From Gammaproteobacteria bacterium (GTDB taxonomy: Bacteria; Pseudomonadota; Gammaproteobacteria; Pseudomonadales; Azotimanducaceae), in NCBI GenBank assembly GCA_009840545.1, contig VXNM01000010.1:716627-780626 (forward strand): 64,000 bases of DNA, read 5' to 3'. The notes beneath the pieces are model-generated. The model had not been told where the DNA came from. It made no database searches and was given only the letters and a program-made list of their open reading frames with translations. Both the position numbers and the translations under genes were made by a program. Shown here piece after piece: positions 1-64,000 of this stretch (the stretch's first letter is position 1; each line of letters starts with the position of its first letter).

Positions 1-1
1 G

Positions 2-388
2 ATCATGAGCGAGATTCTGGATGTTTATTCCCTTTTCCCAGCGGCTCAGCGAGGCTTCTCCGAGTCCCGTCAATTGTGAAAAGGCTGCACGTGACATTTT
101 GTGCCTCCTACGTAGTTGGATGATCTCCTTGGGAGTAAGGACGCCAAAGTGCTGGCACAATGCATTGTGCTCGATCTCCTCGGCTTCCCAATCGGTAAAC
201 TGGAAGTCACACTGATTGCAACTGTGAACAGGAATTTCGACTGGTAGTCGTACCGCTGACTCGTCGGAGCCGTAGACGTACTCACGTTTCTGAATCGAGG
301 TGGAGACTAGATTGTTCTCACATTGAGGACAGGTGATGTTCCTTTGACGAGTTGCTTGACTTGATGATCTTTCTTTCTGGGATTCCAT
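2..388 (-). CDS. MqsA/YgiT-type antitoxin-like zinc-finger HTH protein (3' end cut by window edge)
   Basis: I translated 129 codons from the ATG at 386-388 down to the window edge; the frame has no stop. The N-terminus has two CxxC pairs (CPQC near residues 20-23 and CNQC near 60-63) that would bind zinc. After them comes a helix-turn-helix stretch (SRAAFSQLTGLGEASLSRWE) ending in an SRWEKG-like motif. This is the layout of MqsA/YgiT-type antitoxins: zinc-binding N-terminal domain, linker rich in E/N, and XRE-like C-terminal DNA-binding domain. In the family the protein binds a partner toxin and represses its own operon. The preceding gene ends only 7 bp upstream, so the two are probably co-transcribed. 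The C-terminus is missing. It could instead be a standalone regulator. Confidence 0.7.
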   Translation of the reverse strand, partial: MESQKERSSSQATRQRNITCPQCENNLVSTSIQKREYVYGSDESAVRLPVEIPVHSCNQCDFQFTDWEAEEIEHNALCQHFGVLTPKEIIQLRRRHKMSRAAFSQLTGLGEASLSRWEKGINIQNLAHD

Positions 389-395
389 TCTTTCC

Positions 396-758
396 TTAAA
401 TTGTTTTGGTTTCGTTGGAATAGTGGAAGCTGCGTCCAATGATCTTTCCGGATCCAAGCTGAATCTTGACGTAAATCTTCGGCTCGTTAGCATCCAAGTC
501 GATTTCCATGACGTAGCCTGTTTTGCCAGGTGGTGATTGGAGTTCTACAGTAGTTACTTTACACTCGGACTCCAGTTCTGTTGCGATCAGTTCCCAAGCA
601 CTTTCATTAGTGAAAAACCCATCGAGATGCCCGTTTGGATTGCGAACGCTCCTAGGCTGTCATTGAATTGGACTTGAAGGTGACCACATGACTATTCGGG
701 CTTTAGGCTTGCGCGCCAGGATGATTAGTTGCTTTCGTATCGAGGAATCGATACTCAT
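396..758 (-). pseudogene. Small partner gene of the MqsA-like protein, broken by an in-frame stop
   Basis: An ATG at 756-758 with a good ribosome site (AAGGAAA) opens a frame whose natural stop is at 396-398, 121 codons away. That frame is cut by TGA at 660-662. After the stop the same frame reads a compact domain ending in YVKIQLGSGKIIGRSFHYS, just before the antitoxin start. Around 630-690 another frame gives a plausible continuation (QVQFNDSLGAF then RNPNGHLDGFF), so a pair of compensating indels may be the real lesion. Position suggests the toxin or partner of the antitoxin-like gene. I do not recognise it as MqsR. Whether any product is made is unclear. Confidence 0.5.
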
Positions 759-840
759 TGTTAGTTTCCTTTGTTGGCGATTAGACAAAAAGTGACATCA
801 TTTGATCATTGTACATCAGGATCGAAGAATTAGTGAATTT

Positions 841-862
841 TTTCCTATCATATGATAGGAAA
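841..862. promoter_or_regulatory. 22-bp perfect palindrome, probable operator
   Basis: The half-site TTTCCTATCAT is followed directly by its exact reverse complement. It lies 82 bp upstream of the minus-strand pair at 396-758 and 2-388. A possible -10 (TACAAT on the minus strand, near 800-805) sits between the palindrome and the gene. MqsA-type antitoxins repress their operons through short palindromes, so autoregulation is a reasonable inference. No other gene is close. Confidence 0.45.
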
Positions 863-1456
863 TTGTCTGGGTATGTTGGATCTTGAAGAATGGAGAAGGG
901 TACGAATTGGCTTAAGTTAGTGATTCGCCCACTATGTCGAATTGGGAATCGATTCTTAGGGTACGATCGCCTGTATGCCGAAAGTATCGTCTTTAGCTCG
1001 AATTCCGTGCTGAGAGTTTTGGTTGTGCTTGTGGGAGAGAAAGGTTCGATTTTTGGACGTTTGGTCTAGTATCTTGCTGCGTCCTACGGAGACTCCAACA
1101 TCAATGACGTAGTCATCGCTTCTTCGACTTTTGACACTTTGAATCGCTCAAATGACCTGGCAATACCATTGGACAAGCGATTTCACCTGAGTCTTTATAG
1201 CGTTGGTCTAGGAATCCATTTTCAAATGCTAAAACATCAGCAATTGAACGGCATTGCTGAAATTCTGTGCTCGGGATAATTGCAGATAAAATTTACACTA
1301 CTTTTGAGGTTGAATGACCTAGCGGTCGTTGGCATCGCTACCCATGTGTTAGAGAGTTTCTCAGTCAATCGGCATCACATGTAGTAGATTTCTCTGCTGA
1401 CGCAATTTTCGTTGATTTCGTCATGTTAGATCTGCTGATGGCGGTCTAACCAACCG
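863..1456. other. Intergenic region, no gene seen
   Basis: No convincing reading frame, RNA gene or repeat was found on either strand between the palindrome and the Fic promoter region. Confidence 0.5.
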
Positions 1457-1523
1457 TTTGTGTATGCTAAAAGCAGCTTTGAGCTAACACAAATGCATTT
1501 GATGTAGTTTCAACTAACACAAA
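1457..1523 (+). promoter_or_regulatory. Repeated CTAACACAAA sites in front of the Fic gene
   Basis: CTAACACAAA occurs at 1484-1493 and again at 1514-1523, exactly 30 bp apart. An inverted relative (TTTGTGTATGCTAA) starts at 1457. The second copy abuts the GTG start codon and takes the place of a ribosome site. Such spacing suggests binding of a dimeric regulator, perhaps the Fic protein itself through its C-terminal winged helix. That is inference. Confidence 0.35.
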
Positions 1524-2624
1524 GTGAAACCTTTCGACCCATCTCCGCTGTCGCCGCAGGGCCTTCAATTGGAGCCTTTAGTGTATCTGATTGGACAGGC
1601 CAATGCCATGCTTTCCAGATACGATGGACTGCTAGAAAACCTAATCAACCCTCAGGTTCTGCTCTCACCACTTGTCATGAAGGAGGCAGAACTCTCGTCG
1701 CGCATTGAAGGCACGATGGCTACAGCCAACGAGGCTTATCAAAAGGAGGCAGGCCGCGAATTCACTGCCGAGAAAGAAGCTGACATTCAAGAGGTCCTCA
1801 ACTACCGTTCAACTCTTCAACTTGCCACACACCTCATTGGGTCTCGACCGATAAATCTGTACCTAATCCGTCAAATGCACAGCACACTCATGCAGGGAGT
1901 GCGCGGAGCTCAGCTTCAGGTTGGTGGCTTTAGAGTCACCCAGAATTGGATAAGTCCCACGGGATGTTCCATCGATGAAGCGACGTACGTTCCACCATCA
2001 CCGGAACAGCTTCCAGGTCATTTGGAACAATTCGAAGCAGTTTTGACAAGTGCGGAACGGGAGCCCGATCCTATCGTACGCGCTGCTCTTCTACACGCAC
2101 AATTCGAACTCATTCATCCGTTTGACGATGGGAATGGACGGATAGGAAGACTATTGATTCCTCTCTACCTCAGCAAGATTGGCTGTCTTGTTAAACCTTC
2201 CTTCTATATCAGCGGCTACTTTGAAACGCACCGTGCGGAATATCTCCAACGGCTGGGCGCAATATCGAGTCATGGGGATTGGATGGGGTGGATAGAATTC
2301 TTCTTGAAGGCAGTCGTTGAGCAAGCACAACAGAATATCGGTCTTGTGCGAAGTATTGGGCAGTTGTATGAACAAAAAAAGAACGAATTCCTCACTTTAC
2401 TCAAGACCGAACTAGCTGTTCCACTTCTTGACTACTTGTTCAAGAAACCGGTGTTTTATGCACCGGATGTGCACCGAACTCTGGGTATCAATCGGGTACG
2501 TGCTGCCAAATACATCGGAATTCTGCGCGAGGCAGGTATCTTTCAAGAGATCGAACCGGCAACGGGTCGACAGGGTGCCTTTTTAGCACTAGACGCTCTT
2601 TTCGAAATCACTGACCAACAGTAG
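1524..2624 (+). CDS. Fic family protein (AMPylase-like) with C-terminal winged helix
   Basis: The 366-residue product carries the Fic signature HPFDDGNGRIGR from about residue 198. Its histidine is the catalytic base and its acidic/GNGR part binds the nucleotide in protein AMPylation. Near residues 58-63 the N-terminal inhibitory motif SSRIEG matches the (S/T)xxxE(G/N) pattern that blocks the active site in self-restrained Fic enzymes. The last 80 residues resemble a winged-helix DNA-binding domain (YAPDVHRTLGINRVRAAKYIGIL). This is the standalone N-Fic-HTH layout. The start is GTG; there is no clear Shine-Dalgarno sequence, and repeated CTAACACAAA sites lie immediately upstream. The target is unknown, and no antitoxin gene is adjacent because inhibition is built in. 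Confidence 0.9.
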   Translation: MKPFDPSPLSPQGLQLEPLVYLIGQANAMLSRYDGLLENLINPQVLLSPLVMKEAELSSRIEGTMATANEAYQKEAGREFTAEKEADIQEVLNYRSTLQLATHLIGSRPINLYLIRQMHSTLMQGVRGAQLQVGGFRVTQNWISPTGCSIDEATYVPPSPEQLPGHLEQFEAVLTSAEREPDPIVRAALLHAQFELIHPFDDGNGRIGRLLIPLYLSKIGCLVKPSFYISGYFETHRAEYLQRLGAISSHGDWMGWIEFFLKAVVEQAQQNIGLVRSIGQLYEQKKNEFLTLLKTELAVPLLDYLFKKPVFYAPDVHRTLGINRVRAAKYIGILREAGIFQEIEPATGRQGAFLALDALFEITDQQ

Positions 2625-2962
2625 AGATTACGTCAGATATAAGCCAATGCCAGAGATTCATCTTTGAGTGAAAACGGCGTTTCTGTGTGAGCGTCGAATG
2701 AACCTGATTTATTTTGTGCGAAAATTTTTTTGGGCACTTAGATACCCTTGAACTTTATCTATAGTGTGTCCAGACTCAGCTTGAGTAAGTCTGAAGACTA
2801 AGGCAGTTCTCAAGAGTAGGATAACTAGTCCAATCAAATCAATTGATTGTTTTTTTGCAAGAAATTGCCAATTCAAGCTTCCTTATGCATCACATTTCGT
2901 AACAAATAGGGGATGTTTTGGTAAAATATTGCAGAAATCGTGACTTAAACGAGAAATAACCA
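2625..2962. other. Intergenic region, AT-rich
   Basis: Short poly-T runs but no gene, no clear terminator hairpin and no repeat that I can support. Confidence 0.4.
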
Positions 2963-4279
2963 ATGCTTTTACGATTCGGAGTAGCCAACCACCGTTCCAT
3001 GCGGGAATACCAGGAAATCCTGTTTGTTGCCTCGCACTCGCCCGATCGGTTGATGTTCCCCGTATCCGTCGTGGACGCGTCTGTGGTTCCTGCTACAGTG
3101 TTTGTTGGAGCAAACGCATCCGGCAAGTCGAATCTCCTCGATGCAATGGTCGAAATGGAGCAGCTAGTTGTTCGATCTCACAAGCACTACGACGAAACGG
3201 ACAGGATTCGTCGGTCGCCATTTCGACTTGATCCCCACAGCGAGAGTAGTCCAACACGGTTTGAATGTAGTTTCACTTTGGAAACGGGGACGGATGAGGT
3301 ACCCGTTTACGATTTGGAGATCGAGTTCACGGATTATGAAGTATGCCGTGAACGGTTACGCCGTACGGTACGCCAGGAACGCCGTAGTACACACACTCTC
3401 TACACGCGCCAAAACGAGAACGGCAAAGTACATGTTGAGTTTGGAGCCCAGTTGCAGGGAGCGAACCAGATTACAGCAAATCTTACCCGACCCAATAGTC
3501 TGTTTCTCTCCGCTGCCGCCCAGAATAACCACCAGCAACTCACCGAGATTCATAGGTGGTTCGCCAATGACTGGAAAAATCTGGTCTCAGTCGGACCAAT
3601 TTCCGAGTCCTCGGCTGCCGAGGCAATCGCCGACTCCCAAAACCGCGAATTGTTGGGCAAGCTATTGCAGCAAGCTGAGACGGGCGTGCGGGGGATTGAT
3701 CTCATTGAACGAGAATGGGACGAAGGAGCTATTGAATTTTCGCGCAGTGTAGCGCAGCACCTTGTTGATGACTTGCAGGTGAAGGACGGTCCTATCCCCC
3801 TGAAACTAGCAGATAGTCTTCTAGACTCTCCTCGAAGGCAGCTTCGTTTACTTCACGAGACCGCAGGAGACCTGCTACCTTTGGACTACAGGTCTGAGAG
3901 CCTTGGTACAAAAATGCTCTTAACGCTTGTATTACCTGCTTTCGACTCGCTCTCGAAGGGCAGTGTTCTTTTGATCGACGAAATAGACTCCAGTCTTCAC
4001 CCACGACTGGTCAAAGCATTCGTTTCACTGTTTCTGCGACCGGAGTCCAATCCGAAAGGCGCACAGCTAATCTTCACCACACACGATGTCACACTTCTTG
4101 GGACAGGACTACTGTCTCAGAACGCAATTTGGATGGTGGACAAAGACTTAGAGGGAGTGTCGACCGTCAATCCTCTGTCAGATTACAAAATACGAGGCGA
4201 CTTCGAAAGAGCGTATCGCGATGGAAGGGTCGGTGGCTCGCCAGAGTTGCATGGGTTTTTCCTCGATCTCACGGCTTAA
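2963..4279 (+). CDS. AAA15-type ATP-binding protein (OLD/RloA-like ATPase)
   Basis: The 438-residue protein begins with an ABC/SMC-like N-terminus (LLRFGVANHRSMRE). It has a Walker A motif GANASGKS at residues 49-56 and Walker B with a following His (LLIDEIDSSLHPRL) around 335-348, then a switch region TTHDVTLL. This is the ATP-binding protein family that often pairs with an RloB-type nuclease in anti-phage or abortive-infection modules. No RloB-like gene follows: after the stop there is only about 270 bp of unrecognised sequence, so the ATPase is solitary or has lost its partner. A decayed copy of an internal piece of this gene lies at 13017-13150. The start ATG has only a weak ribosome site (GAGAAA). 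Confidence 0.8.
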   Translation: MLLRFGVANHRSMREYQEILFVASHSPDRLMFPVSVVDASVVPATVFVGANASGKSNLLDAMVEMEQLVVRSHKHYDETDRIRRSPFRLDPHSESSPTRFECSFTLETGTDEVPVYDLEIEFTDYEVCRERLRRTVRQERRSTHTLYTRQNENGKVHVEFGAQLQGANQITANLTRPNSLFLSAAAQNNHQQLTEIHRWFANDWKNLVSVGPISESSAAEAIADSQNRELLGKLLQQAETGVRGIDLIEREWDEGAIEFSRSVAQHLVDDLQVKDGPIPLKLADSLLDSPRRQLRLLHETAGDLLPLDYRSESLGTKMLLTLVLPAFDSLSKGSVLLIDEIDSSLHPRLVKAFVSLFLRPESNPKGAQLIFTTHDVTLLGTGLLSQNAIWMVDKDLEGVSTVNPLSDYKIRGDFERAYRDGRVGGSPELHGFFLDLTA

Positions 4280-4547
4280 ACAGTGAGGCGATTGCGGAAG
4301 GAGACGGCATCAAGATACCCGCTGGAGGCTGCGCTCCAGGCAGGGGTGCTTGCTCTTGTTAGGCGATAATTCCACCAGCGACAAACAGACATGTTATCGT
4401 TGTAAAAAGAGAGGTCTTGGAGTTCACCAAGTTCCTCCTTATGGGTGAGACGTGCACCCTAATGAATGGGAGCGGTTAGCTGTGTGAAGCTATGCTCACA
4501 ACGCCCCATAGACTACGTTTGGAATGTGACTGGAACTCCATCTACCG

Positions 4548-5156
4548 CTAGAACGACCATCCGATGCCTGCCGAAATAATGTAGGAATCCAAAAAACTTT
4601 CCGTAGGAGATTCGAATGAACCACCCAGCACAATATTGTTGAAATCGAGTGTGTAGTAGCCGCCCACACGCAGGGATTGTTCATCTCCGTCGAGGTTGTT
4701 CAAGGAGATCATGAACCTTCCTCCACTATCACCATAAAAAGTACCAGCATTGAGTGAAGTTTCATCTTGTGTCACATCTACAATCCCCAGCCCTGAGACA
4801 CCAAAGTCAAGCACTGTCTCAGAGAATGCGATTGATGCAAACGGAGTAAAGCGATTTTCCAGACTGTAACCTATTGCGAATTCGGTATAGGTGAGGTCAA
4901 CGTCAAAGTCCAGACAAAAATCAATATCGCAGAGTCGGTCGCTTCCCGATACGGATCCCCCTGAAGTTCCGAAGTACATATCGTTGCTTTCGTTGAAGTG
5001 ATACCAGTCGACGCTGACCCCATTCATTTCAAATTCTGCATCCGTAGTGTCCTCGGACAGACTCACTGATGTAAATTCGCCTACTATTACGTTCTCTGCC
5101 ATTGCAGGAGCGACGAGTAGCAAAAATGTTGCAAGTGTTGCCAGTAGTTGCTTCAT
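4548..5156 (-). CDS. Small outer-membrane beta-barrel protein
   Basis: The 202-residue product starts with a clear Sec signal peptide (MKQLLATLATFLLLVAPAMA, cut after AMA). The rest is alternating hydrophobic/polar short strands, and the last residue is the terminal phenylalanine recognised by the BAM machinery (SAGIGWSF). A cysteine pair (CDIDFC) falls in a predicted loop. It resembles small porin-like or YfaZ/OmpW-type barrels, but I cannot name a family. The start is supported by GGAGGAAG eight bases upstream. It is transcribed alone, convergent with the AAA gene. Confidence 0.7.
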   Translation of the reverse strand: MKQLLATLATFLLLVAPAMAENVIVGEFTSVSLSEDTTDAEFEMNGVSVDWYHFNESNDMYFGTSGGSVSGSDRLCDIDFCLDFDVDLTYTEFAIGYSLENRFTPFASIAFSETVLDFGVSGLGIVDVTQDETSLNAGTFYGDSGGRFMISLNNLDGDEQSLRVGGYYTLDFNNIVLGGSFESPTESFLDSYIISAGIGWSF

Positions 5157-5246
5157 GTTCTTCCTCCTAGAGAGTGGGTATATCTGAAAGGTTTCTGCCT
5201 TTCTCCTCTGACACTACTAATACCGTTTAGTTCGATATAGCGATCT

Positions 5247-5420
5247 CTACACTCTCCAATCGGTCACTTCGACGTCATCCAGGGTCTTGCTTCGTCCGCC
5301 ATGCCTATGCTTCAGCACTTGGAGGACAATCGAAACCGGAACGGGATCAGTCTCTAGTTGACAAGCCAATTGATCGTACGACGTGTCAAAGACCTCGATT
5401 TGGAGGCTAACTAAAGAGTT
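5247..5420 (-). pseudogene. Possible short gene remnant
   Basis: One frame is open for 57 codons between two stops and reads like protein (SLQIEVFDTSYDQLAC, then VSIVLQVLKHRHGGRSKTLD). It has no ATG and no ribosome site. It may be a fragment of a lost gene or chance. The rest of 5157-5582 holds nothing I recognise. Confidence 0.2.
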
Positions 5421-5637
5421 CTAGTTCAGCGGAGCGAGCTTGCTCCATGTTATACCAATTCTGGAGTATTCGATCTCGTTTCTGTTGGATCCGAGAAATT
5501 CGCCAGAACCGAAGGTTCTCTCGTTTAAGGAAATCCTTGGCTCGTTGGGGAGAAACATGTCGCTTTGCTGAATCAGTCCCTCATGGAACTGCAAAAATGG
5601 AGACTGAAGCAGAGTCGAAATACAAAAGCTACAGTTC

Positions 5638-6060
5638 TTGTCGGTGCTGATCGCGCTGCTTGCATCCACCACTGTGTTTGCGCAGATTGCCGGTACATAT
5701 GCTGTGGAAGTCGAAGGAATGGGACCGGGAGGCGAAGGGCCGGAGGTTACCTTGACACTCGCTGTTGACGAAGATGGGGCGTATTCTGCAACGGCAAATA
5801 CTCCGATGGGCAAGAGGAGTCAGAGTGTTGAAGTAGACGGAAATGAGTTCATATTTTCGACCAAAGTTGAGTCCCCGCAAGGCAGCATGACAATGTCCTA
5901 CTCAGGTAGCGTCGAAGATGGTGAATTGAAAGGAAAAGTATCCGCAAAAGCTCTTGGAATGGAGATGTCCTTCACTGGCACACTCAAGAAGAAGGAATCT
6001 GAGGAAAGAGTCGACGAAGAGGCCGAAGACGGGTCCGCAGAGAACACGCCAGAGGCCTAA
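5638..6060 (+). CDS. Small exported protein of unknown function
   Basis: The 140-residue product has a hydrophobic N-terminus ending in TTVFAQ (signal peptidase-like site). About 90 residues of beta-rich sequence with Gly/Val/Thr patterns follow (YAVEVEG, VTLTLAVDEDGAYSATANT, FTGTLKKK), then a very acidic tail (EERVDEEAEDGSAE). The frame only has a TTG start, without the usual positive charges before the hydrophobic segment. A different frame beginning at ATG 5583 supplies exactly that (MELQKWRLKQSRNTKATVLVG) and meets this one near 5640. A one-base frameshift in the signal peptide is therefore likely. The repeated strand pattern suggests a lipocalin-like or META-like fold, but I cannot assign it. 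Confidence 0.5.
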   Translation: MSVLIALLASTTVFAQIAGTYAVEVEGMGPGGEGPEVTLTLAVDEDGAYSATANTPMGKRSQSVEVDGNEFIFSTKVESPQGSMTMSYSGSVEDGELKGKVSAKALGMEMSFTGTLKKKESEERVDEEAEDGSAENTPEA

Positions 6061-6342
6061 TTCCAATCGTGAATTAGTTCTGAGTCGTTCGCCTCGGGGT
6101 CGCAGATCCCGTCAACGCAGGAGATCCAAACCGTCCGTGGCTCTCCTGGGCTAGGACTTCACCGGGAACACGGCCTCCAAGGTCGCGACACCAAGGAAAG
6201 CCAGGCGGAAGAGATGAAACATCCAGAAAATGAGACTTGTTAGGTAATCAGCTGTCCGCTTAACATGTCGTGAACCCCCATGAGCTTAAATGAAAAATAG
6301 AAGGGTGGTTCACGCCAATTTGATGGTAGCATTACTGAGCAA

Positions 6343-6531
6343 ATGAGGCTCTTCTTTCGTCGCTGTCTGATCATCACAAGTCTTGCCATGTTTGGACTTG
6401 GAGTCGTGAGTGCGCTGTTGTTTGCTGTTGCAATTACTCCAGTTATGATCGTCCTAGCAGTCGGTTTCTGGGTTCTGGCCCTACTTCTGGCACTGTTCTA
6501 CAAGGTAATGCTGAAGCAAGACTCGGACTAA
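6343..6531 (+). CDS. Small two-span membrane protein
   Basis: The 62-residue protein has a basic start (MRLFFRR) and two hydrophobic segments (about residues 8-30 and 33-53), followed by a short charged tail KQDSD. It sits between the exported-protein gene and the M48 protease gene on the same strand. No family is recognised. The ribosome site is weak. Confidence 0.45.
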   Translation: MRLFFRRCLIITSLAMFGLGVVSALLFAVAITPVMIVLAVGFWVLALLLALFYKVMLKQDSD

Positions 6532-6745
6532 GTAATCGCAGTGGATTTGCAACGCTTACTAGTCCAAAGGATAGTGGTTTGTTTTGAAGCCCGCTGATGT
6601 CGATCGCGCAGACTTAGAGTGGGTTGAGAAGTGATACCCGAAAGAAGAAAATTCACGGACGAGAACTGTTCCCTTGAGCAAACGCAGTCCAAAATTGGTT
6701 CCTATAATTGTTGCTTTCTTGGTTTGTGTTGGAAAAGGGGAATAA

Positions 6746-7804
6746 ATGTCTAAGTTTGCGGCTACATGTGTATTGACAGCATGTATTTTTCTGGTAGCCG
6801 GATGCCTCTCGACCAGTGTGCCTCAGGTAGATAGAGAGGAGGTCACAAGCGCTTTATACGATCAGCGCAAACTTGCAGTTGATCTTTACTTGGAAAGGCT
6901 GGTTAAAGTAAACGAATTGGCTCTTCCGATCTTAAGAGCCAACAACGAAATTTGCAACGAGGTGTCTGGCCATCGAATAGGGGTAACAATTCTTACCAAG
7001 CGCTCTCTTCCATTTAACCTGCAGAAGGCCGCAGAGGACGAATTCGGCATTGGATCTCGACCGGTTATCTACATCACTCCAGGTACACCTGCCGCCAATA
7101 GCGAATTAAGAAGCGGAGATAGACTCTACCGAATCAACGACACCAATATAGGAGACAATCTGTGGTCTCGAAACACTGCACACAACGTCTTGAAAGATGC
7201 ACTCAAGGAGGGCGAGGACGTAACGCTTCGAGTCATGCGCCGAGGCAGCCATGATCAGATAGTTTCCGTGTTGACGCCCGAGCCGATGTGCCAATCCTTT
7301 GTTTACTTGATCCAGGACCCGCTTCCCAATGCGTTTGCCGATGGACAAGACATCTTCGTATACACCGGATTGCTGAAAGAAGCTGAAAACGACCATGAAG
7401 TGCAGGTTGTACTAGCTCACGAATTGGCTCACAACGCAATGTCACATGTTGCAAAGTCGGGAAGGATTGGATTAGTGGGCAGCGTGTTGGAGGCTTTGAT
7501 TTTCGACGAGGACGACGATGCTGATGGAGTGATATCCGATCTCGCAGTTCTAACGTTTAGTCCAAGTTTCGAACGCGAAGCAGACTACGTAGGAATCTAC
7601 ATGCTTGCCCGTGCTGGACTGGATACGGAGAGTGCTGCTACATTTTGGAGACGACTGGCGGTAGAGTACCCCGAGGAAAACCAAAGGACACTACTAGCGA
7701 CTCATCCCATTCATACGGAACGATTTCTGAGAATGGAGAAGGCGCATCAGGAGATAGTCGAGAAAATGGAAGATGGTTCCCCGCTCATTCCTGAAGCCAG
7801 ATAG
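6746..7804 (+). CDS. M48 family zinc metalloprotease, lipoprotein, with PDZ-like domain
   Basis: The 352-residue product has a lipoprotein signal with lipobox LVAGC (lipidated Cys20). The M48 zinc site HELAH is at about residues 225-229, and EREADYVG about 50 residues later supplies the third ligand. Between them and the N-terminus lies a PDZ-like segment (TPGTPAANSELRSGDRLYRIND). M48 lipoproteins act in periplasmic quality control of outer-membrane proteins (compare BepA and LoiP). The ATG is preceded by AAAGGGG. Two degenerate relatives lie in this window: a close paralogue at 13800-14472 and a more distant one at 16850-17645. Confidence 0.88.
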   Translation: MSKFAATCVLTACIFLVAGCLSTSVPQVDREEVTSALYDQRKLAVDLYLERLVKVNELALPILRANNEICNEVSGHRIGVTILTKRSLPFNLQKAAEDEFGIGSRPVIYITPGTPAANSELRSGDRLYRINDTNIGDNLWSRNTAHNVLKDALKEGEDVTLRVMRRGSHDQIVSVLTPEPMCQSFVYLIQDPLPNAFADGQDIFVYTGLLKEAENDHEVQVVLAHELAHNAMSHVAKSGRIGLVGSVLEALIFDEDDDADGVISDLAVLTFSPSFEREADYVGIYMLARAGLDTESAATFWRRLAVEYPEENQRTLLATHPIHTERFLRMEKAHQEIVEKMEDGSPLIPEAR

Positions 7805-8365
7805 CAGTCGAGATTTCTCGTAGGTGTAGTTAAGCAAGTTAGGCTACGAGATAGGCGGAATAACAGAGCACAGATTTGCCGCTGAAACGGATTCACATTT
7901 GCTTGTTCCATCAGAAATAGTCCGTTTCCGCCGCGAGCTCTTGTGGCATTTTTGAGGCGATTTTTCGGCCGGCTCGCGAGTTCACGACCCTCAATACAAC
8001 GTAGAACAACGAAACTCTTCCGTTTATGAATCCGTGGGATTCAATCACAAGCTCATGTCGTACCCTGCGTGCACACTGAAGGACCCTGGAATCTCAAGAT
8101 TCAGAACAGCCAGCTTTAGGTCCTACGATGCTAACGACGGGTTTTACGAGCATATGTCCCAGCGTCATGGCAGAACCGTAAATGAGGACCAGCGATAATG
8201 GGAACTGAACGACCGAGTACTTCCTGAGTCCACTACAATGCAAGCTTGACTCTTAGATACGATGCTTATACTTTTGAAATATGAGATGGTCGTTCCTTCG
8301 TCGCGTTTAGGGGCGATGAAACACTCGGACCATCGCACGAATTTGACACGTGCACTTGAAACGCG
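7805..8365. other. Intergenic region, no gene seen
   Basis: About 560 bp without a convincing frame on either strand, and no RNA gene or repeat that I can support. It may be the eroded remains of a gene. Confidence 0.4.
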
Positions 8366-8554
8366 ATGGTAGATGACATTCCAATTGAGACTCAAGCAGC
8401 TCAGATCCTTTGGGAGATACTCAGACAAATGAAGACCGACGAGCAGCGGGAAGAACTTGTGGATTTTCTCAAAAAGCTACACAAAGCTGCGGAAGAGTTC
8501 ACACTAGAAGAAGCAATTTGTAGCTTGCTCGAGGGTGATCGAAAAGAGAAGTAG
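8366..8554 (+). CDS. Small acidic/helical protein, unknown
   Basis: The 62-residue frame is rich in Glu, Lys and Leu with heptad-like spacing (QAAQILWEILRQMKTDEQREEL, split by short turns). That is unlike chance frames nearby. There is no strong ribosome site. It could be a small regulator or a fragment. Confidence 0.35.
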   Translation: MVDDIPIETQAAQILWEILRQMKTDEQREELVDFLKKLHKAAEEFTLEEAICSLLEGDRKEK

Positions 8555-8599
8555 GAAACTCACCCTTGCTTCGTCGTTTTAGGGTGGTTTTCGCAGCGA

Positions 8600-10787
8600 T
8601 TATCTTGGTCGATAAGACTTAGAAAACCTGATTCCAAACTCCCTCCGGTCGTTGCTCAGAATACTCAGCACTGTTGGGTCCAGATCAAGTCTCGCAAGAG
8701 GAAATAATTCATCTGTCAGGTTGTCTCCGTACAGTCGAATTTCCCAATCCACTCTAGGATCAGCTACGGTCAGGCTCGCACTCATGAGATCAACGGGTGG
8801 CATCGCATTCAAGTCATCGTTAATCACCTGACCAAACATCGCACTTCGGTGGTAGTACCGCAAATCCGCAACAAGCATGTAGCGGCTTACTTTCCAAGTA
8901 AAACGCGGCGCTAAGGATAGAGTCAAGTTGGGTGTGAGGGCTGGTTTGTCCCCCGGTCGTATTCTGTAGAGATGTTGGTAAACGTTGCTCATCTCTGCGT
9001 CAACTAGTCCGAGAGCAAAATCGAGTGTAATCCCCTTTTCAGTCAATACTTTTCCTTCGAGTTCAAGGCCGGTAGCAGTGGACTCCGCAGCATTCTGTAC
9101 TAGCGTTAGGAACTCGTCTCCCGCTAACTCGTTCGTCTGTACCGCCAAGTCGGTGTAGTTGACATGAAATAGTGACATTCGCACTATCAAGGATGTTGAG
9201 GAAACACTCTTGACTCCTAATTCGAAGGAGTCGGCGTAGGTTGGATCAAACGCAACAAAAGTGTCGAGTCCCTCATAGGGTCGGGGAGGATAACCACCAG
9301 CTTGATATCTTCGAGCGAAGCTTCCATAAACAGTCCATGAACCGCCAATCTCATGAGTCAGTGACACATCGCCCGTTATGTCGTTCCAAGAGTCACTACG
9401 ATGAGCTTTTGGCGGTACAAAGTAGTGAAGCGAACCCACAGATTCCTTGTCAGCAAACGTAGTTCTTACACCGAGACCCAATGACCTATAAAGCTTATAT
9501 CTGTGTGTCCGAAAACTCCTAGACTGGTGGTTTCCTGTTCCACATAGAGTCGGCCGTCGAACTCGCTGAGAGGAATTTGCTCAGGTCTTCCGTCGTTCAA
9601 TCCTCTGAATCGAAACACAAAAGGACTGTCGTTGAACCCGTGTTCACTGAATGCAAAAACTCCCGCAATCCAGTCGGTACGCCCTGTGATGCCGCGTACT
9701 TGCAGCTCGAACGTATCTTGCTCGGCCTCGCCTCGTTCAGGGAACTCTATCAGAGTGGGTGCAATTTTTTCGTTATCCAGCCCACCCTCGAAACACATCG
9801 TCCTTCTCGAGAGTATGACCTTGACTGACAGTAGCTCCGATTGGTTCCAGTCGGCCACGACAGAGTGACTGACTTTTACGTCCTCGGTGGACATGAGATC
9901 ATTGTTGAGCGAGTACGTGTCGTAAGGGTCTGGCGGTTGATCGGATTGATTCAGGCCAAAGGAGTTCTCAGGGCTAAACACCAGCACCGAATGAGGACTC
10001 ACTCCCTGACGCGACTTAGATGAGTCGATCGATCACACAACCTTGAATCCGTCAACGGGCTTCCACACGGCGACGCGGCGGCGAAACAACTGATTGATTT
10101 GTCCTATGTCGGCTTCGGGATGACGAATGTTCGGAGCTTTTCCCACTCCATCTCTGGATTTGTAGCCACCGCTGAACGGTACGGCAAGATTGCTGGATAG
10201 CGGGATTTCTGCTTGGAGGTGCCCATTCAATCTAGCCAGTGTTCCAGCTTTCAATTGGAGGTCGACTCGCTAGGCTCTCGGGTGACAATGTTCAATGCGC
10301 CGCCCAAGGTGTTGCGTCCCGACAATGTTCCCTGCGGACCACGCACAACCTCGACGCGTTCAAGATTGACGAGGTCCATGTTGGCACCCGTGTTGCGCCC
10401 CAAGTAGTCTCCGTCAAGGTAAATGCCCACAGCTGGATCGGTCGTAATGATGTGATCTTGAAGTCCGATTCCGCGCATGAATGCGGCTGCATGACCGGTA
10501 CTTCCCTGTCCAAAGTTCGTTTGAATCGTGTTTGGCGCAAATTTCTCCAATTGGTTGAGCTCGGAAATCCCCTTCTCCTTGATGCCCGCATTGTTGAGAA
10601 TCGTCAGAGATACTGGTACTTCCGATAGGTGTTCCACCCGCTTTCTTACAGTGACGACAAGCTCTTTAATCAAGTGTTCTTCCGCAACTAGGTATTGGGA
10701 GCACGGTACAAGAACTGAGTCCAGCACCATCCACACCAGAAAACGTAGCCTCGAATTCATCCTGTTACTCGTTGTCAGTCGGCCCAA
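8600..10787 (-). pseudogene. TonB-dependent receptor pseudogene
   Basis: Four pieces in different frames (10251-10787, 10033-10254, 9466-10002 and 8600-9481) read in order as one TonB-dependent receptor. The first has a signal-like N-terminus, a TonB box (ELVVTVRKR) and the plug-domain signature ERVEVVRGPQGTLSGRNTLGGALNIVT. The last carries barrel strands and ends FGIRFSKSYRPR, like the intact receptor at 21572-24280. At least three frameshifts separate the pieces and the reconstructed length is short (about 720 codons), so internal sequence is also missing. The substrate is unknown. Another fragment of the same receptor type is at 12420-12731. Confidence 0.88.
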
Positions 10788-11255
10788 CTATCTTTTGAGC
10801 TTTGGCTATTTCCATAAACCGGGCCGCCTGAGTCTATCCGATGCGTCTGAGACTCTTCGTAGATGCAAATGGACTTTGTCCCATAGAATTGCGCAAATCG
10901 GAGAGGAGCTTGAAGCAGAAACGAAAACGCGATCGGACGCACGAGGCGTTCGAACGCTGATCATTCGATGGTGTTTGAGGACTTACCAACGGTCGAGACG
11001 GATTCTAGTCCTGCATGAGTTGGACAGATTATTGGATAGCAAACCTGCGCTTAGTTCTGCGTTTGAATCTGTTCTTCGGATTGTCGTAGCTGTGGTCCCC
11101 GAAAGGAACAGGAACGGATTATCTGATGTGCTTCCTAAGTTTGAAGGAATGGTTCCAAGCACCCGTTAGTCGCTGTGCTAGAGAAGGATACAAAAAAATT
11201 TATCTGATACACTGAATGTGCATTGCGTCCACGTGAATGGCATTGGGAGGTGCCC
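10788..11255. other. Intergenic region, no recognised gene
   Basis: A plus-strand frame runs open to 11169 across this stretch, but it starts inside the antisense of the receptor pseudogene and resembles nothing I know. I see no repeat or RNA gene. Confidence 0.3.
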
Positions 11256-11552
11256 ATGAATTTAACTATTGGATTACAACTGGCGAAATGGATGAGTTCG
11301 ATCTTTGTTGCTTGCGTCGTGACATGTAGTGTCGGCGTTGCTGGAGAGGAAGAACAGCCATCACAATCTGAGGATGCGAGTGTAGACACATTTGTTGTCT
11401 TGGATTCGGTCGATGCTTGGGACGCATATCAGAGCGAACGACACGAGGAAACAGTCGAAGCTCTTGCCACGACCTCCCTTTCGCAAGAACACAAAGAGCT
11501 ACTTGCAAATGCGCTTGGCAAGATGTACCTAGGCGTACCCGTAAGCTCCTAA
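11256..11552 (+). CDS. N-terminal part of an exported protein, ends at an in-frame TAA
   Basis: ATG 11256 follows a strong ribosome site (GGGAGGTG). The product starts with a Sec signal peptide (MNLTIGLQLAKWMSSIFVAC, cut near VGVAGEE) and then reads an acidic, helical region of about 70 residues. The stop TAA at 11550-11552 is in the same frame as the next open stretch, which begins at 11556. Together they would form one exported protein of about 319 residues. I think the two are halves of one broken gene, since the second half has neither a signal peptide nor a ribosome site. Confidence 0.5.
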   Translation: MNLTIGLQLAKWMSSIFVACVVTCSVGVAGEEEQPSQSEDASVDTFVVLDSVDAWDAYQSERHEETVEALATTSLSQEHKELLANALGKMYLGVPVSS

Positions 11553-11555
11553 AAG

Positions 11556-12215
11556 ATGACAGCAAGAGCGGAAAGTTCAGACGACGAACCTATTGAAAGA
11601 CACGAAACATGGATGATTCGTGAAACGGGCGCCTTCCACAGCACAAGTGAATCGATTAACCAAGGTCTGAAAGCGGGGGCGGGAAATAGTCCTTTCCAAG
11701 ACTTGCTTGCAGCCGATATGTTTCGTGATGAGAGTCTGAGGGTTCTGAGCGAATCTGAATCCGAGGCGACGTTTGTTCTCGATTTGGACATGTCACCAGC
11801 TGAGGAAGGATTCGAGCAATGGGCAACTAAGCGTGAATCGGACGTTCAACCTGAAAGTGAAACTGGAGCTGAAAATGAGCCTGATGCCGAAGAAATGCGT
11901 CTGCTGGGTAAATTTTTCGGCAAAGGGATGTTCGTTCAAGAAATTTCAGTAAGTAAGCTGGATGAGTCAATCACAAGTTTTGTAGTGATGAAACTCGCGA
12001 AGCCTTTGAGACAGCGGTTCCTGTTCAAGATGACGACTTTAGAGACGAAATATTACTTTTCCTATATCGAAGGTTGCGATGGCTACGCAGTCGACAAGTA
12101 CACTCTAGACATGAAAGGATCGGCTCTAGGTGTTGGAAAGTTTTCCTCCTCCGTAACGACTACATTCACAGATGTAGTGTGCGAACAACCGGTCCGTTTC
12201 CTATCGCCGGACTAG
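11556..12215 (+). CDS. C-terminal part of the same interrupted exported protein
   Basis: The 219-residue stretch lies in the same frame as the signal-peptide piece at 11256-11552, one codon after its TAA. It has an acidic middle (QPESETGAENEPDAEEM) and a beta-rich end with a Cys pair (YIEGCDGYAVDKYTL and FTDVVCEQPVRFL). Its ATG has no Shine-Dalgarno sequence. If translated alone it would stay in the cytoplasm. No family is recognised. The surrounding 10 kb is full of decaying genes, which favours a nonsense mutation over a genuine two-gene arrangement. Confidence 0.45.
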   Translation: MTARAESSDDEPIERHETWMIRETGAFHSTSESINQGLKAGAGNSPFQDLLAADMFRDESLRVLSESESEATFVLDLDMSPAEEGFEQWATKRESDVQPESETGAENEPDAEEMRLLGKFFGKGMFVQEISVSKLDESITSFVVMKLAKPLRQRFLFKMTTLETKYYFSYIEGCDGYAVDKYTLDMKGSALGVGKFSSSVTTTFTDVVCEQPVRFLSPD

Positions 12216-12419
12216 TAAGATTGCTACATTCTTCGGTTTTAACGACAAGGTTGTACTGAAACTCTTCACATAGTTTTTTTGATATTCGTTTGGTCGATAG
12301 GGTCGGTCTTGCATTTGACCCAACGCAAAAGCGGTTTGTGGTCCGGATTGCTCTGAGCGTAGCTTTGACAACTATACGGTCCGCCAATTCGGAATCACGA
12401 CCTGAGAATTCGTCAGAGG

Positions 12420-12731
12420 CTGTTGACGAAACAAGCGGAGAATTCAGGCCGAAAGAAAACAGACGCATGTCCAATATTCCGCTGACCGAAGTTCATTTGT
12501 AACGTGTTCGGAAAAACCTCTCCAGCTGATTGAGTGCTGTAATTCCCTTCTCCAATATGCACTTGTTGCTGAAGATTGTTAGGGATATAGGAACTTCCGG
12601 CACTTGTTCTTCTCGTTTTCTGACAGTGACAAGAAGTTCTTCCAGTTCGTGTCTATTTCCAATCGGTTGTTCACCAGCAATTAGAGCTGATGCTGGCACG
12701 ATCAACTACAAAGTCTGGGCGTCGAATTCAT
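12420..12731 (-). pseudogene. TonB-dependent receptor N-terminal fragment
   Basis: On the minus strand the sequence starts MNSTPRLCS, shifts frame, and continues LEELLVTVRKREEQVPEVPI, then NQLERF and, in another frame, FPNTLQMNFGQ and GHASVFF. It matches the N-terminus and plug start of the receptor pseudogene at 8600-10787 (ELVVTVRKRVEHLSEVPV). Everything after the early plug is gone. The homologous part fades near 12420. Confidence 0.7.
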
Positions 12732-13016
12732 ACTGTTTCTTGAAAAGGTGCCACACATCAAACTGGTCTAGCTATGACTGTATGCGTCTATGTTTTTTCA
12801 ATCACTGGCACCGCTTGTCAATTGATCGAAGTCAAGCAAGTTTTGCACTTTTCAGTGCAAACAAGATGCCTAGATTGTGCACATCCACTACAGTGAACTG
12901 CACTCCAACTGGTTGGCGTCAATGGGGAAGTGCTCCCTGCCTTCTGCTTATCCTCGTGCTATTGTGCATCGCCAGTTAACCTGTTTGAACTCCAATACGT
13001 GAGCCGATCAGTTACC

Positions 13017-13150
13017 CCGTACTGTCCTCCACGAACGACGTTGCACACACACTATAAGCACCAAAACGAGAACTGCAAAGTACATGTGAGTTCGGTGCCC
13101 AATTGCAAGAAGAGAACCTCTAGTTACCAACCTGTACGATCTTCAATAGT
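13017..13150 (+). pseudogene. Eroded fragment of the AAA ATPase gene
   Basis: Nucleotides 13017-13150 align with 3361-3500 inside the AAA gene. Shared stretches include CCAAAACGAGAAC, GCAAAGTACATG and CACACACT, with small indels and an internal stop. No Walker motif is present. The order (AAA piece, then M48 piece at 13800) repeats the order of the intact genes at 2963 and 6746, which suggests an old segmental duplication. Confidence 0.65.
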
Positions 13151-13308
13151 CGAATCGTGCTTTAGTTGCTCCAACCGGCTCCCTCACACACATTCCCAAC
13201 GAATGCGAAAGCAGGCTATCAATCAGTTTGTCTAAAAGCAAACTTCTTCTGTCGCTTGTCTTTCAGCGAGGAATTGAGACTTACTTGTGCCACCAATGAT
13301 TTCCCACT

Positions 13309-13596
13309 TTAAATGAGGAGTATCAAGAGATACAAACAAAGCAAGGAGACAGGCACCAAAAGAATGTGGGTTAGGGTCATTCCGCCTGCTTTTTTTGTTC
13401 CATTGGCTGCGCCTTCTTGTTGCTGCTCATGTTGGTCTGCTTCCATTTCGGTCACGACATTGTCGTTCTTTTCGACGCTTAGCTCGTCCGTCATTGGTAC
13501 TTCGTTGAATGACGAGGAAGTTGATGATGGCAACATGGCACATCCCGATGAAAGTAGCAGTGACAATCCGGAGACTACCGCTATCAGCTGTTTCAT
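13309..13596 (-). CDS. Small lipoprotein with C-terminal membrane anchor
   Basis: The 95-residue product has a lipoprotein signal (MKQLIAVVSGLSLLLSSGC, lipidated Cys19), a polar Ser/Glu/Gln-rich middle (EADQHEQQQEGAANG), and a strongly hydrophobic C-terminus (residues about 74-95) with no charged tail. A lipid anchor plus a terminal helix is unusual and could let it bridge or brace membranes. No family is recognised. It lies alone between the two pseudogene fragments and looks intact. Confidence 0.5.
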   Translation of the reverse strand: MKQLIAVVSGLSLLLSSGCAMLPSSTSSSFNEVPMTDELSVEKNDNVVTEMEADQHEQQQEGAANGTKKAGGMTLTHILLVPVSLLCLYLLILLI

Positions 13597-13799
13597 GGAT
13601 AGGTCCTTGAATTGATTGTTCGCATGGATTTTACAAGAAAACGACGGATTTACCTGATTGGATTAGTACGCCCCGGCTGATCCGAATCTCACGGTTTTCT
13701 AAAGCCAATTATTGTGGTTTGATTTCGTTGCTACGCTACCCACGAATCTACTAGGCGGGAGGAAGCATGGGTTCAACCAGTGGTTTCAGCATCGAGTTC

Positions 13800-14472
13800 A
13801 GACATGGATTAGTTGACACCGACATTGGAGACAATTTGTGGTCTCGAAACACGGCTCACAATGTATTGAAGGCAGCCCTCCGTAAGGGAGAGGAGGTAAC
13901 GCTGCGTGTCATGCGCCGAGGTAGTCACAATCAGATAGTCTCAGTGTTGAAACCTGAACCAATGTGCCAGTCCTTTGTATATTTGATCTAAGGCTCGATT
14001 GCGAATGCATTTGCCGATGGAAAGGACATTTTCATCTACGCGGGATTGCTCAAGAGGCGGACAACGACCATGAAGTACAGGTTGTATTGGCCCACGAATT
14101 GGCTCACAGCGCAATGTCTCATGTAGCGAAGTCAGGAGGGATTGGGTTGATAGGAAGCGTATTGGAAGCTTTGGTTTTCGACGCGGACGATGATGCCGAT
14201 GGGCTGATCTCCGATCTTGCACTGCGGGCGTTTAGTCCAGGTTTCGAACTCGAAGCCGATTACGTGGGAATCTACATGATTGCGCGCGCCGGGCTGGATA
14301 CGGAGAATGTTTCATCATTCTGGAGACGCCTGGCGGTAGAGTATCCCGAACAGAACCAGCGAACATTACTGGGTATACATCGCTTGCACACGGAACGATT
14401 TGTAAGCATGGAGACCGTTCATCGGGAGATAGTCGATAAGCTACGATTCGGTTCTCCGTTAACTCCTGGGAG
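13800..14472 (+). pseudogene. M48 protease pseudogene (paralogue of the gene at 6746)
   Basis: The sequence matches the intact protease from its PDZ end (DIGDNLWSRNTAHNVLK) through HELAHSAMSHVAKSG to PLTPG. The lipoprotein N-terminus is missing. A stop follows FVYLI at about 13991 and a frameshift follows near 14055. The zinc site itself is preserved, so loss is recent relative to the fragment at 13017. No functional product is expected. Confidence 0.85.
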
Positions 14473-14887
14473 AAAACAACGGACAAAATCGCTCGTGTGT
14501 AACGACCTCTTTAGTCGGCTATGTGTTCTTGGTTATCCCTTCGATCCATAAGGGATAGTCCAACTTGCTCGAGCGGCTATGGAATTCACAAGTAAGTGAT
14601 CGGTACGTTCCATTTGATTCGCTTTCGACTAGATTTGGACACACTAGGAAGTCGTGAGAAAAACCCAGAATCCTACGTCTTTGTCCTGCTCTCAGGGTCG
14701 CCCGACGTTTTCTTCCTGACGATTCCGCATCAATCTTCGGCACAGAGTCTGGTTCGGAAGTTCGAAACTCTCTTCCTCTCAGATCCATCCGGGCATTCGA
14801 TCTTCACCCGTCATTCTCACTTTGTTGGAAGAATCTCTCCAGACCCGCTCTGAAGCACTACTGAACGGGACGTAGCAGTAGTTGTTC
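14473..14887. other. Intergenic region, no gene seen
   Basis: Several short frames on both strands, none with a recognisable domain, signal peptide or ribosome site. Confidence 0.35.
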
Positions 14888-15965
14888 ATGGCCGGATTGC
14901 TTAAATGGCTTGCTGTCGTTGATGGAGTCCCGGCAGGACTGGTAGTCGCAATCATTCGCAACCTGTTCTTTCTACTAGTTCCTGCCTTGTTGCTAACCAC
15001 GATTGTCGACCCAGCTCAGCACGATTTCTTTGCCAATGCTTCCGGGTTAGTCGCCGCTCTTGGTGGTCTCTTCACAATAGACGCTGGACCCATCTGGGGA
15101 GGTTCGCGGGTGGCGCGCTACTACCGCGCGACCCCACACCCAAAGGTGAATGAGCAAAGGGTTTCCGCCAATTACATTGCAACCGAACCCGTTGCCTGCC
15201 CAAACCGCGGTAACGAGCGACTAGGTAAGTCTTGCAGTGTTGCGGTCAGAACGGCCGCGACTATCGAAGGCTGCCAACGACGTTGACCAACGTGGTGGGG
15301 GAGACTTTCGAGGCGGATTCTCGGCTGTGGCGAACCTTTCACTCCCTGTTTCTTCGCCTCGGCTTGCTTGCGCTCGAATGTTCACGTGGCCGACAGGCAC
15401 ACTACACGTCTCCATTCCAGCTGTATCTATTTGCGAGCCTGCTGTACTTGCTTGTAGCATCGTTCGTCGTCGAGCCTTCAGATTCATCGCCCACAACCTA
15501 AGAAACGGCAGTGTCAGATGTCGCGACTTCTTAAGCTTTTCTATCTGACCCGCTGGCTGTAATCGTCTATCTCGAATATCTACCGATCAGTTTTACTTTC
15601 GCGCTGCCGCTGTACGCCGTGCTGCTTCAGTTTGTCTTCATCGGCAGACGTGTATACGCCACGAGCTTGGTATTCGTCCTACACCTTCAAACGATCGTTT
15701 TCTTCGTTTTCCTTCTGTTCATGCCCTGGATGGAGGACGGCGATGCTGGGTGGATAGATTGGGCGTTCACTCTTCCGTTGGGCGTTTACTTGTTTCTTGC
15801 GCTCAAGCTTTTTAAGGCATGAGCGTGTTCCGTACTCTTGCGGGCTGGGTGGTTGCGATGTCTCTCTTTATATTCTTCATGATTACTGTGCTTTTGGGCA
15901 CCCACGCCTTTGCCGAGCTATCGCTCGGAAATGACATTTCCCGGATCTCCATGGGAAAATCGTAG
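14888..15965 (+). pseudogene. DUF3667-type membrane protein pseudogene
   Basis: Reading across at least three frames gives a diverged copy of the intact protein at 19872-20993. The membrane N-terminus ends in GPIWGGSRV. The zinc-ribbon region is damaged (CPNRGNERLGKSC, where the intact copy has CPNCG and CGTCGQ). VGETFEADSRLWRT, YTSPFQLYLFASLLYLL and FVFIGRRVYATSLVFVLH follow in changing frames. The first CxxC has lost a cysteine. It lies upstream of the 242-residue exported-protein gene, mirroring the second copy of this segment. Confidence 0.8.
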
Positions 15966-16044
15966 GGGCACTTCGCTTTATCTTGGCACACCTCTATTTC
16001 GAAATATTCCGATTTTCAAACTATTAGAACCGTCAATTATGGTT

Positions 16045-16773
16045 TCAAGAATCAGCTTCCCAATCTGGGTCGCACTGCAGTTGGGCTGTAAAGGATTTGG
16101 ATGAAACACCTATAAGTTCGGATGCCGTTTCTGAATGCAGGCTAGCGTGTGGCTTGAACATGTTTGTACCCGCCGCTATTTCTTCAACGCCATTGAGCCA
16201 ATCGTCGAAGGTCTCTTTTGTGCCGACTCCCAATGCCACTATAGTCTGACCCAGACACCGTTCGTACTCTACTAGCTTGCCTGGATCGTCGTCTTCCCAG
16301 AGTATTGATTGCACTTCCATCATTGTTTTCTTGGATTCCTTGTTCTGTTCCATATAGAAAACATGCGTGAGCAGTTGCCTTCCGATCATGCCAAAGATCA
16401 TGTTCACATCTTCTCTTTCCTCAACGGGAACCTTTGCCATGTATTCGTCAATCCGAGACAGGTAGGCGTCGATGGCTTCCTCTTCCGTTCCCCACACATT
16501 CGTCATATGCTTGACGACGAGTCGCAGCTTGTCTGACCCATCCATCTCCGTCCAGTCAGGTGACATGACTTCCGCGTGCAGTTCAGGCAGTGCACGCTTC
16601 AGGTAATTCAGATTCTTCAAACCAAATCTCAAGATCTGTGCCTCATAGGGAATCTCGCTCGATGCCTTGTGTGTGTCATCGATACTTTCCTCCTGAGCAA
16701 CGAGAGCTATACCTGAGCCCATAAGCAGTAACCCAGCGATGAGTCCAGTTATTCTCCAACCAAGTCTTTTCAT
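16045..16773 (-). CDS. Exported protein of unknown function, 242 residues
   Basis: A Sec signal peptide (MKRLGWRITGLIAGLLLMGS, cut near LVAQE) is followed by a helical, acidic domain with regularly placed Trp and Met residues (YEAQILRFGLKNLNYLKRAL, WGTEEEAIDAYLSRIDEYM). Two cysteines (YERCLG, QLQCDPDW) are late. The ATG is preceded by GGGGGAA. A degenerate copy of its start and promoter lies at 21150-21435, so this is the surviving copy. No family is recognised; the periplasm is its likely location. Confidence 0.6.
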   Translation of the reverse strand: MKRLGWRITGLIAGLLLMGSGIALVAQEESIDDTHKASSEIPYEAQILRFGLKNLNYLKRALPELHAEVMSPDWTEMDGSDKLRLVVKHMTNVWGTEEEAIDAYLSRIDEYMAKVPVEEREDVNMIFGMIGRQLLTHVFYMEQNKESKKTMMEVQSILWEDDDPGKLVEYERCLGQTIVALGVGTKETFDDWLNGVEEIAAGTNMFKPHASLHSETASELIGVSSKSFTAQLQCDPDWEADS

Positions 16774-16849
16774 TGTTCCCCCAATCCGAGCTTTGATGGA
16801 TCTTGTAAATGCAATGGTTAATCAGACAAATACTGCGGAATGTCGTTCT

Positions 16850-17645
16850 ACAAAGGTCAGAAGTTGCACTGGCCCAAGGTAGTTCACTCTATTTACGTTC
16901 CCAGTTGCAAAAGCTTCTTTTCGAATCTGCTACTTAGTCATACCCGAATTGTGTGGCGCGTCCAGCTGCCGCGAGTGGCGGGACTGTTTGTTGGTACCAA
17001 CATCTACCTCCTTGAGGATTTTGCTCGTACGTTTGACCAGGATATCGTGAGGAATTCCAGCCAAACACATTGTGCCGACGAGTCCAGGCGCAGGTGCCTC
17101 GTGCTCGATCAACACTAACGCGGTACGTTCAATTTGTGGTAGATCTCCTAACGACACCGTAGTGAATTCAATCAACGAGTTCACTGTCCCTTCTGGACTA
17201 TTTCAGCTCGCCGCTAGTGATGAAGAAATTGCGGCCGCCCTTGCTCATGAATGCGAGCATGTAATTGCGAATCACGTGGCAAAGAGAAGTCAAAATGCAA
17301 AAGAGAGTTTACTGGGAGCACCGTGCGTGTCATTTTGTGAGCCATATTGGTGCAGACACTCAAACGACATCGGTTGCACAGATGAATATTTGTACAGTGG
17401 ATGCATTCGCAGATTATCCATTGTTCAAACTTGAGGCAGACTGTTATGCTGTGCTGGTTCTCAAGCAAGCAGCAATTCATCGCAAGATAGTTGGAGAACC
17501 CTCGGGTTGCTTACGATACGCCACACCAGCGAATAACCGTGGGATTGCAGCTTGGAAGGCGGGTGCCGATTCACTGGACACCTAGCCAGGATGATGAACT
17601 GCGTGCAGCGACGCTAAACGAGCTCATGCAATCACCGGTTAATTA
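16850..17645 (+). pseudogene. Second, more distant M48 metalloprotease pseudogene
   Basis: The zinc motif HECEH occurs in VNSINEFTVPSGLFQLAASD followed by EEIAAALAHECEHVIANHVAK. In other frames come a ligand-like LEADCYAVLVLKQA and the tail WTPSQDDELRAATLNELM. This is an M48 domain distinct from the gene at 6746, broken by several frameshifts and without a start. The 5' part (16850-17010) is duplicated in even more eroded form at 21260-21435. Confidence 0.6.
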
Positions 17646-18157
17646 AGTGAAGGCGACGGGCTGGATCAATCCTCGGAGTGAAATTCGCGTTGCGGCGATG
17701 CCCACGTGGCCGTAGCAATATTTAATTGAAAGAAAATCTCCTTGACGTCGTCCATTGTGGTTGTTCAACATTCCCTGCCCGCAGACAGTAGAACAAAACC
17801 CATCGCATAGCGTTTGAGAGCTTACGAAGGTACTCTAAGTAGTCAGCTAATTGAAGCCTCCAATTCCCACCTTGTAGGATTTTGACCGGCGATGGCAATT
17901 AGCTGTTGCCCAGAGGCAGAAGTGAATGTGCCGGTTGCGGGTCCTCGAATCTTCGATTGGGGGGCAGTAATAAAGCTATGCACCATTTTCGAGGCTTCAA
18001 GAGGAGATGCTTCATTCCGTCCCTTACAAGCAGTGCTTGAGATTAGGGATGCCTATGTGAATTTTCGGCAACCCCGGCGCACACAATCGATATTGGATGG
18101 TCGCATCAAATGTGCGAGAATGAGGTTTCTACAGATGGGGATTTGAGGAGTAGAACC
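17646..18157. other. Intergenic region, no recognised gene
   Basis: A plus-strand frame at 17892-18146 is open but shows no domain, signal or ribosome site. I regard it as chance. Confidence 0.3.
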
Positions 18158-19846
18158 ATGCTGAAGCGATTCAGTCAGCCCGCTCTACGGGATCGTCGTA
18201 TTAGTGTTACGGGTGTGTACCAATGTCGAGAGCAGTTGCACTTAACAAGGGATTGCCGTAGCCAGACTCCCTTTTTGCTTTCTTGCGTGGTGGTCACTGT
18301 TGGAATGATTGCCACTTCGGTGTGTGCCGCTGAAATCGCATATGACAGCCATGAGATTGACATCGGCGAAGAGTCCGAGGTGTTTTTTCTCTTTACGGGA
18401 CCGTTCACAGGAAAAGACAAAGACGATCTCGTGATTGTCACAAGGCCGAAGGAGCAAGACAAGGCAGAATCGGCAGATGACTCAGAAGAGATGCGACGCC
18501 TGGCGGTCTACTCACATGAAGACGGTGCATTCTCCCGTGTCATCTCGGTCGGGACTACCGCGCGCCTCATGGACACCTGGCGATTCAAAGAAGGAGTTGC
18601 ATTGCTGTCGGCTCACTCCGAGGGAATTGACAGATTCGATCCGTCCGCAGGGACATTTGAGTCGTGGCTGGGGATAGTCGATACGGAGTCGCAATCGCAA
18701 TCGACGGAGCCCGAGTTTTGGCTCAACTTTTCGCGGGATCTCAACGGCGACAACTTGGACGACATCGTCTACGTCGTTGACGAATCGCTTGTCGCAAGGG
18801 TTCAGCTACCCAATGGGGACCTTGCCGAACCCGTTGTTATATCTTCGAGCCCAGGACTTGAAGTGCGCTCGAGGTATCCCTTCGATTCGCCCCTGACGGT
18901 GGTGAAGAGCATGGCGCTTGTGGAAACTACCACCCCTGCAGTGTGGCAATTGCAGTACTCCATCTACCCCATCGACTACGACGGCGATGGGATTGGGGAT
19001 GTGGCCTTACCCTACTTTGATGGAGAAGCTTATGATCGGATGCGGACAGAACCCCAAAGCAACGGAGAACTCGATGCTGATCCCGAAAAACATCCTTTGG
19101 TTGAGGTCTCCGGACTACGCATCCATCGAGGCCTCGACGGCTATGGGTGGGCCGCAAACCCAATAACGGTGAGAGTACCAGCACCTCCCATGCTCGACGA
19201 ACAGCCAGCTCATCTCTTCGCACTTCAAGATTTTAATGGCGATGGTGTCGACGACGCGGCGGTCTTCTACATAGTGGGTGGTGGGCTCAGCTACATGGAT
19301 TTTTTCTTTGGGCATCGCAAAGATGGAGAGACGGTATTCCGCGACACAGCGGATACACGTATCACCATGACGAGTGCTCTGGTCATGGTGACCGAATTGT
19401 CAGACCTCGACGGCGACGGTGACGTGGACTTCTGTGCGGTTCCGATGAAGATCGGATTTGGCACCATTGTGTCGGGGTTGGTGAGAAGGTCGGTCCGCCT
19501 CACTCTTAGCTGTTACCTGATGACCGATGGAGTCTATCCGGAAGCACCTTCCAAGCAGCTGAGCAGGCGACTTCGTCTGAACGTTGTAGCGCCCGACGCG
19601 TTGGCTGACGTCACCGGAGACGGCATACTGGATGTGGTTCTTCCGACGCGCAGGAATCGCCTTGAGATCTTTGCCGGAACAGGCGATGCTGATCTGTTCG
19701 CGGATCAACCCATAAAGGTCGATCTGGACTTGCCCAAAGGGGATGACGCAATCCTGTTTCGCGATTTGAACCGCGATGGAAAGGCAGACATGCTAGTAGT
19801 TCGCACGGAGGGTGGCAAGCCAGTCTGGGTGGCCTTGAGCCGTTAG
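18158..19846 (+). CDS. FG-GAP/VCBS repeat exported protein
   Basis: I place the start at ATG 18158, behind GAGGAG, giving 562 residues. A hydrophobic segment (FLLSCVVVTVGMIATSVCAA) near residues 42-62 acts as signal or anchor. At least six calcium-type repeats follow: DLNGDNLDDIV, DYDGDGIGDVA, DFNGDGVDDAA, DLDGDGDVDFC, DVTGDGILDVV and DLNRDGKADML. They are spread through the chain, as in integrin-like beta-propellers of FG-GAP/VCBS proteins, which bind calcium and often act in adhesion or carry enzymes. No catalytic domain is visible. Only 25 bp separate it from the DUF3667 gene, so the two may be co-transcribed. Confidence 0.8.
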   Translation: MLKRFSQPALRDRRISVTGVYQCREQLHLTRDCRSQTPFLLSCVVVTVGMIATSVCAAEIAYDSHEIDIGEESEVFFLFTGPFTGKDKDDLVIVTRPKEQDKAESADDSEEMRRLAVYSHEDGAFSRVISVGTTARLMDTWRFKEGVALLSAHSEGIDRFDPSAGTFESWLGIVDTESQSQSTEPEFWLNFSRDLNGDNLDDIVYVVDESLVARVQLPNGDLAEPVVISSSPGLEVRSRYPFDSPLTVVKSMALVETTTPAVWQLQYSIYPIDYDGDGIGDVALPYFDGEAYDRMRTEPQSNGELDADPEKHPLVEVSGLRIHRGLDGYGWAANPITVRVPAPPMLDEQPAHLFALQDFNGDGVDDAAVFYIVGGGLSYMDFFFGHRKDGETVFRDTADTRITMTSALVMVTELSDLDGDGDVDFCAVPMKIGFGTIVSGLVRRSVRLTLSCYLMTDGVYPEAPSKQLSRRLRLNVVAPDALADVTGDGILDVVLPTRRNRLEIFAGTGDADLFADQPIKVDLDLPKGDDAILFRDLNRDGKADMLVVRTEGGKPVWVALSR

Positions 19847-19871
19847 ACCCTTGCGAGAGAAACGCGACTCG

Positions 19872-20993
19872 ATGGTGCCGAATCACCCGAATCGCTCCTC
19901 ATTGCCTGCAGCAAGGATTTTGTCGCGGGTCGCAGCCGGCTGTCGAACGGCGGTGGCTGTCTCTTTCGGCGCGCTCGCGGGCATGATTGTAGTTGTGTCG
20001 ATTGCTGTTGTCCCTGCCATCATTGTGTTGGCAGTTGCTACGTTGATCGGAGGTGTCGTAGCCGCAAGTCTCGCCTTCTCGGCCATTCTGTCTTTGTTCG
20101 TGTCGGTAATTGGCGGGCTAATATGGGGAGGTCTGCGGGTCCGAAGAAGGAGTCATCGCGACTCACCCCCAGTGGAGGACTCCCGACCGGTATCCGTCTC
20201 CGAACCTATGGAGAATGTAGCAATATGTCCCAACTGCGGAGCTAAGAGGCAGGGAAAGTTCTGCGGCACCTGCGGACAGAACGACCGCGACTATCGGCGC
20301 CTCTTTCCATCTCTTTCCGAGGTACTGGTTGAAACGTTCGAAGCGGACTCTCGGGTGTGGCGAACCCTGCGCGCCCTGTTGTTCCGTCCAGGGTTTCTCT
20401 CGCTCGAGTTTGCCCGCGACCGCCGGGCCCACTACATTTCTCCTTTTCGGTTGTATCTGTTCGCGAGTGTGCCCTACTTTCTGATAACGTCCTATGTCGA
20501 CAATCCACCTCAACCGTCTACGATGGAAAGTGCAGTAGCGGATATCGATTCAGCAACGGCTAACCTCGCAGACCAAATGTCTTTCGATCTCCTCTACGAG
20601 TACTTGCCGGTCACAGTTTTGTTAATTCTGCCGTTGTATGCCTTTCTGCTGCAATTCATCTTCATCGGTCGGCGCGTGTATGCCGAGAGCTTTGTGTTCG
20701 TCCTGCATTTCATGACGATCGGTTTTCTCATTCTCTTAGTTTTTGTCCCGTGGATGACTGACTACGACGCTACTTTTTGGCAATATTTCGCATTCTTTCC
20801 CCTTCTAGGCATCTATTTGTTCTTCGCGCTCAAGCGCTTCTACGGAGCAGGTTTTTTAGCTACAACTGTAGGTTGCTATGCTGCGCTATCGATCTTTCTT
20901 GTGCTTTTCTTTGTTGCGGTTTTTGGAACTCAAATGGTGGTTGGATGGCTGGCTGGATACGAACTCTCAACGATTTTCGCAGAATTTCCTTAG
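19872..20993 (+). CDS. DUF3667-type multi-pass membrane protein with zinc ribbon
   Basis: The first half has two hydrophobic segments rich in Val/Ala (about residues 28-85) and then a zinc ribbon CPNCG-x8-CGTCGQ. The second half has the conserved stretch VETFEADSRVWRTLRALLFR, then PGFLSLEFARDRRAHYISPF, and four or five membrane spans. This matches DUF3667, a family of unknown role whose ribbon faces the cytoplasm. I chose ATG 19872; a TTG at 19851 in frame is possible. It is the intact partner of the pseudogene at 14888-15965. Confidence 0.8.
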   Translation: MVPNHPNRSSLPAARILSRVAAGCRTAVAVSFGALAGMIVVVSIAVVPAIIVLAVATLIGGVVAASLAFSAILSLFVSVIGGLIWGGLRVRRRSHRDSPPVEDSRPVSVSEPMENVAICPNCGAKRQGKFCGTCGQNDRDYRRLFPSLSEVLVETFEADSRVWRTLRALLFRPGFLSLEFARDRRAHYISPFRLYLFASVPYFLITSYVDNPPQPSTMESAVADIDSATANLADQMSFDLLYEYLPVTVLLILPLYAFLLQFIFIGRRVYAESFVFVLHFMTIGFLILLVFVPWMTDYDATFWQYFAFFPLLGIYLFFALKRFYGAGFLATTVGCYAALSIFLVLFFVAVFGTQMVVGWLAGYELSTIFAEFP

Positions 20994-21571
20994 ACGCTGG
21001 TCGGTATTTCGCGGTTCCGTTGGACTAGCATTGGCAAGGAAGTTGAAAATGAGCTAGATCTTCTCTTCTGCTAGTTGTGTTTCTGAATTTCAACGACAGG
21101 AACAAGAAACGCTGCTGCAGTCAGCATACCATTCACCATCCACTTTCCCCATTTAACGGCAGTCATGAGCACCGTCATTTGCCAACCGAGTTTTTTCTAT
21201 GTTCCTCTTCCCCCACCTTTGATGGCCCTTGTAGATGGGAATAGTCGATCAGACATGCAATATTGAATGTCGTTGCGTATAGGACACAAGCTGCATTGAC
21301 GCAGGTTAGCTCCCTGTATGCGTTCCCAGTTGCACAATGTTCTTGTCGAATTTGCTCCTCAGTCTAACCCAGATGGTGCAGCGACTCTAACTGCCTGAGA
21401 TGGCAGCAGCCGTTTGTTGGTTCTAACGAATGCCTTTTTGGGAAACTGCTAGAACGGTAAGTCTGAATCTGTTTAAGAGCTCCCCTCTCTGAGCATATTG
21501 ACAGCGTTGTCATAAGAGTATATAAACTTGATTGGACCTGTCGTCTCGATAGGAAAATGGTAGGGGAAAAT
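20994..21571. repeat. Eroded second copy of the 16735-17010 segment
   Basis: From 21150 to 21435 the plus strand aligns with 16735-17010: the reverse complement of the signal-peptide start of the 242-residue gene, its promoter region and the beginning of the M48 pseudogene. Shared words include CCCACCTTTGATGG against CCGAGCTTTGATGG, GCGTTCCCAGTTGCA against ACGTTCCCAGTTGCA, and GGACTGTTTGTTGGT against CAGCCGTTTGTTGG. No open frame survives. The rest of the gap (20994-21149 and 21436-21571) holds nothing recognised apart from the receptor's leader. Confidence 0.65.
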
Positions 21572-24280
21572 ATGCTCACAAACTCTTCACTTAGCAATCA
21601 GATTTTGCTCGTCTGCGGAATGTCCTTGCTCTTGACACAGTCTGTCTGCAGCCAAGAAGAACAGCAAGCAGCTGAAAGCGAATCGGCACAATCTCAAGAA
21701 ATGGAGGAAATTGTCGTAACTGCAACAAAGCGAGCCACAAATCTCATGACGACTCCTGTTGCCGTATCTGCGGTTTCACAGGAACGACTAACAGAGCAAA
21801 ACGTGTCCGATATCACGGATTTAGGCGATCTAATCCCCAACATGCAAGTGGGTACTTCCCCTTCAGACTCGGGTGTTCAGGTGACGGTACGAGGCATTAC
21901 ATCGAACAACTTCACAGAACTAGGAGACCCAACAGTGTCGATGCATGTTGACGGCATGTATTCGCCTCGGCCTCAAGCTGGATTGGCATTGCTTCACGAC
22001 GTAGAACGCGTCGAAATCATGCGAGGTCCACAAGGAACTCTGTTCGGCCGCAATTCAACATCGGGAAGCATCAACATCGTTACTTCAAACCCGTCTACAA
22101 GTGCCACGGAAGGATCATTTGAGTTCGACGCAGGCAGCTACAACAAGATTGCAGGTCGGGGATGGTTCAATCTTCCTCTCGGGGAAACAGCAGCCTTACG
22201 CGTATCCTCGATGTTCGAACGAGCGGACAGCTTCATCGACCAGGTGAGCGACGAATTCGATCTCGAAATGGATGTAAATGGCGATGGTGTTCCCGAGATT
22301 CCAGCCGATGGCATTCCCAATACTGATCAGCGTCGCAACAAGCCGGTTGACGACAGCGACGCCTACTTTGCGGTAAATCGATGGGCAATGCGCGCCGCAC
22401 TGCGATTTGATGTCATGGACCACAGCAACATCAAATTGACATACGACATGTACAGCGATGCGAGTCCGGGTGGGATCTCACTCAAAGACTGCGAAAAGGC
22501 GGCGGGAACTTTCTTTGAATGCGATCACAGCCTTTGGCATGCTCGAATCAACGTTCCAGGCGAATTGGATTTCAACATCAACACATTGCGCATGGAGTTT
22601 GTCTCGGACTTTTTCGATGAATTCTCTATCGAGTATCGTTTGGCCGCTTCAACGCAAGATCGATTCCAGCAATATGATGGCGACGGAGGTGCTTTCGCTG
22701 ATCCAGAGCATCCCGGGTACGGCATTATGCGTTTTTGCTGCGGCGCGGGCCCGCTCGTTCGCGATGCCTCCGCTTTCGAGAGATTGGGTTTTCCGATCCA
22801 GGTCAAATTTCCCTTTGAAGACCTGCAGTTGACCACTCGAGATTCGACCTATGAGTCGTTGGTTCATGAACTGCAGTTCCAGTCTACGGGGTCGTCGCCT
22901 CTGAGTTGGATTGCGGGCGTATTCCTAATGTCCGAAGAAAATGAAATTCGCTTCGATGTTGAGCTTCCATTCTGTTGCGGGGGCGGGATCCCACTTGCGC
23001 AGTCGTTTGTCCAGCCTGATCGGGGCGTCGATACCCAAGCCATATTCGCGCAGGTTGACTACTCGTTCGATCCAGACGTCAATTTAACCGTCGGCTATCG
23101 CCAGACGTGGGATGAAAAGTACGATAGAAATGGTTCCAACCACTCCACCATCGGCTATTGGGTGAATCCAGGTCTCTACGACCCGTCCCCCGCGCCCTTT
23201 TGGTTTGAATCTTGGGGTCTAATCGGCGTTGTGCCAGGTTGGCATGCCGATCCGGCTTGGTACCAGTCCGACAAGCTGACGCCAGAGATGGGCTCGTTGG
23301 CAGAGAATTTTCCGGATCGAGTACCGGGCACTGATAACACCTACTCTGCCGACTGGAGTCAAGGTACGTGGAGAATCGGGGCCGACTACTTGGTGAATCC
23401 CGAGTTGTTTGTCTACGCCAGCGTCGCGACGGGATTCAAAGCTGGCGGCTTTGGAGACAAGGTTGATGTCTGCGAGTGTGGAGAGGTTACGGCTTTCCCT
23501 TACGATCCAGAGAACGTCACAACCTACGAGGCGGGAATGAAGGCTGAAGTGCTCGACAGGAAAATGCGTTTGCTCGGAAATGTGTTCCTGAGCACCTACT
23601 CCGATATGCAGCGTACGTCGTGGGTAATCGTGGGACGATCCCAACATACTGACCGCGAGATTGGCACTTTGTTGACCACCAATTTGGCGGAGGCCGACAT
23701 ATTCGGAATTGAATTGGAATTCGATTGGCTCGAGCCTTGGCAGGGCGGCCACGTGTTCGGGTGGGCTTCCTACCTCAATGCGGAGATTGGCAAGCTCGAC
23801 GACGGAGCCGACGGACTGTTTTGCTTCGAACGCGCCTATATGAATCTCGAAGCATGTCCTGCTGAAGACGTCTCGCAGCCATTGGAGGGAGGTGGATTTC
23901 GTAGACCCACAGATCTGTCTGGAAACAAACTGCCCTGGTCTCCCGAATTGTCGTTCTCTGTGACCGCAGAGCACTCTTGGTGGACAGGGAACGGATACCA
24001 GTACGGACCTTCAGTAACTCTGAACTGGCAGTCCGAGATGTTTTTCAACGATGTCAACTATGACGACGGTCCGTTTCATGCCGGTCAGGAAGGATTCATG
24101 ACTCTCAACATGCACTTCAAGATCATCAATGAGCGACAGGCGTGGGCCGTTGTTGCGTTCGGCTACAACATGACCGACGAGGTAATCAGATCCTGGGCGG
24201 ATCCTGGACCGGGCTACTGGCGTGCGAACTTTTTTCCTCCACGCCAGATGGGTTTGCGCTTCAGCAAGTCGTTCAACTAG
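21572..24280 (+). CDS. TonB-dependent outer-membrane receptor
   Basis: I chose ATG 21572 (AGGGGA six bases upstream) over 21557. The product of about 902 residues has a signal peptide (LLVCGMSLLLTQSVCSQ), a TonB box (EEIVVTATKR), the plug domain with DVERVEIMRGPQGTLFGRNS, and a 22-strand barrel ending GLRFSKSFN with terminal aromatic-polar strand. This class imports bulky ligands across the outer membrane using TonB/ExbBD energy. Its position directly before LacI, GH3 and symporter genes makes oligosaccharides from a beta-glucan the likely ligand. No SusD is present, which fits a proteobacterial rather than a Bacteroidetes-type locus. Confidence 0.93.
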   Translation: MLTNSSLSNQILLVCGMSLLLTQSVCSQEEQQAAESESAQSQEMEEIVVTATKRATNLMTTPVAVSAVSQERLTEQNVSDITDLGDLIPNMQVGTSPSDSGVQVTVRGITSNNFTELGDPTVSMHVDGMYSPRPQAGLALLHDVERVEIMRGPQGTLFGRNSTSGSINIVTSNPSTSATEGSFEFDAGSYNKIAGRGWFNLPLGETAALRVSSMFERADSFIDQVSDEFDLEMDVNGDGVPEIPADGIPNTDQRRNKPVDDSDAYFAVNRWAMRAALRFDVMDHSNIKLTYDMYSDASPGGISLKDCEKAAGTFFECDHSLWHARINVPGELDFNINTLRMEFVSDFFDEFSIEYRLAASTQDRFQQYDGDGGAFADPEHPGYGIMRFCCGAGPLVRDASAFERLGFPIQVKFPFEDLQLTTRDSTYESLVHELQFQSTGSSPLSWIAGVFLMSEENEIRFDVELPFCCGGGIPLAQSFVQPDRGVDTQAIFAQVDYSFDPDVNLTVGYRQTWDEKYDRNGSNHSTIGYWVNPGLYDPSPAPFWFESWGLIGVVPGWHADPAWYQSDKLTPEMGSLAENFPDRVPGTDNTYSADWSQGTWRIGADYLVNPELFVYASVATGFKAGGFGDKVDVCECGEVTAFPYDPENVTTYEAGMKAEVLDRKMRLLGNVFLSTYSDMQRTSWVIVGRSQHTDREIGTLLTTNLAEADIFGIELEFDWLEPWQGGHVFGWASYLNAEIGKLDDGADGLFCFERAYMNLEACPAEDVSQPLEGGGFRRPTDLSGNKLPWSPELSFSVTAEHSWWTGNGYQYGPSVTLNWQSEMFFNDVNYDDGPFHAGQEGFMTLNMHFKIINERQAWAVVAFGYNMTDEVIRSWADPGPGYWRANFFPPRQMGLRFSKSFN

Positions 24281-24372
24281 CAAAATGCGTGGCATATGCC
24301 TCCGGAAGAAGCAGTGATCCACCGATCGCGAGAGTGCTTTAGCTTCTCAGTGGAATCGAGTTCGGCGGCAAT

Positions 24373-25395
24373 TTGAAGCGTTCAACAATCAAGGATGTCG
24401 CAAGTACCGCCGGTGTCTCGATCAAGACGGTGTCGCGGGTGTTCAATGACGAAAAGTACGTTCGCGAATCCGTGCGAGAACGTGTTCTCGACGCAGCCTC
24501 CTCGCTCGACTACATCCCGAATCCAAGTGCGCGTAGCTTGGCTGCGCGACGGTCCTACAACATTGGATTGATACTCGAGAATCCCCATGAATTTGCGTAT
24601 CTCAAGCGAGTCGTGGAAGGAGTGTTTGACGCTTGCGAGTCATCAAACTACACGCTGCTCGTTCGGCCGACCGATGCGACGGTTTCGCATGAGGATGTCA
24701 TCAAGTTTGTGCGTCAAAGTCGGGTTGACGGTATTGTTCTTCCGGCTCCGATGGGCGACCGAACTGAAATAACCGACACACTTCTTGAACTCGGCACGCC
24801 TTTCGCTCAGCTGTCTCCCAAACACTTGCGAAATGACTGGATATCAGTACGTCCGAATGATGAAGAGGCAACCTATGAACTTGCAAAGCACGTTCACTCC
24901 TTTGGGCACGAGCGAATCGGTTTCATCGAGGGTGACCCCGAACACGGGGCGACTGAACGAAGAAGAAACGGCTTTGTTCGCTGTGTAAGAGATTTGGGTC
25001 TCGACCCCGATCCCAAGCTGATTGTTTCAGGAATGTTCGATTTCGAGTCCGGCAATGAGTCTGCCCGCAAACTACTGGAATTGGAAGACTGTCCATCCGC
25101 AATCATTGCGAGCAACGACGACATGGCTGCCGGGGCGATTGTCGCGCTGAACCAAATGGGTCTGAAACCTGTGGAAGACGTATCCATTGTTGGGTTTGAC
25201 GATTCGCCTACGGCGACGAGAACGTGGCCTTTTTTGACAACGGTCCGCCAGCCCATTTTTCAGATGGCAAGAATGGCCGCTTCGATATTGATTGATTCGC
25301 TGGCCGGAAATACGCCGGAAGAAATGAACCTGGAGTTTGGATGTGAGATCGTTACCCGAGATTCCTTAGGTCCCCGCGTTGGAGCCTGCGATTGA
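24373..25395 (+). CDS. LacI family transcriptional regulator
   Basis: The 340-residue product begins with the LacI helix-turn-helix (TIKDVASTAGVSIKTVSRVF) and the hinge helix (NPSARSLAARRS). The sugar-binding domain follows (NIGLILENPHEF, DGIVLPAP, RIGFIEGDPEH, AIIASNDDMAAGAI, DVSIVGFDDSPTA, TVRQP). The start is TTG at 24373; no in-frame ATG fits the HTH. It ends in a 4-base overlap with the GH3 gene, so the two are translationally coupled. It probably represses this operon and the adjacent receptor until a glucose-oligomer inducer appears. I cannot identify its operator. Confidence 0.93.
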   Translation: MKRSTIKDVASTAGVSIKTVSRVFNDEKYVRESVRERVLDAASSLDYIPNPSARSLAARRSYNIGLILENPHEFAYLKRVVEGVFDACESSNYTLLVRPTDATVSHEDVIKFVRQSRVDGIVLPAPMGDRTEITDTLLELGTPFAQLSPKHLRNDWISVRPNDEEATYELAKHVHSFGHERIGFIEGDPEHGATERRRNGFVRCVRDLGLDPDPKLIVSGMFDFESGNESARKLLELEDCPSAIIASNDDMAAGAIVALNQMGLKPVEDVSIVGFDDSPTATRTWPFLTTVRQPIFQMARMAASILIDSLAGNTPEEMNLEFGCEIVTRDSLGPRVGACD

Positions 25396-27347
25396 CCTTA
25401 GCTAGACGACGGGAAGAAGCTCATTGGCCGCGGTGTCAAGATCCGTTCGAAGGAGACCTTCAGAGGTCTCGTAAAGTGGAGGCGAGGGTGGCACGAATTG
25501 TTTCGAGCCTTAGCCTTGAAGAGAAGGTCGCCCAAATGATCCAGGCGGAATTCTCGTCGATCACTCCCCAAGAAGCTGGAAGCTACGGAATTGGTTCGAT
25601 TCTCAATGGAGGCGGTATCTTCCCCAATGGCAATAAGCACGCCAGTCCCGAGGAGTGGGCGGAGCAGGCTCAAGCGTTTCGTGACGCCACAACTCAATTC
25701 AGCAAACACCGGATCCCGATTCTTTGGGGGACGGATGCAGTGCACGGACACTCCAACGTCTTTGGAGCCACAATTTTTCCGCACAACATTGGATTGGGTG
25801 CGGCTAGAGATCCAGCTCTCGTTGAACGCATAGCGGAAGCGACTGCGCGAGAGGTTTACGAAACAGGCATTGACTGGACATTTGCTCCGACTCTTGCGGT
25901 AGTGAGGGATGATCGTTGGGGTCGTTCCTACGAAGGATATTCGGAGGACCCCGAGATTGTTGAGATGTATGCGTCACGAGCAATACTAGGCTTGCAGGGA
26001 ACTCCCGGCAATTCCGAGTTCATGTCCGACGGAAAAATTCTTGCAACTTGCAAGCACTTCATCGGAGAAGGTGGAACGGAAGGCGGCAGAGATCAGGGCG
26101 ATACAGTGTGCTCCGAGAGTGAGCTACTGGATATTCACGCTCCGGGCCATTTGCGAGGTATTGAAGCAGGTGCGCTGATCGTGATGGCTGCTTTCAACAG
26201 TTGGCGCGGCAGCAAGGTACACGGAAATTCTTATCTATTGAATGGTGTACTCAAGAAGCAACTGGGTTTTCGCGGTTTCGTAGTAAGTGACTGGGATGCA
26301 TTTTTACAAATCGACGACGATCCCACAAAATCATGCGAATTGGCCGTCAATGCAGGTGTGGACATGCTGATGGTCAGCAGCGATTGGCGTGGAGTTCTCG
26401 GCTACCTGATCGACGCAGCGAACAACAAGAGGATTTCCGAGGAACGGTTTGACGATGCGGTCACCCGGATTCTTCGGTTGAAGGAACATGCGGGATTGCT
26501 GGATAGGTGCGAGCCACGGAAGCGCGTGCTAGTTCAAAACAACCCACTCCTAGGATGCAGACAGCATCGCGAACTGGCCAGGGAGGCCGTGCGCCAGTCG
26601 CTCGTCCTACTGAAAAACAATGGCAATTTGCTGCCGCTTCAACCCAATGTTCGTGTAGCAATTGCGGGCGATGGAGCTGCAAACATTCCCAAGCAATGCG
26701 GAGGGTGGTCTCTTACGTGGCAGGGGCATGAGAACACAAATGAAGACTTTCCGCAGGGAGAGACGATTTACTCGGCAATAGCGAGTGTCGTGCATGAAGC
26801 CGGAGGAACAGCAGCCATAGTCGATTCACCTCCGACTTCTGATGAGTTCGATGTTGCCATCGTCGTATTCGGCGAAAACCCCTACGCCGAGGGGGATGGA
26901 GACCTCAATCACCTGAGCTTTTCCAGAGAGTCTCCCGAGTCTCTCAATTTGATGCGAGACTTTCAGTCTCGTGGCATTCCCGTAGTTGCCGTGTTCATAA
27001 CGGGTCGGCCACGGTGGATCAATCCTGAATTGAACGCCAGTGACGCATTTGTGGTCGCATGGTTGCCCGGTACGGAAGGTGGAGGCATTGCAGACGTACT
27101 GTTTCGAAGGCCTGACGGTACGATTCAGCACGACTTTCAAGGTCGCTTGTCTTTTTCCTGGCCACGTACGCCCCGCCAGACTCAGGTTAACCGAGGAGAT
27201 TCGAACTACGATCCTTTGTTTCCCTATGGCTTCGGGCTGACGTACCAGGATCCATATTCAAACCTGTGCGAGCTAGACGAAACGGATTGTTCGACGAGCC
27301 CTGTCCAAGTCAGGCAGAGACGCTCCACTATTTATTCGCATTTGTAA
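25392..27347 (+). CDS. Glycoside hydrolase family 3 beta-glucosidase/exo-beta-glucanase
   Basis: The 651-residue product has both GH3 domains. Motifs include ILWGTDAVHGHSNVFGATIFP, TFAPTLAVVRDDRWGRSYEG, KHFIGEGGTEGGRDQGDT, and the nucleophile Asp (about residue 300) in GFVVSDWDAF. The second domain has LLKNNGNLLPL and a PYGFGLTY end. KHFIGEGGT is typical of ExoP/exo-1,3/1,4-beta-glucosidase members. No signal peptide is seen, so it is probably cytoplasmic and would release glucose from imported oligosaccharides, although many relatives are exported. It is shorter than 800-residue relatives because it stops after the second domain. The TTG start overlaps the lacI-type stop by four bases. Confidence 0.92.
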   Translation: MTLARRREEAHWPRCQDPFEGDLQRSRKVEARVARIVSSLSLEEKVAQMIQAEFSSITPQEAGSYGIGSILNGGGIFPNGNKHASPEEWAEQAQAFRDATTQFSKHRIPILWGTDAVHGHSNVFGATIFPHNIGLGAARDPALVERIAEATAREVYETGIDWTFAPTLAVVRDDRWGRSYEGYSEDPEIVEMYASRAILGLQGTPGNSEFMSDGKILATCKHFIGEGGTEGGRDQGDTVCSESELLDIHAPGHLRGIEAGALIVMAAFNSWRGSKVHGNSYLLNGVLKKQLGFRGFVVSDWDAFLQIDDDPTKSCELAVNAGVDMLMVSSDWRGVLGYLIDAANNKRISEERFDDAVTRILRLKEHAGLLDRCEPRKRVLVQNNPLLGCRQHRELAREAVRQSLVLLKNNGNLLPLQPNVRVAIAGDGAANIPKQCGGWSLTWQGHENTNEDFPQGETIYSAIASVVHEAGGTAAIVDSPPTSDEFDVAIVVFGENPYAEGDGDLNHLSFSRESPESLNLMRDFQSRGIPVVAVFITGRPRWINPELNASDAFVVAWLPGTEGGGIADVLFRRPDGTIQHDFQGRLSFSWPRTPRQTQVNRGDSNYDPLFPYGFGLTYQDPYSNLCELDETDCSTSPVQVRQRRSTIYSHL

Positions 27348-27349
27348 GT

Positions 27350-28774
27350 ATGTTTGTTTCTTTGCTAGTACAAACTTTGATAGTCGTGCCCGTCGCACAT
27401 CCAACCTCTGTTTGGAGTGAAAATGCACATACAGTGCGATGGGTACGCATCAATTTTGGTAAATGCGTCTTAAGAGTGAACATTCCAATATTGATTGCCA
27501 TCGCCGCTCTCGCAATTGGTCCATTTTCCGTCGCAAATGAGCAAATTGGCGGACCTATCAAGGTTGAGGTAGTCGAGACCGAGAGTGGCTTTCAGGTGCT
27601 ACGCGATGGAAAGCCCTATTTTGTCAAGGGTGCTGGAGCAACGGGCATAGACTACGGAACGGTTGCAGAGAACGGAGGAAACTCGATTCGAACTTGGGCG
27701 GTCGATATGGCTCTCGACAAGCTTGACGCCGCACATCGACACGGCCTCACCGTTGCGCTCTGCCTACCTGTTGTTTCGGAGCGATTTGGATTCGACTATG
27801 ACAACTCAGAGCGTGTTCAAGAGCAGTTCGAATTGATGGAATCCATCGTGCTCCGCTACAAGGACCATCCCGCTCTGCTTGCATGGATCGTTGGCAACGA
27901 ATTGAACTACGGCATGCGCAATCCGCGTGTATACGACGCGGTGAACGACATATCAAAGCGAATACACGAAATCGATCCCTTCCACCCTACGACTACTACG
28001 GTTGCAGGCGCGGATCCAAACATCGTGCGGATTTTGAAGCGTCACGCTCCCGACCTGGATTACATCAGTATTCAGCTCTATGGAGCAATAGCGGATCTGC
28101 CCAAGTACGCCAGGTCTTCCCTTCGCGACGTGCCTTTCATGATTACGGAATGGGGCCCACTCGGACATTGGGAGATCGCAATGACACCCTGGAATGCTCC
28201 TATCGAACACACAAGCTCGGAGAAGGCTCAGCGTGTGGCCGAAACCTACAGCGACTTGATTCTTCCCAACAATCGCAATCTACTTGGAAGCAACATTTTC
28301 TTTTGGGGCCAGAAACAGGAACGAACGCCGACCTGGTACAGCATGTTTCTCGAGAGCGGCGAGCCCACCGAAGTCGTCGACGTGATGTACTACATATGGA
28401 ACGGCGAGTGGCCCGACAATCGCGCTCCAGCAATTAGCCGTATCACTGTGGGTGGCAAAAACGCCTATGACGGAATACGCCTGACAGTTGGAAAAACGTA
28501 CGACTCGAAAGTCGAAGTTCAAGATCCAGACGGGGATCCAGTTACGTTCTTGTGGACGCTGAAGAACGAAAGCGACTCTACCGGAGAAGGGGGAGACTTC
28601 GAGGAATCGATCGACGACATTCCCCTTTTGATATCGGACCGCTTCGAATCAACCGCGAAACTCACGGCACCATCCTCCCCTGGAAAGTACCGGATCTTCG
28701 TTTATGCATATGACGATCAGGGCAATGCAGCTCATGCAAATGCACCGATGCTCGTTGAGAACGAACCACAATGA
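27350..28774 (+). CDS. Exported glycoside hydrolase of GH2/GH-A TIM-barrel type
   Basis: The barrel domain has the clan GH-A pair: acid/base Glu in AWIVGNELNYG and nucleophile Glu in FMITEWGPLGHWE, about 83 residues apart. KGAGATGIDYGT and NGGNSIRTWAVD mark its start. The last 100 residues look like an Ig-like domain (VEVQDPDGDPVTFLWTL). The export signal is the hydrophobic stretch NIPILIAIAALAIGPFSVAN. The start is uncertain: ATG 27350 lies right after the GH3 stop, an earlier frame start overlaps GH3, and GTG 27476 begins at the signal itself. The likely role is an endo- or exo-acting beta-glucanase in the periplasm or outside. The exact GH family is not settled. Confidence 0.75.
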   Translation: MFVSLLVQTLIVVPVAHPTSVWSENAHTVRWVRINFGKCVLRVNIPILIAIAALAIGPFSVANEQIGGPIKVEVVETESGFQVLRDGKPYFVKGAGATGIDYGTVAENGGNSIRTWAVDMALDKLDAAHRHGLTVALCLPVVSERFGFDYDNSERVQEQFELMESIVLRYKDHPALLAWIVGNELNYGMRNPRVYDAVNDISKRIHEIDPFHPTTTTVAGADPNIVRILKRHAPDLDYISIQLYGAIADLPKYARSSLRDVPFMITEWGPLGHWEIAMTPWNAPIEHTSSEKAQRVAETYSDLILPNNRNLLGSNIFFWGQKQERTPTWYSMFLESGEPTEVVDVMYYIWNGEWPDNRAPAISRITVGGKNAYDGIRLTVGKTYDSKVEVQDPDGDPVTFLWTLKNESDSTGEGGDFEESIDDIPLLISDRFESTAKLTAPSSPGKYRIFVYAYDDQGNAAHANAPMLVENEPQ

Positions 28775-30204
28775 CCGAAACCCACCACATAACTAGCTCA
28801 GCCGATCGTATTCCGTTCGGGAAGAAGATCGCATACGGATGTGGTGCGTTTGCGAACAACATGCTTGCCGCCGCTAGCGGGAGCATGATGGTGGTTCTCA
28901 ACCTCGCATTTGGAATGAATCCCGCGCTTGTGGGGTGGTTAAGTGGGATCCCGCGTCTGATGGATGCTTGGACTGATCCCATTATGGGTTACCTATCGGA
29001 CAATACGAAGTCGCGTTGGGGACGTCGCCGACCCTACATGTTTGGTGGTGTATTTGCCGCTGGACTGCTCTTCGTTGTGCTTTGGCAACTGCCGGAGGGT
29101 CGATCCGAAGGTTTCTACTTTAGCTATTTCCTCGTTGTTTCGCTCTTCTTCTACTTGGCATATACCGTGTTCGCAACTCCGTGGGTTGCGCTGGGTTACG
29201 AACTGACGCCCGACTATCACGAACGAACTCGCCTCATGGGTGTGCAGAACATCATAGGCCAGCTGGCCTACGTCATTTCTCCCGCTTTCCTGAAGTTCAT
29301 GGAAATTGATCAATTTGGAGGATTGGCCAACGGAGCGGCAATCTTGGCAATAGTCGTTGCGATCGGATGCGTCATGTTTGGTGTTGTTCCCGCACTGGCA
29401 TTGAGAGAACGATTCGGAGAAGGCACCACGCCTGACTCCTCGGGCGAGAGTTCAGATTCGAGTGGCAATCAAGTCTTGGGATTCTTGAAGGGCTTTGGCA
29501 CTACGATTGCCAACCGGGACTTCCTGATGCTTGCGGGAGCGACTTTTCTTGTATTCAATGGGTTTCAGCTTATTGCGGCGTTTCAGTTCTATGTCACCGT
29601 CTTCTACCTCTATGCAGGAGATACGGATGCAGCAGCGAATCTAATACTGATTTTCGGCGTCATTTCTTCAATTTCGACATTTCTTGTAATTGCACTGACA
29701 ACCTACTTGGGATCTCGCATAGGGAAGCGGAAGACCTTCGGGATTTGCATCACCGTGTCGGCCATAGGCTATGGACTTAAGTGGATTTGCTACAACCCGG
29801 AATATCCATACCTCCTGTTAATTTGTGCGCCACTCATCGCATTTGGGCTGGGCTCGCTCTTCACGTTGATGGCTTCGATGATTGCTGATGTTTGCGATGT
29901 TGACGAACTTCACACGGGGCAGCGTCGCGAAGGCATGTATGGCTCGATATTTTGGTTCATGGTCAAGCTGGGAATGGCTGCGGCGTTGCTAGGAAGCGGC
30001 TATCTTCTCAACGCAACTGGATTTGATGTCGTCCTCGGAGGAGATCAATCTGAGCAGACACTATTGCTGATGCGAGTCTACGACGTTGTGGTTCCTGTTG
30101 TACTTTCGCTCCTGGCGATTGGCTTGATAGCCCGCTATAGCATCACCGAAGAAAAGGCATACAATGTCCGGGCACAGCTCGAGGAGCGAAGAGGAGTAGT
30201 TTGA
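28771..30204 (+). CDS. GPH-family sugar:cation symporter (MFS)
   Basis: The 477-residue protein has 12 hydrophobic segments. It shows the glycoside-pentoside-hexuronide signature near its start (IAYGCGAFANNM and LMDAWTDPIMGYLSDNTKSRWGRRRPYM) and the matching C-half signature (ADVCDVDELHTGQRREGMYGS). Members such as MelB and LacS import di- and oligosaccharides with Na+ or H+. Its ATG overlaps the preceding stop (ATGA), and it ends the operon. Together with the receptor and glycosidases it completes uptake from outer membrane to cytoplasm. Confidence 0.93.
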   Translation: MTETHHITSSADRIPFGKKIAYGCGAFANNMLAAASGSMMVVLNLAFGMNPALVGWLSGIPRLMDAWTDPIMGYLSDNTKSRWGRRRPYMFGGVFAAGLLFVVLWQLPEGRSEGFYFSYFLVVSLFFYLAYTVFATPWVALGYELTPDYHERTRLMGVQNIIGQLAYVISPAFLKFMEIDQFGGLANGAAILAIVVAIGCVMFGVVPALALRERFGEGTTPDSSGESSDSSGNQVLGFLKGFGTTIANRDFLMLAGATFLVFNGFQLIAAFQFYVTVFYLYAGDTDAAANLILIFGVISSISTFLVIALTTYLGSRIGKRKTFGICITVSAIGYGLKWICYNPEYPYLLLICAPLIAFGLGSLFTLMASMIADVCDVDELHTGQRREGMYGSIFWFMVKLGMAAALLGSGYLLNATGFDVVLGGDQSEQTLLLMRVYDVVVPVVLSLLAIGLIARYSITEEKAYNVRAQLEERRGVV

Positions 30205-31029
30205 ATCCGGAGTTGGTGGTTGCCTAAAGCTTCAATAATTGCAGGATTGCAACACAATTGGTAGTCATTCGGTATTTTAATTCTTGTAAATTTGCGTCTT
30301 CGCAAATAATGATTCCACCTCTTAACTGCCAAGACGATGTTCGGCATGTTTACTTTGGGAATTACTGCTTTAAATAAACAGGTATGATACCTATATGATT
30401 GACAGGGACTGGTCGGCTGTTTAGGTCCTGATGTGGGTGTAGGATCGTGTTTCGGCAGCGTCAGGAACCAATATCTGCCTGCTTGGCGTATTTCACAGTG
30501 GGATCTTGCTCTCTCGATCGTGCGCACCCGCGTTGCTTACACGAACTTTGCCGTTATCAAGGGGGTTGTTTATTTAAAGTAGTAATTCCCTTTACTTTTG
30601 GCTATGGAATGCCTTTCTCTGATGACAGCAAAATGGTCTGAGTGTCTCTAGCCCGTTAAGAAGGAATTACTGATTAATGCAAACAGGCATCGTATCTTCT
30701 GGATTGAAAAGGACTGGCAAGCAAATTCTGTCTTGGTGTGGACGCAGAATGGTGATTCGAACGAGTCAAAGATTCATACGTGCCTTTACTATTAAGCCCA
30801 CGGCGTGGTAAACTCTTACACTTTCATTCGGATTCATCAGTGTGGCGCATGCGACTTTCGAGATAATCAAAAGCTTGCTCAATTGAAGCAGTAATTCGCT
30901 AAAATAGCATTCTACAAATGGGATAGTGGTCTATTAGACCACTTGAGACCAATACTAAAATTCAAATCTACTATGCGACTAGTGTCCACCTTCAAAAACC
31001 GACCTGCATCCTCACGCCGAATTAGTTTC
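30205..31029. other. 825-bp noncoding region with scattered GGAATTACT elements
   Basis: No gene is visible. The word GGAATTACT or its complement recurs at about 30358, 30582, 30662 and, less exactly, 30889. A short symmetric site AGGTATGATACCT is near 30380. The region is AT-rich and may hold eroded miniature elements. Confidence 0.4.
30357..30590. repeat. Possible MITE bounded by 23-bp inverted repeats
   Basis: The 23 bases at 30357-30379 (GGGAATTACT...AAATAAAC) match the reverse complement of 30568-30590 with one mismatch. The 188 bp between them hold no gene. A partial direct copy of the left repeat lies at 30662-30686. No target-site duplication was identified. Confidence 0.4.
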
Positions 31030-31070
31030 ATGAAAAAACACTGTTAATTCTGGCAAGTACTTTTGTTTTC

Positions 31071-32048
31071 TTGTTGCTCTCGAATTGTAGTAGTAATTCA
31101 AGAAATTGTGATGATGAAGAAGCAACAAGTGATGTGCTTTGGCTATCTATAGACACAGGACACATTGAAGATCAGGTAATTGAAAATGTAAGAAGAGTAC
31201 GAGGACAGAAATGGGAATGTACAGCTGAAATAGTGTATACCCGAAAAATTGTACATCCTGATATGAACTATTCCCAATCTCACCAAATATACATAGATTC
31301 GAGAAGATGGAAAGTGCCTTCGGGTGGATTCAGTCGCTTGGCGTTCTATTACGAATTTCAAAAAGAAGACAAAAACAGAGCAAATCGAATTCTGGACGAA
31401 ATTGTAAAAGTAGAGCTGCAAGTTGGTGAGAGATTGGATCTCTACTTCAAAGGTAGTGGTATACGGGGAAGTGGAGGCTGGGTGCGAAACGGAAAAGAAA
31501 TTCTCAAGAAAATTGTTGATTTCTATTCTCAGAATAGCAACAGTTCAAAATCAGAAACGTTCAAAGATGTACGATTACTTAACCCAAACCTGACCCTTCT
31601 TGAAGACGAGAACCTACTTGATGATGCAGAAATTCAGCAAATGTTGGAGAGTCTCATTTCGTTACAAGAGAAACTGGAGCCATTGAAGCGTTGGTATTTC
31701 AATGGTGTGGCAGTCGACACAAACTCACCTATGTTTGCCAAGATGCACGAACTAGCAAATTTTCCCGACGAACCACAGAGTCCAAGTCGCAATGAATTCA
31801 AGTCGTTTGAAGAATTTGACAATGCTTTTATGGAATATGAAGAGAATCTAGAATTTCATCGACAAAAGAGAAATGAATTGCTGTCGATAGTAAATTCCAA
31901 GTACGGTTATTATGTTTTGCAAAAGGTGACTCTGCAAGTATTTTATTCGGTTGGCACAGACGAAGTGAATGTCCATAGTTCGAAAGTCATTAAATCAGAA
32001 AATCTTTGGGAAGACAACTATCAACAACGTTGGCTCATTTGTAATTAA
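31071..32048 (+). CDS. Lipoprotein of unknown function, 5' end frameshifted
   Basis: The open frame from TTG 31071 gives 325 residues. Upstream the same frame reads KTLLILASTFVFLLL before LSNC, a textbook lipoprotein signal. Its natural ATG at 31030-31032 is one base out of frame: six adenines follow, where seven would join ATG to this frame. The mature part is charged and helical, with IHP/YxxxH motifs but no recognised domain (for example LLEDENLLDDAEIQQMLESL). AT-rich codon use differs from the preceding operon, suggesting horizontal origin. Either a phase-variable tract, a lesion or a sequencing error explains the start. Confidence 0.6.
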   Translation: MLLSNCSSNSRNCDDEEATSDVLWLSIDTGHIEDQVIENVRRVRGQKWECTAEIVYTRKIVHPDMNYSQSHQIYIDSRRWKVPSGGFSRLAFYYEFQKEDKNRANRILDEIVKVELQVGERLDLYFKGSGIRGSGGWVRNGKEILKKIVDFYSQNSNSSKSETFKDVRLLNPNLTLLEDENLLDDAEIQQMLESLISLQEKLEPLKRWYFNGVAVDTNSPMFAKMHELANFPDEPQSPSRNEFKSFEEFDNAFMEYEENLEFHRQKRNELLSIVNSKYGYYVLQKVTLQVFYSVGTDEVNVHSSKVIKSENLWEDNYQQRWLICN

Positions 32049-32056
32049 GATGGTGT

Positions 32057-33351
32057 GGATGCTTTCCAGCTACCGGCATGGTAGCGTATTGACTTCACTA
32101 ACAAGAAAGGAAGACATCCATGGACAACATTGTAAGAACGGTCGGGCTGGATCTGGCGAAGAGTTCGTTTCACGTCTTTTGCGCCAATCAAGAAGGTCGG
32201 CGTGTGGAATCGGGAGCCTTGCGACGCAGTGAAGTACTCGGGTACTTTGCGAAGCTGGATCCTTGCACGGTGGCGATGGAAACCTGCTCGAGCGCCAACT
32301 GGTGGTGTCGTCAGCTGGGCGCGTCGGATCACGACGCGGGAGCAATCTGCGAGGCCGCGAAGAGGCCCAACATGCGTTTCGCCCCCGTGAAAAGCGAGAG
32401 GTCCTCGGGACTGCTGTCTCTGCAGCGAACCCGTCAGGCAATGATCAAGCAGCGCACCATGAACGTCAATCACGTGCGTGCGGTCTTTGCGGAGTTCGTC
32501 GTGGTGGCACCTTCTGGATCGAAGGGATTCGAGCAGCTTGCGGAACAATTGCGAATGGGCATCGAAGCGTTGCCTTCGGTGTTGCGGGAAAGTCAGAAGC
32601 CCGCTCTGACCGTGATCGAGCGGCTTCAGGAATCGATCGACGATTTGCACGCAAGGATCCTGACGAGCGAAGCGAGCCTTCGACTTGAGGAAATACCCGG
32701 AGTGGGGGTGCTCTCCGCAACCTACCTCGCTGCCGTCCTTGAAGACGGGTCGGCGTATCGCAGCGGGCGCCAATTCTCGGCCAGCCTTGGATTGGTTCCC
32801 GAGCAGCGCTCCACGGGAGGACGGCAGAAACTGGTCGGCATCACGAAAAAGGGCGATCCACTGTTGCGCAAGTTGGTCTTCGAAGGAGCGTTCGCAGTGC
32901 TGGGCCATCGAATTCGCGACGGGGGCAGGAATTTCCCGGGAACGGCACGACGGGTAAAGGAGAAGTCGTTGAAGGGGGTCGCTGTGGAGCTGGCGAATCG
33001 CAATGCCCGAACAGCATGGTCGATGATTCGCCACGGCACTCGGTACGATCCCCAACGACAGCGCATGAGAGAGCAGTCAATGGCCGCGTGACGGAGCAAA
33101 ACTCGCAGTGACGATGGGAGAACGGACAGATTCCGCGACCGGGACAACCAGCTTCAACACTAGAGCCACGAGCTCGCAGTTTAGATTGGGACCTGGTCCT
33201 CGCATGCCATCATGGCCAGAGCGCATTAGCCGTCTCGCAAACAGGTCGAATAGAAGTACGCGAAGTCCGACTGCCACTTCGTCGCTATTGAAATGGACGC
33301 GAATTGGAGCAAGGCAATGAATTGATTTAGACTGTTGAACGGAAGGCATCC
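32057..33351 (+). mobile_element. IS110/IS1111-type insertion sequence
   Basis: Subterminal inverted repeats GGATGCTTTCC (32057-32067) and GGAAGGCATCC (33341-33351) match with one mismatch and bracket the transposase gene. Such subterminal repeats are typical of the IS1111 group. The noncoding right end (33092-33340) is about 250 bp, the place where that group encodes its bridge RNA. The exact tips lie a few bases outside these repeats and are not defined. It separates the lipoprotein gene from an IS1595 remnant. Confidence 0.7.
32120..33091 (+). CDS. IS110-family transposase with internal deletion
   Basis: The N-terminal RuvC-like DEDD domain starts with VGLDLAKSSFHVF and has the acidic METC motif. 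The C-terminal Tnp_20 domain is complete (LEEIPGVGVLSATYL, LGLVPEQRSTGGRQKLVGIT, KKGDPLLRKLVFEGA). Between WWCRQL and AICEAAKRPNMRF the usual stretch of about 20-25 residues, which includes the KNDANDA-type acidic motif, is reduced to GASDHDAG. A catalytic Asp is therefore probably lost. At 323 residues it is shorter than the usual 340-350. The ribosome site is AAAGGAAG. The enzyme is probably inactive. Confidence 0.85.
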   Translation: MDNIVRTVGLDLAKSSFHVFCANQEGRRVESGALRRSEVLGYFAKLDPCTVAMETCSSANWWCRQLGASDHDAGAICEAAKRPNMRFAPVKSERSSGLLSLQRTRQAMIKQRTMNVNHVRAVFAEFVVVAPSGSKGFEQLAEQLRMGIEALPSVLRESQKPALTVIERLQESIDDLHARILTSEASLRLEEIPGVGVLSATYLAAVLEDGSAYRSGRQFSASLGLVPEQRSTGGRQKLVGITKKGDPLLRKLVFEGAFAVLGHRIRDGGRNFPGTARRVKEKSLKGVAVELANRNARTAWSMIRHGTRYDPQRQRMREQSMAA

Positions 33352-33359
33352 ATAGAAGG

Positions 33360-33990
33360 GTTGAAATCTTCTTGATTTGAGGAATTCAAGACCTCGCACT
33401 CGCTGAGTGAGGGCTTCCGAACGGCCTGAGTCCAAGTTGGATAGCGCTGCAAATAGCGGTTTGAGACGCCTTGCGCCTATCCGATGATGAAGGACTTCAT
33501 GCCGGTGTGCATGGCGTAGACTCTTGCGGAGCTGAAGTGTCCCTCCAGAGACAAGCTCTGTCCGGATGCTCCGCCCGTACAACGAGGTTTGCGTCGTACG
33601 GGAGGATTGCCTCGCTTCCATCCCCATCTCCCCTTGGAGCTTTCCCGCTAGTAGGTCTCGTCGATCTTCACGATGCACCTCCGCGCGAGCCTCGAGAAAC
33701 ACGGACCACTTCTTCGGCTTGCGCATGCGTGCGAACTGCGCGCCCATCCTTCCGTTGAAAGTGCGTTTGCAGCCTCCCTGTGAGGGAGGGCGGCAACGAA
33801 AGCGCTGCGTTCCACGGGAGTCGCGACCGTGTCGATACGCTTTGTCCTTCCCGCAGTGCAGACATCGCCTGACTTCGGTAATCGACTGGTCGAAATTCTT
33901 GAGAGAGTCCGGTCCCTTCCGCCGGCCGCGCAGGGTACGCACAAAATCTTCCAGCTCTTCCGAAGACATATTGCCCAGAAGTTCCCACAT
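33360..33990 (-). pseudogene. IS1595-type transposase remnant
   Basis: From ATG 33990 the sequence reads MWELLGNMSSEELEDFVRTL and the zinc ribbon CLHCGKDKAYRHGRDSRGTQ followed by RFRC and a late CKRTF. The conserved KIDETY of the DDE domain appears in another frame, followed by LLAGKLQGEMGMEARQS. Frameshifts occur near 33650 and beyond, and the C-terminal half is unrecognisable or lost against the IS110 right end. It is distinct from the intact IS1595 transposase at 44280. Confidence 0.7.
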
Positions 33991-34329
33991 AAAGAAAATT
34001 TCTGTCTGTCCATAGACACCTTAGGCTTGCAGATCAATCGCTTACAACATATATGGGGGTGATTTACCCCTGTTTTCAACGCTTAATTACAATTGAGCCT
34101 CGTGAGTTCCTCTCATCTCCACACCACAAGAGATCGAAGTCTTGATCCAGGTATTGTAAATTGTCACTTTTGTGTCCATATATTTGGCTATATAGAACCC
34201 ACAACGCAAGACGACTGAAGAGTCGACACTTAAAACTCCATCAAGACTCTTTTAAATCAGTTCTGAACCGAATGCTCTCCCTGTTGGCCTGCGATTACGA
34301 ATTGGTTCCATATGATTTCGTTCGGTAAA
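33991..34329. other. Intergenic region
   Basis: AT-rich, no gene. GGGGGTGATTTACCCC near 34055-34070 is a short symmetric element that could be an end of the eroded IS1595 copy. Confidence 0.3.
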
Positions 34330-34938
34330 TCAATCTTTGAAGAAAAGCAAACCAAGTCCACCGAGCAAGAGTCCTATTGCTGATAATACAACCCCTTTGT
34401 AGATAGTACACATTCGATTTACAACTTCGTCTGCAATTTTCAACTGATGTTGTGCAATACTCTCTTCATTTGATTGAGTTTTGAATACTAGATTTTCCAT
34501 CATATGATCAAATTGTATTTCGAAGTCCGCTCTAATCTCTAACAAATCTGACTTTACTATAGCATCCTTTGTTAGCACTGCTTCAATGGCAGCTTTATTC
34601 GATTGATCGACATTGGCATAATTTAGCGCTTCCTTATAATGGCTTTCTACTAGACCAATAGCCCAATCGTAGTGTTCAGAGTCTTCACTTGAAATAATGA
34701 ATGTCAATAGACTGTCTGCTGCATTTTTTTTAGATTGAGATAGAAGTTTCGCAACTTGGTATTGAGAATTCAGATCTCTCTTCTTATTGATGGATTTATG
34801 GTGTTCGTCAATCTTTAAGTTGCTTATTTCAACAAAGAGAGTTCCGAATATGAGCGCATAGGAGGCAAACAGCACTCCCAGTATCGCGAGGATGAACTCT
34901 TTTCGTACGTGAAAGGACATCTTTTTCAGTTTTTTCAT
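34330..34938 (-). CDS. Membrane protein of unknown function with two spans
   Basis: The 202-residue product has a basic start, a membrane span at about residues 14-37, and a long charged helical domain (SQYQVAKLLSQSKKNAADSL, IEAVLTKDAIVKSDLLEI). A second span comes just before the C-terminus (VVLSAIGLLLGGLGLLFF). Both ends face the same side, with the helical domain likely periplasmic. It is AT-rich. The IS3 element is inserted 30 bp upstream, so its native promoter may have been displaced. No family is recognised. Confidence 0.55.
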   Translation of the reverse strand: MKKLKKMSFHVRKEFILAILGVLFASYALIFGTLFVEISNLKIDEHHKSINKKRDLNSQYQVAKLLSQSKKNAADSLLTFIISSEDSEHYDWAIGLVESHYKEALNYANVDQSNKAAIEAVLTKDAIVKSDLLEIRADFEIQFDHMMENLVFKTQSNEESIAQHQLKIADEVVNRMCTIYKGVVLSAIGLLLGGLGLLFFKD

Positions 34939-35939
34939 TTGGTCGGTCCAGAATATTTTGTCTTGCTATCAAAAATAGCGGGAATTTTTCGGTGTAGAGA
35001 AATTTCGTGGTTCATGGCTACGCGGCCTTCCGTTCCATAGCTGCCTCCTCCAGTTTTTTCTTCGCCGCCCGCGGGCGTCAGCGGATCTTCCTTCTCGGAA
35101 GGCCGGAGCGCCCGGTGCGGCCGCACCCGGTTGTAGCGATCGCGGAACTCCTCGAGACACTGCCGGGCATGGTTGGGTCCGTCGTACATGCGCCAGTACA
35201 CCTCCTCCTTCTTCAGCGTCGAATGGAACCGCTCCAGCAGTCCCAGCTGCTGCGGGGTCCGGTACTGGATCCGCACATGGGAGAACCGCTCCTCGATGTG
35301 CTTCTGGAACTTGCGCGCCAGAAAGCAAGAGCCGTTGTCGGTGACCAGCGTCGGCTCCCGGTCCAGCGGACCGTGGAGGCGCTCCGCCTCGGCGCGGGCG
35401 AGATCCAGGGCGACCGCCACCGAGCCCGCGTTCTGGAACGGCGTCAGATGGCACGCCAGCAGGTACCGGGAGTAGTAGTCGTTCACCGTCACCGCGTACC
35501 ACCAGTGCCCCTGGGGCAGGTGGAGGTAGGTCACGTCCATCTGCCGCAGATCGTTGGGGCGCGAGGGAAGCAGCTCGAACAGGTGCCTCGTCTGGTGCAG
35601 CTCGGCACGGCGGGGAGCCCGCTTCTGCAGCAGGTTCAGCTCCCGCATGATGCGGTACGTCAGACGATCGGAATAGCCCGGGCCGACGTCCCTCCGGGCC
35701 ACCACCGCGATGCGCTTGTAGCCCCAGAAAGGATAGTGCCGGCAGAGGTCCCGGACCGCCTCCACTTGGAAGGGGTCCAGGGGCTCCCGAGGTCGTCCAC
35801 GAGGCTCGGCGTCCTCCTTCGGATGTCGGTACCACGTCGACGTCGACACTCCCAGATGGGCCAGCAGACGGGTCAGACGCAGCCTTCCGTCCCAGTCCTC
35901 TATCTCTTGGCGAACCCGATCGCGAAGCTCCTGCGTCAC
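34935..35939 (-). CDS. IS3-family transposase OrfB (DDE integrase domain)
   Basis: The 334-residue frame has HTH_21 (HYPFWGYKRIAVVARRD) and an rve integrase core with the DDE triad: QMDVTYL, VTDNGS and, 35 residues after the second Asp, LGLLERFHSTLKKEE. The C-terminus reads YNRVRPHRALRPSEKED, typical of IS3. The last residues run past the inverted repeat into flanking DNA. It is normally made as an OrfAB fusion by frameshifting. Confidence 0.88.
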   Translation of the reverse strand: MTQELRDRVRQEIEDWDGRLRLTRLLAHLGVSTSTWYRHPKEDAEPRGRPREPLDPFQVEAVRDLCRHYPFWGYKRIAVVARRDVGPGYSDRLTYRIMRELNLLQKRAPRRAELHQTRHLFELLPSRPNDLRQMDVTYLHLPQGHWWYAVTVNDYYSRYLLACHLTPFQNAGSVAVALDLARAEAERLHGPLDREPTLVTDNGSCFLARKFQKHIEERFSHVRIQYRTPQQLGLLERFHSTLKKEEVYWRMYDGPNHARQCLEEFRDRYNRVRPHRALRPSEKEDPLTPAGGEEKTGGGSYGTEGRVAMNHEISLHRKIPAIFDSKTKYSGPTK

Positions 35940-36290
35940 TCGGAGACCCCCAAGTTTTTTTTAGCACCTTCAGGGCCACGGTCATCTCGCCGATCACCTG
36001 GTCCCTCTGCGCCAGCTCCCGAGCGTGACGACGCCTCTCGGCGTCCCGATCGGAACGTCCGTTCAGACCGGCGAATCCCGCGCGAAGAAAGGAGTCGCGC
36101 CACTGGTACAGCGTGGGCTCGGAGATTGATGCCTCGCGGGCAAGATCCGATGCCGTGGCTTCCTTCCGAAGCAGACGAAGAACCAGCTCTCCTCGCTCCT
36201 CCGCCGTCAAGGCAACTCGTTTGGACATGATTGTGTGCTCCTAGTGGAATCTATACTAAAACACCTCGTTTTGATTCCCACTATTTTTGA
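34969..36290 (-). mobile_element. IS3-family insertion sequence
   Basis: Terminal inverted repeats at 34969-34985 and 36274-36290 are 17 bp and differ at one position (TCAAAAATAG then C or T, then GGGAAT). The 1,322-bp element holds overlapping orfA and orfB and is clearly GC-richer than its flanks. A target duplication was not found with confidence. A remnant of the same left end lies at 42869-42930. Confidence 0.85.
35939..36228 (-). CDS. IS3-family OrfA (helix-turn-helix)
   Basis: MSKRVALTAEERGELVLRLL starts a helix-turn-helix (SDLAREASISEPTLYQWRDS) and a leucine-zipper-like helix ending VALKVLKK. The frame reaches a run of eight adenines (35955-35962). With eight, orfB lies in the +1 frame and the orfA frame stays open another 985 bp. 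With nine, orfA would stop at TGA overlapping the orfB GTG, and orfB would lie in the canonical -1 frame. A lost adenine is therefore likely. The start has AGGAG upstream. Confidence 0.75.
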
Positions 36291-36478
36291 GCAACACATA
36301 CGTTTCTAGCATGTGCTTCGTCTAGCCTGAAATTGTCGACGTCAATTCCTGGTGATGTCTTAGTGGTTGTCATTAGTCGGCCCCCATCTCGGCACATCCG
36401 AACAAAGTGGCTAACATATGTAACAGGTTTAGGCTCGCGGTTGGGCCGGTTAAGGATCACGACCAAAGGAGGAAGGAT

Positions 36479-37080
36479 TTGAACCCTAAGTCACAAGATG
36501 TCGTCAAACAGGCAATCAAGGGCATTCCATTGGCTCAGCGAAACTATGAGAAGCTGTCAAACGGGGATTGGTTAGTTGGGTGTGAATACTCGCGACGACA
36601 ACCATCGCACAGCAAGTAAGAAAACTCCCAGATGTTGCGGCCGTCACTATCGAGAATAGTGTAGGATCAGCGATAACGGATGCCGGTGGAAATAAGAAGG
36701 GAAGACCAAACAAGAAACTACCTCTTCAAGGACGATTCGACATTGCTATTTGGAATAAGTCGTCTCCTAAAGGACTGATCGAAGTCAAGACATCCGTGTC
36801 GGGATACTCAAACCTAAAGAAGGATGTTTCCAAGCTGTGTACTGCTCTGGATAAAGCAAAGTCCATCAAATGGGCACAAATTGCATACTTCATGGAGTGT
36901 GGAAGCTCAACGACCGCGACTGCCGAAAACAGAGTCAATGTTTACACTGACAGAATTGACAGACAAGCAAGCGAACACATCAGTAAATTAGGCAAGAAGG
37001 TAACACTTCATCGAAGCAAGGTACGAGTTGAGGATGACTGGGCGTGGACTGCCGCAGTTCTAGAGATTGTGCGGCACTAA
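36479..37080 (+). pseudogene. PD-(D/E)XK nuclease-like protein, one frameshift
   Basis: TTG 36479 follows an excellent ribosome site (AAAGGAGGAA). The frame reads SQDVVKQAIKGIPLAQRNYE and GDWLVGCEY, then must shift between 36586 and 36616 to continue TIAQQVRKLPDVAAVTIENS. The core motif is GRFDIAIW-x6-GLIEVKTS, that is D...ExK, as in PD-(D/E)XK nucleases. The protein ends TAAVLEIVRH. Total length would be about 200 residues. It heads a row of three PD-(D/E)XK-type genes. Because only one shift is seen in an otherwise intact gene, it may be a sequence error. Confidence 0.6.
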
Positions 37081-37511
37081 AGTAAAGGGACGTTGTTTGT
37101 GGCTCAACTTGCCAAGCGACTGCTCAACCTATTCTCCCATGGACTGAGCGGAGCATCGATTGAGTGTGATGATTCAAACCATCGTCGAAATTGAGCTTCC
37201 ATACCACTACCAGTTCACTCTTTGCTACAGGTATAAATGGAACGTTTGGTTAGATCCCGCGAGCCTTAGTTTGCCCTGCGGTAGCCTAGCTCAATTGAGC
37301 ATAGTCTTGGCTGTCGTGGTTATCCGCCAAACAGGTGAATGGATTTCTCGCTGCTGGACGACAGTCAAGATTAAAAAGGGTGACGGAGATTCGTTGGCCG
37401 AGGTAGTAGTAGAAGCGAATAGCATTCGCGTGATTGTCGGGTACATTTCTCTTGGGAAAACAGAATCACATACTCTTCAACATTTGACAACCAACAGAAA
37501 TGGGAGCATTC
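37081..37511. other. Intergenic region
   Basis: A plus-strand frame from 37160 overlaps the next gene and shows no domain. I see no gene, repeat or terminator that I can support. Confidence 0.35.
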
Positions 37512-38234
37512 ATGAAGACTCTGAGCGTTCAAGCAGTGTTTGACCGAATGGACAAATGGCGTAACTTTCCCGCTTACGCACTTGAACGACGTTCCGACAT
37601 ATTTTTTAGTTTCTTTCTAGCGAGGCTACTCGATGCCGAATTCGGCATTGGCAGCGAAAGCGCAGTCATTCCCGAATTTCCATTAAAGAAAGATGCGAAC
37701 AACCAATCAAGAAAAGTTGATTTTTTCGTAATCTCCGAGGATAGGCAACAGTCCTTTCTCGTCGAACTGAAGACTGACAGAAATTCACTTAGTGAGCCAC
37801 AACTCAATTACCTTCAAGAAGCATCTCGAAGTCGACTTTGTACATTGACTGCAGATGTAAAACGTATTGCCCAAAACGCGGACACAGACAAAAGGCGTAA
37901 ATATTTGCACTTACTCAATCACCTTGCTGAGCTGAATCTGATAGAGCTTGACAAGAAGCTACGATTGGATTCTTTCGATCCTCCTTTCCGGATACGTCAG
38001 TACATGGAATCCACAACGCGCGTAGAACCAATCGACTTGCGGCCCAAAGTTGTATGTCTAGTACCAGAAATTCCATGTGTAGCAAGCCAGTACCCCGATT
38101 TTGAATGGATGTCGTTTGAAGTACTTGCAAATTGCATCAAAAAAGAAGGATCGATTGGAAGGCGCTTCGCTAAGAGTCTCAGACTTTGGGCATCACATGA
38201 AGCTGGACACATTGACGACAAACCGTCAGACTGA
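37512..38234 (+). CDS. PD-(D/E)XK-like protein, second of three
   Basis: From ATG 37512 (GGGAG just upstream; ATG 37500 is the alternative) the product is 240 residues. The nuclease-type core is RKVDFFVISEDRQQSFLVELKTD: Asp in the first strand and ExK in the second, about 17 residues apart. YALERRSDIFFSFFLARLLD precedes it and a helix with SEPQLNYLQEASRSRL follows. This fits the restriction-endonuclease-like fold. It has no signal peptide. The next gene starts 27 bp downstream, so the two probably share a transcript. The role may be DNA defence. No methyltransferase is nearby. Confidence 0.65.
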   Translation: MKTLSVQAVFDRMDKWRNFPAYALERRSDIFFSFFLARLLDAEFGIGSESAVIPEFPLKKDANNQSRKVDFFVISEDRQQSFLVELKTDRNSLSEPQLNYLQEASRSRLCTLTADVKRIAQNADTDKRRKYLHLLNHLAELNLIELDKKLRLDSFDPPFRIRQYMESTTRVEPIDLRPKVVCLVPEIPCVASQYPDFEWMSFEVLANCIKKEGSIGRRFAKSLRLWASHEAGHIDDKPSD

Positions 38235-38261
38235 ACAAAGAAACGAGACAGAACGCAACCG

Positions 38262-39287
38262 ATGAATTCACCGAACTTATTCAATTATGCGACGAAGGAA
38301 CTGTCGCAGGATGCCATGATCTGTTGGTTAATCGCATTTGCAGGTATGCAATCAGTGAGAAATCCAGCTGAAGTGGAGTTGCGTCAATGTGGTCGTGAGC
38401 TACTAAACGCTCTTTTTTCAAAATGGCAATTCACGCCGACAGTTTATGAGCGCGTGGAAGTGTTTCAACAAGAAAAGCACATTGACGTGTTGGTACGAAT
38501 AAATGAACGCCACGTCTTGTTAATTGAGGACAAGACCTTAACCAGAGATCACGATGACCAACTAACCCGATATCGAAACTTAGTGACCGAAGGAAAGACA
38601 CTGCTCCGCAATGTCAATACAGATGAGGTATTTCCCATCTATTTCAAGACAGGCAACCATTCTCTACGGGAACGCGAATATGCGAAATCCTGCAATTATC
38701 GTGTGTTCGACCGAAACGACTTTCTCAGTGTTCTTGAGTCGTACCAGGGAAATAACGAGATTTTCGTTGACTTTCGCAACCATCTGAAGAACTGGCAATT
38801 GGAAACTGAGAACTTTCGGCAGTGGACTAGTAAAGGAGAGAAGACAGATAGAGGTTGGCAAGGACTTTATCGGTGGATTGAGGAGAACTATCTGGTCGGG
38901 TGCAATGACAATTGGGGCCCTCTGGGAAGCCGTAACGAAGGATTCATTGGCAACTGGATTGAACCAACTGCTACGAGCGAGAACAGCAGATTTGCAATCT
39001 GGATCGAGCGGGACAAGATTGGATTTCGACTGTTCGGTAGTAAGAACAAACCATGTGCGGAAGGAATGAACCACGAGAAACAATATTGGGCTGATGCATT
39101 TGTAGAGAATGGCTCTGGTCGATTCACTTCGCCTGGCCGACTTGACGCAACGAGAACGAAACCAATGTGTGTGGCACAGTGGCGTGGCTGGTTGGTTTTT
39201 GGAGACAATGGACTTCTCGATTTGACCGCATCACTCAAAAACCTAAAAGATGCAAGGGAGATTCTCGTAACAACGATTCAACAATAA
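38262..39287 (+). CDS. PD-(D/E)XK nuclease superfamily protein, third of three
   Basis: The 341-residue product begins LFNYATKELSQDAMICWLIA, the conserved N-terminal motif of the PDDEXK_4-type family (SQDA followed by W). The core is EKHIDVLVRINERHVLLIEDKTLT with Asp and ExK, followed by DHDDQLTRYRN. The C-terminal 150 residues are a separate domain with many Trp (GWQGLYRWIEENYL, CVAQWRGWLVF). Such proteins are common in accessory islands and phage-defence neighbourhoods, and their substrates are mostly unknown. It lies directly after the second nuclease-like gene. Confidence 0.8.
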   Translation: MNSPNLFNYATKELSQDAMICWLIAFAGMQSVRNPAEVELRQCGRELLNALFSKWQFTPTVYERVEVFQQEKHIDVLVRINERHVLLIEDKTLTRDHDDQLTRYRNLVTEGKTLLRNVNTDEVFPIYFKTGNHSLREREYAKSCNYRVFDRNDFLSVLESYQGNNEIFVDFRNHLKNWQLETENFRQWTSKGEKTDRGWQGLYRWIEENYLVGCNDNWGPLGSRNEGFIGNWIEPTATSENSRFAIWIERDKIGFRLFGSKNKPCAEGMNHEKQYWADAFVENGSGRFTSPGRLDATRTKPMCVAQWRGWLVFGDNGLLDLTASLKNLKDAREILVTTIQQ

Positions 39288-39376
39288 GGCCGAATTCATT
39301 CCGACACTCGATTAGCGGCGAATCAAGCTACCTACCTTCCATAGCTATTGATCTTGGTGGCTTCAACGGATTTCCT

Positions 39377-39628
39377 TCACGATGGTTTGATTTGTTCGGT
39401 CTTGTTGGAAGTAATGAGAGATTCAACTCTCTCATTCAGTTTCTTCAGCTGGACTATAACCTCTGCAAGAAGCTTGTTCGTTTGAATGTGGTCATGATGT
39501 ACCCCTTGAGTAGTATCGTTGTATAGTTTCTTGGCTTCATCGCTTAGAATAGTGGTGACTCTCCGCAGTTCAAGTGGCTGTGATGGGAAGATTACCCAAG
39601 TCTTGAGCAAAAGGAAGCTAACGGCCAA
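39377..39628 (-). CDS. Possible small coiled-coil protein
   Basis: The C-terminal 50 residues (SDEAKKLYNDTTQGVHHDHI, TNKLLAEVIVQLKKLNERVE) have clear heptad spacing and look like a real short protein. The N-terminal part is less convincing and the start has no good ribosome site. It faces the nuclease-like genes. Confidence 0.35.
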   Translation of the reverse strand: MAVSFLLLKTWVIFPSQPLELRRVTTILSDEAKKLYNDTTQGVHHDHIQTNKLLAEVIVQLKKLNERVESLITSNKTEQIKPS

Positions 39629-39803
39629 ACTCGAATCTTAGTTATCCTCTGCCGTAGATTATTGCTAGCCATCATTTAGAGTCGAAAGTGCTACCAGTTA
39701 CGACGGATTGTCTTGGTAAGTTTCCGACAAACAGTGATACGTAGTGTCATTGGGCAAAGCACATTGCCTTCTAGCAATCCTTGCCCAATAGCAGCACGAT
39801 TAT

Positions 39804-41216
39804 TCAATCGACGTGTTCACTCATCCAGGTCAATGGCTTCCCTGTACCTGCATCACAAACTCCATCGAGGATTGGTGGAGAATCCACACCCGCTGTCGCT
39901 TTGTCTAATTGATCCTGAGTTAGTCCTCGAGCCGGAGCGCTGTTTTTGAAGAAGTAGTCCAGTGCAAAGTCAACTCCGGAGATGTCTGCCTGATTGAGAT
40001 TGGTACCAGAGAAAACAGCTGAAGCACAGTTAGCTCCGACTAACTCGGCATTGCTCAAGTCGGCGTCAGTTAAATTTGCTCCCCTGCCTCCAAGGTTTGC
40101 ATAACGAAGTGTGGTACCCGAGAGGTCAGCACCTCTTAGACGTGCCGCTCGAAGATCTGCCCTCGTAAGGATTGCCCCTCCCATGTCAGCACCTTCGAGT
40201 TTAGCTCCTCCAAGCGATACGGCCGCCATGTCAGCGTTACCCAGGACAGATTCTTGTAAGTCAACTCCTTCCAACATTGCGCCACTTAGTTTCGAAGGGA
40301 ATATTTTCCCTCCCCACAGATTCTCCGAGGCGAGATCCACCAGGGAAAGATCAGCACCCTTTAAGCTCGAACTAGACAGATTCGCTCCAGTGAGATCTAT
40401 CCGCCTCATGTCCACTTTGTTCAAATTGCTGTTTAAGAGGGAAGCCGCTCCCAAGTTCGCTCCCGTCAGTCGCGAGTTGCAAAATCGCGCACCCCAACAC
40501 CGAATTCTTTGCAGGTCAGCTTTCGTGAAGTCAATGTTGGAGAAATTGGGTTCTTGAAGAGTCAATCCGGCAAGCGAAGTCTGCCTCAGATTCACTCTAA
40601 AGTCTTCTCTATTCTCTAAGTCGATTTGCTCTTCCCCGCGTTGCGCAATCACCCTCATGGCTTCCTCAACATCACTCGCAATTGCCTTAGCCGTGGGAAT
40701 AGATTTTTTCGGTAGCAAGTACGCTTGGTTATTGTTTTTCGGTACCTCAGGTACGGACAGATATTCTCTGAATTCTGCTGATTGTTCAGCATTTGTCTGG
40801 GTAGTATTGTTGATTGTTGTGCTCTTACTTACTACAAAGGCCGCCAAAACCCTCATTGACTGCAAGTGAAAGTCCTCAGGATGTTCTCTCGCCAGTTGAG
40901 CTAGTACATGAATGCCTCCCAATCGAACTGCCAAGTTGTCAACGTTTCCCACCATTTCAACACCTTTTTGATAACGGTCGTTGAGTAAACTGCGAGCCGC
41001 CGTTTTTGCCTGCCTTTCGGCCACAATGCTGCGCCAGACTGCAAGCGGAATAGCGATTAGGCCCGCAACAACCAATCCAACGTTACGCAATGTCGTGCTG
41101 CCCGACTCATTTTTCGTGAGCCAATCGAAAAAAGAAACAAGTATGTCAAGTGCAGTTGTCAGGCCAAGGGAAAGGCAAAGACAAAAAAACTGTCCCATAG
41201 GAACAATCGTTAGCAT
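39804..41216 (-). CDS. Pentapeptide-repeat membrane protein
   Basis: The 470-residue product has two N-terminal membrane segments. A known linker follows (NVGLVVAGLIAIPLAVWRSI, AERQAKTAARSLLNDRYQKG and VRLGGIHVLAQLAREHPEDF). A C-terminal run of A(D/N)Lxx repeats covers residues of about 220-430 (TKADLQRIRC, TGANLGAASL, EGADMGGAIL, TRADLRAARL, RGADLSGTTL). Such repeats form a right-handed quadrilateral beta-helix. This architecture is a recognised but uncharacterised bacterial family. It is alone in its transcript. Confidence 0.88.
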   Translation of the reverse strand: MLTIVPMGQFFCLCLSLGLTTALDILVSFFDWLTKNESGSTTLRNVGLVVAGLIAIPLAVWRSIVAERQAKTAARSLLNDRYQKGVEMVGNVDNLAVRLGGIHVLAQLAREHPEDFHLQSMRVLAAFVVSKSTTINNTTQTNAEQSAEFREYLSVPEVPKNNNQAYLLPKKSIPTAKAIASDVEEAMRVIAQRGEEQIDLENREDFRVNLRQTSLAGLTLQEPNFSNIDFTKADLQRIRCWGARFCNSRLTGANLGAASLLNSNLNKVDMRRIDLTGANLSSSSLKGADLSLVDLASENLWGGKIFPSKLSGAMLEGVDLQESVLGNADMAAVSLGGAKLEGADMGGAILTRADLRAARLRGADLSGTTLRYANLGGRGANLTDADLSNAELVGANCASAVFSGTNLNQADISGVDFALDYFFKNSAPARGLTQDQLDKATAGVDSPPILDGVCDAGTGKPLTWMSEHVD

Positions 41217-41737
41217 TTCAGGTTCAAGTAGATCCGATTGGAATTGGGAGGCATCTGTAAACCAAAAGTACTCCAGTTTCGAGCTTCGACTGGACGTTGA
41301 CTTTTGAGCGCGAGTGGTCGCCCGGGTGAGTTTGTAGGGGAGGCGGTGAGTTCACCCGATTTTGGCAACCTTTGCCGATTTCGGACTGTTTTCGCTGATT
41401 TGGCGCATTCTGCGTCATTCAAATGCTGGAAAAATGTGCATTTTCATCAAGTTTTACGCCATGGGTGCCAGCGAATCGGGCTTGTCATGTTTAGCTCAAT
41501 GGGTCCAACATCATGGCTCGTGCTGTCAGTTGAGACTCCCAGTTTCCAAGTTTCATCTCCGTCTCAGCCAAACGCTGCCGTATGCGCAGGAGTAATGCGA
41601 GACAACGCATTCAAAAACACCGAAAATATACAAATTGCTCAATTCTTGAAGACTTTACTGACTTGGAAGCGTGCTTTCAAGCTTTCAAATCACCAATCGC
41701 GTTGTCCGCTCTGCTTTGACTGAGCATCCCGTTATCT
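41217..41737. other. Intergenic region
   Basis: About 520 bp. One plus-strand frame (41304-41723) is open but antisense-like in composition and has no domain or ribosome site. Nothing else is seen. Confidence 0.35.
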
Positions 41738-42544
41738 TTAGGGGTCAGGGAGCTCTCTCAAATTGTTGCCCTTGGTTTTGTCTGCTTTGGTCGCAAGGTA
41801 CGGTTTGCCAGCTTTTCTGTCTTTAACCTCTATCAGTGATTCAATTCCGAGTGGTCCGCGAGAAAAGTACACAATGTTCTTGGATTGAATGTCGTCAATG
41901 GCGTCTTCAACTCTTCGAGACTTCCATTCTTCTGCCGGATTGTGGAGTTCCAATATTTTTTTGGTCAGCCGCCTCTTCTTTGTATGGGTGACAATGCGTT
42001 TGTTGTTGCTTTTTTCCTCTTCGTCCTCCTGTTCCTTGTCGTCGACTGAATCCGCTGAGGCTTCTTTGGACGAATTTGCTTGCGCATGCGATTTGGCACG
42101 GTGCTTCATCCAAGCTCTTGCCGCAGACTCTATAGGCACATACAGTCCTCCTGCCGCACCAAGCGACCAGAAAATCAAAGCAGCGGACACTAACCAGTTG
42201 GGAAGACCTGCGAACCATTTTGGTAGACCCTGCTGAGCGGAAATCTGTTGAAGCTGATCCTTCAGATCATTCGTCGACTGGAGAACTTCCGCAACCGATT
42301 CTCCCATTTCACTCTGTACTGTATTCGTAATGGCTTCTACATCGAGCCCGGAGATCAGGGCCTCTAGACCCTCAATCCGATCGTTCACACGATTTTCAAT
42401 TTCGCTGATTTCTGATTGGAGCCTTTCTACAGCATCATCTAGATCTGCTACCGTCGGGTGTGTTTCTGGGCCAGGATGTGCTGTCGAGTGTATAGCAAAC
42501 AAAACAGCTAGCGTAGCGCCAGTCAAGAGTTTGAGTCTTTTCAT
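41738..42544 (-). CDS. Exported, membrane-anchored coiled-coil protein
   Basis: The 268-residue product has a signal peptide (MKRLKLLTGATLAVLFAIHS, cut near STAHP). A long coiled coil follows (VADLDDAVERLQSEISEIEN), then a membrane span near residues 118-138 (WLVSAALIFWSLGAAGGLYV). A charged cytoplasmic tail has Asp/Glu and Lys-rich blocks. The tail ends in a small domain (ILELHNPAEEWKSRRVEDAI, GPLGIESLIEVKDRKAGKPY). GGGAGGAAC precedes the ATG. The layout suggests a periplasmic sensor or tether coupled to a cytoplasmic domain. No family is recognised. Confidence 0.6.
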   Translation of the reverse strand: MKRLKLLTGATLAVLFAIHSTAHPGPETHPTVADLDDAVERLQSEISEIENRVNDRIEGLEALISGLDVEAITNTVQSEMGESVAEVLQSTNDLKDQLQQISAQQGLPKWFAGLPNWLVSAALIFWSLGAAGGLYVPIESAARAWMKHRAKSHAQANSSKEASADSVDDKEQEDEEEKSNNKRIVTHTKKRRLTKKILELHNPAEEWKSRRVEDAIDDIQSKNIVYFSRGPLGIESLIEVKDRKAGKPYLATKADKTKGNNLRELPDP

Positions 42545-42868
42545 TGTTCCTCCCTTGATTAGTTGCTGGCGAGTCTTTACATGCGGGTAAATCTTGGCCC
42601 ATTTGCACTATCGTCTAGAAGAAACCAGGTACAACCTAGTACACGCGCTAAGAGGTCATCTAAATGTCTTTCGCAGACGCTTCTCGACGTGCAAAATTCT
42701 TTGAGTTCTATGCCAAATGTCGGCACTATACAGTCGCGGCATCGCTTTTAAATCGGCAAATAACAAACGAGCAACTATTTCGTTCTATATGGGGTCGGGA
42801 ACGACAATTTCAAGTGTGAACTGAATTCCACTGTAATCTGGTTTTGTGTCTGTCCAAAAAGGATTGTC

Positions 42869-42930
42869 GTAATTTCTCGCTATAGAGAAATTTCGTCCTT
42901 CATGGCGACACAGCCTTCCCCTCCAAGAAC
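42869..42930. repeat. Remnant of an IS3-type element end
   Basis: TAGAGAAATTTCGT followed by TTCATGGC and CAGCCTTCC matches the left part of the IS3 element (about 34994-35035) with a few changes. The rest of 42545-43139 (about 595 bp) holds no gene I can support. Confidence 0.5.
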
Positions 42931-43139
42931 CTCGTGAACTAGTCAATGCACACATCTTGTCGAAAGTTATTGCAATCTTTACTCGTCTTGAACCAGCTAC
43001 TGTTCTTTCAACACTGAATTACAACTTTTCATCCTGCTTCGGCCAAAGAACCAAGGCAAATCGAATACACGGACGATTCTTCAAGAAGTTGCCGTTACTG
43101 TCGCATCTTCTGATCCGCCAGGTTAAGGCAGACTGAACG

Positions 43140-43613
43140 CTAGCCAGTTGGGATTGTGTGGTAATTCTTCATCCAACAAGACCACTCATTAACAAAGCCT
43201 TGCTTGATTCCAGAAGGTCTCTGGTTGAAAAGAAGCACAAAGTGAGGTTTTACTAAGTTGAGGTCGACATATTGGTTGTCGAAAATCTCTTGGAGTCGCG
43301 TGACTTTTAAGTCGAGCTGCCTGGAGTTCCAGCATGTGTAGGCTTTTGTCTCCACCAGCACAACGTGCGTTGTATCCGGGATTCTTTCTTCAGCAAATGC
43401 AATAAGCAGTTCAAACTCGCGTTGGTTCGAATTGAACCCTTCGCTTGAAACCGGCATAGGAGGAGGCTCTCCCCTCGGTTCCGTATGCAAGAGTTTCAGA
43501 TCCGATTCAATCCAATCGAGATGGTAGTCGGTTGCACAGAAGACGTTTGCAGGAATGTTCGGAGCACCTATGCATTTGGGGAGTTTTTTCCGATAAGCAG
43601 GAGCTATGGGCAA
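43140..43613 (-). CDS. Possible PD-(D/E)XK-related protein
   Basis: The 157-residue frame includes QREFELLIAFAEERIPDTTH followed by VVLVETKAYTCWNSRQLDLK. ETK after a hydrophobic strand fits an ExK motif, and a Glu (FELL) takes the place of the first acidic residue. The hydrophobic tail PHFVLLFNQRP also resembles a core strand. The start codon is uncertain: TTG 43613 is the first available, with no ribosome site. The frame overlaps the antisense of the start region of the gene at 43695. It may be the fourth nuclease-like protein of this island. Confidence 0.45.
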   Translation of the reverse strand: MPIAPAYRKKLPKCIGAPNIPANVFCATDYHLDWIESDLKLLHTEPRGEPPPMPVSSEGFNSNQREFELLIAFAEERIPDTTHVVLVETKAYTCWNSRQLDLKVTRLQEIFDNQYVDLNLVKPHFVLLFNQRPSGIKQGFVNEWSCWMKNYHTIPTG

Positions 43614-43694
43614 TTCTTTGGAAATTATAAACCTAACTTGACAAATAGGTGGGAACCTGTTGGACTGTGTAGGAGACTGTGGGAGGAAACACCA

Positions 43695-43919
43695 GTGAAA
43701 ATAAGCTCCAATAGCAAAGGAATTTCGTTTATGCCAGAGTCAGTTGAAGAACTGGACGCTTTGGTATTGTTTGTGGAAGGACTTAGAGGTCTTTCAGTCA
43801 GAGACGGGATAATTAGTGACGAGGACATTAAGCTCCTCAGGACATATCGCCATCAGCGAGACCTTAACAGGGGAAAGTCCGTTCGTGTCGATCCGTCTCT
43901 GGAGCTGTCGGCGAATTGA
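43695..43919 (+). CDS. Small protein of unknown function, 74 residues
   Basis: GTG 43695 follows GGGAGGA at a spacing of 7 bases. The product reads ISFMPESVEELDALVLFVEG and SDEDIKLLRTYRHQRDLNRG, which is helical and acidic-basic alternating. An upstream extension of the frame to 43485 is open but lies opposite the 43140-43613 gene and has no start signal. No family is recognised. Confidence 0.5.
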   Translation: MKISSNSKGISFMPESVEELDALVLFVEGLRGLSVRDGIISDEDIKLLRTYRHQRDLNRGKSVRVDPSLELSAN

Positions 43920-44042
43920 TCGATTTAGCTGGGCAGTTCCTCTACAATTGGGCAAGTAGAGATAACAGGTAGAGTTCACCTCGGCATCTTTCACTTTGCC
44001 TAGTGATTCAAGGGCTTCATATAGTGTAAGCGAGTAGTAGTT

Positions 44043-44210
44043 TTAATCATCTTCGTCGCACTCGATGTCCCAGGTGATAATGTATTCGCACTCTTTGTCT
44101 GCCAAAGTAAACTCCGTGGTCTTCTGATTAAGGCGAATTGCTGTATTGTACGACAACTGATCTTCTAATTCGTTCTTAACCGAACTCTTGCGTTCGGCTA
44201 TACCGCCCAT
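44043..44210 (-). CDS. 55-residue acidic protein
   Basis: ATG 44208-44210 with AAGGTA upstream opens a complete 55-codon frame: MGGIAERKSSVKNELEDQLS then IRLNQKTTEFTLADKECEYI, ending WDIECDEDD. Codon use is ordinary. The two cysteines and acidic tail (CDEDD) could bind metal, but that is speculation. It is divergent from the IS1595 transposase gene, sharing a 69-bp AT-rich promoter region. Confidence 0.5.
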   Translation of the reverse strand: MGGIAERKSSVKNELEDQLSYNTAIRLNQKTTEFTLADKECEYIITWDIECDEDD

Positions 44211-44279
44211 TACCTTGTTTTACCGTATGATATATGATATAATGTAAACAGGAACTATATCATTTAATTCAGGTGAAAC

Positions 44280-45260
44280 ATGAAGAAACAGAGAAAGAAA
44301 GCGCCTGGGCAAGCCCACCGGAAGGGAATCACATTGTTGGAGCTCCTCCGTATGTTTCCTGACGAATCCACAGCCACTCGCTGGTTCGAGTCTGTCAGGT
44401 GGGAAAATGTCCGGTATTGCGGTCACTGTGGTTCGATTGCGACCCAAAAGACCAAGACCGGCAAACCCATGCCGTATTGGTGTAGGGATTGCAAGAGCTA
44501 CTTTTCAGTGCGAACCAACACGCCTATGGAATCGAGCAGGATACCTCTACACAAGTGGGGCATTGCCATCTACTTGCTGTGCACAAATCCCAAGGGCATA
44601 AGTAGCTTGAAGATGCACCGAGAAATTGGCATATCGCAGAAGTCGGCCTGGCACATGGTTCACAGGATCAGGGAAGGTCTTGGTATACAGGAAGGGGATG
44701 CACATTTCCGTGAACCTGTTGAGGTGGACGAAGCGTATATGGGAGGTAAGGAGGGCAACAAGCACTCCAGCAAGAAACTGAGAATGGGTCGTGGTATGGT
44801 GGGGAAGACGGCAGTAGTCGGTATCAAGACTCGACACTCTGGGGAGGTCTATGCACGAACAGTGAAGTCAACTGACCGGAAGACACTGCACGGAATCATC
44901 CGGAAGCATGTGAGAAAGGGAGCGAGAGTCTATACGGACGAAGCCAGGGCATACAAGAAACTCCACGGCTACAGGCACCAGAGCGTTAAGCATTCTGTGG
45001 GGCAATATGTGGATGGAATGGCGCACACGAACGGAATGGAAAGTTTCTGGTCAATGCTGAAACGCGGCTACCACGGAACCTACCATAAGATGAGTCCGAA
45101 GCATCTGGACCGGTACTGCAACGAGTTCGCAGGAAGGCACAACATTAGGCAAATGGACACATTGGAGCAAATGGAGGAAGTTGTACGGCAGATGAACGGC
45201 AGGACCTTGCCGTACAACAGGCTAATTGGAACGCAAAAATGTAAATGCTTAGTGAAGTAA
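44280..45260 (+). CDS. IS1595-family transposase, apparently intact
   Basis: The 326-residue protein has an N-terminal zinc ribbon (CGHCGSIATQ...YWCRDCKSYFSVRT). The ISXO2-like DDE domain follows: VEVDEAYMGGKEGNKH, VYTDEARAYKK and HTNGMESFWSMLKRGYHGTY. All catalytic positions are present, with the usual D/D/N-E arrangement, and the length is typical. No clear terminal inverted repeats were found around it, so the element limits are unknown. AGGTG precedes the ATG. It is unrelated in sequence detail to the remnant at 33360-33990. Confidence 0.92.
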   Translation: MKKQRKKAPGQAHRKGITLLELLRMFPDESTATRWFESVRWENVRYCGHCGSIATQKTKTGKPMPYWCRDCKSYFSVRTNTPMESSRIPLHKWGIAIYLLCTNPKGISSLKMHREIGISQKSAWHMVHRIREGLGIQEGDAHFREPVEVDEAYMGGKEGNKHSSKKLRMGRGMVGKTAVVGIKTRHSGEVYARTVKSTDRKTLHGIIRKHVRKGARVYTDEARAYKKLHGYRHQSVKHSVGQYVDGMAHTNGMESFWSMLKRGYHGTYHKMSPKHLDRYCNEFAGRHNIRQMDTLEQMEEVVRQMNGRTLPYNRLIGTQKCKCLVK

Positions 45261-45338
45261 TTTGTTTTTGAATATTAAATATGTGCATAATATGCACGAC
45301 TGGCACCATGCCAGGCATGTAACAAAGAGGAGCAAGAC

Positions 45339-45377
45339 ATGTCGCCACGAAACAACTCAACTGCACCACCAAAGTAG
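45339..45377 (+). CDS. Possible 12-codon ORF with strong ribosome site
   Basis: AGAGGAG precedes ATG at good spacing, and the frame reads MSPRNNSTAPPK then TAG. It may be a translated micro-ORF of the IS1595 region or a truncated gene start. It is too short for any family assignment. Confidence 0.2.
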   Translation: MSPRNNSTAPPK

Positions 45378-45570
45378 TTCCGAGTGAGCAGATCACGTAT
45401 TTATACGGGTTCTGTTCGATTCACATCCCAGTCACTCATATATTACCTGCCGTTAGGCTCTTGCTGAAGTCTTTGAGACTGGTACAGGGTAAAACATTTA
45501 ATGTGCAAGGTTGGCACATTGTTGAGAGCTACCCGTTCACTTGAAGCAGTCACCGCAACAAAGCAAGCCT

Positions 45571-45643
45571 TGGTGGAGGCGGCGGGCGTCGAACCCGCAT
45601 CCCTGGTTTTGGAGACCAGGCTTTCCCATTTAAGTACGCCCCC
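45571..45643 (-). tRNA. Unusual tRNA with CCA anticodon and alanine-type acceptor (G3-U70)
   Basis: The minus strand folds into a full cloverleaf with encoded CCA. The acceptor stem is GGGGGCG with CGCCTCC (third pair G-U), discriminator A73. The D stem has 3 bp (CTT/AAG) with loop AAATGGGA. The anticodon stem is CTGGT/ACCAG with loop CTCCAAA (anticodon CCA, reading UGG). The variable loop has 4 bases. The T stem is GCGGG/CCCGC with loop TTCGACG. The total is 73 nt including CCA, three short of normal because of the D arm. Anticodon says tryptophan. G3-U70, G1-C72 and A73 are alanine identity features, and the 3' third resembles a tmRNA end. The true amino acid is therefore doubtful. Confidence 0.75.
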
Positions 45644-45660
45644 AATTAAGGCTTTTTGCC

Positions 45661-45693
45661 GAACCGCCGTCCTCGTTCACAGGACGGCGGTTC
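45661..45693. other. 13-bp perfect hairpin upstream of the tRNA
   Basis: GAACCGCCGTCCT pairs exactly with AGGACGGCGGTTC across a 7-base loop. On the minus strand it is followed by the mini-hairpin GGC-AAAAA-GCC and then the tRNA, 17 bases after the main stem. Neither strand shows a proper T-run, so a classical terminator is unlikely. It would be the leader of the tRNA transcript if the promoter at 45701-45730 is real. Confidence 0.6.
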
Positions 45694-45700
45694 ACTTCGT

Positions 45701-45730
45701 ATTTTATCAGCTGCGTTCTTTATAATGCAA
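45701..45730 (-). promoter_or_regulatory. Possible sigma70 promoter for the tRNA
   Basis: On the minus strand TTGCAT and TAAAAT are 18 bases apart. Transcription would start just before the 13-bp hairpin. The -35 is imperfect. Confidence 0.3.
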
Positions 45731-45888
45731 ATCTTGGAACAAATTGTTAGAAGTAGCTTATTGAGTCAGATAACGGCTTGCGATGTTACAAACTTCGGGA
45801 TTTCGTAGTGACACACTTGGGAAGCGTTCCTTGTAAGCGGTTTCTTGGTGAATCATAGAATTGAACAACATAAGGAGAACCCAACTAT

Positions 45889-46239
45889 ATGAGTAAGCTA
45901 ATTGAAAAAATAGGTAGCAGTGTCGTCATCTCAGATGACTGCTTAAGTGAAGGCAAGATTCATTGCTTCGTTCGTTCGTTTACATTTAATTCAGGAAAGG
46001 TTGACTACATTGATATACGTGTAGGGCTTGCGTCTGCGGGGCAGTTTGTTGATATGCTTGCTGATTCCGACAGCGTCGAACTAGAAGTTGGCTCAAAGGT
46101 TAAATTTGGAGCAAACTTGGTCAAACCTTATAGCAACAATATTGCAGATAGAACCTACAGGGCTGATGCTATGTCGTTTCATTTGAACGAAGGATCAGCA
46201 GACCAATTTGTAGATGTTAGATTTTTCGAGACAAAATGA
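45889..46239 (+). CDS. Unknown protein, 116 residues
   Basis: ATG 45889 follows AAGGAGA. The protein is beta-rich (GKIHCFVRSFTFNSGKVDYI, VELEVGSKVKFGANLVKPYS) without signal or membrane segments, and could be a small cytoplasmic domain. Its 3' end faces the gene at 46244, five bases away. No family is recognised. Confidence 0.55.
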   Translation: MSKLIEKIGSSVVISDDCLSEGKIHCFVRSFTFNSGKVDYIDIRVGLASAGQFVDMLADSDSVELEVGSKVKFGANLVKPYSNNIADRTYRADAMSFHLNEGSADQFVDVRFFETK

Positions 46240-46243
46240 TGGA

Positions 46244-46594
46244 CTAGTTTCGTTCGTTGTCTTCAGCATGATCCGGATTATAGAACTCCGGGTCAACGTA
46301 AGTCAGTTTGCCAGCATAAAAACCAGCACCTACAAAGCAAAGATTCCTGCATATTCCAACGATGTCCCGTTTCACGCCTCGACCAAGCTCAACATCTGAC
46401 GCAAAGTACGCACCTTGTACGTTGTTCCTGATCCAATCTTCTGCCAGCATTACCACTACCCACGTAGATATGGTGGAAAGCAATGGAGCCAACAGATAGT
46501 ACGCTAAACCAAAGGCTAGCACGGCACAAGCCATTGACCCAAGTTTGAGGTACTTCAAGTCGTCTACAGTGAAGTCTGTCAGTCTACGCCTCAA
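46244..46594 (-). CDS. Small membrane protein
   Basis: The 116-residue product starts with charged residues (RRRLTDFTVDDLKYLK), then has a membrane segment at about 19-48 (ACAVLAFGLAYYLLAPLLST). It ends in a polar part with two Cys (ICRNLC) and an acidic tail. The start codon is the first ATG and has only a weak ribosome site. It converges with 45889-46239. Confidence 0.5.
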   Translation of the reverse strand: MRRRLTDFTVDDLKYLKLGSMACAVLAFGLAYYLLAPLLSTISTWVVVMLAEDWIRNNVQGAYFASDVELGRGVKRDIVGICRNLCFVGAGFYAGKLTYVDPEFYNPDHAEDNERN

Positions 46595-46646
46595 ATTTGA
46601 ACCTCGTTGAAGAGATCTAGTTCTGTCGCTAAACCACGATTGCTCC

Positions 46647-47108
46647 TTACCAATTCCGATAATTTGCTGGATCTAGAGAACTAGCGTACTTCACGAATCC
46701 AAACTGATCCATTCCATACAACACAACAATAATCTGATCTTCTACTTGCTGAACTGTATAAGTAACGTCTTGGGTTTCGGGCTTGCCGTCATCCTGGCCG
46801 TCTAAGGAGGTTATTTGAGCTGTCAAAGTTGCGGCACAAGTATTTTCGTCGTACGCTGTTGGACGTGCCAGGTCCAGTTTCCACTGCGCTCCAAGTAACA
46901 CTTGATTAGCCATTTCCTCGGTCACGTTCGTCCATTCGACGATGGCAGCCATTGACTTTTCTAGTTGTTCGTGGGCTATCTGCTTGACCAGGGCTGTTGT
47001 GTCGTCGCCTGAGCAACTGACAGACGGTGCGCTCGAACAAGAGAGTAGAAGAGTAGAAAACACGAGTATGGTGCTTAGTTTGAGCAACAAGGACAGATAC
47101 TTTGCCAT
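46647..47108 (-). CDS. Lipoprotein of unknown function
   Basis: I chose ATG 47108, preceded by GGAGGA, rather than a longer frame with an implausible Cys/Arg-rich extension. The 153-residue product has a lipoprotein signal (LLLKLSTILVFSTLLLSC). A mature domain follows with two further cysteines (VSCSGDD, NTCAAT) that may form a disulfide (EQLEKSMAAIVEWTNVTEEM, WKLDLARPTAYDENTCAATL). No family is recognised. Confidence 0.6.
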   Translation of the reverse strand: MAKYLSLLLKLSTILVFSTLLLSCSSAPSVSCSGDDTTALVKQIAHEQLEKSMAAIVEWTNVTEEMANQVLLGAQWKLDLARPTAYDENTCAATLTAQITSLDGQDDGKPETQDVTYTVQQVEDQIIVVLYGMDQFGFVKYASSLDPANYRNW

Positions 47109-47371
47109 GCAGCAAATCCTCCATATCGACCACACAGCACGAGTGCAACATGCACGGGTGCCGGGCCTGCTTACCCTTTTGTCTTGTAGATGAAGGTCCA
47201 GCTTATTTGCTGAATGCTGTTGTATTCGGCTGGAAGCCCGACCGAAGACAAGACAAATGAGTAAGCAACCTGAATAGTAGCACAACCCCGCTAGATTGGA
47301 TGGGAGTCAGCGTGAATTGGACAAATATGTAAATAGAACCCCACGCAACGCATGAAAATGCGCTGTTGATG
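47109..47371. other. Intergenic region
   Basis: No gene between the lipoprotein start and the structured repeat. The open extension of the lipoprotein frame to 47285 is probably untranslated. Confidence 0.35.
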
Positions 47372-47447
47372 GGTTCAGTGCGACAGTGTCCTAGACCCTC
47401 AATGGGCAGGTAGTTGTAGTCAACTAACGCACTCCCGCACTGAATCC
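47372..47447. other. Structured repeat, possible RNA element, left of the HNH gene
   Basis: GGTTCAGTGCG (47372-47382) pairs with CGCACTGAATCC (47436-47447). Inside lie CCC-TCAAT-GGG and TAGTTG-TAGT-CAACTA (47411-47426). Together they draw a three-way junction. The core word (CCTAG, CCCTC, GGGCAGGTAGTT) recurs at 47861-47890 beyond the HNH gene. CCTCGA-ATTG-TCGAGG at about 47455-47470 is a further hairpin after the HNH stop. Confidence 0.45.
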
Positions 47448-47470
47448 GGTTCTACCTCGAATTGTCGAGG

Positions 47471-47857
47471 CTAATCTTGGGGTTGCAGGTGTCTTGGGTT
47501 GACGCAGTTAGGGTGACCGCATATTCGGTCAAACCTAGTTTCGGGAGCGTATTCCCAGACCTTGCAACCTTTGGGCTTTCCATCAGCCCACTTCGCAACC
47601 CGTGCTGGCAACAGGTACTTTGTAGTTCCATCCGGCATGGGCACCCTGATCTCTCCGTATGGTTTGTCCGAGTTGCCTCTTTGCCACAGCCAGCAGTCTC
47701 CGCGTTTCACGATCCGTCGCAGGATATACAAACGCCACTGGTCCCGAGAGTAATTCCTCTTCGGGAAGTTGATTGGGATGACAACAGGCACTTTCTTGGT
47801 CTTTTGAATCTTGCGTTTGCCCGGGATGCGCCCAGTTTCAATTCGGTTGACTTTCAT
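47471..47857 (-). CDS. HNH endonuclease, phage/homing type
   Basis: The 128-residue product has a basic N-terminus (GRIPGKRKIQKTKKVP) and the HNH core. GDCWLWQRG and YGEIRVP are followed by LLPARVAKWADGKPKG, and the zinc/HNH end RICGHPNCVNPRHLQP has paired Cys/His. This is the compact form common in phages and in mobile introns. The start is the ATG at 47857; no strong ribosome site is visible. It sits exactly between two related structured repeats, which fits a mobile unit. Confidence 0.8.
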   Translation of the reverse strand: MKVNRIETGRIPGKRKIQKTKKVPVVIPINFPKRNYSRDQWRLYILRRIVKRGDCWLWQRGNSDKPYGEIRVPMPDGTTKYLLPARVAKWADGKPKGCKVWEYAPETRFDRICGHPNCVNPRHLQPQD

Positions 47858-47860
47858 TTG

Positions 47861-47890
47861 CCTAGCCCCTCCTAGGGGCAGGTAGTTACT
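47861..47890. repeat. Second copy of the structured repeat, right of the HNH gene
   Basis: CCTAGCCCCTCC followed by TAGGGGCAGGTAGTTACTGT resembles 47390-47421 (about 24 of 31 positions). GCCCC-TCCTA-GGGGC forms its own hairpin. It ends just upstream of the HNH gene's start. Confidence 0.5.
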
Positions 47891-47934
47891 GTTAAAACAC
47901 TATTTACAAGTCAGGGACCAGCGGAAATGCCAAC

Positions 47935-48138
47935 ATGAAATTATTTCATGAACTGAAACTAGGTCTAAACGCTCTAATCTGTCGTGTAGAGGGACCTACA
48001 GGGTCCGTAGAGGTTTCTACTGGCTATTTTGTGCCGTCTAGGGAATTTGCTAAGGATTGGAATACAATGAAAGTTACTAAAGTAGCAATTCTAGTTTCAA
48101 TGAGAATCTGCAAAGGCTCGGACGGGGACAACGCCTGA
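47935..48138 (+). CDS. Possible small protein, 67 residues
   Basis: ATG 47935 opens a frame reading MKLFHELKLGLNALICRVEG and VSTGYFVPSREFAKDWNTMK. Composition is protein-like, but the ribosome site is weak and no family is recognised. Confidence 0.3.
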   Translation: MKLFHELKLGLNALICRVEGPTGSVEVSTGYFVPSREFAKDWNTMKVTKVAILVSMRICKGSDGDNA

Positions 48139-48201
48139 ATCTGCGTTTCTGCACTTTAGCCTACAATATTCACTCAGCATTGATTTTGGACAGGCTTATT
48201 T

Positions 48202-48939
48202 GTGCCACGAAAGAAAAAGGGAAAGTTCACAACAGCCATTTGGGTACTAGGCTCACTTACGGTGATTGCCATTATTGTTGGGGCACTCAGTCAATCTGAA
48301 GAATCTAGCAGCAACGAGGAAATAGACTTGCAACAAGCAGCAAATACTCAAGAGCAACAGGATATGAATGTTGAGCTCGTCAAAGAGAGTATTTACGACG
48401 TTCCCATCAAGACTCAGATTGACCAGCGGTGGTATGTGACCCAGGTTCCTGAGAGTGAGGATTCGCTAAGGACATTGATCAATACTCTTCACGAGAGGGC
48501 GCAGGAACGTAGAGAGTTCAAGCACCACAATCCAGCAACCAACATTTACATCTATGTGTATCAGGACGAGGATACTGCAAAGACTGAACAAAAGGGTGCC
48601 GACTGGTTGGGTATGTCCCAGAAGAGTTACAGCGATAGAACCAATAAGGTGACGATCAATGCAAATCGTCTGGCAAAAATGAATGAAACGCCTGAAATTC
48701 GAAGCGGACTGGAAGCACATGTCCGAAAGCAAATATTCGAGGAACTGGTTAAGAGCGAAGAACGAGCCCGTGAAGGGGCCGACAAGAAGTATCCCGATCC
48801 TGATGACTGGTCGGAAAATGCCGAATTGAATTCAGAGCTAAGGCAGAAATACCGTGATGAGTTGTTGGAGAAACACAATATCACAGATAGTCAGATGACG
48901 GAAATAATAGTGGAAGGACTTTCGGAGGGCTTTCACTAG
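48202..48939 (+). CDS. Single-span membrane-anchored protein of unknown function
   Basis: GTG 48202 starts a 245-residue protein with a very basic N-terminus (MPRKKKGKF), one membrane span at about 11-29 (AIWVLGSLTVIAIIVGAL), and a Ser/Glu/Gln-rich linker. A soluble domain follows (NIYIYVYQDEDTAKTEQKGA). The C-terminus is charged and helical with KYPDPDDWSEN and EIIVEGLSEGFH. Positive-inside topology places the large domain in the periplasm. No family is recognised. Confidence 0.6.
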   Translation: MPRKKKGKFTTAIWVLGSLTVIAIIVGALSQSEESSSNEEIDLQQAANTQEQQDMNVELVKESIYDVPIKTQIDQRWYVTQVPESEDSLRTLINTLHERAQERREFKHHNPATNIYIYVYQDEDTAKTEQKGADWLGMSQKSYSDRTNKVTINANRLAKMNETPEIRSGLEAHVRKQIFEELVKSEERAREGADKKYPDPDDWSENAELNSELRQKYRDELLEKHNITDSQMTEIIVEGLSEGFH

Positions 48940-48999
48940 CTAGATTTGGATTATTAACAGAGTGATAACTGGAGCTGTTAACTCAGCAAACCGCTGTAG

Positions 49000-50028
49000 A
49001 TGAGAAACAAAGTGAAGCATGTCATTGATCTAGACAACGGAAAAATACCTGAAGCACTCGAAAGCGTGCCTTTTGTATTTGAATTGATAACATCATTGCT
49101 TAATTCTGCATGTCGTGCGATAGATCCGGTTTTAACTAATCTTGGTGGGTATGATCAACTAGCAACAGATAAAAAAGGACTACCAATTCCTCCTCAGGAA
49201 TTTCACAATAGATTTTCTAAGCTATCAGTTAATCAGCGATTTAACTTTATAGGTTCGTGCGTGCACGCAACTACAAATCTTGGTCTGGCATTCGCACACT
49301 CCTTGCACCTATTGTTAATTCTCACAGCAAAATCACAAAAATCTCAGGCTACGACTAGGGGGAATATTCCGCCCAAGAGAATTAATATGGTATCTGAATA
49401 TGACAAACTCCATCAGAGTGTAAAGAACGAACTCAACAATATAGACAAAGAAATTAAGTTACACGATTTCAATATGCAGATAACTACTGGTAAGTTTGAA
49501 GAAGAAAACCCGATAAAGACGTCAGAAAAGGATAAGTTTCGACAACAACTTGAAGAATGGGATAGACATAGACTGCTTCAAGATAGTCACATGTTGTTTT
49601 CTCACCCTAGCAGTTCAGTTGTTGAATTCATGATTCCCCTAAGGTCAATTTTGATATTAGATAGAATAATTGACAAATTATTATCTCCAAGACTTGGCCT
49701 AAAATGGAAGACTCTGGATAACCAATTGTCTCGAAGGAAAAGTAACCCTAGTATTAAATGGGATGGTACAACCGTATCTGTATCATTGCCTGACAAACTA
49801 GATCAAGTTATTGATGCGTCGTGGAGCCCGAATATAACTTCCGTTGTACGGATACGAGAATTGGGAAAAGAAGAGTGGAGTCCTGGGTTTGAGACAATAT
49901 TTAGTAACTGCTCATTTGTAGATCTAAAGCCTGATACCGAGTACGAGATGATGGTAACACACAAGAACGAACAAGGGGAAGAAAGTGAGCCATCAATTGT
50001 TACAACCAAAACAGCACCCGAGAAATAG
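49000..50028 (+). CDS. Unknown protein with C-terminal fibronectin type III-like domain
   Basis: The 342-residue product has no signal peptide. The N-terminal 230 residues are helical (IPEALESVPFVFELITSLLN, FNFIGSCVHATTNLGLAFAH) with a hydrophobic stretch near 95-110. The last 90 residues read as an FN3 fold (TSVVRIRELGKEEWSPGFET, VDLKPDTEYEMMVTHKNEQG). An FN3 domain in an apparently cytoplasmic protein is unusual. It is AT-rich and lies 15 bp before the next gene, probably in one transcript with the pair that follows. Confidence 0.6.
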   Translation: MRNKVKHVIDLDNGKIPEALESVPFVFELITSLLNSACRAIDPVLTNLGGYDQLATDKKGLPIPPQEFHNRFSKLSVNQRFNFIGSCVHATTNLGLAFAHSLHLLLILTAKSQKSQATTRGNIPPKRINMVSEYDKLHQSVKNELNNIDKEIKLHDFNMQITTGKFEEENPIKTSEKDKFRQQLEEWDRHRLLQDSHMLFSHPSSSVVEFMIPLRSILILDRIIDKLLSPRLGLKWKTLDNQLSRRKSNPSIKWDGTTVSVSLPDKLDQVIDASWSPNITSVVRIRELGKEEWSPGFETIFSNCSFVDLKPDTEYEMMVTHKNEQGEESEPSIVTTKTAPEK

Positions 50029-50043
50029 AATAATGTTGTTGAA

Positions 50044-50598
50044 ATGAGTTCTCCAACTACAGTTCCAATTCCGCCACCTAATGGTAAATCTTACTCAAGT
50101 AATTCAGAGAAACCATTTCCATTTCCATTTCCTGGACGTAAACCTAAAATTCTTATTAAAGAATATAGACTTAATAAAGAATATGGAATTATTAGAGAAT
50201 ATGGACATATTAGAGAGTATAGATTTTTTGTCTATGTTTTTGGTACTGCTCAATCCGAGTACAAAGAAAGGATTGACGAACTGCGAATAATTGGAGATGA
50301 GGAAGGAATTTTAATTAGACCAGAATCAGTTAAAGATTTTTGGTCTTTTATGGATTCTAGTAGAAACCTCAAGAAGTGCGGTTTATTCCTATTGGACGGA
50401 GGAAGTTTGAGTGCGCTCTGGACAAGTAAATCGGAATATAGAGCAACTATTAGATTCTTTGGTCAAGGTATGGTTCAATTCACTTTTATAAAATATAAAG
50501 GATCAGTTAAAGTATCGCTTGATTCTATTGAGTCAGGTAAGTGCAGTATTGGCGAACTGCGTAAAGAAATAGAAAAATTCGGGCTGTTGTTTGAATGA
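50044..50598 (+). CDS. Unknown protein with KEY/REY repeats, first of a coupled pair
   Basis: The 184-residue product begins with a Pro/Ser-rich segment (PTTVPIPPPNGKS, FPFPFPGRKPK), then four short repeats (KEYRLN, KEYGII, REYGHI, REYRF). A compact 120-residue domain follows (DEEGILIRPESVKDFWSFMD, GGSLSALWTSKSEYRATIRF). No signal peptide. Its stop overlaps the next start (ATGA), so the two proteins are probably made together. No family is recognised. Confidence 0.6.
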   Translation: MSSPTTVPIPPPNGKSYSSNSEKPFPFPFPGRKPKILIKEYRLNKEYGIIREYGHIREYRFFVYVFGTAQSEYKERIDELRIIGDEEGILIRPESVKDFWSFMDSSRNLKKCGLFLLDGGSLSALWTSKSEYRATIRFFGQGMVQFTFIKYKGSVKVSLDSIESGKCSIGELRKEIEKFGLLFE

Positions 50599-51056
50599 GT
50601 TGTAATGAGCTACTTGATGAGGCTAATATCGTAAAGTACATTAGGCCGGGACTAATAGAGCACAATGGGGATTTAGAAGGACGGGCGTTTAAGCCGAGAG
50701 ATTCAGACACGCATGGTTTGTCGGTCGACTGGCTCGGAGCATTTGATCTCCCCAAATCCAATCAATTAGCAGAAGTAAGGAGAAGGTCTCGTATATGTAT
50801 GAAGCCACGAGGGCTGATAGCTGAAGTAAACGTAGGTGATATCAGAACAAAGACTGCGAACGTGAGATCCTGCACTTTAGAATTTGTACATGATCCACAA
50901 GCTGCAAATGAGCGTTACGTATGCAATCCTGCACATTCGCTCATTAAAGGAATACCAAAGACTGAACCAGACGAGGTTCATCCAGTATGCGATCTGATAG
51001 CGGACTGTGTAGTTGGCAAGCATAGTACACAGAACAAAAGCGAACTGCCTGATTGA
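50595..51056 (+). CDS. Unknown protein, second of a coupled pair
   Basis: The 153-residue product reads IVKYIRPGLIEHNGDLEGRA, LSVDWLGAFDLPKSNQLAEV, TLEFVHDPQAANERYVCNPA and HSLIKGIPKTEPDEVHPVCD. Its conserved-looking His and Cys residues (HDP, CNPAHSLI, VCDLIADC) could form a metal or active site. I believe I have seen related uncharacterised proteins in such two-gene cassettes, but I cannot name the family. Strict coupling to 50044-50598 suggests a complex or a toxin-antitoxin-like relationship; this is inference. Confidence 0.6.
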   Translation: MSCNELLDEANIVKYIRPGLIEHNGDLEGRAFKPRDSDTHGLSVDWLGAFDLPKSNQLAEVRRRSRICMKPRGLIAEVNVGDIRTKTANVRSCTLEFVHDPQAANERYVCNPAHSLIKGIPKTEPDEVHPVCDLIADCVVGKHSTQNKSELPD

Positions 51057-51089
51057 AGATAGGTTGCTTCTTTGAATCGAAAGTTGAAA

Positions 51090-51245
51090 CTAGTCTTCTT
51101 TCAGTTCATCCGTTGTCCAATTACCGTCTTTGTCCTACTTGTGAAGGATCCGCTTAATGACGGCACTACGGATATCGTCATTTTTTGGAATCAATACATC
51201 AGTATCTCGGCGGTTACCGTGTGCTTCCCACAGGTTCCTAACTGC
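51090..51245 (-). pseudogene. Short gene remnant with one internal stop
   Basis: One frame reads VRNLWEAHGNRRDTDVLIPK then IRSAVIKRILHK, a TAG, and DKDGNWTTDELKED before its final stop. The continuity across the stop suggests the 3' end of a decayed gene. No start remains. Confidence 0.35.
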
Positions 51246-51270
51246 CTATCAAGTTAAAGTTATAAATTCC

Positions 51271-51301
51271 AATTCTTTGGATTTGTCAAATCCAAAGAAT
51301 T
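51271..51301. repeat. 14-bp perfect hairpin with 3-base loop
   Basis: AATTCTTTGGATTT, GTC, AAATCCAAAGAATT. There is no T-run on either side, so it is a weak terminator candidate. It lies downstream of the coupled pair at 50044-51056. Confidence 0.5.
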
Positions 51302-51832
51302 CTCTAAGACAGCAAAACGTTCCTTGCGATCCGATGAACGCAGATGGTCGATCAACTTACTCATGACTCAGCCTTGATGAAACGAATTGGGAATCGATCA
51401 TCCTGATGATTTGCAGGAGGACTTCAGAAGTGTGGAACGGATATCGACTGAGTGAGACTTGCTTGTTCAATCTTTCATTTGATTGAAGACTTGGATTTTC
51501 GGTTGTTGGAATTTAGGGGCTCTTCGGTTCTCATGCATGGGCGGGCGACTAGACAATTTCGATGACATAAGCCGCTCAACAGTTGGGGGTGTGAGAGGTG
51601 TGCACTCTCGGGCACGCTCCCTCCGTGGTTTAGGTGCGGACTTTCTCGAGTGCATTGCTGTGCTCAAGGCGTTCTGAATTCGTGTGGACTCGTTGGGTAC
51701 AGGGAATTGCTCAATTAAATTTCGGGAGATTGCACAAGAGTGTGCAAGAGTACGGAAATTCCGCAGACCGAAACTGATCAGTTACAAGGAGAGACTACGG
51801 AAGGAATAGAACATCCAAGATCTTTATTGCAC
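51302..51832. other. Intergenic region
   Basis: No gene supported. Open frames around 51467-51677 on both strands lack domains and ribosome sites. Confidence 0.35.
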
Positions 51833-54800
51833 TCAACTGTCTTCTTCCTCTTGCATTACATTGCTCGAGTAAAAGCCAGTTTCGTCATCGATGACAAATT
51901 CACCAACTAATCTATATTGATCGAAATCCTCGGGGTCGTACGGACACAACTCTCCTGTTGTCTTCGTGGAATCTATGTCAGACCAATCCTCCTCCTCGTT
52001 GATTCTTTTCTGCCACTTTGATTCCTTTACGGTGTATTTGACTCCGTTCAAGGTCATGTTCTGAACCGTTGTGCACTCGGTGATCGTGAGAACGTCCAAT
52101 GTGACTTCACCGGGTGCAACGGTAAGACTATCCAAACGGGAATAGATCACAGATCCAAAGAAGTTGCTCGCAAATTCATGAGTCTCCCCCTCAATGGTTA
52201 TGTTTGCCACTAGCCGATATTCTTTTGATTCGCTAGCTGCAAGCGAGCACAGTTGACCGTCTTCGCTAGTACCATTGATGTCGGTCCACGGGGATCCCAC
52301 GTCCCGTTGTTGCCACCTTGAGTCTACGAGGGTGTAGCTAACGCCATCGACGGTCCACTCGGAAGTTGAAATGCAACCATCTTCCACGGTTTCGGTCGCG
52401 AACTGAATCGTATTGTCTGCCGCACGGATGAGATCCAATCGACGAATTCTCGACGACAATACCGATTCCAAGTCGGTTATCTCATTGCCGACGCGTTCGA
52501 AGATGAGAATTCCATGGTTAAACGTAGAAGCATAAATGTGCCTGCCGTCGGGGCTTGCCACTACGGGATTCGAATTTGTCACAGAATAACGAGGCACTAG
52601 ACGTCCGAACCGATCCCGAATCTTTTTGGAATATCCAGCATTTACGAAATAGTCGCGCACAAATATCTCGTTCGAATCGGGATCAAATTCGACGACATAC
52701 GCCCCCGTACTGCATAGGACATCTGCCGCGTAAGAGCTTGCTCGCGGAAGAACGATATGACACTGCGATAGTCTCAAGTCATCTAATCGGGTGCTCGCGA
52801 TTTCGGTTACATCAAAGTCTTCCGTATCAACTGAATAGACTTTGAAATCAGCCTGCGACCATGCATTGCGGTGTGCTGAATACAGGAATTCATCGCCTTC
52901 TGAGGAGGCAAATAGCGAATCATCCCAATTGGACAAATTAAGAGAGTCCGACACTTGCCGATATACGCCGCTGCCAAGCTCTCGCTGCATCAGTGCGATG
53001 TCACCGAAGTGCCATCGATACCAAATACTACCTTCTTTGGATGGATAGATAGCCAAGCTTCGAGGTAAGAGGGTTTCCGCGTATTCGACTGCTCCGGAAG
53101 AGTTGATTTCATTCACAGCTTGCATTTCAATCATGGTCTTATAGAGGTAGTCACCACTATTGCCGAGAAACAGTGCTGGACTACCTCGGTAACTCACACT
53201 ATTCGGCGGACCGACACCGTACAAAACCTGTTCCAGCTCTAGTTTCGTCGAATCACTCGACTCGGGCGTGAACGTCCGCCATGTGTCCTGATTATTTGCG
53301 TACAAGCGTTCGCGATAGGGATCCCACAACAAGTAGCTATATCCATCAATGTCGTCGATTTCCTGATGGAAAGACAGTTCACCCGTATCTCTATCACGAG
53401 TGAACGAAATTGCTCCAACATCGGTGGAAACGACCAACAGTGCGCCATCCATAGACATTTCAAGCGCCGAGGGTACACCCATCGACACGATATTGCCGGA
53501 CGCGTCACGGCGACCATCAGAAACGCGCCCAAGATATCGTAGCCAATTGGGGGGATCCGTTGGTTCCCAGTTCATCGTGAAACTCGAAGCAGAGTGTGGT
53601 CTGGCGTTGCCTATTCGCAGATGCAGTTCAGAACCTTCTTCGGCATAGACAATGATCTCAACTCCTTCTCCCTGGAGTCCTATCGAACGTGATGCGATGA
53701 TGAACTCCAGCTCTCCATCCTCACCCGCACTCTTGAAGGCGGACAGTATGTAGCCTAAGTTAGCTTCGTCGATCCAAAACTTTATCCATCCCGTTTGTGG
53801 GACTTCGTAGGTGTACCAAAGCGAGGAGTGGCCTAAGTGTAGAAGACCATCGGACTCTGTGGTGGCGAATTGACCAGATCCTTTGATTTGGCCCGTTACA
53901 TCGCTGATTCTTGTACCGTCGGTGACAAGGTCATTATCGGGCGTTCTGCCCCAGAATAGAGTGCCTCCCGAATTGTACCTACTGTACGAGTAACCCACGC
54001 TGTCTCTTGGTTTCCGACCCACCGAAAACACATACTCTTCATCTTGGGTTGCATCGAACACGAACTCGCGAGAGCCCGACGTGTTCATGTCGCTAGACAC
54101 TTTCTGCAACTCCTCCATTGAGTCGCCGGTGTACGCACCAATGAGGAAGTCACTGCGCTGCCAATACCAAGTGAATTTTCCGTCTGATGGAGCGTTCCAT
54201 TTCCGCCAACCGGTCTGGATGCCGGTGGAGAGAGGTTCATGAGGTTCGACGCCATAGCTGCTCGACGTGGAAACTTGAGCACTGCCACTCTCTCGGCTTT
54301 GAAGCAAGCTTCTGTCACTAAATAGATCTTGTCCGTTCGATGAATCATCAGTTTTTTCCCACTTCAGTTCATCAAACTTCCAACCACCTGAATATGCATC
54401 GGGAGACGCAATCATAATGTGATAAGTCTCGCCGGCACTGGCTGCCACAGAGACAGATTGGCCGGGCGGAGCAATGCCCGAAACCATTCTTAAGTCGCCG
54501 ACACTGTTTCCAGAAAAAACCAGGACGTGGATGACTTGGGCATCTAGTGCCTGAAACTCCCATCGACCGTCTTCTGGCGCGGTCCAACGATACCAGACGC
54601 TCGCAGCAAGTTGTCCGTAGGTTTCGCCTGGTTCGATTGTTGCACCTAGATTGTGTCCGGACACGTCACCGGATTCACCATCAAGCGTGATGGCGTTGGC
54701 GAAGTCGTCGTTGGGCGGCCGTTCCCCCGTATGCCAATTCAAAGTCATGGGGATGGACTTGTGGGCGTTGCTAACGCGTACGCGATATTCGCGATTCTCC

Positions 54801-57800
54801 TCGGCAAAGAATTGAACGGACCATTTAGCTGATGAGATGCGCTTTGCCCGAGCGATGCCGCAGCAGTTGTCGGTACTTTGAAAGACATCTATTGAGGGAT
54901 AGGAATCGATGAGGTACCAGTCGGGTAGGGATCCCCTAGGAGCGGCTAGAAATGTGGCCAAACCAGAGGTTTCGGCAGTCCATTCGAACCACACCGATCG
55001 GGCTGGTCGCTGTACTTGTGATCGTTGTATGGATTCACCGCTCTCCGAAGATGTCAACAACGTATCGATTTCAATCGCGCCCATCGGTTCATCCAATAGT
55101 GTCGCCGACTCGAAGGAGTCGTTGAGCGGAGGTTGAGGTACGTCCTCAGTATCAACATCCGCATCGGATTCTCTGAATACGATGGAGGTATTGGCCGCTT
55201 TGGCGTTCCAGGCCGTAGCGGTGAGAAATATTCGTATTGGTTCTTCACTCAACGAAGCCAGTCGTAGGAGAACGCGCTGCTCCTCCCCTTGGGCGATTTC
55301 GCCCAAAGCGATGCTTCTTTGGCCTTCAAATTTGATTCCTACGCCATCCTCTCTCGTACTAAGTCCAGCGAACGTTCCTTGCAAGTGACGCGAGGTGGAC
55401 GTCATGTAGCCGATGGATTCACACGGCTCGTTGTTCATGTTGCGGCAATCTATGTGGAGCCGCGTGCCCGCTGCCACATATGCGTTGGTGGAGACCGTCA
55501 GCTCGACCGCATGGTCGTGGTATTCTCCGGACTCTACTTCATAGATTTCTTGCTCGGCTGTCACGCTCAGTTGCGGTGTCGAGTCGCCGCGAATTATGTT
55601 CCACGCAACCGCCGCTCGGGGTGCTTCGGTATAGACTCGATGAGCGGCAATCTTGACTCGATACGTACCAGGTTCGGGGTTGCGGACAATTACCCACTCC
55701 ACGTTGTCTATCTTGGATTCTGACGAGTACTCGCCGCACGAACCAGAACCACAGTCGGCCTGATAGTCGATCCAAAGATCGAGGTCGTTGAGCACCGAGC
55801 TTGCAATTGTGTCTGCAGGAGGCTCGTCCCATGTCATTACTACATCAAGACGAGATGCGCCTTCTGGAACTTCGACGTCCTGATAGGCATACGTGTCGTC
55901 TTCCATCGTTACCGTGGCACCGGAACCCTCCCATCCATCTGCACTATCGTTGTTCAGAATGCTGGTTCGAGCTGAAACCAATCCCATTCCGTATTGGGCT
56001 TGAATCGACCCCGGTCCGTTGGTATTGTCGCCGGGAAACACATCGCTAGATTCGAACCAAGCGTCGGGTTTGATCGCACTGGCCATGAGACGGGCACGTA
56101 CTAACGCCGGCTGTTCCCGATGCTCGGGAGCGGCATCCATGATCAGTGCCGCGACTCCCGCGACGGCGGGAGAAGACATACTGGTTCCGCTAAGTCTTAC
56201 ATAGGTATCGAAGTTGCCATCACCCTCAGCGGAATAGACATGAACGCCCGTACCCACGATGGAGGGCAAAAGACGACCGTCGGCGGTAGGTCCGAGACTG
56301 CTAAAACTCGCAAGCTCGCCGGAATCCTGCGCCGCGCCGACCGCAAGAGAATTTTTGGCGGCAGCATAGTTTGAAAAGCCATGTATGTTGCTGTTGGAAT
56401 TCGATACCACATAAAGTTGGCGGTGCGACCAGGTTATCGAGTCAAGCTTGCGCGGTCCGGTTGACTTGCCATCCCATCTAAGACTGGTGCCCGATAGGCT
56501 CATATTTACGATTAGTGGCTTGATCTCGTCGCTTGACCATCCTTCGTTCGGGCATGAGCTTGGTTGCGCCAGAAAATCCATACCTCGAGTGATACCCAAG
56601 GTACTCCCAGAACCAAACGTAGACAGGACTTTCGCGAATCGAATGTGCTCGACACCTGGCGCCATGCCCGCGAATCGAGGTTCAAAATATCCATTGCCCG
56701 AGACGGTTCCGGTGACATGACTGCCGTGACCGTGTTGATCAATCCAGAGATCGTGATCTTCTCCTTCATGAAGTTCGCACCACAAATGCTCTTCCTCATC
56801 GACGAGATGTCGATGTGGTTCGTGTTAAGACCGGTATCCATCACTGCAATCGGAGTGCTTAGTCCGCTTGTGCCTGTGTACACTCCCGATGCGTTTCCTA
56901 CCTTCCTTAGACCATCCACACCCATCGCGGGTACGGCAGTGTCGTGGGAGGCGGTTACGACACCAATTGTTTCGATAGCTTGTACAAAATCCAGTTGAGA
57001 CACGGAGTGCAATTGACTGTGCTGGATTACAGCGGCAAAGGTTCGAATCTCCCGATCGAAGTGTCCGACAACAACACCGCGTTTCTCCAGTTCGCTCCGG
57101 AATGTGTCCTCCCTATCGGACGACATTACCGTCACGAAAACAGGTGTACGCGTGGATGCAACGGAGTTTCGCGCTTCCTTCGCCAAATTGGGTTCCACTT
57201 TGAGATTTGGTGGCTGCGCTCCGAGACCGACCACCCAATTCAACTCATTGATAGCTTCCAATTTCTGACGATCACCAGGCAGTGTCAGTCGAATGAGGTT
57301 TCCACTTGACCCCAATACAGAGGCGTCGAATTCAGCCAGTGCCTCTCGAATGTCGTCTACTTTCATCGGACGGCCCATCTGCGCCCAACCGAACGTCCAT
57401 TTTCTGCCTGCTTGCTCAGCTTGAGCTACGATGGCGTCAATTCCATAATCGGCATCGAGCCAGTCAATGGAGTCCGAATCAGCTTTCGATGGAATACTTG
57501 GAGCTGAAGAATCACGTAGGGTTTCTGTGGCCATTCCGATGGAAGCAGCAACTGTCGTGTAGTTTGGGCTGAGATAAAGCGTTGTTACGGACTCGTCAGC
57601 GACTGATCCTGTTTCGCTGTACTTTTGCCCGATGGGTGCGCCAATTACCAATGGTTCACTATCCTTTGGACTGTAGTTGGTGATTTCCTCGATCAGCAAC
57701 TGACTGATCTCATCCGAGAACTCACTTGGTTCAGGGCCGTCTGATTGAGTTACTAACCAAACTGCAGCTAGTCCAGTGACTACCAGTAAAGCGGATCCAA

Positions 57801-57852
57801 CAGCGACAATCCGAGCACGAGAGTTTTCGTTTCTTTTGCTAGCGGAGGCCAT
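51833..57852 (-). CDS. Giant S8 (subtilisin-like) protease with PPC-like and propeller domains, one frameshift
   Basis: Two long frames (56512-57852 and 51833-56785) form one gene of about 2,005 codons. The first has an N-terminal membrane segment (RIVAVGSALLVVTGLAAVWL), a propeptide-like region and the catalytic Asp339 (PIAVMDTGLNTNH). The second has the catalytic His (DQHGHGSHVTG) and Ser (RLSGTSMSSPAVAG). A one-base shift at about 56767-56772, between Asp and His, separates them. Downstream are four PPC-like beta domains (NDSFESATLLD, NDDFANAITLD and relatives ending VWYRWTAPEDG). A beta-propeller-like region and two 95-residue C-terminal repeats with Cys pairs follow. A secreted or surface protease is likely. 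The shift may be real or a sequence error. Confidence 0.85.
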
Positions 57853-58417
57853 ATGTCGTCGCGATTCCCGATGTGCTAGAGCTAAGTCGAGATTTTATCT
57901 TGGGTAACGGTTTGATTGCTTGGTAGAGTGCTCGCCCGTCGCCACCCCTTTCTCGACCTTTTATCTGCCAGGAATCTGGGTAGTTTCTGGTTAGGCTTAT
58001 CCATTGGCTGAATCTTCTCGACCTCAGCGACTTCGTCGATTTGGCGACAAACTCACACTAGCGGGCTCGGCCCTACATCGTCCAACGAACGACCACTAGT
58101 TGCATAAGCGGTGGCTTGGTCAAGGTTTGGTGTTTGAATACGTAGAAAAGATGCTCCCATGAATTCGTGCACCTTCTATGAAGCAAGACTAAGAGTCTCG
58201 ATGACGAATCCCTTGGAGGATTTCGCGATTGACACAAGTCAAATCCAGATTCAATTATGAAAGGTATCTAACACAACATCACAGCTGACTTCGCCAAGGG
58301 GGGATGGAATCTCGTGAAGTCGGAAGAAGCAGTGGGTTTTCGAGTTGAATCTCACTTGTCTCTTGTCACTCTTCAGACAGCGCGTAGATTCCGCACTGAT
58401 TTGCGAGTTGAAACAAG
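57853..58417. other. Intergenic region upstream of the protease gene
   Basis: No gene supported on either strand. It must hold the minus-strand promoter of the protease, which I cannot pinpoint. Confidence 0.35.
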
Positions 58418-58687
58418 ATGGCGAAGCGAAAGATTCGCCCTGTTCGATTAGGGTTGTTGCAGATGACAAGCGAGGAGACTGCGGAATTGTTCCGGCGAAA
58501 TGGATTTGATCGTTGGATTGAATCTAAGTGTGTGGTTGTGTGCACAGTAGCAGGAGAGTGCACGATCGTCCAAAGAATTTGCTCAAGCCTAAAGAGTCGA
58601 GAAGGTTGTGCTGTAAGGGCGATTCTCGATGCGTCACGGGCATTCACATCATTCGTGCTCGAGCGCACGAGAATTCAGGGACGATGA
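58418..58687 (+). CDS. Possible small basic protein, 89 residues
   Basis: ATG 58418 opens a frame with a basic start (MAKRKIRPVRLG) and a helical stretch (MTSEETAELFRRNGFDRWIE). The composition is plausible, but there is no strong ribosome site and no recognised domain. Confidence 0.3.
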   Translation: MAKRKIRPVRLGLLQMTSEETAELFRRNGFDRWIESKCVVVCTVAGECTIVQRICSSLKSREGCAVRAILDASRAFTSFVLERTRIQGR

Positions 58688-59555
58688 AGCTTTGATCGAT
58701 CGAATAACGATGACGATGATTTTGTACTCGATTTGAGTGTTAGGGTCACGTTGTCGATTCTGCGTTGAGTGCGGAAATATACGGGAGTTGAGGAGGATCA
58801 TCGAACCAGTTGCAAGAGGTATCGGGATTATTCGAGCCTCGAGGGGGCAAGGGGTCTTCACTGTCAACGATTTTTCTTGGTCATGAAGTTCTTCACGTTC
58901 GTGAAGAGTTTCAATTGACACTGAAAGACCTTATTTTCGTAAACAGTTTTCATAACTGTACAGTGCATTGCTTCGTGAAGGCTTTCCAATTCTCAATGGT
59001 CTGCAACTGGCATAGAAAGGCGTACGAATATTTGGAAGGACTCTAAGGTCTCAAGTGTCTTCAACCCCTTTTCGGGCTTTGTCAGTCTCAAGCGTTCTGA
59101 ATCTGATTGAAACAAACGTGAAGAATCCAGGGTATACATCGATTTTCATTGCGGCGGTTTCGATCAGCCGAAATGTTTACTTATATATAGGTACAACAAC
59201 ACATCGTTCCGTGTTCGTTCGAATCGATGCCGCGGAGCAGTGTTTGGGAATCGTGTTGAGCCAGTGGATTGGACCTGTTACGATCGCATGAATAACAAGA
59301 CTTATTCTCATATGCGAAGCGGTGGGTTGATCCTCCAGTCGACCAGTCTTCTATATCGTTATTAATAGCTACGGAAACTGCATAAATTTGTTTCAAGACT
59401 CCCCTGCTTGAAAAAGCCTTCTTTGTGTACAATACTTCCGTGAGCGGTCGGCTCAGTCGACTGAGGGTTTATGGTGAAATACTTTCAGTAATCTCTGTGC
59501 GTTGACCTCGGACTGAAACAATTTGAAACAATTTGTAAAAATATCGGAAAAAGGG
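58688..59555. other. 868-bp region without a supported gene
   Basis: Short frames only. A tandem TGAAACAATT pair lies near 59514-59535, just upstream of the promoter of the giant repeat protein. Confidence 0.35.
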
Positions 59556-59585
59556 TTGACAATTCATTTCAATATCGCTTACACT
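59556..59585 (+). promoter_or_regulatory. Sigma70-type promoter of the giant repeat protein
   Basis: A perfect -35 TTGACA (59556-59561) and a -10 TACACT (59580-59585) are 18 bases apart. They would give a leader of about 248 nt before the ATG at 59840. Confidence 0.55.
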
Positions 59586-59626
59586 TCACCAAGTTTTGCA
59601 AGGCAAAGTGTTTGTCGTGCGCTTCT

Positions 59627-59646
59627 GCGTCTTTATCAAAAGACGC
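59627..59646 (+). other. Hairpin in the long leader
   Basis: GCGTCTTT pairs with AAAGACGC across the loop ATCA, about 35 nt into the predicted transcript. Further short symmetric words (AGCCTAGTAGGCT) occur later in the leader. The leader is long enough to be regulatory, but I could not match it to a known riboswitch. Confidence 0.4.
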
Positions 59647-59839
59647 GTTCGTCGCATGATTTACGGCGTTTGTAAGACTTTTGTAGCAGGGAGAATGTTG
59701 AGCGGAGGAATCAATGATTCGTACATCGTTAGGTGTAGCCACAAAACACAGACGCCCTAGCCTAGTAGGCTGCGCAGAATTGCGCCAAGGATGGGCGGCA
59801 AACGGTAGCCAATTCGGCAATTACAGGAGGAAATCTCTA

Positions 59840-62800
59840 ATGGAGAAACACAAAGAGGTTGCGGGGTCTAACGGATTTCTGCGACTGGCAACGAAGGCGG
59901 TAGGTGGTGCCACTGTCTTGGCGTTGGGGCTGTTCGCAGCTCCTGCCTGGGCGACGTGTGCGTTTAGTGCACCGACCGAAAGGGCATCTACTGCGGCAGA
60001 TGGCTGGGACGACGGCGCTTCGGCGACTTCAGGCGATCTCGTATTTGTAGTGGGTGCTGGAACCGGCGGGGTAACCATGCCCGCGATCGCCGATGTCGAT
60101 GCGTGCGACGGCGAAGGCGCCGTCGAGGTGACGCTGTGGAAGGACGGCGTTCAGCAAATGGTCGCTACAGGCGAGAGCACTTTGACGCTTCTAACAGTGG
60201 ACGACGATGAGACTACTGACAGTGCGATCACGGTCGCTACAGAAGGATCTGATAACAGTAGCCTTGTGACAACTGGCGCAGCAATCTCGTATGCGGCCGC
60301 CACTGATGCAGGCTTTCACGACGCGGCTCCGGTTGCGTTCCAGCTTCGAGCCGAGAAAGCGTTCAGCGGCGGAGATGTCGCAACGTATGATTTCACCATA
60401 ACGCTTCGCCCCGCAGCGCTTGGAACAGCACCTGCAACCGTCACAATGTATACGGAGACTGCGACCAGCATCTACGTGGAGTGGACGGGCGACGGGAACA
60501 ACAGCGACGCTACTGCCACCCCCGCTACACCTGATACCTCGGCATCAGGTTACGAGATCAAGTACACCTACAACACCGGTGGAACCGACGCAATGGACGT
60601 GACCCGCACGATGCTCGTGATGGACACGGCTACGGGAGTTACCGCGGATGGTGCGGCAGTCAACCCTCGGCAATCTGGAACGTTGACTGGTCTAAGGGCA
60701 GGCACGAGCTACACCGTCTCGGTGACGGCAGTGCGTGGAACCGGCTATGCGCGCCAAGAAAGTGCGGAAACGACGCAGGATGCCACTCCTGCTGATCTGG
60801 TGATCACAACGCGGATGCCCTATTACAACCCGCGTCAAGAGCCGGACAACGAAATGGCGATGCCCTACAAGATTTCTGTGGGCGAGACGGTGGATCTACG
60901 AGTTAGAGACCTGATTTATCTGGGTCTGTCTGGTGCAGTTGCGGACCCGGCGATGTCCGATGAAGCGATTGATGCCACTGACAATCCTGCGCTGACCAAC
61001 GACCAAGGTCGTGGCACAGTGCCGGCCGATCCTGCTAGTCCTACTGCTGTAGAGACAGCCGATCCGGTTCCAACCTTCAACTTTATGGTGATGGGCGGAA
61101 GCAGCAGTTCCTTTAGCGTTGAATACTTGAACGACGGCGACAACAACAATGCCGACGACCTCATTCGTATCAATGGACTGGAAAAGGCCTCATCGAGAAC
61201 GGTAACGCTCACAGCCACGTCTATGGACGGGATGACGACGCTCACCGGCACGATGATGGTGCAGGTGCTCGAAAACTTCGCTCCAATGTTCGCGATTTCC
61301 GAGGCTACAGTTGATTGGAATGTAAAAGACGCCGATGAAGCGTTGATGTTCGAAATCGATGTGATGTCCAGTTTCGTGACCGACCAAATTGCGGATGCGA
61401 ACTCGGGAGATTGTGGCGGAAACGACAACGACAGCAACGAAATCAACTGCGACCACACATTGGCATTCTCCATGTCGGGAGGCAGCGGCTTTTTTGAAAT
61501 CGACGAAGACTCTGGCGTGATCAGCGTGAGGGGTCCGACCGGAACTCAGACAGCGGAAGATTACCTCGAGCGAGTGGAGGAAGGCGATCAGTACGAGATC
61601 ACCGTAACGGCCACTGACCAGAACGATGCGACTGACGAAATGACAATTTTCGTGGATGTCGTGGGCGAGGAAAACGATGCGCCGAAAAGGCGATCACGAC
61701 AAAGCGACATTTATCTCCAGCCTCTAACGGAAGCGAACGGCGGAGGGTACCGGGTCGCACGTGGGCTTAGAAGCCAGTTCTCCGACGAGGAAGGCGACGA
61801 TTTGTGCTTCAACATTTCGGGCAGCAGTTTGATGGACTCCGACGGCAACACGTTGGCAGATGCGGAGCTTGGCGGTGCGTCTTCGTGCCAGAACGACACT
61901 CTGACAATCACGATGAACATGCCTTCGACAGATCCGGAAGACGACAATTTCGGTTTGCTTGGCAAGTACGGCAAGGAGACGGTTACGGTCGATGTAAATG
62001 CGTTCGAGAGAGGCTCCTCTCCGCGCCGATATACCGATGACAGTGTGACGATTTCCGTGCACGTGGTGTACGGTCAAAACGAAGGTCCCAACATTCGATC
62101 AGTGGCGCAAGTCACGGGCAGCTCGACCTATGTAACGTCAGGCGGCCACGAAATCGATGAAGGCGCTGATATCAGGCTGACCTTCACGGCGGACGACGCG
62201 CAACCTACAGGAGACGCTCTGTGCTGGAGGGTTGGATTCGGTAGCTGTGCTCCCTGTACGGGAAGTCCCGATGAGGATCGAACCCGCACTTCCACCGGTG
62301 CCACAATCCATCGGCGAAGTTCCAATCGCGTATCGTCATCCGGCGTGTCGCACGAGTACGATCTGATCATCGCGGGTACGGTAAGAGCACCCGCCTGGCA
62401 AGGTGGCGGAACGACGACCATAACAGACTACGAGCGCTACAACGGCGTATACACCGTACGTCTTTGCGCAGCCGACTTGGCGGGCGAGACTCACCGCATT
62501 ACGTTTGACGTCAAGCTCGAAGATGTCGAGGAAGCACCAGAGCTCGACGACATTGATGCACTCTACATGGTGGTCGGAGACGACCCGACAGAAGTTGATC
62601 TATCGGACTACGCCTCGGATGGCGACGGTGATGCCGACATTGCCTCTTACGATGCCAACTGCATCGTCAGTTGCAGAGGCGCCGTGACAATTTCAGAAGA
62701 CGACGGCACACTGACAATCACTCCGAGAACAACGGAAATTGGTGAAGCCGAAGACAACGATTCTCTCGAAGTTGAGATCGAAGCCTCAGTTACGGACTCC

Positions 62801-64000
62801 ACGGGCATGACGGCCTACACGACGATAGACGTGACGGTCAAGGACCGCAACACGTCACCGATGTTCGATGGTGGGCTGGCTGCAGTTTCGTTTTCCATGC
62901 CTGAAAATAGCAGTGGATACAGACTTGGTCAGCCGCTCTCGATATCGGATGCTGACGACGAAGGCAATACCTTGAGCGTAAGCACTAGCTCAAGGATGTT
63001 TAGTGCAAGCAGAGTTGTAACGAGCCCCTCGGATGCTGAACCAGAAGATGTCACCTATGGTGTTCAAATTCGATCCGGTTCGGGACCTTTCGACTTTGAA
63101 GACGAAGACGGCATTAACTCCTATGACATCTCTGTAACTGTCATGGACAGATACGGCGGACGAGACACTATTGATGTACGAGTAGACTTGACAGACGTCA
63201 ACGAAAAACCCGTAATCGTAGAAGACTCCGGCGACATCGAAGATCAAAAGATCTTGGTGGGCGTTACTCGATGCGTAGTCGACGCGAGCGAACACTTCGA
63301 GGATCCTGATCACAGAGATCAACAGGCAGGTCTGTACATCGAAGCAAGCACCACGCGTCCATCCGACGCACGGGTAGAAGTGGTTGACAACAACATGATC
63401 TGCGTTACCGGTCTCAATGTGGGATCAGGAGCAGGTCGTGTGAAAGTAACGGCTTCGGACCGCGAAGACGAACAGGTTAGCAAGACTTTCCGACTCACTG
63501 TGGAAGCCAATCAGCCGCCTATGGTCATTACGACCGAAGTAGATGGCGAAGAAGTTGGCATACCCGATATGATGGCTGATGAAGGAGGCCGAACGGCTGA
63601 CATCGACCTGAATATGTACTTCGATGATGGCGACATGCTGTACATGGAAGATCTGACGTTTGAATTCAGTGTCGCAGATCCGAGTATCGCTACCGGAGCA
63701 CTTGTTGGAGACGACATGCTGCGTATATACGGCGATGCGAAAGGAACTACCGAGGTCACCGTAACGGCGACTGACGAGGACGATCAATCCATATCTGATA
63801 CGTTCGAGGTTGAGGTCACGAGAAATGATCCACCTGTCGCGAATCATGATGCGATTGACGATGTGTACACTCGTATCGGACTTGAAGAAGATCCAATCGA
63901 TGCACGTGATGCGTTCACCGACGAAGGCGATGAACTGACCTATTCGGTGGAAACTGATGATCCCGATGTCGCTACGACAGCGATCAAGTTCGATGAAGAA
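59840..64000 (+). CDS. Giant cadherin/FN3-repeat surface protein (3' end beyond window)
   Basis: ATG 59840 follows CAGGAGG at ideal spacing, and I found no stop in the 1,387 codons to the window edge. A signal peptide (ATKAVGGATVLALGLFAAPA, cut after AWA, residue 38) leads to an FN3-like domain at about residues 198-317 (TATSIYVEWTGDG, LTGLRAGTSYTVSVTAVRG). Many cadherin/Ig-like repeats follow with DxD and ITVTATDQND-type strands (FFEIDEDSGVISV, YDISVTVMDRYGG, VTVTATDEDDQ). Acidic residues suggest calcium binding. It is probably exported and acts in adhesion or as a cell-surface matrix; a C-terminal anchor or type I signal would lie outside the window. Confidence 0.88.
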   Translation, partial: MEKHKEVAGSNGFLRLATKAVGGATVLALGLFAAPAWATCAFSAPTERASTAADGWDDGASATSGDLVFVVGAGTGGVTMPAIADVDACDGEGAVEVTLWKDGVQQMVATGESTLTLLTVDDDETTDSAITVATEGSDNSSLVTTGAAISYAAATDAGFHDAAPVAFQLRAEKAFSGGDVATYDFTITLRPAALGTAPATVTMYTETATSIYVEWTGDGNNSDATATPATPDTSASGYEIKYTYNTGGTDAMDVTRTMLVMDTATGVTADGAAVNPRQSGTLTGLRAGTSYTVSVTAVRGTGYARQESAETTQDATPADLVITTRMPYYNPRQEPDNEMAMPYKISVGETVDLRVRDLIYLGLSGAVADPAMSDEAIDATDNPALTNDQGRGTVPADPASPTAVETADPVPTFNFMVMGGSSSSFSVEYLNDGDNNNADDLIRINGLEKASSRTVTLTATSMDGMTTLTGTMMVQVLENFAPMFAISEATVDWNVKDADEALMFEIDVMSSFVTDQIADANSGDCGGNDNDSNEINCDHTLAFSMSGGSGFFEIDEDSGVISVRGPTGTQTAEDYLERVEEGDQYEITVTATDQNDATDEMTIFVDVVGEENDAPKRRSRQSDIYLQPLTEANGGGYRVARGLRSQFSDEEGDDLCFNISGSSLMDSDGNTLADAELGGASSCQNDTLTITMNMPSTDPEDDNFGLLGKYGKETVTVDVNAFERGSSPRRYTDDSVTISVHVVYGQNEGPNIRSVAQVTGSSTYVTSGGHEIDEGADIRLTFTADDAQPTGDALCWRVGFGSCAPCTGSPDEDRTRTSTGATIHRRSSNRVSSSGVSHEYDLIIAGTVRAPAWQGGGTTTITDYERYNGVYTVRLCAADLAGETHRITFDVKLEDVEEAPELDDIDALYMVVGDDPTEVDLSDYASDGDGDADIASYDANCIVSCRGAVTISEDDGTLTITPRTTEIGEAEDNDSLEVEIEASVTDSTGMTAYTTIDVTVKDRNTSPMFDGGLAAVSFSMPENSSGYRLGQPLSISDADDEGNTLSVSTSSRMFSASRVVTSPSDAEPEDVTYGVQIRSGSGPFDFEDEDGINSYDISVTVMDRYGGRDTIDVRVDLTDVNEKPVIVEDSGDIEDQKILVGVTRCVVDASEHFEDPDHRDQQAGLYIEASTTRPSDARVEVVDNNMICVTGLNVGSGAGRVKVTASDREDEQVSKTFRLTVEANQPPMVITTEVDGEEVGIPDMMADEGGRTADIDLNMYFDDGDMLYMEDLTFEFSVADPSIATGALVGDDMLRIYGDAKGTTEVTVTATDEDDQSISDTFEVEVTRNDPPVANHDAIDDVYTRIGLEEDPIDARDAFTDEGDELTYSVETDDPDVATTAIKFDEE

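Follow-up and report, generated by a model that had tools for sequence, protein, structure and literature searches.

A tRNA gene combining alanine identity elements with a tryptophan anticodon in an insertion-sequence-marked region of a gammaproteobacterial genome

Hybrid-identity tRNAs are known in bacteria from proline (tRNA-ProX), Sec and Cys cases, and further mismatched identities are said to have been reported (PMC11415595, available parts). The tRNA-ProX of Streptomyces and Kitasatospora carries a proline body with alanine, asparagine or threonine anticodons and is encoded next to a ProRSx gene; its expression led to mistranslation in E. coli (same parts of PMC11415595). In the available text of that paper, alanine identity is independent of the anticodon in tRNAs with a G3:U70 pair, AlaRS reportedly needing no more than this pair; tRNA-Ala genes whose anticodon has changed are known mistranslators; yeast tRNA-Ala(CAG) and human tRNA-Ala(ACC) are described there. 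Among extra tRNAs with a tryptophan anticodon, tRNA-Other of Bacillus cereus lies in a genomic-island setting, is poorly aminoacylated with lysine in vitro, is found off polysomes and forms part of a longer RNA (PMC3399842, in the sections available). For more than 95% of typical predicted tRNAs the anticodon matches the isotype model (tRNAscan-SE 2.0; PMC8450103, in part), so conflicts between anticodon and isotype are not vanishingly rare. The open literature searched, in the parts available, yielded no description of a bacterial tRNA that joins an alanine body to a CCA anticodon.

The gene described here lies in a 64 kb stretch of DNA (the window) from a genome of 3.39 Mb (14 contigs, 96.5% complete). 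Its product resembles tRNA-ProX, as far as the latter is described in the available text, in that body and anticodon differ in identity; it differs in having an alanine body and a tryptophan anticodon and in its surroundings, since a Pfam scan of 40 window frames recognized no synthetase gene. Anticodon-independent alanine identity would be shared with the yeast and human tRNA-Ala variants, which in the parts of their description available are eukaryotic and read codons other than the UGG concerned here. With tRNA-Other it has in common the tryptophan anticodon, the status of an extra copy and the island-like setting, going by the published description available.

Structure and identity elements of the tRNA

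A single tRNA was called in the window by ARAGORN, as tRNA-Trp(cca) on the minus strand at 45571..45643 (73 nt). The Rfam tRNA model RF00005 matches it with 54.7 bits (gathering score 29). In the genome-wide search, in which 150 of 180 candidates were scored, 38 tRNA matches were reported and this one ranked 31st; one of the 38 is truncated by a contig end and received no ARAGORN call. This score is ordinary and unlike that of an obvious pseudogene. The initial annotation had described a complete cloverleaf with anticodon CCA, G3-U70, G1-C72, A73, a 3 bp D stem and an encoded CCA end, and each of these features was confirmed by ARAGORN, Rfam and the predicted fold. It had also named, as findings that would speak against it, a covariance score typical of a degenerate pseudo-tRNA and an exact copy of the sequence at the 3' end of ssrA, the tmRNA gene; with 54.7 bits and 29 of 32 positions (91%) shared with the ssrA 3' end of the same genome, neither was observed.

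The acceptor stem is formed by the 5' strand GGGGGCG (45637..45643, minus strand; G3 at 45641), with which the own ssrA begins letter for letter, and by the 3' strand CGCCTCC, which together with A73 (45574) and the encoded CCA (45571-45573) occupies 45571..45581 (minus strand; U70 at 45577) and is identical to the ssrA 3' end. All seven acceptor pairs are made, G3.U70 included, among them G1-C72, G2-C71, G4-C69 and G5-C68. The D arm (45621..45634, minus strand) has a 3 bp stem CUU/AAG and the 8 nt loop AAAUGGGA, which is one position short in the Rfam alignment. The anticodon arm, CUGGU-CUCCAAA-ACCAG (45603..45619, minus strand; anticodon at 45610-45612), and the T arm, GCGGG-UUCGACG-CCCGC (45582..45598, minus strand), each pair at five of five positions in a stem test. 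The T arm agrees with that of the own ssrA at 15 of 17 positions and with that of the own tRNA-Trp at 14 of 17; the G at T-loop position 60 is shared with the own tRNA-Trp and with five of 460 viral tRNAs. Folded in isolation, the 73 nt gave a z score of -1.66, with 12 of 200 shuffled sequences equally stable, and this modest stability is no argument against a tRNA.

Bacterial alanine determinants, as tabulated in the available part of PMC9976931, are A73, G2-C71, G3.U70, G4-C69 and G20; the tryptophan determinants in the same table are G73, A1-U72, G2-C71, G3-C70, G4-C69, G5-C68, A9 and C34 C35 A36. Read against this partial source, the window tRNA has A73, G2-C71, G3.U70 and G4-C69 of the alanine set, together with the motif GGGA in its shortened D loop; whether that motif supplies G20 varies with the alignment of the short loop, and the Rfam alignment places the G at another position. 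The alanine elements proposed in the initial annotation are thus present. Of the tryptophan set it keeps C34 C35 A36, A9, G2-C71, G4-C69 and G5-C68 and lacks G73, A1-U72 and G3-C70, having A73, G1-C72 and G3.U70 in their place. Body and anticodon therefore differ in identity as far as sequence features go. Of the distinct viral tRNAs from the loci fetched, 31 of 44 tRNA-Ala have GGGA in the D loop, compared with 16 of 402 others; within the genome itself the motif occurs in the one tRNA-Ala and in one of 35 other tRNAs.

The discriminator base is read in E. coli TrpRS by Glu155, and the exchange G73A lowered charging by B. subtilis TrpRS approximately ninefold (PMC12135181, available parts). 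Two TrpRS genes are present in the genome (three profile matches, two of them within one frame), at C3:321388-322368 and C3:380421-381602 (loci L444 and L445, in frames of 351 and 438 amino acids); the first lies about 700 bases from a tRNA-Ser(TGA) gene. In an alignment to E. coli TrpRS both frames have glutamate at the place of Glu155, and the longer has alanine in place of Gln152. Matches were present in 251 phage and 12 plasmid records; ten of these hits were fetched, and all nine tRNA-Trp that they contain have G73. Five of the nine are without an encoded CCA, and their G73 was taken from the printed end. A base-73 tally of 12 viral tRNA-Trp was left out of account, because a different base had been read wherever CCA is not encoded. 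Because of the four alanine features, the missing tryptophan features and the glutamate at the G73-reading place in both TrpRS frames, alanine is the better guess than tryptophan for the amino acid with which this tRNA would be charged.

Counterparts in the genome and setting of the gene

A regular tRNA-Trp with A1-U72 and G73 was called by ARAGORN, which was run on the stretches around tRNA matches, on contig C12, and a complete tmRNA gene with the tag ANDDNYALAA was called on contig C5, about 195 kb from the window tRNA. The genome search suggested in the initial annotation thus located both counterparts elsewhere, ssrA being intact, and the window tRNA is consequently an extra gene.

The gene lies between a frame for an IS1595-type transposase (44280-45260; Pfam) and small frames that have no Pfam match. 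A 55 bp stretch at 42871-42925, which looks like an insertion-sequence end, recurs with 82% identity at 34983-35037 and has further matches on C12 and C5; the copy at 34983-35037 adjoins a transposase-like frame, and no recognised transposase stands beside the copy at 42871-42925. In a search of 1000 bases, the flanks of the tRNA matched none of 57 relatives beyond the ssrA-like stretch. Tyrosine recombinases (PF00589) gave three matches in the genome, none near the window tRNA or ssrA. The tRNA 3' end does not recur in the window, and elsewhere in the genome it is matched by ssrA and the regular tRNA-Trp alone; neither window nor genome has the arrangement of an integrase gene with a displaced repeat of the ssrA 3' end next to it. 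The gene thus lies in an accessory region in which nothing points to an element that targets tRNA genes.

A perfect 13 bp hairpin (45661..45693, minus strand; inverted repeat I9) stands upstream of the tRNA and could be a leader or a terminator-like site of the plus strand; the fold of 45644-45705 has a z score of -7.5, and a terminator-like call was made here on the plus strand. A repeated hairpin element was considered and rejected, since the upstream stretch has no second copy in the genome and matches only the hairpin's own opposite strand. The nearest upstream promoter-like site that a consensus scan listed on the tRNA strand is more than 600 bases away; a candidate, TTGCAT-18-TAAAAT (45701..45730, minus strand), was read by eye and is weak because it is absent from that list. 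Downstream, a weak terminator-like hairpin with seven pairs, three of them G-C, was found by the scan 51 nt past the tRNA 3' end (45500..45520, minus strand). No T box was found, the tRNA being the sole Rfam match at gathering score in the window.

Three further assignments of the region were tried and rejected. For a passenger of the IS1595-type element evidence was lacking: the inverted-repeat pairs found (21 of 12-24 nt) were all weak; pair I3 (74%) brackets the transposase without the tRNA and pair I11 (75% over 16 nt) brackets both, and neither of these two convinces. For a prophage remnant there was a single weak PHROGs match among ten neighbouring frames. For a defence island, PADLOC applied to ten frames returned one clear match (PDC-S26) and weak matches to DrmC and JetA, none tied to the tRNA. 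The frame at 38262-39287, with matches to PDDEXK_4 (Pfam) and PDC-S26 (PADLOC), is a candidate defence protein in its own right. Elsewhere in the window, 7139-7793 and 13815-14468 share about 650 bp at 79% identity and correspond to two M48-peptidase frames; four more repeated stretches occur between 10 and 21.5 kb, which suggests duplication and decay.

Occurrence in other genomes and origin of the parts

No copy of the window tRNA was found in the 57 other relatives. Shorter matches occurred in 38 of them, and the 19 loci fetched from these were all tmRNA genes; in one relative (G023, L056) two tmRNA genes (5212-5565 and 7397-7750) are separated by about 2.2 kb and followed by an identical stretch of 40 nt, a pair that may reflect a duplication or an assembly repeat. 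A pattern of GGG at positions 1-3, CCA anticodon, U70 and A73 occurred in 13 of 390 genomes of the order and 19 of 369 of the class (the own genome counted in both samples, which have five genomes in common, the own included), and the match was a tRNA, as judged by eye, in the own genome only. A broader A73 pattern, which occurred in five of the 369 class genomes, gave the same result by eye. As a control, the broader pattern with G73 was applied to relatives, unlike the A73 scan of the class sample, and gave a tRNA-Trp-like match, by eye, in each of 34 of 38 genomes, missing four. Divergent cases would escape all of these patterns, since they demand exact letters and an encoded CCA.

A narrower pattern returned 62 stretches from genome_contigs, none of which was a CCA-anticodon tRNA with A73 by ARAGORN and the stem test. 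From viral_contigs, three patterns returned 10, 0 and 14 stretches, L433 being the only one of these that, by ARAGORN and the stem test, could be a tRNA with a CCA anticodon and A73. L433 is a 107 nt tRNA-like cloverleaf at approximately 2177-2283 (minus strand) of a 252 kb viral contig (IMG/VR 3300036766_000988); it has G3.U70 and A73, and its D loop contains an additional hairpin. It scored 24 bits in Rfam, below the gathering score, and received no default ARAGORN call, and for these reasons it is treated as a candidate; going by its sequence, it is possibly a second alanine/tryptophan hybrid.

The initial annotation had pointed out that the 3' third of the tRNA looks like a tmRNA end and had offered descent from ssrA, or from an integration at ssrA, as an alternative. 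The likeness holds: the acceptor agrees with that of the own ssrA at 14 of 14 positions, and acceptor and T arm together agree at 29 of 31 positions, compared with at most 24 of 31 for 36 other ARAGORN-called tRNAs of the genome (one tRNA-Ala included, tRNA-Ala(TGC) being absent from this set). In the last 32 nt, up to 30 positions are shared with viral tmRNAs, 29 with the own ssrA and 28 with the best of the 460 viral tRNAs, which are those with an encoded CCA. The tmRNA model RF00023 gave 36.3 bits, under its gathering score of 47; a tmRNA has an mRNA-like part with a reading frame for the tag, whereas the window tRNA is without such a domain but has complete D and anticodon arms. The acceptor GGGGGCG/CGCCTCCACCA was, however, also found among the matches listed in 51 tRNAs of 204 viral loci, 49 of them tRNA-Ala and two tRNA-Ile, and in 29 tmRNAs of the same loci (204 examined of 222 fetched, partly by that very acceptor pattern, copies not being made distinct). 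Many of these viral tRNA-Ala also share U8 A9 and the D-loop GGGA with the window tRNA, from which they differ in having alanine anticodons (49 of 51 among the matches listed) instead of CCA. A firm descent from ssrA was dropped because of this shared acceptor, and no hallmark of an integration was found at the places searched; for these two reasons the ssrA alternative is possible but not favoured.

The best-scoring whole-length viral match was a tRNA-Ala (L356) with 60 identities. The anticodon arm shares all 17 letters with a phage tRNA-Trp, from Caulobacter phage CcrSC (L187), and agrees at 15 of 17 positions with the own tRNA-Ser(TGA) and at 13 of 17 with the own tRNA-Trp. The gene probably arose from a phage-type alanine tRNA in which the anticodon arm came to be one of tryptophan type; such an alanine tRNA or ssrA may have supplied the T arm. 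Viral tRNAs with alanine-type GGG/UCC-A ends and the ARAGORN anticodons Arg, Ile, Ile and Met were also seen (L382, L394, L395 and L417); they are four of 67 with such ends, were classed by ARAGORN call alone and were excluded from the argument.

Interpretation

We favour, with a little less than even confidence, the reading that the gene, which lies in an insertion-sequence-marked accessory stretch, encodes an extra tRNA of hybrid identity that could be charged by AlaRS. The alanine-type body would comprise the acceptor stem, A73 and the D-loop GGGA, and the anticodon arm would be of tryptophan type. If transcribed and matured, the tRNA would be charged by AlaRS through G3.U70 and A73 irrespective of the anticodon and would then read UGG, inserting some alanine in competition with Trp-tRNA-Trp; both steps are inferred from known rules. 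Since alanine at UGG should be costly, low expression would be favoured. The shortened D arm, the lack of a near promoter in the consensus scan and the many tryptophan determinants retained also weigh against this reading.

The strongest rival, a serious one though clearly less probable, is that of a silent or decaying foreign tRNA gene without present function; hybrid identity would then be tolerated because the tRNA is not made. The restriction to a single genome in all three samples (57 relatives, 390 genomes from the order and 369 from the class), flanks that match relatives in the ssrA-like stretch alone, the adjoining IS1595-type transposase, the nearby relic resembling an insertion-sequence end, the short D loop and the lack of a near promoter in the consensus scan all agree with it, but the pairs of the acceptor, anticodon and T stems are intact and the three differences from the own ssrA 3' end all fall outside stems. 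Occurrence in one genome fits a recent arrival and equally a dying relic. That the gene encodes simply another tRNA-Trp, atypical at its ends but with tryptophan still its amino acid, seems improbable: against the retained anticodon, A9, G2-C71, G4-C69 and G5-C68, the modest cost of G73A in B. subtilis (both going by the partial sources cited above) and the presence of two TrpRS genes, one of them with alanine for Gln152, by which base 73 might be read differently, stand the lack of G73, A1-U72 and G3-C70 from the set as available, the glutamate in both TrpRS frames and the competition to be expected from AlaRS through G3.U70.

We consider it quite improbable, by analogy with tRNA-Other, that the gene is a pseudo-tRNA with a non-decoding role. 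The anticodon and the setting are similar to those in the available description of that system, and the strong hairpin directly upstream could belong to a longer RNA, but no T box was found in the window by Rfam. A remnant of an ssrA-integrating element or a shortened ssrA duplicate appears the least probable of these alternatives; it would account for the agreement of acceptor, T arm and 3' end with ssrA, the last closer than in any of the 460 viral tRNAs, yet the gene is more than a 3' fragment, having both acceptor strands and every arm of the cloverleaf, ssrA is intact some 195 kb away, none of the three tyrosine-recombinase matches lies near either gene, further 3'-end copies are lacking at the places searched, and the acceptor is common to alanine tRNAs. 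A bolder extension of the preferred hybrid-tRNA reading, and a very improbable one, is that a dedicated alanine/tryptophan hybrid from a phage-type source recodes some UGG codons as alanine during stress or infection, with L433 as an independent viral counterpart; were it true, tRNAs that place alanine at tryptophan codons would form a class found in bacteria and viruses.

The observation itself is sound and unusual. Few natural tRNAs combine a body of one identity with the anticodon of another, and an alanine body reading UGG would make a clean, testable case, because AlaRS ignores the anticodon, tryptophan has a single codon and an exchange of tryptophan for alanine is easily seen by mass. 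Such a case would reveal whether hybrid tRNAs are tolerated, silenced or used, and whether tRNAs of phage type are a source of them.
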